In this document: piece after piece, positions 1 to 33,260 of the stretch
How the letters are laid out: each line of letters opens with the position of its first letter
How positions within the stretch are numbered: the first letter of the stretch is position 1
Assembly (NCBI GenBank): GCA_017450685.1
Contig: JAFSTB010000018.1
Location: forward strand, 1 to 33,260
DNA from: Paludibacteraceae bacterium
GTDB lineage: Bacteria > Bacteroidota > Bacteroidia > Bacteroidales > Paludibacteraceae
DNA length: 33,260 bases
Reading direction: 5' to 3'
Notes under the pieces: generated by a model
The model's input: the letters and a program-made list of their open reading frames with translations, nothing else
What the model was told of the DNA's origin: nothing
Databases searched by the model: none
Made by a program: the position numbers and the translations under genes

Positions 1-192
1 GATGCCCGCGCCAAATATCCCGATTGCAGTCTTGCCGACTTATACGACGAGGTAACGATGCCGCCCGAACTACGCAAAGCCCATCAGCAGAATGATATAG
101 CGGTTATGAAGGCGTATGGTTTTAAGATAGGCATGACCGAATCGGAATGTGTCGCAGAGTTGTTCAAAATGTATCAGCAATTAACAAAGTAG
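1..192 (+). CDS. C-terminal end of an MmeI-like (type IIL/YeeA-type) DNA methyltransferase-restriction protein, partial
   Basis: The window opens inside this gene; frame 1 runs to a TAG at 190-192, giving 63 residues. The visible piece contains the run LADLYDEVTMPPELRKAH followed by QQNDIAVMKAYGF, which matches my memory of the extreme C-terminus of large single-chain type II restriction-methyltransferases of the MmeI/YeeA group. Such proteins join an N-terminal nuclease, an adenine methyltransferase and a target-recognition domain; none of those is visible here. The family name therefore rests on the tail alone. The next gene, tRNA-Pro, is on the opposite strand, so this gene ends its transcription unit here. 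Confidence 0.7.
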   Translation, partial: DARAKYPDCSLADLYDEVTMPPELRKAHQQNDIAVMKAYGFKIGMTESECVAELFKMYQQLTK

Positions 193-275
193 CATTATGG
201 CAAAGATTAGAGAAAATCAAAAGGGCTGATTGAATGGCAAAATTCTTTTATTTTGCTGATATCCCTTAAAATAGT

Positions 276-307
276 AAATGAGAGTTTCGTGTTTGAAACT
301 CTCATTT
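276..307 (-). terminator. Hairpin terminator of tRNA-Pro(CGG)
   Basis: A perfect 13-bp inverted repeat (AAATGAGAGTTTC at 276-288, GAAACTCTCATTT at 295-307) encloses a six-base loop. It lies directly after the 3' end of the leftward tRNA and is followed on the minus strand by a T-rich run. It may also stop rightward reading from the methyltransferase gene. Confidence 0.7.
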
Positions 308-308
308 G

Positions 309-381
309 TCGAGAAGAGGCGACTCGAACGCCCGACCCCCACGTCCCGAACGTGGTGCGCTACCAACTGCGCTACTTCTCG
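309..381 (-). tRNA. tRNA-Pro, anticodon CGG
   Basis: Read on the minus strand this folds as a tRNA: a 7-bp acceptor stem (CGAGAAG with CTTCTCG), a D-arm of GCGC pairs, an anticodon stem CCACG/CGTGG around the loop TTCGGGA, and a T-arm with loop TTCGAGT. Bases 34-36 of the loop are CGG, which reads the proline codon CCG. The discriminator is A at 309 and no CCA is encoded. It decodes independently of the GGG-anticodon tRNA-Pro near 19.6 kb. Confidence 0.93.
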
Positions 382-396
382 AAGAAACAATGTTTA

Positions 397-478
397 TTTT
401 TTGCTTATCCGCTAGGGATATATAACTGCACTTTTTTGCTTATCCGCTGAGGATATCTTTTGTTATCCGCTAAGGATA
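397..478. repeat. Cluster of three small palindromic repeats
   Basis: Three copies of a 15-base stem-loop TATCC-N5-GGATA lie at 406-420, 441-455 and 464-478, with loops GCTAG, GCTGA and GCTAA. The first two are embedded in a longer near-identical unit that starts with six T and GCT (397-421 and 432-456); the third keeps a shortened version. They sit between the end of the AraC-type gene and the start of tRNA-Pro, both read leftward. Function is unknown; REP-like transcription end signals or protein sites are possible. Confidence 0.75.
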
Positions 479-499
479 TATCGTGATTTATCTGTTTTT

Positions 500-1348
500 T
501 TATCCGTTTTGGCGGTATTCTCTTGGTGTATAACCGGTGTGCGTCTTGAAAAAGCGATTGAAGAAAGCCACATTGTCGAACCCTAAAGCGAGGGCTATCT
601 CTTTGACTTGCAGGTTAGTAATCTTCAATTGTGCTTTAGCATCCATTAAGATGGCATCATTGATAATATCTCCGGCTGTTTTGTTGCTTATTCGTTTGAC
701 GGTGCTGCATAGGTGGGGTAGTGTGACGTGCAACACTTCAGCGTACTGCGACACGTGATGCCAACGTGAATAATTTTCCAGCACCAATCTGGTGTAGTCA
801 TAATACATCTGTGTACGTCTGTTTTGTGTGCGGATGATATATTCGTCCGACGATTTGACGTATGATGAATAGGTGACGTGCAGTAGTGAAAAGATAGGAA
901 TCATCTTTTCGCTATTAAGGGAGATAGGAGTGGTGTTGCTTGCTTTAATCATCAGCCTATACATATCTTCCATAACGGCAGCGTGTTCGTCATTCAGATG
1001 TGTGATAGGGTCGCGAAAGAGCAAGCTATCGAATGTTATCTTATCCGTAAAGTGGTTTTTTTCAAGGAACGCTGATGAGAAAATGACGTAAAGCACTAAG
1101 GCATCTTCGGAAAACTCGTGTATAAGAAGGAAACTATTAGGTTCTAAAAACAGGAAGTCACCTTTCTTAAAGTCGTATTTAGCGACGTTGATAGTTGCTT
1201 TTGCATTTCCTTGGATGATGAGGGCATACACACCGCACTTGATTTTGCAAGGGAAGCGACCGTATTCATTTAGCAGTTTGCCGGTGGCATCACCTACGAG
1301 AAAGTCCACCGGGCAATCAAGCAAAGGTATGTTCTTTTCCTTTTTCAT
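500..1348 (-). CDS. AraC-family transcriptional regulator
   Basis: This 282-residue protein has the AraC/XylS layout: an N-terminal ligand-binding or dimerisation part of roughly 170 residues, then a C-terminal pair of helix-turn-helix motifs from about residue 185. The end carries the family signature (KEIALALGFDNVAFFNRFFK, then HTGYTPREYR). The N-terminus has cupin-like beta-rich text (GDFLFLEPNSF). It would bind DNA and activate or repress genes in response to a small molecule; the ligand cannot be read from sequence. The neighbouring glycosyltransferase and glycosidase genes are possible targets by position only. The ATG at 1346-1348 is the only good start and lies 11 bases from a -7 promoter element, so the leader is very short. 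Confidence 0.93.
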   Translation of the reverse strand: MKKEKNIPLLDCPVDFLVGDATGKLLNEYGRFPCKIKCGVYALIIQGNAKATINVAKYDFKKGDFLFLEPNSFLLIHEFSEDALVLYVIFSSAFLEKNHFTDKITFDSLLFRDPITHLNDEHAAVMEDMYRLMIKASNTTPISLNSEKMIPIFSLLHVTYSSYVKSSDEYIIRTQNRRTQMYYDYTRLVLENYSRWHHVSQYAEVLHVTLPHLCSTVKRISNKTAGDIINDAILMDAKAQLKITNLQVKEIALALGFDNVAFFNRFFKTHTGYTPREYRQNG

Positions 1349-1359
1349 CTAAGCGGCTG

Positions 1360-1391
1360 CAAAGGTACGGGGTTTTGTTTAATTGTGCAAG
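1360..1391 (-). promoter_or_regulatory. Promoter of the AraC-type gene (-33/-7 type)
   Basis: On the minus strand TACCTTTG (1360-1367) matches the TAnnTTTG -7 element, with CTTG (1388-1391) 20 bases upstream in the -33 position. Transcription would start only a few bases before the ATG at 1348. Confidence 0.6.
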
Positions 1392-1405
1392 TAATTGAGC
1401 AAAGA

Positions 1406-2158
1406 TTATTTTCTTTTTAGCGGTTGTGCTTTGCGAATCAGGTAGTTAAAAGCGATTTTCAGGTGTGCTATCAGTGTTGCACAAAGTCCGAAATGCCGTT
1501 TCATAATAGTAAATCTCTCTTTCCATGCTTTTATCGGGTTTCGTTGGCTCAGTCCGTTGACTAAGAATCGGCAAAGAGGTTGTTGTACATATACTTGATG
1601 TCCGGCTTTTTCCACGGCTTGTATGACCCAGTCGTAGTCGGCAGCGATGTGGTAGTTGAGGTTGTAGGGTGTGGCGATAGAGCGTTTGATAAGGAAGGCT
1701 TGGTGGCACACCACTAAACCGTTTAGCAGGCTTTGTCGGGTAAGTTGTTCAGGTGGTGTCTTATGGTATTGACCTACCGATTCCCCTTTTTCGTTGGATG
1801 TGACGGCTTGTCCGTAGATGATGTCGGGTTTGGTTGTTGCAGCCTGTTCGAGCAGGGTGAGTGTGTTATTGCTGTATATCTCGTCGCCGGCATTGATAAA
1901 CCACAGATACTGTCCTTCAGCCTTTTGGATGGCTTTATTCATTGCGTCGTATAGTCCTTTGTCGGGTTCGCTGACGATATGCATACGTCCGTTGAAGGCA
2001 GGCTGATATTGTTGTGCAATGTTGATTGTTTGGTCGGTAGATGCGCCGTCAATAATCAGGTAGTTGTAGTTAAGGCACTGCTGATAGAGCACGCTTTTGA
2101 GTGTGCGTTCCAGCCATTGTGCGGCATTGAAGGTGACGGTGATGATGGTGAAAAGCAT
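1406..2158 (-). CDS. Family 2 glycosyltransferase (WcaA-like)
   Basis: A 250-residue cytoplasmic GT-A enzyme expected to transfer a sugar from a nucleotide-sugar to a glycan acceptor. The N-terminus ITVTFNAAQWLERTLKSV, the text YLIIDGASTDQT and SEPDKGLYDAMNKAI are typical of GT2 proteins related to colanic-acid transferases. The metal-binding acidic region is seen as WFINAGDE near residue 85. There is no membrane segment. Its start lies five bases after the stop of the LolA-like gene, so both are probably co-transcribed with the GH2 gene. Donor and acceptor are unknown. No capsule or O-antigen genes surround it, so a role in envelope or glycoprotein glycan assembly is inference. Confidence 0.9.
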   Translation of the reverse strand: MLFTIITVTFNAAQWLERTLKSVLYQQCLNYNYLIIDGASTDQTINIAQQYQPAFNGRMHIVSEPDKGLYDAMNKAIQKAEGQYLWFINAGDEIYSNNTLTLLEQAATTKPDIIYGQAVTSNEKGESVGQYHKTPPEQLTRQSLLNGLVVCHQAFLIKRSIATPYNLNYHIAADYDWVIQAVEKAGHQVYVQQPLCRFLVNGLSQRNPIKAWKERFTIMKRHFGLCATLIAHLKIAFNYLIRKAQPLKRK

Positions 2159-2163
2159 GTGGT

Positions 2164-2727
2164 TTAACGCAGATCGTTGATATAACTGTTCGGAAAATCC
2201 TGTTCAGAGAGTGAGAATGATATATGTGTGTTGGTGTAGGCTGGTGAGTGGAAGTGCAGTTGAGTGGTGGATTGTCGGTCGCGAACTTCAATAAAAGAGG
2301 GTGTGAGATGGTCGTTTTGCACTTTGAGTGTTATGCCTAAGATGTTGTTTGTGAGCGGTTCGGAAGTGTTTTTTGGTGAGAGTGTTATAATGGTCTCGTT
2401 GTTAGTGTTTCGTTCGTTGATATGGCATAAAGGTGCTATAGCTTGTGCGTAGAGCATAGGGTTGGTTTGTAGCAGTTCTTCTTGTGTGGGGTAGGATAGA
2501 GTCAGTTCGTCCACTTCTTCCTGGTACATATACAATGTTTTACCGTCGTATGCAGCGGTGACACCGGGCATGACGAGCATAAAACTGTCGTTACGCAGGA
2601 CGATAGTGCCGTTGTAGGATATCGGTTGTGCGTTGTTGGCAGCCACGGTCATTGTGAAGTCGGACTGTAAGATCTGAGTTGTCAGGGCGGCAAAAAGCGA
2701 CTGAAGGACGGATAAAAGGAGAGTCAT
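2164..2727 (-). CDS. LolA-like outer-membrane lipoprotein carrier protein
   Basis: A 187-residue protein with a short hydrophobic N-terminus (MTLLLSVLQSLFAAL) that may act as a signal peptide, followed by the alternating strands of the LolA fold (SDFTMTVAANNAQPISYNGTIVLRNDSFMLVMPGVTAAYDGKTLYMYQ). LolA proteins carry lipoproteins across the periplasm from the LolCDE complex to the outer membrane. In Bacteroidota such LolA-like proteins are common, but their exact role is less certain. It is six bases downstream of the lipoprotein GH2 gene and five upstream of a GT2 gene. I assign the fold with fair confidence and the transport role with less. Confidence 0.72.
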   Translation of the reverse strand: MTLLLSVLQSLFAALTTQILQSDFTMTVAANNAQPISYNGTIVLRNDSFMLVMPGVTAAYDGKTLYMYQEEVDELTLSYPTQEELLQTNPMLYAQAIAPLCHINERNTNNETIITLSPKNTSEPLTNNILGITLKVQNDHLTPSFIEVRDRQSTTQLHFHSPAYTNTHISFSLSEQDFPNSYINDLR

Positions 2728-2733
2728 ATAATG

Positions 2734-5235
2734 TTATGGAAGAGTGATAGTTGCGTTTTGCAGGTTATCGGCTGTGAAGGTGGCTGAGTGACCGCGTCGG
2801 ATGATGAAGGTGCATTGTCCGGCAAAGGCGGTCATTTGTGGTTGTGTGAAACTCATCAGACAGGTAGCATCACCGTTGGCAGTGGCTACAAAGCCGTCTG
2901 ATTGGCAGCGGATAAGGTTGTTGGCGTTGGGGCATATATTTCCGTAGGCATCCACAACGCTAAGTGTGATGTAGCATAACTCTTCGGGGTTTTCGTTTTT
3001 GTTTACCCATTGAGCCGTTATTTTGGCGGGTTCTCCGGCTGTCTGTCGTTTAGCGGAAGCCACCTTGTTACCGTTTTCGTCGTAAGCCACCACTTCTATT
3101 GTACCGGGTTCGTACGGAATGTCGAACCACATGAGTCGGTAGCGTGGCAGCAGTTCGGGTCGTGGTTTGGAGCCCCATTCAGGCACCTTAAAATCAGCCA
3201 CTTCCGGCATAGGGCTTACACCGTCGATATGTTTGCCTTGGAGCAGTTCGTCTGTCTCTTGAGGTGTGGCGTGTCGCAGTGTGCCATAACTCTTACCGTT
3301 GACAAAGAGTTCGGCGGCATAGTAGGAAGTGTAGCAGAAGACGGGAACGAGGTCACCTTCCTGCCAGTTCCAATGCGGCAGCAGGTGTAGAGTGGGTGAC
3401 TGAGTGTTCCATTGTGAGCGATAGAGGTAGTATCGGTCTTTGGGCAGTGAGGCGAGGTCGATGATGCCGAAGTAGGAACTGTGTGAAGGCCAAGCGTCGG
3501 TGTCGTAGGGTGACGGTTCGCCAAGGTAGTCGAAGCCGGTCCATACGAACTGACCGATAGTCCAAGGGTAGTCGTCCTGCAACTGAAAATCTTGTTCGGG
3601 CAGTCCTGACCAAGGGTTGTATTCCAAGTCGTATCCGCTGGATTGGTTGTCGTCGTAAAGGGCAAAGTCTTTGATGACAGCCGGTGTCTTATAAACGCCT
3701 CGTGAAGAGACTGTTGATGATGTTTCCGAACCGAGTATTATTTTTTGCGGCAGTGTGTTATATGCTTCTATGTATCTGCCAGTTCGATAGTTGAAACCCG
3801 GCAGTTCGACGGCAGCGGCGAAGCCGTTGCGTATGACTTGTTTGGCTTGGTCCATACCGTTAGTGACAGGTCGTGTGGGGTCTAAACGGTGGAAGAGGTC
3901 TTGCAGTTGCGTTACCCATTTGATACCGTCGGGTTTGACTTGGTTCCACACCTCATTGCCGCTTGACCACATCACGACGCAGGCGTTGTTGCGATAGTGC
4001 TTGACCATATTGGTAACGTCTTTTTGCCACCATTGCGGAAACTCTTTGTGGTAGTCGTTGTCAGTCTTGCCGTGGTTCCAGATATCGAACGGTTCGATCA
4101 TCATCATCATTCCCATCTCGTCGCACAGTTCAACAAGTTCGGGTGCCGGCATATTATGGCTGGTGCGAATAGCATCGCAGCCCATATCTTGGAGCAGATG
4201 AATCTGATGTCGAAGTGCATCTTTATTGACAGCAGCGCCGAGCGGACCGAGGTCGTGGTGGTTGCATACGCCTTTGAACTTACGTGTTTTGCCGTTTAGT
4301 TGGAATCCGTTCTCAGGTGTATATGTGATGTTGCGAACGCCGAAGCGGGTTTTGACTTCGTCTATCACCCCCTTCGCACCTGATACGCGTGTACGTGCTA
4401 TATAGAGGTTGGGCGTTTCGGGTGACCATAGGGCAGGTTGTGTGATGGTGGCAGAGCCGTTAGTGCCATTGATGGTGGCTACCACTTGGTCTTGGTAGAG
4501 GATGTCGGTTGTCACTTGCACTCCTTCTGCTTCGGCTGTGGTCGGTTCAGTGGCGTTCTGCAACTCAACGTCTATCTCCACGGTGGCTTGTTGTGCATCG
4601 GCTTGTGGTGTACGCAGGCAGATGCCGAAGGTGGGAATATGAACCTTGTCGGTGCTTATCAGATGTACGTTACGGTACAGACCGGCACCGGGGTACCAAC
4701 GACTTTGTTGCGGTTTGTTTTCGAGATAGACATCTATGTCCACTGAATCGCCGTTGATTAGTTGTGGCAGCAGATAGCAGTCGAAGGTATTGTAGCCGTA
4801 TGGCCAATAGACCACCTCTTCTCCGTTGACGAACACGTCGGCGTGTGACATAGCGCCGTCAAAGACGAGAGTATGAAAGCGTGTGGTGTCGATGGCTATG
4901 CGTGTGTGGTAATGTCCGCGTCCCATCCATGGCAGTCCGCCGCTGCGACCTGTTTTCCATGTCGCCTCTTTCTCGCCGTTTTGAACAACAACCACTTTTT
5001 GCAGGTCGTTCTCGCGGTCAAAGGGTCCGCTTATTGCCCAATCGTGTGGGATTGTTACTTCTTGCCACCCTTCGTCGGTAGGTACGTTCATCTCTGTCTC
5101 TTTGGCAAACTGCCAATGAGTGAGCAACTGTTCTTGACGCGGAGAGGGGAGAGGTTGTTGTTGCTGTTGCCGACAAGAGTGGAGCGACAAGGCTAAGGGT
5201 ATTAGCACGTATAGCAATGAATGAGAGGCTTTCAT
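2734..5235 (-). CDS. GH2 glycoside hydrolase (beta-galactosidase-like), lipoprotein
   Basis: An 833-residue retaining glycosidase of family GH2. From the N-terminus: a signal peptide ending LSLHSC (Cys21 likely lipidated, making it a lipoprotein), a polyglutamine stretch, a jelly-roll sugar-binding domain (to about 200), an Ig-like domain (to about 310), the TIM barrel, and C-terminal Ig-like domains including DUF4982-like text (SYYAAELFVNGKSYG). The acid/base is Glu428 in SSGNE and the nucleophile is Glu504 in LGSETSS. Substrate is probably a beta-galactoside, but GH2 also includes mannosidases and glucuronidases. I chose the ATG at 5233-5235 because it starts the signal peptide; a longer frame from 5295 would overlap the peptidase gene. 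The downstream genes are LolA-like and GT2. Confidence 0.9.
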   Translation of the reverse strand: MKASHSLLYVLIPLALSLHSCRQQQQQPLPSPRQEQLLTHWQFAKETEMNVPTDEGWQEVTIPHDWAISGPFDRENDLQKVVVVQNGEKEATWKTGRSGGLPWMGRGHYHTRIAIDTTRFHTLVFDGAMSHADVFVNGEEVVYWPYGYNTFDCYLLPQLINGDSVDIDVYLENKPQQSRWYPGAGLYRNVHLISTDKVHIPTFGICLRTPQADAQQATVEIDVELQNATEPTTAEAEGVQVTTDILYQDQVVATINGTNGSATITQPALWSPETPNLYIARTRVSGAKGVIDEVKTRFGVRNITYTPENGFQLNGKTRKFKGVCNHHDLGPLGAAVNKDALRHQIHLLQDMGCDAIRTSHNMPAPELVELCDEMGMMMMIEPFDIWNHGKTDNDYHKEFPQWWQKDVTNMVKHYRNNACVVMWSSGNEVWNQVKPDGIKWVTQLQDLFHRLDPTRPVTNGMDQAKQVIRNGFAAAVELPGFNYRTGRYIEAYNTLPQKIILGSETSSTVSSRGVYKTPAVIKDFALYDDNQSSGYDLEYNPWSGLPEQDFQLQDDYPWTIGQFVWTGFDYLGEPSPYDTDAWPSHSSYFGIIDLASLPKDRYYLYRSQWNTQSPTLHLLPHWNWQEGDLVPVFCYTSYYAAELFVNGKSYGTLRHATPQETDELLQGKHIDGVSPMPEVADFKVPEWGSKPRPELLPRYRLMWFDIPYEPGTIEVVAYDENGNKVASAKRQTAGEPAKITAQWVNKNENPEELCYITLSVVDAYGNICPNANNLIRCQSDGFVATANGDATCLMSFTQPQMTAFAGQCTFIIRRGHSATFTADNLQNATITLP

Positions 5236-5264
5236 AAGGTGTTGAGGATGAGGGTCTGTGTTTG

Positions 5265-6647
5265 TTATTCTTCGGTGAGGAACATCGGATCCCACATAGG
5301 CAGTTTGACAGGTTTTTGTTTGAGCATATCTTGCAGTCGTTGCGGAACATATTTGGTTTCAGCCACGAGTCGGAACATATAGTTATGGAACCATTCGTCG
5401 GTCATGATAAGATGTCCTTTGTAGCCGTGTTTTTCGCCCCATGAGTTTTCCACCATCCATTTGACGGGTTTGTTGTCTTGCAGGTCCACTGCGACGAGTG
5501 CCATAGCGTGACTGCTGCCGGAGGCGTGTGTGAGTACACGTTGGCGTTTATCCATATTGAACTCAATGCCGAGCAGTGCGCCGTAGTCGTAGTTATCCAT
5601 AGCGAGGTATCCTCGTTCGCTGTCCAACTCTTTACCTACGTCGCAACCTATGTACATAGCGCTGCTGTCTTTGAGCGATTCGATAGCCACGGCTTGCATA
5701 TCCTCAATAGGAACGTTGAGATAGAGCCAGTTATGCCCTTCGTAGGTATGACGGTCCATATCCACTTCATACACTTTATAGTACTCGCGTGAAGGGTCAT
5801 TCATCATCATAACGTAGTCGTTAGTGGTGCTTTTCGGGGTATATTTCTCGGCGAACTGAAGTGGTGTATATGTTTCGGTGGAGAGGACTGAGTCTTTGCT
5901 ATTGCGTTCTGACCAAGTGAAGGTCTGCGGTGGTGTACCGAGCGTGAGGCATAGGATACGATAGACCGTTTTGAGTTGTTCTTCTTTGCGTGCTATACGT
6001 TCAGTGTCAGAGCCTTTCATCTCTCGCAACTCCAGTCCGTATTCGCGTAGGAGTTTGACGAGCACCATATTCATACGTGCTGTGTTGTTGGCTGAATATG
6101 TCTCGTGCATCACTTCGCTTGGTACGAGTCCGTATTTATTGACGAGGTCAGCCACACCGGTGAAGGTACCGCCGTCGCCGAGTGGTCCGCCGAAGAGGCT
6201 GCTCACTTTTCTGTCGTCCATTGGCAGTTTGCGTGTGTCGATAACTGTTTGCAGGAAGAGGTTGCTTTTCTCCAGTTGGTCGTAGAAGAAGAGGTATGAC
6301 TGTGAGAACTGAAACTCAGCCAAGTCGGGGTGTGTGCGTCGCATTTCGGCACGCAGTATGTTCAGTCCGCAAAAAAGCCAGCAGCGTCCTGACTGTTTTT
6401 GGTCGGTTATGCCTTTTTGTGGCACGCGATAGGTGAAGTGTGTGTCGAAATGTCCGTTCAGTTGGTCTTGGTTGAAGACAAGATTACGCATATCGGTCTT
6501 CCCTATGGCATTACGAACGGCTATATCCTGTTGTGTGGGTTGATAACTGTCGCGGAGATTATTCATCAACTCCGGTGTTATGGACTGTGCCATCATATAG
6601 CCCACGCACATAGTGGCTACGGCAAGATTGAAGATACGTGCTTTCAT
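5265..6647 (-). CDS. Peptidase C1B aminopeptidase (bleomycin hydrolase/PepC family), exported
   Basis: A 460-residue papain-fold cysteine aminopeptidase. The first 20 residues form a signal peptide ending at MMAQS, unlike the cytosolic PepC of lactic acid bacteria. The catalytic residues are visible in their family contexts: Cys89 in QSGRCW, His380 in SSHAM and Asn401 in VENSWGEKHGYKG. Length is near the usual 440-480. It would trim N-terminal residues from peptides in the periplasm, or outside if released. It precedes the GH2 gene by 29 bases on the same strand and follows leuS after 95 bases, so it may open the peptidase-GH2-LolA-GT2 transcript. I see no convincing -7 element directly upstream. 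Confidence 0.92.
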   Translation of the reverse strand: MKARIFNLAVATMCVGYMMAQSITPELMNNLRDSYQPTQQDIAVRNAIGKTDMRNLVFNQDQLNGHFDTHFTYRVPQKGITDQKQSGRCWLFCGLNILRAEMRRTHPDLAEFQFSQSYLFFYDQLEKSNLFLQTVIDTRKLPMDDRKVSSLFGGPLGDGGTFTGVADLVNKYGLVPSEVMHETYSANNTARMNMVLVKLLREYGLELREMKGSDTERIARKEEQLKTVYRILCLTLGTPPQTFTWSERNSKDSVLSTETYTPLQFAEKYTPKSTTNDYVMMMNDPSREYYKVYEVDMDRHTYEGHNWLYLNVPIEDMQAVAIESLKDSSAMYIGCDVGKELDSERGYLAMDNYDYGALLGIEFNMDKRQRVLTHASGSSHAMALVAVDLQDNKPVKWMVENSWGEKHGYKGHLIMTDEWFHNYMFRLVAETKYVPQRLQDMLKQKPVKLPMWDPMFLTEE

Positions 6648-6742
6648 ACGGCAACGGTTTGATTATTTCGTTTTAATATGTTTATCAGCAAATGTTTATG
6701 CTTAAAATAAATCTTATTTTTCAGGGTTGATAAATACCTTAT

Positions 6743-9568
6743 TCAGACCACGATATTAACTATTCTGCCTGGTACGACGATAATGCGTTTAGGTGTGTCG
6801 CCTGCCAGTTGTCGTTTTGTTTCGTCGCTTGCCATCACTGCTTGTTCGACAGCCGTTTTGTCCATCGTCTTGGGCAGTGAGAGTGTGAAGCGCACTTTGC
6901 CGTTGAACTGAACGGGGTAGTTGATATTATCTTCTTCCAAGTATTTCTCGTCCCATGTAGGCCATTGAGCGTCAACCACAAATGTGTTGTGTCCGCATTG
7001 TTGCCACATAGCCTCTGCTATATGTGGTGCGTATGGTGCGAGCAGTATGGCAATAGTCTCCAAGACGCAGCGTTTGTTGCAGCCTAAGGTGCTCAACTCC
7101 GTTTGGGCTATCATAAAGGCGGGGATAGAGGTGTTGAAAGAGAAGTTCTCTATGTCCCATGTTATCTTCTTTATCAGTTTATGCAAGCTGCGCAACTCTT
7201 CTCGTGTGGGTTCACCGTCGGCAGGCTCAGCATACATGTTCCACAGTTTCTTCAGGAAACGTGACACACCGTCTATACCTTTGGTGTCCCAAGGTTTGGA
7301 CATCTCAAGCGGACCGAGGAACATCTCGTACATACGCAGCGTGTCGGCACCATAGGCGGCTATCACATCGTCGGGATTGACCACATTATACATCGATTTG
7401 GACATTTTTTCCACTGCCCAACCGCATATATACTGTTTGTTGGTAGCCTGACCCATATAAGGATTATCTTCATCGGTGGAGCCGTCGGCATAGATGAAGG
7501 TAGCGTTCTTATATTCAGGTGATTCGAGGCGGAAAGCGTCCACATCAAGTATATCGTTATGCACGATATTGACATTGACGTGTATAGGTTGCACCTTATC
7601 TTTGTATTCGGGGTTGTCGATGAGGTTGTAACTGATATAGAGGTTGCCTGTTGCTCCTTCGCCTATGTAGCGATAGACGAAATTGCTGCGACCTTGTATC
7701 ATACCCTGATTGATAAGTTTTTGGAAGGGTTCGTCCTCACAAACCACGCCGAGGTCGAAGAGGAACTTATTCCAGAAGCGTGAGTAGATAAGGTGACCTG
7801 TTGCATGTTCGGTGCCGCCTATATAGACATTGACTTTTCGCCAATAGTCGTTGGCTTCGCGACTGACTAATGCCTCTTTGTTTTGGTTATCCATATAGCG
7901 CAGGTAGTAGGCACTTGAACCTGCAAAACCGGGCATAGTGCATAACTCCAAGGGGAAGATGGTCTTATTATCAATCAGTTGTTTGCTTACCACTTTGTTG
8001 TTAGCCGTATTCCAAGCCCACATATCGGCGTGTCCTAATGGCGGTTCGCCTGTTTCGGTGGGCAGGAACTTATCCAGTTCGGGCAGGCAAAGCGGCAGAC
8101 AACTATCGGGGATGAGATATGGCATATTGTCCTTATAATAAACGGGGAATGGTTCACCCCAATAGCGTTGGCGTGAGAAGATAGCGTCGCGCAGACGATA
8201 GTTGACTTTCACCCGACCTATACCTGTATTGGTGATATACTCTTTCATTTTGGCAATAGCCTCTTTCACTTCCAAGCCGTTGAGGAAATCGGAGTTGATC
8301 ATCCGTCCTTCTTTGGCATCGAACGACTGTTCGCTGACATCGGCACCTTCGATAAGAGGTATGATAGGCAGGTTGAAATGTCGTGCGAAAGCGTAGTCGC
8401 GACTGTCGTGTGCCGGTACTGCCATTATAGCGCCTGTGCCGTAGCCGGAGAGCACATAGTCAGATACATAGACTGGTATCTCGGCATGTGTGAAGGGGTG
8501 AATGGCGTATGCACCGGTGAAAACACCGGTCACATGCCGGTCGGCTATGCGTTCACGCTCGGTGCGGTGTTTGCAGCGGTCTAAATAAGCTTCCACCTCT
8601 TCGCGGTGCTCGTCGGTGACCAACATAGACACATACTCACTCTCAGGGGCTAACACCATAAAGGTGACACCGAAGATTGTGTCGGCACGGGTGGTGAAAA
8701 TCTTTATATTGACTTCATTCTCTGTTTTCCCTTTGGGGTTTTTGATGGTGAAGTTCATCTCCGCACCTTCCGATTTGCCTATCCAGTTGCGTTGTGTCTC
8801 TTTGAGGCTGTCTGTCCAGTCTATACGGTCTAATCCTTCGAGCAGTCGTCCGGCGTAGGCACTCACGCGCAGACTCCATTGCCGCATCACTCGTTGTTCG
8901 ACGGGATAGCCGCCACGCACACTCAGCCCTTCACTCACCTCATCGTTTGCCAGAACGGTACCTAACTTCGGACACCAGTTGACTTTGGTGTCGCTCAGAT
9001 AGGCTATACGGTATTGCATCAGTCGCTCTTGTTGCTCTTTCTCTGTAAGTGTAGCCCAAGTGGGGTCGGTCTGCTCAAAGCGTGCCACTAACTCACTGAT
9101 AGGTCGTGCCTTCTGCTGAACGGTGTCGTAATAGGAGTTGAACATCTGCGCAAAAGCCCACTGGGTCCAGTGGTAGAAATCAGGGTCACAGGTGCGTACC
9201 TCACGATCCCAATCATAACTGAAACCGATCTTCTTCAACTGACTGATATATCGGGCGATATTCTCATTGGTTGTTTTTTCGGGATGTTGACCTGTCTTGA
9301 TGGCATATTGTTCGGCGGGCAAGCCGTAAGCGTCAAAACCCATAGGGTGCAACACATTATATCCGCAAAGACGTTTGTAGCGGCTATAGATATCCGAAGC
9401 CACATAACCTAAGGGGTGACCAACGTGCAATCCTGCGCCGCTGGGATAGGGGAACATATCCAATACATAAAACGGCTTCTTTTCGCTTTTGTTGCTTACT
9501 TTATAAACGCCGGCTTCTGCCCAACGCTGTTGCCAATATTGCTCTATCTGCTTGAAATTGTATTCCAT
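6743..9568 (-). CDS. leuS: Leucyl-tRNA synthetase
   Basis: A 941-residue class I synthetase that charges tRNA-Leu with leucine in the cytosol. The HIGH-type motif is HVGH at residues 48-51 (within [15 protein letters not shown]) and the KMSKS loop is near residue 720. The CP1 editing domain lies between them ([21 protein letters not shown], then [14 protein letters not shown]). Length is typical for Bacteroidota LeuRS, which is longer than the E. coli enzyme. It starts 12 bases after the transketolase stop and is probably the last gene of the transcript from the 12.9-kb promoter. It ends with TGA before a 95-base AT-rich gap. Confidence 0.98.
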
Positions 9569-9580
9569 ATTGAATGTTAT

Positions 9581-11614
9581 CTATTTTATTTTGAGAAGTT
9601 TTTTCACTTGTATATATACATTTTCGGCTGTGAATCCCAGTTTTTCGTCTAACACTTTATAAGGTGCGGAGAAGCCGAAACTGTTAAGTCCCCATACTGT
9701 ACCTTTATTACCTACCATACCCTCCAAAGTGCAAGGCAGTCCTGCTGTCAGTCCGAAGCGTTTGGTTCTGCCGAGAACAGCGTTTTGATATGCTTTGTTT
9801 TGTGTTCGTAGCAGTCCTTCGCTCGGTATGCTTGACACTTGCACTCTAATGCCGTCTTTTCGTAGCATTTCGGCACCTGCCAGCAGTGTTGCCACCTCAC
9901 TGCCTGAGGCTAACAGCGTCACTTGCGGTTGCGGGTCCTGACTGACTATATATCCGCCTTTGCGGAAGCCTTCAGCCCAATCATATATATCGGTGTTCTC
10001 ATCGTGAATCATTGGCACGTCTTGCCTTGAGAGGATGAGAGCTGTGGGTGTGTCGGTGTTTTCAATGGCGAGTCGCCAAGCCATCGTTGTCTCGTCGGCA
10101 TCGGCTGGACGCAGAACGAGCATAGCGTTCTTGCCTGAATGGTTCTGCAGCTTCTCCATTAAGCGTATCTGTGCTTCCTGTTCCACCGGTTCGTGTGTAG
10201 GACCGTCTTCGCCAACCCGAAAAGCATCGTGACTCCAGATGAAGATGACTGGCAGTTGCATAAGTGCAGCCATACGCACAGCAGGTTTCATATAATCGCT
10301 GAAGACAAAGAACGTGCCACAGGCGGGAATTATGCCTCCGTGCAGAGCCATACCTATCATCACACAAGCCATCGTCAGTTCGCTTACACCGGCTTGCAAG
10401 AACTTGCCGGAGAAGTCGTCACATGTCAAGGCTTGCGTCTTTTTCAGGTAACCGTCGGTCTTGTCGGAGTTGCTTAAGTCGGCACTTGACACTATCATGT
10501 TTCCCACGTTTTGAGCGAGGAAGGAGAGCACTGTTGCGCTGGCGTTGCGTGTAGCAGTGCCGCGCTTCTGCTCTATCAGGCTCCAGTCGATGCAAGGCAC
10601 TTTGCCGCTGAAGTAGTTTTCGTACGAACGGGCATCTTCAGGTGCTGACTGAACCCATTCGTAATAGTCGGCATAGGCAGTATTAGCCAATTCGCGCAGT
10701 TGTTCGGCGCGGCGGTCGTATAGGGCTTTCACCTCAGGGAAGATAGTGAAAGGTGCTTCGGGGTTGCCACCAAGATGACGTATGGTCTGCTCAAAACTGG
10801 CACCTGACTTCGACAGAGGCTGACCGTGAGTGGAACATTGTCCTTCCCAACTGTCGCCTGCTGCGGTGACGCAACCTTTGCCCATCGCTGTCTTGCCGAT
10901 GATAAGACTGGGACGGCGACTCTCTTGCTTGGCGTTGTTCAGTGCCTTGCGGATAGCGTCAGCGTCGTTGCCGTTGATAGTCTGTACATACCAACCCCAA
11001 GCCTCGTATTTCTTTGCCACATCCTCTTCGTCCACGGCGCTGCAAAGGGTGGACAGTTGCACATCGTTGGAGTCGTAAAACATAATAAGGTTATCCAGCC
11101 CTAAATGTCCTGCCAATCGTCCTGCACCTTGGCTTATTTCTTCTTGAATGCCACCGTCGGAGATATAAGCATAGATAGTGGGGTGGTGTACTTTGCCGAA
11201 GCGGTGTTGCATCCATTTGGCTGCAATGGCAGCACCAACTGCGAAGGTATGTCCTTGACCTAACGGACCGCTGGTGTTCTCAATGCCGTGTTGAAGGTCG
11301 CGTTCAGGGTGTCCGGGAGTGGGACTGCCCCATTGACGCAGTTGCTCAAGGTCGTTAAGCGAGAACTTGCCTGCAAGGCAGAGTGTGGCATAAAGCATAG
11401 GTGCCATGTGACCGGGGTCAAGAAAGAAACGGTCGCGAGCCTCCCATTCGGGGTTCTCGGGGTCATACTCCAAAAACTCAGTGTAGAGCACATTGATGAA
11501 GTCGGCACCACCCATGGCTCCACCGGGATGACCACTCTTGGCTTTTTCCACCATCGCTGCCGCTAACACACGGATATTGTCAGCCGCACGGTTCATTAGT
11601 TCTGTTGTATTCAT
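9581..11614 (-). CDS. tkt: Transketolase
   Basis: A 677-residue thiamine-diphosphate enzyme of the non-oxidative pentose phosphate pathway, moving two-carbon units between sugar phosphates. The N-terminal domain shows KAKSGHPGGAMGGADF and DPGHMAPMLYA. The ThDP-binding stretch reads SDGGIQEEISQGAGRL through FYDSND; the usual GDG is SDG here, as I recall for related Bacteroidota enzymes. The pyrimidine domain (WSHDAFRVGEDGPTHEPVEQ) and C-terminal domain follow. I chose the ATG at 11612-11614 (MNTTELMNRAADNIR), because a longer frame from 11707 would overlap the upstream gene and lacks family similarity. It lies between the DUF6048-like gene and leuS. Confidence 0.97.
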   Translation of the reverse strand: MNTTELMNRAADNIRVLAAAMVEKAKSGHPGGAMGGADFINVLYTEFLEYDPENPEWEARDRFFLDPGHMAPMLYATLCLAGKFSLNDLEQLRQWGSPTPGHPERDLQHGIENTSGPLGQGHTFAVGAAIAAKWMQHRFGKVHHPTIYAYISDGGIQEEISQGAGRLAGHLGLDNLIMFYDSNDVQLSTLCSAVDEEDVAKKYEAWGWYVQTINGNDADAIRKALNNAKQESRRPSLIIGKTAMGKGCVTAAGDSWEGQCSTHGQPLSKSGASFEQTIRHLGGNPEAPFTIFPEVKALYDRRAEQLRELANTAYADYYEWVQSAPEDARSYENYFSGKVPCIDWSLIEQKRGTATRNASATVLSFLAQNVGNMIVSSADLSNSDKTDGYLKKTQALTCDDFSGKFLQAGVSELTMACVMIGMALHGGIIPACGTFFVFSDYMKPAVRMAALMQLPVIFIWSHDAFRVGEDGPTHEPVEQEAQIRLMEKLQNHSGKNAMLVLRPADADETTMAWRLAIENTDTPTALILSRQDVPMIHDENTDIYDWAEGFRKGGYIVSQDPQPQVTLLASGSEVATLLAGAEMLRKDGIRVQVSSIPSEGLLRTQNKAYQNAVLGRTKRFGLTAGLPCTLEGMVGNKGTVWGLNSFGFSAPYKVLDEKLGFTAENVYIQVKKLLKIK

Positions 11615-11655
11615 ATTGAAAAGATATTTATTGTCGGTCAGTGCATGTAGAAGTG

Positions 11656-12330
11656 TTAAAACCTCCAGCTGATATAATAGTTCACTCCCCAACCTGTTTC
11701 GTTCCAAGTGCCGTAGCCGGGGATATATGTAGGCAGAGGTGTGTCACCTTTCTGTTTGCGTGTCATAAGAAATTTCAGTCGTCCTGCCCAACCCATATAA
11801 AAGTCGCCGGCTATATGCACATTGCAACCTATCAGCACTTCACCCCACACATCCGCTCTATGACACGAATGGTGATGGCGGCTCAATAGAGTGAGGTCTT
11901 CAATGCTGTACTCGGTAAGGTCGGTGAGGTCATATTGCTGAAAAGCGGTGCCTAACCTTACGCCTACCATAAAAGCACTCTTACCTTTGGCACTCTTACG
12001 CAAACCGTTGAAGTCCATACCAACGCGCATAAAACCGCCTTTACCCACATAACCGCTGTTGTCTCTGTCCCATTTGCCAAAGGCATATCCGCCTTCAAGG
12101 GTGGGGTAGAAACGGTCTTTGAGTCTGACACTGGCTGCCATCTCATAATTCTGCATCTGCCAAGACGAACGACCAGCCTCCACTATCGGCATCAGCAGGT
12201 CCAAACGAATAAAAATACCTTGATAGATACTATCGTAACGATGCCAAGGTGCTACAGAATCCGTTCTCTCGATGGGGAAAGAAGCGAGAGAGAGAGTTAA
12301 TAGGCTGATTATGAGAATGACTTTTCGCAA
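11656..12330 (-). CDS. DUF6048-like envelope beta-barrel protein
   Basis: A 224-residue protein with an N-terminal signal peptide (hydrophobic run ILIISLLTLSLASF) and then alternating polar/nonpolar strands ending in an aromatic residue (NETGWGVNYYISWRF), the pattern of an outer-membrane beta-barrel. Its text GGYAFGKWDRDNSGYVGKGG and MVGVRLGTAFQQYDLTDL recalls the DUF6048 family of Bacteroidota, whose function is not known. It sits 36 bases after the membrane-anchored gene and 41 before transketolase on the same strand. The DUF assignment is from memory and could be wrong; barrel topology and export are better supported. Confidence 0.6.
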   Translation of the reverse strand: MRKVILIISLLTLSLASFPIERTDSVAPWHRYDSIYQGIFIRLDLLMPIVEAGRSSWQMQNYEMAASVRLKDRFYPTLEGGYAFGKWDRDNSGYVGKGGFMRVGMDFNGLRKSAKGKSAFMVGVRLGTAFQQYDLTDLTEYSIEDLTLLSRHHHSCHRADVWGEVLIGCNVHIAGDFYMGWAGRLKFLMTRKQKGDTPLPTYIPGYGTWNETGWGVNYYISWRF

Positions 12331-12366
12331 AATATCGTAAGTGTTGAGTGGAACGTAAAGGGCGGC

Positions 12367-12891
12367 TTATCTGTGGTCAAGCAGTTGCCTTGCTTCTTCT
12401 TTTATTAGGTTAAGCGCCGTTTGGTGTGGAGTGATGCCGTTATTGCGGTAGGCGGTAAGCAACACTTGTGCATATTGCAGCGAGGTACTGTCTTTGGGCA
12501 TTTGTTGCGCCATCGTGGAGATGAACGACGCCATCTCGTCACGCGCTTGAAGGATATGTTCCCACACTCGGTCGCTTACATACACCTGCTGACTGAGGTT
12601 ATGGTCGAATTCCATACGGACAGTGCGCAATAAAGAACGCTGCATATCAATGATAGACAAAGAGTTAATATCCATATCCACCAGCAGATGTTCGGGTTCG
12701 GTACGTTCCAAAAGCAACACCAGACGCTCGTAGGCACGAAGACGTATCTGCGTTATCTCTTTGGCGGAAGCGCGCTGCAACTCCCATAAACGCTTCTTGT
12801 CTTCAGCACGGTACTGATAACCTAAGACCACCCAAACACATGCAAAGACAACTAATGCGGGTATGGTGAAACCAATGATTTGTGATACCAT
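12367..12891 (-). CDS. Conserved Bacteroidota membrane-anchored protein of unknown function
   Basis: A 174-residue protein with one N-terminal membrane segment (IIGFTIPALVVFACVWVVLGY, about residues 5-24) and a mostly helical cytoplasmic part. Text such as RLRAYERLVLLLERTEPEHLL and VRMEFDHNLSQQVYVSDRVW resembles an uncharacterised family I recall across Bacteroidota (possibly DUF7935). No catalytic motif is evident. It is the first gene after a strong leftward -33/-7 promoter, so it leads the transcript that continues into the DUF6048-like gene, transketolase and leuS. Confidence 0.65.
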   Translation of the reverse strand: MVSQIIGFTIPALVVFACVWVVLGYQYRAEDKKRLWELQRASAKEITQIRLRAYERLVLLLERTEPEHLLVDMDINSLSIIDMQRSLLRTVRMEFDHNLSQQVYVSDRVWEHILQARDEMASFISTMAQQMPKDSTSLQYAQVLLTAYRNNGITPHQTALNLIKEEARQLLDHR

Positions 12892-12916
12892 ATAAACAAT
12901 TGTGCATAAAACGGCG

Positions 12917-12948
12917 CAAAATTATATCAAAGAAATCAATTATGCAAA
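12917..12948 (-). promoter_or_regulatory. Leftward promoter of the 12.9-6.7 kb operon
   Basis: On the minus strand TTTG (12945-12948), then 20 bases, then TAATTTTG (12917-12924) matches the Bacteroidota -33/-7 consensus. It lies 25 bases before the start codon at 12891. Confidence 0.75.
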
Positions 12949-13005
12949 TAATTACATACTTAACTCATTAAATGTTCGTCCAAACAGCCGATAATTGTGC
13001 AATTG

Positions 13006-13037
13006 TTTGCGCAATTGAGCAAAACAGCCTAACTTTG
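13006..13037 (+). promoter_or_regulatory. Rightward promoter of ettA
   Basis: TTTG (13006-13009), then 20 bases, then TAACTTTG (13030-13037) matches the Bacteroidota consensus. It is 29 bases before the ettA ATG. A second -7-like TAATTTTG (13043-13050) lies just downstream without a good -33 partner. Confidence 0.75.
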
Positions 13038-13066
13038 CAACCTAATTTTGCATAATCCGCATTTGT

Positions 13067-14740
13067 ATGGCAGACGACAAAAAAATCATCTTCTCAATGG
13101 TGGGTGTGAGCAAGGCGTTCAACCCGCAGAAAAAAGTGCTGAACAACATCTATCTGAGTTTCTTCTACGGCGCAAAAATCGGCATCATCGGTCTGAACGG
13201 TTCAGGTAAAAGTACACTGATGAAAATAATAGCCGGTGTGGAAAAGAACTACGAAGGAGAGGTGGTTTTTTCGCCGGGTTATAGTGTCGGTTATCTGGAG
13301 CAAGACCCGCATTTGGATCCCAATAAGACTGTCCGCGAATGTGTGCAGGAAGGCGTTCAGCCGGTGATGGATATGTTGCGCGAGTATGACGAGATCAACA
13401 ACGCTTTTGCCGACCCCGAAGCCGACTACGACAAACTGCTCTCCCGTCAAGCCGAACTGCAAGATAAGTTGGATGCCGCCGACGCTTGGAACATAGACCA
13501 AAAATTAGACCGTGCCATGGACGCACTGCGCTGCCCCGATGATGATGCTAATGTGCATACACTTTCAGGCGGTGAGAGAAGGCGTGTGGCTCTCTGCCGA
13601 CTGTTGCTGCAACAGCCTGACATTCTGCTCCTTGACGAGCCTACCAACCACCTCGATGCTGAGTCGATCGACTGGCTCGAACAGCACCTGCAACAATATG
13701 CAGGAACGGTGATTTGTATAACGCACGACCGCTATTTCCTTGACCATGTGGCAGGTTGGATTCTTGAACTCGACCGTGGCGAGGGCATCCCGTGGAAAGG
13801 TAACTACTCGTCCTGGCTCGAACAAAAAACGGCTCGTATGGCTCAAGAAGAGAAACAAGCCAGCAAAAGGCGCAAGACACTTGAACGCGAATTGGAATGG
13901 GTGCGAATGGCTCCTAAAGCCCGACAAGCCAAAGGAAAAGCACGTCTGGCTGCTTACGACCGTATGATGAACGAAGAACAGAAAGAGAGAGAAGAGAAAT
14001 TGGAGATATTCATTCCTAACGGTCCCAGATTAGGCAATAAGGTCATCAATGCCGAACACGTGAAAAAAGCCTTTGGCGACCGCGTCCTATTCGAGGATAT
14101 GAACTTTATGCTTCCTCCTAACGGTATAGTGGGTGTCATAGGTCCGAACGGTGCCGGCAAAACGACACTGTTCAGAATGATAATGGGTATGGAAAAAGCC
14201 GACGAAGGACAGTTCCAAGTGGGCGAAACGGTGAAAGTGGGATATGTGGATCAAGTGCACTCTAATATAGACCCTCAAAAGACTGTCTATGAGACTATTG
14301 CCAACGGGACTGAGTATATCCGCGTAGGTGGCAGAGAGGTGAATGCTCGAGCCTACTTGAGCCGCTTCAATTTCACTGGTGCCGACCAGGAAAAGAAATG
14401 CGGTGTGCTCTCCGGCGGTGAGCGTAACCGTCTGCATTTAGCACTCACTCTTAAGTCAGAAGCCAATGTCCTTTTGCTCGACGAACCGACTAACGATATA
14501 GATGTCAACACCCTCCGCGCTTTGGAAGAAGGATTGGAGAACTTCGCCGGTTGCGCCGTCGTCATCAGTCACGACCGCTGGTTCCTCGACCGTATATGCA
14601 CACACATCCTTGCCTACGAAGGTGACAGCCGTGTGTGGTGGTTCGAAGGCAGTTATAGCGACTATGAACTGAACAAGAAAGCACGACTGGGTGAAGACGC
14701 TACACAACCTAAAAGAATAAGGTATAAAAAGTTAGTATAA
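13067..14740 (+). CDS. ettA: Energy-dependent translational throttle protein EttA (ABC-F ATPase)
   Basis: A 557-residue soluble protein with two ABC ATPase domains and no membrane segments. Domain 1 has Walker A GLNGSGKST (about 43-51), signature LSGGERRRVALCRLLL and Walker B LLLDEPTNHLD. An interdomain linker rich in Arg, Lys and Glu follows (about 245-330). Domain 2 has GPNGAGKTT, LSGGERNRLHLALTL and LLLDEPTNDID. The EttA-type arm is present in domain 1. EttA binds the ribosomal E site and links the first elongation step to the ATP/ADP ratio. Length matches E. coli EttA (555). It is the first gene downstream of the rightward promoter and is followed after 72 bases by fabD. Confidence 0.94.
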   Translation: MADDKKIIFSMVGVSKAFNPQKKVLNNIYLSFFYGAKIGIIGLNGSGKSTLMKIIAGVEKNYEGEVVFSPGYSVGYLEQDPHLDPNKTVRECVQEGVQPVMDMLREYDEINNAFADPEADYDKLLSRQAELQDKLDAADAWNIDQKLDRAMDALRCPDDDANVHTLSGGERRRVALCRLLLQQPDILLLDEPTNHLDAESIDWLEQHLQQYAGTVICITHDRYFLDHVAGWILELDRGEGIPWKGNYSSWLEQKTARMAQEEKQASKRRKTLERELEWVRMAPKARQAKGKARLAAYDRMMNEEQKEREEKLEIFIPNGPRLGNKVINAEHVKKAFGDRVLFEDMNFMLPPNGIVGVIGPNGAGKTTLFRMIMGMEKADEGQFQVGETVKVGYVDQVHSNIDPQKTVYETIANGTEYIRVGGREVNARAYLSRFNFTGADQEKKCGVLSGGERNRLHLALTLKSEANVLLLDEPTNDIDVNTLRALEEGLENFAGCAVVISHDRWFLDRICTHILAYEGDSRVWWFEGSYSDYELNKKARLGEDATQPKRIRYKKLV

Positions 14741-14812
14741 TTTTGCTTAAAAGAGGTTGATAATCAAAGTCAATCTTGGAAAAATACGAACAAAATACAA
14801 TCGAAAAAGATA

Positions 14813-15706
14813 ATGAAAGCATTTGTTTTTCCGGGACAAGGTTCCCAATATGTGGGTATGGGTAAGGATCTGTATGATGCCTATCCCGTAGCCCGCGAGA
14901 TGTTTGAAAAAGCCAACGAAGTGTTAGGTTTTCGCCTTACCGATATTATGTTCGGCAGTGGCGATGATTCTCGAATAGACGAAGATACCGAAGCCTTGCG
15001 CCAAACGCGCGTCACACAACCAGCCGTCTTTGTTCATTCGGTGGTTGCCGGTCGCGTGATGACTATCCTTCAACCCGATATGGTGGCAGGTCATAGTCTG
15101 GGCGAGTATTCCGCTCTGGTGGCTTGTGGCGCTCTTCGCTATGAAGATGCTCTGTTGCTGGTCAGCAAACGCGCTATGGCAATGCAGAAAGCCTGTGAAA
15201 GACAGGAGAGTACGATGGCTGCCGTCTTAGGACTGCCCGACGACCAAGTGGATGATATTTGTCAGCGCGTGCAAGGACAAGTGGTGGTGGCAGCCAACTT
15301 CAACTGCCCGGGGCAAGTGGTCATCAGCGGTACAATAGAAGGAGTGGATGAAGCCTGCCGACAACTGAAAGAAGCAGGTGCCAAACGCGCTATCAAACTG
15401 CCCGTAGGCGGTGCCTTCCATTCACCTTTGATGCAACCCGCTGCCGAAGAACTCAAACAGGCTATCCTCGACACACCGTTCAGCACACCGCACTGCCCCG
15501 TATATCAAAATGTAAACGCCTATCCGCAGACAGACCCCGAACAGATACGACAAAACCTACTTATGCAACTCACCGCTCCCGTTCGCTGGACACAGACAAT
15601 ACGCAATATGGTAATCGACGGAGCAAACGAGTTCTATGAGTTCGGACCCGGGGACGTACTCAAAGGACTGATAAGAAAAATTAACTCCGAAGTAACAGTA
15701 GGATAA
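14813..15706 (+). CDS. fabD: Malonyl-CoA:ACP transacylase
   Basis: A 297-residue cytosolic enzyme that moves malonyl from CoA to acyl carrier protein to feed fatty-acid elongation. The N-terminus [17 protein letters not shown] is the family signature. The nucleophile is Ser95 in [16 protein letters not shown] and the catalytic His203 is in [12 protein letters not shown]. Length is near the usual 300-310. The ATG at 14813 gives the expected N-terminus. It is 16 bases upstream of aspS. No other fatty-acid genes are next to it. Confidence 0.96.
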
Positions 15707-15722
15707 TAAACACACATTATAT

Positions 15723-17492
15723 ATGTATCGTACTAAAACGTGTGGAGAGTTACGACTCTCCGATGTCAACCAAACAGTGACCCTCGCCGGATGGGTACAA
15801 CGCATCCGCAAAATGGGTGGAATGACTTTTATTGACCTGCGTGACCGATATGGCATCACACAACTCGCTTTCAGCGGCGACCAACTGACACTTGCCGAAG
15901 GACTCGGACGCGAATATGTGCTGCAAGTGACAGGTAAAGTGATTGAACGACAGAGCAAAAACGCTCAACTGCCCACAGGCGAGATAGAGATAGAAGTTCA
16001 GCAACTTAATATCCTCAATCCCGCTCTCACACCTCCTTTCACCATCGAAGATGACACCGACGGTGGCGACGACCTGAGAATGAAATATCGCTATCTGGAC
16101 CTGCGCCGTACAGCCGTCAGACGTAACCTCGAGTTGCGACACAAAATGGCTTTTGAAGTGCGCCGATACCTTGACGAGCAAGGCTTCCTTGAAGTAGAAA
16201 CACCAGTCCTTGTCAACTCCACACCCGAAGGCGCACGCGACTTCGTGGTGCCGTCACGTATGAACCCCGGCACTTTCTACGCCCTGCCACAGTCACCGCA
16301 GACACTCAAACAACTGCTGATGGTAAGCGGATTCGACAGATATTTCCAAATAGTCAAATGCTTCCGCGACGAAGATCTCAGAGCCGACCGACAACCGGAA
16401 TTTACGCAGATCGACTGTGAAATGTCGTTCGTCGAACAAGAAGATATACTGCAGATGTTCGAAGGGATGTCAAGACACCTGTTCAAGACTATCCTTAATA
16501 TCGACCTCCCCGCTCTGCCGCGAATGACGTGGGCTGACGCAATGAAATACTACGGCAGCGACAAACCCGATACACGTTTCGGTATGACCTTTGTCGAACT
16601 GCAAGACCTCTTCCACGAAGCCGAAGCGAAGAAGCCCGAAGCAGAGCGATTCACCGTCTTCGCCAACGCACAATATATAGGTGGTATATGTGCCAAAGGT
16701 TGTGCTACCTATACCCGCAAACAGTTGGACGCTCTCACCGACTTCGTGCGCCGTCCGCAAGTGGGTGCCAAAGGAATGGTCTATGCACGCGTCGAAGCCG
16801 ACGGAACAGTCAAATCGTCTGTGGATAAGTTCTACTCGCAAGACGTGTTGCAACAAATGGCTCAACAGATGCAGGCACAAGCAGGCGACCTTATACTCAT
16901 ACTCAGCGGTGACGATGCAATGAAGACGCGCAAACAACTGAGTGAACTGCGTCTGGAGATGGGCAGACAGTTAGGATTGCGCGACCCGAAACAGTTCTCT
17001 TGCCTCTGGGTTATCGACTTCCCGATGTACGAGTGGTCCGACGAAGAACAACGACTGATGGCTATGCACCATCCCTTCACCTCACCTAAACCAGAAGACA
17101 TACCTCTGCTCGACACTGATCCAGCCGCCGTGCGTGCCAATGCCTACGATATGGTTATCAACGGAGTGGAAGTGGGAGGCGGTAGCATACGTATCCACGA
17201 TGCCAAACTGCAAGAGAAAATCTTCGAGATACTCGGCTTCACACCCGAACAAGCACAACAGAAATTCGGCTTCCTGATGAACGCCTTCAAATACGGTGCT
17301 CCACCTCACGGAGGACTTGCCTACGGTCTTGACCGCTTCGTCAGTCTCTTCGCCGGATTAGACAGTATTCGCGACTGCATCGCCTTCCCAAAAAACAACC
17401 AAGGCAAAGATGTGATGCTCGGCGCACCAGGTGTCATCGACCAAATACAATTGGATGAACTGCAAATAGATATAAAGAAAAAGTCTAACTAA
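15723..17492 (+). CDS. aspS: Aspartyl-tRNA synthetase (bacterial type)
   Basis: A 589-residue class II synthetase of the bacterial type. An N-terminal OB-fold anticodon-binding domain ([20 protein letters not shown]) is followed by the catalytic core: motif 2 is visible as [18 protein letters not shown], motif 3 as [12 protein letters not shown]. The GAD insertion domain lies between them. It charges tRNA-Asp in the cytosol. The bacterial length with the GAD domain suggests the tRNA-Asp type, but I cannot exclude a non-discriminating enzyme. It sits between fabD and lpdA with gaps of 16 and 20 bases. Confidence 0.98.
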
Positions 17493-17512
17493 ACAAAATA
17501 AACGGGTTGATT

Positions 17513-18859
17513 ATGAAGTATTTTCTTGCTATAATAGGTGGCGGTCCTGCCGGTTATACCGCCGCTGCCGAAGCCTCTAAGAAAGGCAAAGATGTTGTTC
17601 TCTTTGAGCAAAATACTTTGGGTGGCACCTGCCTTAATGTAGGATGCATACCCACCAAGACACTGCTCTATAGTGCCAAACAGTACTATAATGCCACTCA
17701 CGCCGACAAGTATGGCATCAAAGCCACTGAAGTGAGTTTCGACTATCAGAAGATAGCACAGCGCAAACAAAAAGTGGTGCGTAAGTTGGTGGCAGGTATC
17801 AAACAGAAACTCAATAACGACCATTGTACGGTGGTTAGTGGAATGGCTTTCGTGGTCAGCCGAACAGACGATACCGTTGTTATCGCTTGCGGCGAACAGC
17901 AGTACGAAGCCGAAAACCTGCTCATCTGCACCGGCTCGTCCAACTTCGTTCCACCCATACGCGGAGTGCAAGACAATACAGCAGTATGGGACTCTACATC
18001 AGCCCTCGCCGCCAATACCCTTCCACAGTCGATGATAATAGTGGGTGGCGGTGTGATAGGTATGGAGTTCGCTACTCTCTATCACGAGTTCGGTGTGCCG
18101 GTGACGGTCATTGAAGCCATGCCCAATATACTGCCTAACCTCGACCAAGAGGTGGTGAAGATCCTGCGCGACAAATACGAAAAAGCCGGCATACGTATTC
18201 TGACCTCCACTAAGGTGATGTCGCTCAACCAAAACCAAGTGACGGCACAGACCTCTGAAGGTGAGACACTGACTCTCGAAGCCGAACATATACTCATCAG
18301 TGTAGGTCGTCGCCCTAACCTTGACGGTTTGGAAGCACTGGACGGATTGGAGTTTACGCGCAAAGGTATCAACGTGGACGAAGGTATGCGCACCAACCTG
18401 CCTAACGTATATGCAGCAGGCGATATAACCGGCAAGATAATGCTTGCACATGTGGCTTCCCGACAAGCCGAAGTGGCAGTGAACCGTATGCTCAAAACCA
18501 TTCCCGTTCAACGCATAGCCTATAACGCTATCCCATCCGTGGTCTATACTAATCCCGAGATTGCTTCTGTGGGTCTAACCGAACAGGACGCAGCCGACAT
18601 ACCGCACGAAGTGCGCACTATGCCGATGACCTTCTCCGGTAGGTTCGTGGCTGAAAATGAAGCCGAAACAGGTCTGTGCAAGATGCTCGTGGATAGTAAA
18701 CATAACACCGTCCTCGGTGTACATATGATTGGTAACCCTTGCTCAGAATTTGTGGCAGCAGCCTCTTTCGCCGTCAGAATGGGATACACCGTTGACGAAT
18801 GTAAGCAAGTGGTCTTCCCACACCCCACCGTAAGCGAGATACTAAAAGAGATATTATGA
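17513..18859 (+). CDS. lpdA: Dihydrolipoyl dehydrogenase
   Basis: A 448-residue FAD-dependent disulfide oxidoreductase, the E3 subunit of 2-oxo acid dehydrogenase or glycine cleavage complexes; it reoxidises dihydrolipoamide with NAD+. The FAD-binding GGGPAGYTAA is at residues 9-18, and the redox pair Cys40/Cys45 is in GGTCLNVGCIPTK. The NAD-binding GGGVIGMEFA and the C-terminal active site His437-x4-Glu442 (HPTVSE) are present. I chose the ATG at 17513; a TTG six bases upstream is in frame but unlikely. No E1, E2 or lipoate genes are nearby, so its partner complex is unknown. The stop overlaps the NUDIX start by four bases (ATGA). Confidence 0.93.
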   Translation: MKYFLAIIGGGPAGYTAAAEASKKGKDVVLFEQNTLGGTCLNVGCIPTKTLLYSAKQYYNATHADKYGIKATEVSFDYQKIAQRKQKVVRKLVAGIKQKLNNDHCTVVSGMAFVVSRTDDTVVIACGEQQYEAENLLICTGSSNFVPPIRGVQDNTAVWDSTSALAANTLPQSMIIVGGGVIGMEFATLYHEFGVPVTVIEAMPNILPNLDQEVVKILRDKYEKAGIRILTSTKVMSLNQNQVTAQTSEGETLTLEAEHILISVGRRPNLDGLEALDGLEFTRKGINVDEGMRTNLPNVYAAGDITGKIMLAHVASRQAEVAVNRMLKTIPVQRIAYNAIPSVVYTNPEIASVGLTEQDAADIPHEVRTMPMTFSGRFVAENEAETGLCKMLVDSKHNTVLGVHMIGNPCSEFVAAASFAVRMGYTVDECKQVVFPHPTVSEILKEIL

Positions 18860-19470
18860 TACCGCATATCATCCACCGTCCGTGGCGAGTGTTGCAGTCA
18901 AAACATATACTCTCCTTAGGTCAATGGCTCTCCGTCAGACAAGAGGAAGTGGAACTGCCCAACGGCAATCGTATCCCCACGTGGTTCATCCTCGAATTCC
19001 CCAACTGGGTCAATGTCATTGCCATAACCAAAGACGGGCAAATGGTGATGGAAGACCAATATAGGCATGCCTTGGGACAAACACATATGGAGATATGTGC
19101 CGGTGTAATAGAAAAAGATGAGACACCATTAGAAGCCGCCAAACGCGAACTCTTGGAAGAGACAGGCTTTGGCGGTGGACAATGGCAAGAGTTGATGGTG
19201 CTGTCGCCTAACCCTACTAATCACAATAACCTCAGTTACACCTTCTTGGCAACCGATGTGGAACGACTCACCGACCAACACCAAGAGCTGACTGAAGACA
19301 TACACATCCACCTTATGGACCCATGCGAGGTGAAACAACTGCTCGAACAAGGCGACATCATTCAAGCCTTGCACGCAGCACCGCTTTGGAAATACTTCGC
19401 TACACATCCAGTTGAGATGCCTGCAAACAAAGCAAACAACGAGATGCCTGCAAACAAAGCAAACAATTAG
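18856..19470 (+). CDS. NUDIX hydrolase (ADP-sugar pyrophosphatase-like)
   Basis: A 204-residue NUDIX protein that should cleave a nucleoside diphosphate linked to another group. The Nudix box is complete: Gly83, Glu89 and REUxEExGU (RELLEETGF, 97-105). Text upstream of the box (WFILEFPNWVNVIAITKDGQ, then QYRHALGQTHMEI) is closest to the ADP-ribose/ADP-sugar pyrophosphatase group, but substrate cannot be fixed. Its ATG overlaps the lpdA stop as ATGA, implying translational coupling. The C-terminus ends in a duplicated nine-residue unit (EMPANKANN twice), absent from typical family members. Confidence 0.9.
   Translation: MIPHIIHRPWRVLQSKHILSLGQWLSVRQEEVELPNGNRIPTWFILEFPNWVNVIAITKDGQMVMEDQYRHALGQTHMEICAGVIEKDETPLEAAKRELLEETGFGGGQWQELMVLSPNPTNHNNLSYTFLATDVERLTDQHQELTEDIHIHLMDPCEVKQLLEQGDIIQALHAAPLWKYFATHPVEMPANKANNEMPANKANN
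19414..19467 (+). repeat. 27-bp tandem duplication at the end of the NUDIX gene
   Basis: Two 27-base units (19414-19440 and 19441-19467) are identical except for the final base. Each encodes EMPANKANN, so the reading frame is kept, and the stop codon follows directly. Confidence 0.97.
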
Positions 19471-19555
19471 TGGAAAAGAGTAGATGCGATGCAAAATAAA
19501 ACGCTCTCATTAACAGAGAGAAACTAAGGAATATAACATTTTTTTTACTTTTCTT

Positions 19556-19586
19556 TTTGCAGTATCAAATTTTCGCCGTACCTTTG
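19556..19586 (+). promoter_or_regulatory. Promoter of tRNA-Pro(GGG)
   Basis: TTTG (19556-19559), then 19 bases, then TACCTTTG (19579-19586) matches the Bacteroidota -33/-7 consensus. The tRNA starts 20 bases further on. Confidence 0.8.
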
Positions 19587-19606
19587 CGCCCGCTAATCGG
19601 AAAAAT

Positions 19607-19680
19607 CGGGATGTGGCGCAGTCCGGTAGCGCAACGGTCTGGGGGACCGGAGGTCGCAAGTTCAAATCTTGTCATCCCGA
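19607..19680 (+). tRNA. tRNA-Pro, anticodon GGG
   Basis: The acceptor stem is CGGGATG with CATCCCG, the D-arm is GCGC-paired, and the anticodon loop CTGGGGG has anticodon GGG at 19641-19643, which reads CCC and CCT proline codons. The T-arm is GCAAG-TTCAAAT-CTTGT. The discriminator is A and no CCA is encoded. The top pair of the anticodon stem is an A-G mismatch. It has its own promoter and terminator, so it forms a single-gene unit. Confidence 0.94.
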
Positions 19681-19687
19681 CAAAAAG

Positions 19688-19718
19688 GGTTTCTACCGGA
19701 AAAGTAGAAACCTTTTTT
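19688..19718 (+). terminator. Intrinsic terminator of tRNA-Pro(GGG)
   Basis: A nine-base-pair stem (GGTTTCTAC at 19688-19696, GTAGAAACC at 19704-19712) is followed by six T (19713-19718), a textbook rho-independent terminator just after the tRNA. Confidence 0.92.
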
Positions 19719-19752
19719 ACATACTATGGTCAATCTTTACTAATGTTACGCT

Positions 19753-20376
19753 ATGAAAGTATTACTCATCAACGGTTCGCCGCGCAAGAACGGCAACACA
19801 TTTATTGCCCTAAGTGAAATATCCAAGACACTCCAAGCCGAGAACATCGACTCTGAGATTGTTTGGATAGGCAACAAACCTATACGTGGTTGTGTTGCTT
19901 GCGGCACTTGCAAAGTGAAAAACAACGGTCGCTGCGTTTTCGATGACGATGTGTGCAACTCCATCTCCGAGAAGTTTGCACAGGCTGATGGCTTCGTTTT
20001 CGGTTCGCCTGTCTATTACGGTCAGCCTAACGGAGCACTCCTCGCTATTATGCAACGCGCTTTCTTCTCTAATGGTGCTTATGTGCAAAACAAACCTGCT
20101 GCAGTGGTTACTGTCTGTCGCCGTGGTGGTGCCACTGCCGCTTTCGAAGCACTGCAGATGCCTCTGCAAATGATGAATATGCCACTTGCCACTTCTCAGT
20201 ATTGGAATATAGCCTATGGACGCGAAGCAGGACAAGCACAGCAAGATACCGAAGGTATGCAGACTATGCGTACACTGGCTCATAACCTCGCCTGGATGAT
20301 AAGAGGACTGAGAGGCGACAACGCACCACAACTGCCTCAACGAGAGGAATGGCAACCAATGAACTTTATAAGATAA
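19753..20376 (+). CDS. Flavodoxin-fold NAD(P)H-dependent oxidoreductase
   Basis: A 207-residue flavoprotein of the NADPH-dependent FMN reductase/iron-sulfur flavoprotein group. The FMN phosphate-binding loop is GSPRKNGNT (residues 8-16). A cysteine cluster CVACGTCKVKNNGRC follows at about 47-61, and FGSPVYYGQPNGAL contacts flavin in relatives. The cysteine cluster resembles that of iron-sulfur flavoproteins; whether it binds a 4Fe-4S cluster here is uncertain. Relatives reduce quinones, nitro-compounds or azo bonds; the true substrate is unknown. It stands alone between the tRNA-Pro terminator and a convergent tRNA-Glu. Confidence 0.87.
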   Translation: MKVLLINGSPRKNGNTFIALSEISKTLQAENIDSEIVWIGNKPIRGCVACGTCKVKNNGRCVFDDDVCNSISEKFAQADGFVFGSPVYYGQPNGALLAIMQRAFFSNGAYVQNKPAAVVTVCRRGGATAAFEALQMPLQMMNMPLATSQYWNIAYGREAGQAQQDTEGMQTMRTLAHNLAWMIRGLRGDNAPQLPQREEWQPMNFIR

Positions 20377-20420
20377 GGTGAAGGATAAGTATAAGGTGAA
20401 ATACTTATTATGAAAAACTC

Positions 20421-20443
20421 AGCCCGCTGATTATCAGCGGGCT
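20421..20443. terminator. Bidirectional terminator between the oxidoreductase gene and tRNA-Glu
   Basis: A perfect ten-base-pair stem (AGCCCGCTGA at 20421-20430, TCAGCGGGCT at 20434-20443) with a three-base loop separates two convergent units. On the minus strand it is followed by GAGTTTTT, fitting termination of the tRNA. Confidence 0.88.
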
Positions 20444-20446
20444 TTG

Positions 20447-20519
20447 TAGTGCTACCCGGACTCGAACCGGGGTTTACGGCGTGAGAGGCCGTTGTCCTAG
20501 GCCACTAGACGATAGCACC
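20447..20519 (-). tRNA. tRNA-Glu, anticodon CTC
   Basis: On the minus strand the fold has a seven-pair acceptor stem (GGTGCTA with TAGCACT, including one G-T pair), a D-arm matching the tRNA-Glu pattern (GTCTAGTGGCCTAGGAC), an anticodon stem ACGGC/GCCGT around CTCTCAC, and T-loop TTCGAGT. The anticodon CTC (20483-20485) reads GAG. No CCA is encoded. It has its own upstream promoter and downstream hairpin. Confidence 0.93.
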
Positions 20520-20568
20520 CAAACAAAACGTAATTTTAGGAAAGACTCTTTCTTTCCGAAAGCGGGTG

Positions 20569-20600
20569 CAAAGGTACGGCGATTTTTGTAAGTGTGCAAA
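20569..20600 (-). promoter_or_regulatory. Promoter of tRNA-Glu
   Basis: On the minus strand TTTG (20597-20600), 20 bases, then TACCTTTG (20569-20576) matches the Bacteroidota -33/-7 consensus; about 50 bases separate it from the tRNA. Confidence 0.78.
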
Positions 20601-20635
20601 TATATTAACAATTTTCTTCAAAAATATTTATTTTT

Positions 20636-20666
20636 TTTGCAATCTGCTTAATTATCATTACCTTTG
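20636..20666 (+). promoter_or_regulatory. Promoter of the sensor kinase-thyA-folA-yidC operon
   Basis: TTTG (20636-20639), 19 bases, then TACCTTTG (20659-20666) matches the Bacteroidota consensus. The kinase start codon is 54 bases downstream, and no other match is seen in the short gaps of the following genes. Confidence 0.78.
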
Positions 20667-20720
20667 TCGCGCTAATTATGTGACCGAAAATGATCAATTT
20701 TGCTAAATTGATTGCACACT

Positions 20721-21860
20721 ATGGCAAAAATGACACCGTCTTTTCGTATCTCTTTTAATCGTTTGGGTGCGGCAGCACTCTTGGTTGCCCTATGTATAGT
20801 GGTGGCTTCTGTGTTGTTTACCAATCATTTAGCGAGGCAGATGGCTGAAGAAGAGCAACGCATAATAGAGATTTGGGCGGAAGCCACAAGGCAGTTTATT
20901 GAGGCTGATGAAGGTACAGATATTGACTTTGTGTCGTCAATAATAGAGGACAACACCACTATTCCCGTTTATATGTTGGATAGTGAGGGTAAAGTGTTGA
21001 TGACCAGAAATGTGAAGCGTGCCGTTGATGATCCCACTTTGCTCAATGGTCCTATAGAAGTGTGGTTGGGCGATGAGGTGGTGCAATATATCTACTACGA
21101 TGAGTCGGAAGCCTTGCGTCAAATACGTATGTTGCCCTATGTGGAGTTTGGCGTTATACTGCTCTTTGTGCTGGTGGTTATCGTTACTATCTATACGGCT
21201 CAGCGCAGTGAGCAGAACCGCGTGTGGGCAGGCTTGAGTAAAGAGACGGCGCATCAGTTGGGTACACCTGTCTCATCGCTGATGGCTTGGCAGGAGTTGC
21301 TCAAAGAACGTTATCCCGACGATACTCTGTTGCCGCAGATGCAAGGTGATATCGACCGCCTGAAGGTGATAGCCGACCGATTCTCGAAGATTGGCAGTGA
21401 GCCCGAGTTGCACCCGGTTGTCGTGTTACCGATAGTGAGAAAGACCATCGAGTATATGCAGACACGTATTTCCAAACGTGTGGAGATAAGGTGCGAGTGG
21501 GACAGTGAGTACGACCAAAAGATGTGTATGCTATGTGAGCCTCTGTTTCAATGGGTGATAGAGAACCTCGTCAAGAACGCTGCCGATGCAATGAACGGTG
21601 CAGGGCAGATAACGGTGACGGCAGGTGTGGAGGAAGGCTCGGTGTGGGTGGATGTCAAGGATACAGGTTGCGGAATAAGCAGCGGTATGTACAAACGTAT
21701 CTTCTTACCTGGCTACTCCACCAAACAAAGAGGGTGGGGACTGGGTTTATCGCTATGCAAGAGAATAATAAACGGATACCATAAAGGTAGAATTTTTGTC
21801 AAGCAATCGCAAGTGGGTGTAGGTACCACTTTTCGTATAACACTACCTGTAACTAACTGA
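20721..21860 (+). CDS. Membrane sensor histidine kinase (orphan)
   Basis: A 379-residue kinase with two membrane segments (about 15-34 and 140-159) framing a small periplasmic sensor domain of about 100 residues. No HAMP domain is evident. The phospho-acceptor His178 lies in KETAHQLGTPVSSL, followed by the catalytic ATPase domain: N-box NLVKNAADAM, G1 DTGCGI and G2 GWGLGLSL. It should autophosphorylate and pass phosphate to a response regulator, but no regulator gene is nearby. I chose the ATG at 20721 over an in-frame TTG at 20712. The thyA gene starts nine bases after its stop, so both share a transcript. Confidence 0.92.
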   Translation: MAKMTPSFRISFNRLGAAALLVALCIVVASVLFTNHLARQMAEEEQRIIEIWAEATRQFIEADEGTDIDFVSSIIEDNTTIPVYMLDSEGKVLMTRNVKRAVDDPTLLNGPIEVWLGDEVVQYIYYDESEALRQIRMLPYVEFGVILLFVLVVIVTIYTAQRSEQNRVWAGLSKETAHQLGTPVSSLMAWQELLKERYPDDTLLPQMQGDIDRLKVIADRFSKIGSEPELHPVVVLPIVRKTIEYMQTRISKRVEIRCEWDSEYDQKMCMLCEPLFQWVIENLVKNAADAMNGAGQITVTAGVEEGSVWVDVKDTGCGISSGMYKRIFLPGYSTKQRGWGLGLSLCKRIINGYHKGRIFVKQSQVGVGTTFRITLPVTN

Positions 21861-21869
21861 TTAAAAGAA

Positions 21870-22664
21870 GTGAAACAGTATTTGGATTTATGTCGCTGCG
21901 TGTTGGCTGAAGGCGTGGAGAAGCACGATAGGACAGGTACGGGTACGTTGTCCGTCTTCGGTCACCAGATGCGTTTCCGTCTTGATGACGGCTTCCCGTT
22001 GCTCACTACAAAGAAACTGCACCTCAAGTCCATTATCTATGAGTTGTTGTGGTTCTTGCGCGGTGACACCAATATCCGATATCTCAACGACCACGGTGTC
22101 AGTATATGGGATGAATGGGCAGACGAGCGAGGTGAGTTAGGTCCCGTCTATGGTCATCAGTGGCGTTCGTGGCCTGACTATGACGGAGGAACGATTGACC
22201 AAATAAGCCGGTTAGTGGAGCAGATACGTACCAATCCTGATAGCCGCCGGTTGATGGTTAGTGCGTGGAACGTGGCTGAGGTGGAGAAGATGGCGTTGCC
22301 GCCATGCCATTGCTTATTTCAATTCTATGTGGCGAATGGCAGACTGAGTTTGCAACTCTATCAACGCAGTGCCGACATCTTTCTCGGAGTACCTTTCAAC
22401 ATCGCTTCCTACGCCTTGCTGCTACAGATGATGGCGCAGGTGACGGGATTGCAAGCAGGCGACTTTGTACATACGCTGGGCGATGCACATATCTATCTCA
22501 ATCATTTAGAGCAAGTGAAACTGCAACTGACTCGCGAACCGCGTATGTTGCCGCAGATGCAGCTCAATAAGGGAAGGAAAGAGATAACCGACTTTCAGTA
22601 CGAGGACTTTACCATCGTAGGGTATGACCCGCATCCGCATATAGCAGGGAAAGTGAGTGTTTAA
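21870..22664 (+). CDS. thyA: Thymidylate synthase
   Basis: A 264-residue enzyme making dTMP from dUMP with 5,10-methylene-tetrahydrofolate. The nucleophile Cys146 is in [12 protein letters not shown] and the folate/dUMP site text [20 protein letters not shown] is intact. Length equals E. coli ThyA. The start codon is GTG at 21870, supported by the N-terminus [15 protein letters not shown] lining up with the family. It is followed after 22 bases by folA, which regenerates tetrahydrofolate from the dihydrofolate it makes. Confidence 0.98.
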
Positions 22665-22686
22665 GTAAACAGATAAAATTACATAT

Positions 22687-23181
22687 ATGCTAAATATTAT
22701 TGTTGCCATAGATGAGAATAATGCCATTGGTCGTCAGGGTGAGTTGTTATGCCATTTGCCTGCTGACCTTCAGCATTTTAAAGCTATCACAACCGGTCAT
22801 ACGGTGTTGATGGGTGAGCGCACTTGGCTCTCCTTACCGCATCGTCCGTTGCCGCATCGCCGCAATATAGTGCTTACGGATAGAGTAAGTGAGACCTTTG
22901 ACGGGGCTATCACAGTGTATGACTTACAAGAGGCTCTGCGGTTAGCCAATGAAGAGGAAGAGGCTTTTGTTATTGGTGGCGGTATGGTCTATAGACAATG
23001 TATCGCTTGGGCTGACCGACTGTATATCACACACATACATCACACTTGGCACGATGCTGACACTTTCTTCCCGGAGATATTACCCTCGTGTTGGTCGGAA
23101 GTAAAAAGGGAAGAGTTCGCTGCTGATGACAACAATCCTTATGATTTCTCTTTCGTTACCTACGAAAGGAAAAAGGCATAA
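22687..23181 (+). CDS. folA: Dihydrofolate reductase
   Basis: A 164-residue NADPH-dependent enzyme reducing dihydrofolate to tetrahydrofolate. Family features are IVAIDENNAIGRQGELLCHLPADLQHF (active-site loop and acidic Asp27 region), GHTVLMGERTWLSLP (cofactor binding) and VIGGGMVYRQCI. Length is typical of bacterial chromosomal enzymes. It sits directly after thyA, the usual pairing, and 27 bases before yidC. It is the trimethoprim target; the resistance state cannot be judged here. Confidence 0.97.
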   Translation: MLNIIVAIDENNAIGRQGELLCHLPADLQHFKAITTGHTVLMGERTWLSLPHRPLPHRRNIVLTDRVSETFDGAITVYDLQEALRLANEEEEAFVIGGGMVYRQCIAWADRLYITHIHHTWHDADTFFPEILPSCWSEVKREEFAADDNNPYDFSFVTYERKKA

Positions 23182-23208
23182 TTTTAATAAGACAAATAAA
23201 ATTTCTTA

Positions 23209-25128
23209 ATGATGGATAAAAATACGTGGATAGGCTTTTTCTTGATGGCCGTTATTATCTTTGGTTTTTCTTTTTTCAACCGTCCGAAGGCTCCTACAGC
23301 AGAGCAGTTGGAGCAACGCAGGCATATACAGGACAGTATAGCATTGGCTGAACAGATAGAGAAAGAAGCCCAAACATTGTCCGATCTTATACAAAACGGA
23401 TTAAACGAGCAGGCAAATGATACTGCCGTGGCAAATGTAGGGGAGCAGTTGAAAAATGTATATGCTGCATTTGCCGTTTCGGCACAGGGTGTCAATGGCG
23501 AGGAGACATTGGAGAACAGTCGTCTCAAACTACATTTCGATTACCAAGGCGGACGTGTGTCAAGAGTGGAACTGAAAGAGTATAAGGCTTATGGCGATAC
23601 CGTCAATATGCTTAATCTCTTCCGTGGCGATGAGTCAGATATGAGTTTCACTCTGATTACTCAGAACAACCGTATCGTCTCAACTCGCAATCTTTTCTTC
23701 ACCCCTGTGAAGGTTAACGACAGCACACTGATAATGCGTCTGCTTACTGAGGTGGACGGCGCATGGCTCGATTTTGTATATACCTTGCCTGAAAATGAGT
23801 ATATGCTCTCATTCAAGATTGTTCCGCATAATATGCAGCAGGTGTTGGCACAGAATATCAATTCGTTGGAGATGCGTTGGGAGCAAAAAATCCCTCAACA
23901 AGAACGCGGACGCAAGTTTGAAGAGAGATATGCACAACTGCAATATATGCTCGTCGGCGGCGATATGGAGAAACTGAGCGAGAGCAAGTCCGACATAAAA
24001 AAAGAGTCGGCTCGCGTCAGATGGATTGGGTATAAGGATCAATTCTTCTCAACTGTGTTAATCGCAGACGATGCCTTCTCTTCTTCCGTTTTTGAGTCCA
24101 AACCGCAGAATAAATATTCAGGCTATATCAAAGAGTATCAAACCCAAACGAGCGTCGATTTTGACTTGTCCGGCCAGACAACCACAGGCTTCCGTTTCTA
24201 TTTCGGACCTAATCATTACAACACCCTCCGTGCTTACGACAAAGGACTGGAAGGAGAACAGAAATTGCACCTGAAAGAGTTGGTTCCGTTAGGATGGAAG
24301 ATAGTGGCATGGATAAACAAGATATTGGTTATCCCGATGTTCGATTTATTCTCGTCTTGGGGACTGCATATAGGCGTTATCATCTTGCTTATGACATTGG
24401 TTATCAAGTTGATTATCTTGCCCTTTGTGTTCGCTTCGTATAAGTCGAGTGCCAAGATGCGCGTGTTGCGTCCGCAGTTGGACGAGATCAATCAGAAATA
24501 CCCGCCGGAGAAGATGCAGGAGCGTCAGCAGGCTACTATGGCGTTGTACCAACGTGCCGGTGTGAGCCCTATGTCAGGCTGTCTGCCTATGCTGTTCCAG
24601 TTCCCCGTACTGATGGCAATGTTCTGGTTCTTCCCCACTGCTATTGAGTTGCGCGGACAGTCGTTATGGTGGGCTGAAGACCTCAGCACCTATGACGCTA
24701 TCTTGTCTTGGGGCTATCATATACCGTTGCTCGGCGACCATCTGAGCCTCTTCTGCTTACTGATGACGGTGGCAAACTTCGGCTACACCTTTATCACTAT
24801 GCAACAACAAGCAATGGACCCTAATATGAAGTTTATGAAGTACATGATGTATCTTATGCCGCTCATGTTCCTCTTCATCTTCAATGACTACGCCGCAGGT
24901 TTGAGTTACTACTATCTGCTTTCTCTCGGTTTCACCATCCTGCAAACAATGCTTTTCCGTTGGTCTATCGACGATAAGAAATTGCTCCGCCAGATGGAAG
25001 AGAACGCAAAAAAGAATGCCAATAAACCACAGAAATCCGGTTTTATGGCTCGCTTGGAGGCTATGCAACGCGAACAACAACGCTTGGCACGTGAAAGAGC
25101 AAAAGAACAAGCAAAAAAATATAGATAA
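23209..25128 (+). CDS. yidC: Membrane protein insertase YidC
   Basis: A 639-residue inner-membrane insertase of the long Gram-negative type. It has an N-terminal membrane anchor (about 7-22), a large periplasmic beta-sandwich domain (to about 350), then the conserved membrane core: HIGVIILLMTLVIKLIILPFV, a cytoplasmic hairpin (KMRVLRPQLDEINQKYPPEKMQERQ, then the AGVSPMSGCLPMLFQFPVL segment) and three further segments. The C-terminal tail is very basic (RARE-like repeats of R, K, Q), suiting ribosome contact. It works with or without SecYEG and with FtsY, encoded two genes downstream. Either of two adjacent ATGs (23209, 23212) may start it. Confidence 0.97.
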   Translation: MMDKNTWIGFFLMAVIIFGFSFFNRPKAPTAEQLEQRRHIQDSIALAEQIEKEAQTLSDLIQNGLNEQANDTAVANVGEQLKNVYAAFAVSAQGVNGEETLENSRLKLHFDYQGGRVSRVELKEYKAYGDTVNMLNLFRGDESDMSFTLITQNNRIVSTRNLFFTPVKVNDSTLIMRLLTEVDGAWLDFVYTLPENEYMLSFKIVPHNMQQVLAQNINSLEMRWEQKIPQQERGRKFEERYAQLQYMLVGGDMEKLSESKSDIKKESARVRWIGYKDQFFSTVLIADDAFSSSVFESKPQNKYSGYIKEYQTQTSVDFDLSGQTTTGFRFYFGPNHYNTLRAYDKGLEGEQKLHLKELVPLGWKIVAWINKILVIPMFDLFSSWGLHIGVIILLMTLVIKLIILPFVFASYKSSAKMRVLRPQLDEINQKYPPEKMQERQQATMALYQRAGVSPMSGCLPMLFQFPVLMAMFWFFPTAIELRGQSLWWAEDLSTYDAILSWGYHIPLLGDHLSLFCLLMTVANFGYTFITMQQQAMDPNMKFMKYMMYLMPLMFLFIFNDYAAGLSYYYLLSLGFTILQTMLFRWSIDDKKLLRQMEENAKKNANKPQKSGFMARLEAMQREQQRLARERAKEQAKKYR

Positions 25129-25163
25129 AGAGTTACTAACTGATTGATAAAATTGTTATTATT

Positions 25164-25856
25164 ATGAAGAACAATCAATTTATGGCAGCCGCCGTTATAG
25201 GCTTAGGCTTGGTTTTGTCTGCTTGGATATTGTCAGGCGGATTGACAAAGATTGCATTCAAAGACAGGTCGGTAACAGTCAAAGGTTTAGCCACTGCCGA
25301 TGTGAAAGCCGACTATGCCGTCTTCCCTATTGACTATAAGGTGTTAAGCAACGATCTGGTAGCATTGCAAAACGAGTCGGACAGAGTGATGAAAGTGATT
25401 AAAGCGACACTTATTGCCAAAGGCTTCGAAGCAAATGATATAAGTGAAGGCAAAGTGACGGTTAATGACCAATGGACTGATTATTATTCCGAGCGACGCC
25501 CCGAGATGCATTATTCACTTGAAGCATCCATCGTAGTCAGTACCGAAAAAGTGGATTTAGTGGCTGAAAACCTGAACCTTACTTCCGAACTGCTCAGTAA
25601 AGGTATCATCGTTAGTATCAATCAATGGAGCATTGATTATCAGTATAACGGACTATCCGACCTCAAACCGCAGATGATAGAAGAAGCCACACGCAATGCA
25701 CGTGCCGTGGCAAAGAAGTTTGCAGAAGACTCCAAAAGCAAGTTAGGCGGCATTCGCCGAGCCAATCAAGGGCAGTTCTCAGTCGAAAGCGACGAGTATC
25801 AACCCTGGATTAAGCATGTGAGAGTAGTAACAACAGTTGATTATTTCCTGAATTGA
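25164..25856 (+). CDS. SIMPL (DUF541) domain-containing envelope protein
   Basis: A 230-residue protein with an N-terminal membrane segment or uncleaved signal (AAAVIGLGLVLSAWILSGGL) and a SIMPL/DUF541 domain. Family text includes RSVTVKGLATADVKADYAVFPIDYK, EASIVVSTEKVDLVAENL and EEATRNARAVAKKFAEDSKSKLGGIRRANQG. SIMPL proteins occur in the periplasm or outer membrane; their job is not well defined. The gene is between yidC (35 bases) and ftsY (6 bases), so it is probably co-transcribed with them. Confidence 0.88.
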   Translation: MKNNQFMAAAVIGLGLVLSAWILSGGLTKIAFKDRSVTVKGLATADVKADYAVFPIDYKVLSNDLVALQNESDRVMKVIKATLIAKGFEANDISEGKVTVNDQWTDYYSERRPEMHYSLEASIVVSTEKVDLVAENLNLTSELLSKGIIVSINQWSIDYQYNGLSDLKPQMIEEATRNARAVAKKFAEDSKSKLGGIRRANQGQFSVESDEYQPWIKHVRVVTTVDYFLN

Positions 25857-25862
25857 TGTGAT

Positions 25863-26834
25863 ATGGCTTTTTTCGGACTATTCAAATCAAAAAAAGAGCA
25901 ACAAGAGACCTTAGACAAAGGGTTGGAGAAAAGCAACGAGTCGGTCCTGTCAAAAATAAGCCGTGCTATCATTGGCAAATCCACCGTTGATGACGATGTG
26001 CTGGACCAACTGGAAGAGGCTCTCGTCACTTCCGATGTTGGCGTGGAAACAACACTTCGTATCATCGAACGCATACAGAAACGTGTGGCTAAAGATAAGT
26101 ATCTCGGCACTGGCGAACTGAACCGTATCTTAGTGGAAGAGACATCGACTCTGTTAGCAGAGAACGAGACAAAGGAAGGTGTTGATGCCCTGTCTTTTAG
26201 CAATGTTAATGGAACGCCTTACGTTATAATGGTGGTGGGTGTTAACGGTGTGGGTAAAACCACTACGATAGGTAAGTTGGCTTGGCAGTTTAAGAAATTG
26301 GGTAAGAAAGTCTATCTCGGTGCCGCCGACACCTTCCGCGCTGCCGCTGTTGAGCAACTCTGTATATGGGGTGAGCGTGTGGGAGTACCCGTCATTAAAC
26401 AGCAGCAAGGCTCTGACCCAGCATCAGTAGCATTCGACACTGTGGCTTCCGCCAAAGCCAACGGCGCTGATATAGTGCTCATCGATACTGCCGGACGCTT
26501 ACATAATAAGGTCAATCTGATGAACGAACTGACCAAGATGCGCAATGTGATGCAGAAAGTGATACCCGGTGCACCTCACGAGGTAATGCTCGTCTTGGAC
26601 GGTTCAACAGGACAGAACGCTTTCGAACAGGCTAAACAGTTCACCAAAGCCACACAGGTCACCTCTTTGGCAATAACTAAGTTAGATGGCACAGCCAAAG
26701 GCGGAGTGGTCATAGGGATAAGCGACCAGTTTAAGATTCCCGTCAAGTATATCGGTTTGGGTGAGAAAGCGGAAGACCTACAGCCTTTCGACACAGACGC
26801 TTTCGTGCGCAGTATATTAGGACTGAAAGCATAG
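25863..26834 (+). CDS. ftsY: Signal recognition particle receptor FtsY
   Basis: A 323-residue SRP-type GTPase without the long acidic N-terminal domain of E. coli FtsY. The N domain is followed by the G domain with G1 VVGVNGVGKTTTIGKLA, G2-like DTFRAAAVEQL, G3 DTAGRLHNKVNLMNEL and G4 TKLDGTAKGG. It docks Ffh-bound ribosomes at the membrane for co-translational insertion. The C-terminus (IGLGEKAEDLQPFDTDAFV) is typical. It is the last core gene of the rightward operon; the accessory region begins 33 bases later. Confidence 0.97.
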   Translation: MAFFGLFKSKKEQQETLDKGLEKSNESVLSKISRAIIGKSTVDDDVLDQLEEALVTSDVGVETTLRIIERIQKRVAKDKYLGTGELNRILVEETSTLLAENETKEGVDALSFSNVNGTPYVIMVVGVNGVGKTTTIGKLAWQFKKLGKKVYLGAADTFRAAAVEQLCIWGERVGVPVIKQQQGSDPASVAFDTVASAKANGADIVLIDTAGRLHNKVNLMNELTKMRNVMQKVIPGAPHEVMLVLDGSTGQNAFEQAKQFTKATQVTSLAITKLDGTAKGGVVIGISDQFKIPVKYIGLGEKAEDLQPFDTDAFVRSILGLKA

Positions 26835-26867
26835 AAGATAAATAACCAAGATACCAATCGCCTGAAA

Positions 26868-27125
26868 ATGAGCAAAGTAAACGACATATCTGAACAACCG
26901 CGTATCGTGAAATCTCACGATATACATATATATACTGCCTACGCGGAATGGATAGCCGAGTTGAAATATCGCTATCGTTCGGCGCAAGTGAAGGCGTCTG
27001 TACGCGTGAACGCGGAGAAGTTGCTCTTTAATTGGGAACTTGGTCGTGACTTGGTGCAAAAGAAAGCCGAAGAGCGTTGGGGCGCAGGTGTATCGGAAAA
27101 ATCCGTATCTTTGCACGCAGTATGA
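26868..27125 (+). pseudogene. Truncated DUF1016 (YhcG-type PD-(D/E)XK nuclease) remnant
   Basis: This 85-codon frame begins with a plausible ATG and reads as the N-terminal part of DUF1016/YhcG proteins: IAELKYRYRSAQVKASVRVN, LLFNWELGRDLVQKKAEERWGAGV. Full-length relatives have over 300 residues with a C-terminal nuclease domain. Family-like text ends after WGAGV, at about base 27090; the rest (SEKSVSLHAV) is unrelated and runs into the next gene. I saw no remainder of the gene downstream of the ATPase. It appears to be a deletion remnant that abuts the following ATPase gene. Confidence 0.72.
27106..27113 (+). promoter_or_regulatory. Possible -7 element of the AAA-ATPase gene
   Basis: TATCTTTG matches TAnnTTTG and lies eight bases before the ATG at 27122, right after the junction with the DUF1016 remnant. 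No TTTG is found at the expected -33 distance, so support is partial. Confidence 0.4.
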
Positions 27126-28909
27126 ATATGGACTTACTAAAATTACCCATAGGTGAACAATCGTTTGAAAAGTTAAGAACTGAAAATCGATTGTATGTGG
27201 ATAAGACTGAGTATATCTATCGGATGGCTCAGGATGGTACCCATTATTTCCTATCCAGACCAAGACGGTTTGGTAAGTCTCTTCTGTTAAGTACCATTGA
27301 AGCCTATTTTCTCGGTAAACGAGAATTGTTTAATGGTCTATATATCGGACAAGTTGAGAAAGAGTGGCCTATTCATCCTGTATTTCATTTGGATTATAAC
27401 GCGCAGACTTACGATTCGGAACAGAAATTATATAATGTTATCAATGATTATCTTGCTCAACAAGAAACTATTTATGGAACAGAACCAAGCGAGGTGGATC
27501 TAAGTCTGCGGTTCATGGGGATAATCCGTCGTGCGTATGAGAAGACAGGTAAACGAGTTGTAATACTGGTGGATGAGTATGATAAACCACTGTTGCAGGC
27601 AATAGATAATCCTGTACTGCAAGACAGATACAGAAATATACTGCGTGGTTTTTATGCTGTCCTCAAGACAATGGATCAGTATATACAATTCTCTTTGTTG
27701 ACAGGCATAACGAAATTTAGCAAAATCAGTATCTTCAGTGATCTGAATAATTTAAGGGACATTTCTCGGAACAGATATTATGCATCCATTTGTGGCATAA
27801 CAGATGAGGAAATAGATAGAGATTTATATCCATACATTCTTCGCTTTTCTGAGGAAACAAATAAATCCTACGAAGAGATTCGCAAACAACTGCAGACTAT
27901 GTATGATGGTTACCATTTTGTAGATCAGACTCCCGGGTTGTATAATCCTTTTAGTTTGATGAATGCGATTTGGTGGAAAGAAATAGGCAGTTACTGGTTT
28001 GAGACCGGCACCCCAACTGTTCTTGTAGAGATGTTGCAACGCAATCATTATTCACTGCCGGACTTAGAAGAACCGGTTGATACGTCCGCCTTGGATAGCA
28101 AAGATGGGAATAACGATAGCATCGTACCTCTATTGTACCAAAGTGGGTATTTATCCATACTACGCAGCGACGAGGCAGGACTCGTGAGTTGGTTGACCTT
28201 CCCGAACGAAGAAGTGCGGAGTGGTTTCTTTAAGTTCTTGCTGCCATACTATACGTCAATACAAAGAACGCGAACAAATGCTATCCTGTTGGGTTTTATT
28301 GATGATGTGCGGAAGGGAAACGTGGCACAATTCTTAACTCGTTTACAGTCCTTCTTCGCGGATTTCCAATACGATGCACAGACAACTCCTGAAGCACATT
28401 TCCGTAACGTTCTATATATCTTATGCAAACTCATCGGTTTGCAAGTAGATGCGGAGTATATGACATCTGACGGACGGATAGATTTACTGATGCGTACTGA
28501 TAAGTACGTTTATATTATCGAATGCAAAATTGATAGTACGGCGCAAGTGGCATTGCAACAAATCAAAGATAAAGAATATATGTTGCCATGGACGTTGGAT
28601 AATCGTCAAAAGATCTTGATAGGTCTTAATTTCTCCACCACTACCCGTCGTCCCAATGGCTGGATAATTGAATATGAGGATGGTACTACTGTGGAAAAGA
28701 CTGTGGAAAAGACTGTGGAAAAGACATCAGATAAGATATTAGCACTGATAAAAACTAATCCTCAAATCACAATGAAAGAGATTGCTCAAACCCTTTCCAT
28801 GTCAGAGCGTGGTGTCGAAGAGCAAATAAAAGGGATGAGGGACAAGTCTCTTAAAAGAGTAGGAGGACGAAAAAAAGGTCATTGGGAGATAATCTCTACC
28901 GACCGATGA
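27122..28909 (+). CDS. AAA-ATPase/PD-(D/E)XK nuclease-family protein (DUF1703 type) with C-terminal winged helix
   Basis: A 595-residue protein in three parts. The N-terminal AAA-ATPase-like domain has a P-loop-like RPRRFGKS (46-53) and Walker B VVILVDEYDKPLL (about 146-157). A PD-(D/E)XK-like domain near 450-470 shows GRIDLLMRTDKYVYIIECKID (D...ExK). A linker holds three TVEK units (about 523-534), followed by a winged-helix domain (KILALIKTNPQITMKEIAQT, then LSMSERGVEEQIKGM). The first two parts are common in Bacteroidota, often in many copies; the winged-helix tail is less usual. A defence or mobile role is a guess. I chose the ATG at 27122; an in-frame start 45 bases upstream lies in the remnant gene. 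The sequence is AT-richer than the core genes. Confidence 0.85.
   Translation: MNMDLLKLPIGEQSFEKLRTENRLYVDKTEYIYRMAQDGTHYFLSRPRRFGKSLLLSTIEAYFLGKRELFNGLYIGQVEKEWPIHPVFHLDYNAQTYDSEQKLYNVINDYLAQQETIYGTEPSEVDLSLRFMGIIRRAYEKTGKRVVILVDEYDKPLLQAIDNPVLQDRYRNILRGFYAVLKTMDQYIQFSLLTGITKFSKISIFSDLNNLRDISRNRYYASICGITDEEIDRDLYPYILRFSEETNKSYEEIRKQLQTMYDGYHFVDQTPGLYNPFSLMNAIWWKEIGSYWFETGTPTVLVEMLQRNHYSLPDLEEPVDTSALDSKDGNNDSIVPLLYQSGYLSILRSDEAGLVSWLTFPNEEVRSGFFKFLLPYYTSIQRTRTNAILLGFIDDVRKGNVAQFLTRLQSFFADFQYDAQTTPEAHFRNVLYILCKLIGLQVDAEYMTSDGRIDLLMRTDKYVYIIECKIDSTAQVALQQIKDKEYMLPWTLDNRQKILIGLNFSTTTRRPNGWIIEYEDGTTVEKTVEKTVEKTSDKILALIKTNPQITMKEIAQTLSMSERGVEEQIKGMRDKSLKRVGGRKKGHWEIISTDR
28688..28723 (+). repeat. 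Three 12-bp tandem repeats in the ATPase gene linker
   Basis: The unit ACTGTGGAAAAG occurs three times in a row without mismatch, encoding TVEK three times between the nuclease-like domain and the winged helix. Such a unit can gain or lose copies while keeping frame. Confidence 0.97.
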
Positions 28910-28924
28910 GCGGGAGAAGAGTGG
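28898..28924. repeat. Copy 1 of an imperfect 27-base repeat (copy 2 at 33058)
   Basis: The segment covers the end of the ATPase gene and its stop codon and shares the core CGATGAGCG with the segment at 33058-33084; by eye 22 of 27 positions agree. Both copies end accessory genes. Confidence 0.55.
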
Positions 28925-29087
28925 GTTAACTTATCCTCTCGTATCCGTTCCGTATGTCTCGGGTAAGGAAGAGGATGAAAGGGAAATGAAAGAAAATGAA
29001 ATATTAAACAAGATAAAAATGAAGTTTGCGATCTTAGTCGGCGGTAAAAAATATGGCTAAGTTGAAATATAAATCACAGTAAGAACA

Positions 29088-30308
29088 ATGTTTAACCTAT
29101 TACAATTCATATCAACGTATGTTACTCATCGACCGGTGAGTATGTTTGCCGCGGACATAGAAGCAAATAGGCAAAAGATTAAGGATGAGGTAAAGGACAA
29201 ACGTATATGTGTTATTGGCGGGGCAGGCAGTATCGGTTCTTCGTTTATCAAAGCTCTGCTTCCTTTTACGCCTAAGCAACTCATTGTGGTGGATCTCAAT
29301 GAGAATGGATTGGCAGAGTTAACTCGTGACTTGCGCAGTAGTGCTAACATCGCCGTACCGGAAGATTATCGCACTTACACGCTCGATTTTGCAAGTCCTA
29401 TCTTTGAGCGCATCTTCCGTGAAGAGCAAGGCTTTGATATTGTTGCTAATTTTTCCGCGCATAAACATGTCCGTTCGGAACGTGACAAATACTCTGTGCA
29501 AGCGCTGATAGAGAACAATGATATCAAGGCGAAGAAGTTGATGGACTTGATGATGGAGTATAAGCCGAATCATTTCTTTTGTGTTAGCACGGACAAAGCG
29601 GCCAACCCCGTGAATATCATGGGAGCCAGCAAGCGCATCTTGGAAGATCTGATTATGGCATATTCGGCGGAGTACAATGTGACAACAGCTCGTTTCGCAA
29701 ATGTAGCGTTCTCTAATGGTTCGCTTCCAGACGGTTGGATGCATCGCTTGCAGAAACGCCAGCCGCTCGCTGCACCTAATGACGTAAAACGCTATTTTGT
29801 TTCTCCCGAAGAAAGTGGACAGATATGTTTGTTGGCTTGCATCCTTGGCAAAAGTGGTGAGGTTTTCTTCCCTAAGTTGGGCGAAGAACAGATGTTAAAG
29901 TTTTCGGATATATGTGATGATTTCATTCGCGAGCAAGGTTTGCAGAAACATCTCTGCGCTACCGATGAAGAAGCAAAGCAATATGCGGTTTCTATCAACT
30001 CTCAGCTTTCAACTCTCAACTCGGAATACCCCGTCATCTACACCGGCAGCAACACCACCGGCGAGAAAGCCTATGAGGAGTTTTATGTGCAGGGCGAGAA
30101 AATCAACACCACTCGTTTCCAAAGTCTGGGCGTGGTAGAGCAGTCGCAGCGTCATTCGATGCCGGAGGTAAATCAATTGTTCGAACAGTTTGAGACTATT
30201 TTTGCTCGTACGGACTTTACGAAGGCAGAAGTGGTAGAAGCAATAAAATCCTTTATCCCGACTTTCGAGCACGAGGAGAAAGGAAAAAACTTGGATAGTA
30301 AAATGTAG
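29088..30308 (+). CDS. Nucleotide-sugar 4,6-dehydratase (FlaA1/CapD-type SDR, probably UDP-GlcNAc)
   Basis: A 406-residue extended short-chain dehydrogenase of the polysaccharide biosynthesis family (Pfam Polysacc_synt_2). The Rossmann loop is IGGAGSIGSSFIKAL (about 43-57). STDKAANPVNIMGASKR near residue 167 is the catalytic stretch; like PglF/WbpM-type enzymes it has Met where most SDRs have Tyr, with the Lys three residues on. It should make a 4-keto-6-deoxy sugar nucleotide. It lacks the membrane domain of large CapD proteins. An inserted run near residues 304-313 (INSQLSTLNS) comes from heptamer repeats. The LegC-like gene starts four bases after its stop. The usual third-step genes are absent. 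Confidence 0.88.
   Translation: MFNLLQFISTYVTHRPVSMFAADIEANRQKIKDEVKDKRICVIGGAGSIGSSFIKALLPFTPKQLIVVDLNENGLAELTRDLRSSANIAVPEDYRTYTLDFASPIFERIFREEQGFDIVANFSAHKHVRSERDKYSVQALIENNDIKAKKLMDLMMEYKPNHFFCVSTDKAANPVNIMGASKRILEDLIMAYSAEYNVTTARFANVAFSNGSLPDGWMHRLQKRQPLAAPNDVKRYFVSPEESGQICLLACILGKSGEVFFPKLGEEQMLKFSDICDDFIREQGLQKHLCATDEEAKQYAVSINSQLSTLNSEYPVIYTGSNTTGEKAYEEFYVQGEKINTTRFQSLGVVEQSQRHSMPEVNQLFEQFETIFARTDFTKAEVVEAIKSFIPTFEHEEKGKNLDSKM
29995..30022 (+). repeat. Four heptamer repeats inside the dehydratase gene
   Basis: The 28 bases read as four seven-base units: TCAACTC, TCAGCTT, TCAACTC, TCAACTC. They encode a low-complexity Ser/Leu/Asn run between two conserved parts of the enzyme and keep the frame open. 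Confidence 0.85.
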
Positions 30309-30312
30309 TATA

Positions 30313-31461
30313 ATGGCAGATTACAAACAAATAGTAGATTTTATTCGTGACCTGTATGGTAATTCGAATTTCGTACCTCTGGCAGTTCCGAAGTTTATTG
30401 GTAACGAGAAAAAGTACCTCAACGAGTGTATTGATACCACGTTTGTCAGTAGCGTTGGAAAGTTTGTGAATCGTTTTGAGGAGGACATGGCACGCTATAC
30501 GGGTGCAAAACGCGCGGTTGTGTGCGTCAGTGGAACCAATGCGTTGCACATGGCACTGATGCTTGTGGGAGTGGAGCGCGATGATGAAGTGCTGACGCAA
30601 GCCCTGACCTTCATCGCAACCTGCAATGCCCTCAGTTATATAGGTGCTCATCCTGTGTTTTTGGATGTGGATGTGGAGACAATGGGGTTGTCGCCCGATG
30701 CGGTCAAAGAGTGGCTCGCAAAGAACGCAGAGATTCGCAATGGTCAATGCTATAACAAACGTACCGATCGCAGAGTGAAAGCCTGCGTCCCGATGCATAC
30801 GTTCGGTCATCCGGTTCGTTTGGACGAACTGGTTGCGGTCTGCGAGGAATATCATATTGAGATAGTGGAAGATGCCGCAGAGAGTATCGGCAGCCTCTAC
30901 AAAGGCAAACACACCGGAACGTTTGGCAAGATAGGTGCTTTAAGTTTCAATGGCAACAAGACGATCACCACCGGTGGCGGAGGAATGTTGCTATTTAATG
31001 ACGAAGAGTTAGGCGCTTATGCCAAACATCTTACTACGCAAGCCAAAATTCCTCATCGTTGGGAGTTCCGCCATGACCATATCGGCTATAACTATCGAAT
31101 GCCGAATATCAACGCCGCCCTTGGTTGTGCGCAGTTGGAGCATATTGAGGAATACGTGGCGGACAAACGTGCCACAGCTGCAGCCTACCGTGATTATTTC
31201 AGCCGAATGGATGGCGTAGAGTTCTTCGTAGAACCGGAAAACACCCGCTCTAACTATTGGCTAAACGCGGTATTACTGCCCAATCGTGAAGAACAGCAAG
31301 CGTTCTTGCAATACACCAATGATAACGGTGTCATGACTCGTCCGATTTGGGAACTCATGAACCGCTTGCCGATGTTCGAACACTGCGAAACCGATCATCT
31401 AACCAACACCCGGATGTTCGCAGACAGAGTAGTGAACATCCCCAGTAGCGTGAGATTGTAA
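30313..31461 (+). CDS. LegC-type sugar aminotransferase (DegT/DnrJ/EryC1/StrS family)
   Basis: A 382-residue pyridoxal-phosphate enzyme expected to transfer an amino group to a 4-keto-6-deoxy sugar nucleotide, as LegC does in legionaminic acid synthesis. The PLP lysine is Lys216 in SFNGNKTITTGGGGML. VVCVSGTNALHMALML, EIVEDAAESIGSLYKG and RMPNINAALGCAQLEHIEEY are conserved family blocks. The C-terminus NIPSSVRL matches relatives, so the gene is full length. It pairs with the dehydratase four bases upstream. No neuB, neuC or cytidylyltransferase genes follow, so the final sugar is uncertain (legionaminic acid, bacillosamine-like or another amino sugar). Confidence 0.88.
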   Translation: MADYKQIVDFIRDLYGNSNFVPLAVPKFIGNEKKYLNECIDTTFVSSVGKFVNRFEEDMARYTGAKRAVVCVSGTNALHMALMLVGVERDDEVLTQALTFIATCNALSYIGAHPVFLDVDVETMGLSPDAVKEWLAKNAEIRNGQCYNKRTDRRVKACVPMHTFGHPVRLDELVAVCEEYHIEIVEDAAESIGSLYKGKHTGTFGKIGALSFNGNKTITTGGGGMLLFNDEELGAYAKHLTTQAKIPHRWEFRHDHIGYNYRMPNINAALGCAQLEHIEEYVADKRATAAAYRDYFSRMDGVEFFVEPENTRSNYWLNAVLLPNREEQQAFLQYTNDNGVMTRPIWELMNRLPMFEHCETDHLTNTRMFADRVVNIPSSVRL

Positions 31462-31494
31462 GAAGAGATATTAACATATATTAAATACAACTAT

Positions 31495-32505
31495 ATGATT
31501 ACTAAATTTAAAGCAGATGAATTTACTGCATTCACACATCTTCAAATCAATTTCAGTGAAGGAATTAATATCCTGATAGGAGAAAACGGAACAGGAAAGA
31601 CTCATGTGATGAAAGCAATTTATTCTGCTTGTTGTGTGTCCGATAAACGTCTTGGTAGAACTTTTGATGATAAATTAAAAGCTGTATTTCTGCCAAATAC
31701 AATTGGCCGACTTGTTCATAGGAAAATAGGTAGGGCTAGCGGGAAAATAACTATTTATAGGGAGCACGATGGTAAGGATGGATATATATCATGTACCATA
31801 ACTACATTAGGCAAAGCTGATGTCATCCATAAGAACTGGATAGCAGACAAAAAAAATGAATCTATCTTTATTCCTGTTAAGGATATGTTAGCTAATGCAC
31901 CTGGTTTTCGCGCTTTATATTCTCAAAAGGATATTTCATATGAGGAAGTATATCCTGATATTATTGATAAAGCATTTCTCCCTATCCCGCGAGGAAAACA
32001 AGATGATAAGATTGCAAAATTATTAACAATATTGCAAGGAGCCATTGATGGACGAGTAATAGAGAAACAAGAGCATTTCTATTTGAAAAATAAAAATGGA
32101 GAACTCGAATTTCCTCTATTAGCAGAAGGATTTAGGAAGTTAGGCTTGTTATACACCTTAATTCACAATGGTACACTAACAAAAGGCAGTGTGCTTTTTT
32201 GGGATGAGCCTGAGGCTAATCTTAACCCTAAGTTATCACGGGTTCTTGTTCAGGTACTTCTTGAATTGCAGAGATTAGGAGTTCAAATCTTTATCAGTAC
32301 GCATGATTATATTTTATTGAAAGAGTTTCAATTAGCGGCAACAGAAAAAGATAAAATTTGTTACCATGCTCTTTATAGAGGGGAAGATATGGAAATCCAA
32401 TGTCAAACAACAGATAATTTTTCATCTATATTTCATAACGCAATCGATGAAACATTGGCTTCTATCTTAGATCGTGAAATCTCTAATGAAATAAGCGCAT
32501 TATGA
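31495..32505 (+). CDS. ABC/SMC-type AAA ATPase of a two-gene module
   Basis: A 336-residue ATPase of the RecF/SbcC/OLD-like group. The N-terminus FKADEFTAFTHLQINFSEGI leads to Walker A GENGTGKT (29-36). A middle insert replaces the long coiled coil. The signature-like LLAEGFRKLG is near 209-218, Walker B VLFWDEPEANLNP at 233-245, and the switch histidine His270 is in STHDY. Such ATPases drive several anti-phage systems with a nuclease partner (Septu, PARIS, Gabija are known examples). The start codon of the next gene overlaps its stop (ATGA), so the two are coupled. It begins 33 bases after the LegC gene with no clear promoter. It is clearly AT-rich. Confidence 0.85.
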   Translation: MITKFKADEFTAFTHLQINFSEGINILIGENGTGKTHVMKAIYSACCVSDKRLGRTFDDKLKAVFLPNTIGRLVHRKIGRASGKITIYREHDGKDGYISCTITTLGKADVIHKNWIADKKNESIFIPVKDMLANAPGFRALYSQKDISYEEVYPDIIDKAFLPIPRGKQDDKIAKLLTILQGAIDGRVIEKQEHFYLKNKNGELEFPLLAEGFRKLGLLYTLIHNGTLTKGSVLFWDEPEANLNPKLSRVLVQVLLELQRLGVQIFISTHDYILLKEFQLAATEKDKICYHALYRGEDMEIQCQTTDNFSSIFHNAIDETLASILDREISNEISAL

Positions 32506-33026
32506 CAGCAACAGTTGATGGCTATATCTTTGATTTTCCTGGAGCTAAGGAGTTATATAAATTTGATGAGACAGATAATCAATCTCCCCATTATCATGGA
32601 GTCAGTGTTATGAAATCCGTTGATGTGATGGCGATATTTTCTAAATTTGACATGTGGATTGAAATCAAGGATTATCAAGATGAGGAGATTCAGCGAATGC
32701 AGAAAGAAGGAGACCAGAGAAAGAAAGGGGATACATATCATCTCAAAACATGGCTGAGGAATAATTTAGTCCGTAAATATCGTGATACATTCCTATACAG
32801 ATATGCGGAAAATAAGATTGGCAAACCTATTATATATGTATGTTTATTAAATTTTGACCCAATACTCCTCTCATACATAAGGCAGGAATTAATAAGGAAT
32901 ATTCCGTGTGGAATTCCTACAAATAGGTGGAATCGTTCTCTAATTGAGAGGTTGATTGTTTTGGATGAAAAAGCATGGGGTAGAAATGAAGTACTGCAAC
33001 AGATAGGTACATGTACAAAAATTTAG
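32502..33026 (+). CDS. Small protein with PD-(D/E)XK nuclease-like motif, partner of the ATPase
   Basis: A 174-residue protein I do not recognise as a named family. Asp41 in SVDVMAIF and Glu54-x-Lys56 in MWIEIKD, 12 residues between Asp and Glu, on predicted beta strands, match the D...ExK layout of PD-(D/E)XK nucleases. After it come helical basic segments (RRN-like: TYHLKTWLRNNLVRKYRDTF) and a strand YVCLLNFD. There is no signal peptide or membrane segment. It overlaps the ATPase gene by four bases, so it is likely made in fixed ratio with it. It could be the effector cutting nucleic acid when the ATPase senses a trigger; this is inference. It is AT-rich, unlike the core genes. Confidence 0.7.
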   Translation: MTATVDGYIFDFPGAKELYKFDETDNQSPHYHGVSVMKSVDVMAIFSKFDMWIEIKDYQDEEIQRMQKEGDQRKKGDTYHLKTWLRNNLVRKYRDTFLYRYAENKIGKPIIYVCLLNFDPILLSYIRQELIRNIPCGIPTNRWNRSLIERLIVLDEKAWGRNEVLQQIGTCTKI

Positions 33027-33057
33027 TTAACAATCAAAGCGTAGCGTGAGACTCACC

Positions 33058-33084
33058 ACCGAGCGATGAGCGAGAGACAAGCGG
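33058..33084. repeat. Copy 2 of the 27-base repeat
   Basis: This intergenic copy lies 31 bases after the stop of the nuclease-like gene. It shares CGATGAGCG and most flanking bases with 28898-28924. Confidence 0.55.
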
Positions 33085-33118
33085 CACAAGAAAAAGACAG
33101 AAAAATGTACTCTGATTA

Positions 33119-33228
33119 TTGACTAAACCTGAAAAAGGTTGACTCGTTTACTGAGAAGGAATCTTAAGAATCGTAAACTTTTGACTTGTTTACTGAAAAG
33201 GTTTACTCCTATGCTAAGGAGGTTGACT
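33119..33228. repeat. Cluster of TTGACT/TTTACT direct repeats
   Basis: TTKACT occurs seven times in about 110 bases (from 33119, 33139, 33147, 33181, 33189, 33202 and 33223). The stretches 33139-33159 and 33181-33201 are 19 of 21 bases identical. Small inverted repeats are present too (AACCT/AGGTT, GTAAAC/GTTTAC, CTCCT/AGGAG). There is no gene in 33027-33260. Confidence 0.75.
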
Positions 33229-33241
33229 TTTTAAGATGATG

Positions 33242-33249
33242 CAAAGGTA
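33242..33249 (-). promoter_or_regulatory. Leftward -7 promoter element at the window edge
   Basis: On the minus strand this is TACCTTTG, the same core as at the tRNA promoters. The -33 partner would lie past the window end. It would drive transcription through the repeat cluster, where no minus-strand gene is seen. Confidence 0.4.
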
Positions 33250-33260
33250 ATACATAATAC

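Follow-up and report, generated by a model that had tools for sequence, protein, structure and literature searches.

Near the end of the window, by which we denote the entire stretch of 33,260 nucleotides analysed here, two overlapping genes raise the question of whether they form a defence module and, if so, whether such a module is new. A sequence-only reading had proposed a new ATPase-nuclease defence module; of this proposal the candidate module stands while its novelty does not. The genes themselves had been delimited correctly. HEC-02A (ORF A), which encodes a 336-residue protein consisting of an ABC-type ATPase head, starts with ATG and occupies 31495..32505 of the plus strand. HEC-02B (ORF B), encoding a small PD-(D/E)XK-type nuclease-like protein of 174 residues, likewise starts with ATG and extends over 32502..33026 of the same strand. 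Both share positions 32502-32505 (plus strand), where the sequence ATGA comprises the start codon of B and the stop codon of A. The surrounding DNA is indeed AT-rich, as the G+C content of 0.345 at 32001-33000 is the lowest of 33 one-kilobase segments, the remaining ones ranging from 0.387 to 0.534.

The gene names used here are those of HEC-02, a system taken from PADLOC-DB 2.0.0 in which HEC stands for Hma-embedded candidate. ORF A matches the HEC-02A profile PDLC04213 with an E value of 6.9e-118 over residues 1-333 of 336, the second-best PADLOC system being AriA of PARIS (E 1.2e-23). ORF B is matched by nine PADLOC profiles, all of which belong to HEC-02 (best HEC-02B PDLC04229, E 2e-45, residues 1-162 of 174). 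Judged by these profile matches, the window pair is a copy of HEC-02 and hence one more member of an already known kind. The notion of an undescribed system had to be abandoned, since PADLOC carries HEC-02A and HEC-02B and since the architecture of an OLD-ABC ATPase plus a PD-(D/E)XK nuclease is in print (PMC12839542). Equally, the small partner had been held not to be one of the named effectors, which fails in view of its matches to HEC-02B, and the pair thus corresponds to a system that already bears a name. Two PADLOC profiles seem to bear each other's names: the ATPase is matched by PDLC04146, labelled “HEC-02B” (344 positions), and nuclease partners are matched by PDLC04145, labelled “HEC-02A” (170 positions).

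In HEC-02A the Walker A motif (GENGTGKT, residues 29-36, including K35), the Walker B motif (VLFWDEPEA, with D237 and E238) and the switch histidine (STH, H270) are all intact, just as had been read from the sequence. Residues G29, N31, G34, K35, T36, D237, E238 and H270 are invariant in 48/48 aligned A sequences, the window included. Owing to variation in adjacent residues, strict text patterns overlooked Walker A in seven loci and failed to pick up many S/T-S/T-H triplets. In Pfam, ORF A is recognised by AAA_21 (E 1.5e-21) and AAA_15 (E 3.3e-15). The predicted single-chain structure (pLDDT 91.3) is devoid of a long coiled coil and, in a structure search, comes closest to the folds of PtuA, Rad50 and SMC. 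As modelled, HEC-02A is an ABC ATPase head of the PtuA/Rad50/SMC kind lacking such a coiled coil.

In the 174-residue partner D41, E54 and K56 are in place, as claimed. Outside PADLOC, no profile matched this protein with an E value below 0.1: the best Pfam hit was NuDC (E 0.2), PHROGs gave E 0.12 at best and NCBIfam nothing at all. The best hit among PDB sequences has an E value of 0.49. The earlier placement of the partner outside the HNH and TOPRIM families is borne out, no such match being present in Pfam or PADLOC. Within a set of 62 non-redundant B rows (L002, L003, L004 and L007 were dropped as identical to others and L015 contains no B frame), D41, E54 and K56 are present in 61/61 rows reaching them, a count which is biased inasmuch as 50 genome loci had been fetched by peptide patterns containing the V-D or E-I-K stretch. 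Further conserved residues are D22 (57/57 rows) and K92 (55/55). This pattern bias affects sets obtained with profiles or via A to a lesser degree. Among the partners found via A alone, E-x-K occurs in all 26 rows reaching the motif and the aspartate in 20 of them, replaced by glutamate in the other 6 (counted by eye; these rows partly represent the same places as the 62-row set and one of them is the window). The PDB folds nearest to the model of HEC-02B (pLDDT 90.8) are R.BspD6I2, Can2, Cdn1, BstEII and Nt.BspD6I, followed at lower rank by FokI, McrC, Hna and Avs4. R.BspD6I2, Can2/Cdn1 and FokI, which we take to be nucleases of the PD-(D/E)XK superfamily, thus belong to the closest folds, and the D...(D/E)-x-K residues are kept in B. 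HEC-02B is probably a single-domain, metal-dependent nuclease of the PD-(D/E)XK type, as predicted from its conserved residues and its model.

Whether the two genes belong together was assessed from either side. Scanning a genome collection with a four-sequence alignment revealed 50 loci from many phyla, and the same alignment revealed two loci in viral contigs. No relative was found when the viral contigs were searched with the single B protein, and a phage collection searched with B gave no match at E values up to 0.01. In all but one of the 52 genome and viral loci (51/52) B is directly preceded by an A homologue, the exception (L040) starting at a contig edge; A is disrupted or incomplete in L018, L055, L063 and L067. 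In L018, the closest relative (51% for B), HEC-02A is broken near its start at about 8950-9100 with the N-terminal residues being located in another frame, which reflects either an assembly error or a pseudogene. Conversely, the HEC-02A profile applied at E 1e-25 matched 23 of 395 genomes of the phylum, and the 31 matches correspond to 30 loci including that of the window. A downstream partner reaching the motif is present in 25 of the 29 non-window loci (26/30 with the window), while it is truncated in L083 and L085 and missing in L086 and L094, the A frame of the latter containing a stop. Several partners found via A are too distant for our own B profiles; five out of five divergent partners tested match PADLOC HEC-02B profiles and the remainder was named by eye. 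For one of them, that of L095, kinship rests on PADLOC since a direct profile comparison of this single protein against the 52 aligned B rows gave a non-significant probability of 2.3%. Homologues of the two genes are accordingly kept together (51/52 via B, 25/29 via A), as the earlier proposal demanded. In addition, start and stop codons overlap by exactly four bases in 44/50 pairs with both starts called (recounted by hand among 55 rows, namely the 52 loci, L005, L006 and the window); pairs without this overlap are L030, L031, L054, L060, L064 and L065. The frequency of this overlap, together with the retention of D41, E54 and K56 in B, exceeds what chance would produce. Translation of B is probably coupled to that of A through the ATGA overlap.

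The occurrence of HEC-02 is patchy across family and phylum. Within the family, its B profile matched one genome out of 300, namely the window's own; within the phylum it matched 15 out of 395 (own genome included), some of these matches being weak with E values as high as 8.5e-5. This phylum comprises Porphyromonas as well as Chlorobiaceae loci, and the source organism is therefore presumably a member of the Bacteroidota. In the window, the genes immediately upstream of the pair are of polysaccharide type and do not belong to BREX. Directly upstream and outside the module lies a DegT/DnrJ/EryC1 aminotransferase gene (30313..31461, plus strand), which is shared with 4 of 100 other congeners at E 1e-80. 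DNA homology with these four congeners (L101-L104) ceases at the aminotransferase stop codon (31461-31464), and a different gene is visible behind it in L102-L104, whereas the contig of L101 stops after about 310 bases. By eye, the genes found there encode a PIG-L-like deacetylase (L102), a DUF1016-like protein (L103) and another Walker A ATPase (L104). Because homology breaks at the stop codon and other genes follow in the congeners, the pair sits in a variable slot, of which the aminotransferase gene forms the edge, and we infer that it may have been acquired recently. The contig ends at 33260, 234 bases downstream of HEC-02B, which precludes any view further downstream; on the upstream side of the window copy no defence island is seen. 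Two further features of the window were recorded. Positions 33120-33248 constitute a 129-base intergenic repeat, of which this genome has a 93% copy (C35:54100-54228) next to a frame that looks GroEL-like by eye. Positions 26868-28909 hold two overlapping features, namely a 610-residue protein combining AAA-ATPase_like and PDDEXK_9 and a short fragment that resembles DUF1016 when compared with L103 by eye.

To identify the genes adjoining the pair in its relatives, selected proteins were scanned with PADLOC and labelled neighbours were compared with all loci by blastp. Of the 52 loci, 25 carry BREX genes in the flanking DNA retrieved (L016, L017, L019, L020, L023, L024, L025, L027, L028, L030, L031, L033-L035, L037-L046, L053), a raw, uncontrolled count. 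The survey for defence islands supports the earlier proposal for many relatives though not for the window copy. Hma genes occur in two flanks: HmaA and HmaB lie upstream in L065, and L064 holds no more than short segments matching them. A type IIG enzyme is encoded upstream in L062. The other 24 loci, some of them on short contigs, gave no match to the queries used. In 12 loci the pair is inserted between BrxC-type and PglX-type genes (L016, L023, L024, L027, L028, L030, L031, L035, L037, L041, L042, L045; in L024 and L041 BrxC was called by place and mutual similarity). Six further loci (L038, L039, L043, L044, L046, L053) have one gene for the N-terminal and another for the C-terminal half of PglX, with the pair in between; PADLOC confirmed the halves in L044. 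L034 shows the N-terminal half upstream, its contig stopping before the remainder. The stretch of L044 also carries a reverse transcriptase-nitrilase gene, and HEC-05/BrxU is found in the same stretch as the split PglX in L044 and L046. Downstream of the PglX gene of L023, positions 13961-18009 match Ppl (E 6e-152) and, more weakly, pAgo (E 6e-17). A quick tree of A comprising 48 rows (those in which no start was called, L018 among them, were omitted) contains a supported clade whose rows are all BREX-associated (16/16). The window groups with three Porphyromonas copies (L032, L036, L047; support 99), none of which showed BREX or Hma genes nearby, L036 being a contig of 3.8 kb. The BREX label requires 4 changes on this tree compared to 16.3 in shuffles, with a long-branch warning for L066, L064, L024 and L045.

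Taken together, we read HEC-02 as a two-gene candidate defence module in which an ATPase gates a PD-(D/E)XK-type nuclease, and assign to this reading a probability of about 0.62. HEC-02A would dimerise on ATP and keep the nuclease HEC-02B in check. Infection might be sensed through phage DNA or through a phage protein which disables a host defence, whereupon activated HEC-02B would cut nucleic acid and thus stop the phage or the infected cell. ATP-dependent gating and activation by infection are suggested by analogy with Septu and PARIS, while DNA as the substrate is a guess based on the relatives of the B fold.

The BREX neighbourhood admits another explanation, according to which HEC-02 acts within BREX as a functional accessory subunit, e.g. 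as an additional nuclease or by guarding PglX, with standalone copies being relics or serving another host system. The location between BrxC- and PglX-type genes or between PglX halves agrees with this explanation, as does the clade which is BREX-associated throughout. Yet, 22 of the 48 tree rows, the window's clade among them, have no BREX or Hma gene under the queries used. Moreover, in the window's own genome (85.62% complete) the sole PglZ-domain match starts with a response-regulator receiver and presumably represents a PorX-like protein, so that BREX was dismissed for this genome as far as it is assembled. We therefore regard the accessory subunit as unlikely. The insertion of HEC-02 between separate PglX-half genes in one group of BREX operons gave rise to the related idea that it guards a host modification enzyme, phage attack on BREX freeing the ATPase and switching on the PD-(D/E)XK nuclease, and that free-standing copies such as that of the window now guard something else; this appears quite unlikely to us.

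Two more explanations dispense with BREX. With its two genes, a nuclease that could be toxic and a location in a variable slot behind an aminotransferase gene, the pair might be a selfish module of toxin-antitoxin-like or plasmid-exclusion type that stabilises mobile DNA, the toxic B being neutralised by A. A B homologue is in fact present in a plasmid record typed as conjugative, but this is the only match among 72,556 plasmid records, phage records contain none, and a location inside restriction-type operons suits an effector better, which renders a selfish module very unlikely. A DNA repair or recombination pair after the fashion of SbcCD or Rad50-Mre11 is highly improbable and was dismissed because of the patchy occurrence described above; the PD-(D/E)XK type of the partner and its frequent place among BREX and Hma genes also argue against it.

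As a candidate defence module, HEC-02 has the general shape of Septu and PARIS that had been recognised from the sequence, i.e. an ATPase and a nuclease-like protein from overlapping genes, kept together elsewhere and often beside BREX genes. As in Septu (PtuA-PtuB), an ABC ATPase of like fold (PtuA is the best Foldseek match of A, E 3.4e-16) is followed by a small nuclease. Membership in Septu was nevertheless rejected, as B shows no HNH or PtuB match at E values up to 1 in Pfam and PADLOC and A attains 36.3 bits on the NCBIfam PtuA model (retron Ec78), whose cut-off is 500. PARIS (AriA-AriB) similarly combines an AAA_21-type ATPase with a small partner, but B has no TOPRIM, DUF4435 or AriB match at E values up to 1 and the HEC-02A profile suits A far better than that of AriA, so that PARIS was rejected as well.

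According to PMC12988326, PMC12111858 and PMC11411939, the HEC systems were defined in a 2024 preprint (10.1101/2024.01.29.577857). PMC12988326, which cites this preprint, describes several HECs, including HEC-06, as antiviral; HEC-04 is an ABC ATPase-TOPRIM protein active against T4 and T5 (PMC12111858), HEC-05 is BrxU (PMC11411939), and passages of PMC8565338 concern Hma only. A whole-word literature search for HEC-02 returned nothing relevant, an unrelated chemistry paper aside. HEC-02 is thus a widespread, catalogued ABC ATPase-nuclease pair for which no mechanism was found in the literature examined, and its free-standing form offers a two-gene system testable without a BREX background.

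The window genes match both HEC-02 profiles strongly and are adjacent on one strand, although, within the extent of the contig, this copy is not embedded in Hma or BREX. A close published description is that of Rakesh and Krishnan (2026, PMC12839542), which reports OLD-ABC ATPases near BREX or BREX-related loci paired with HNH, PD-(D/E)XK or PIN nucleases in 594 taxa and proposes such pairs to be backup suicidal effectors; the word “split” does not occur in its main text. Those with a PD-(D/E)XK nuclease share the architecture of HEC-02 and the type of place of many relatives described here, a likeness of architecture and place, while the window copy differs in lying outside BREX as far as seen. 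Owing to the listing of HEC-02 in PADLOC and to these OLD-ABC/nuclease pairs the kind is already known, and for cataloguing the window contributes one member and no new kind.
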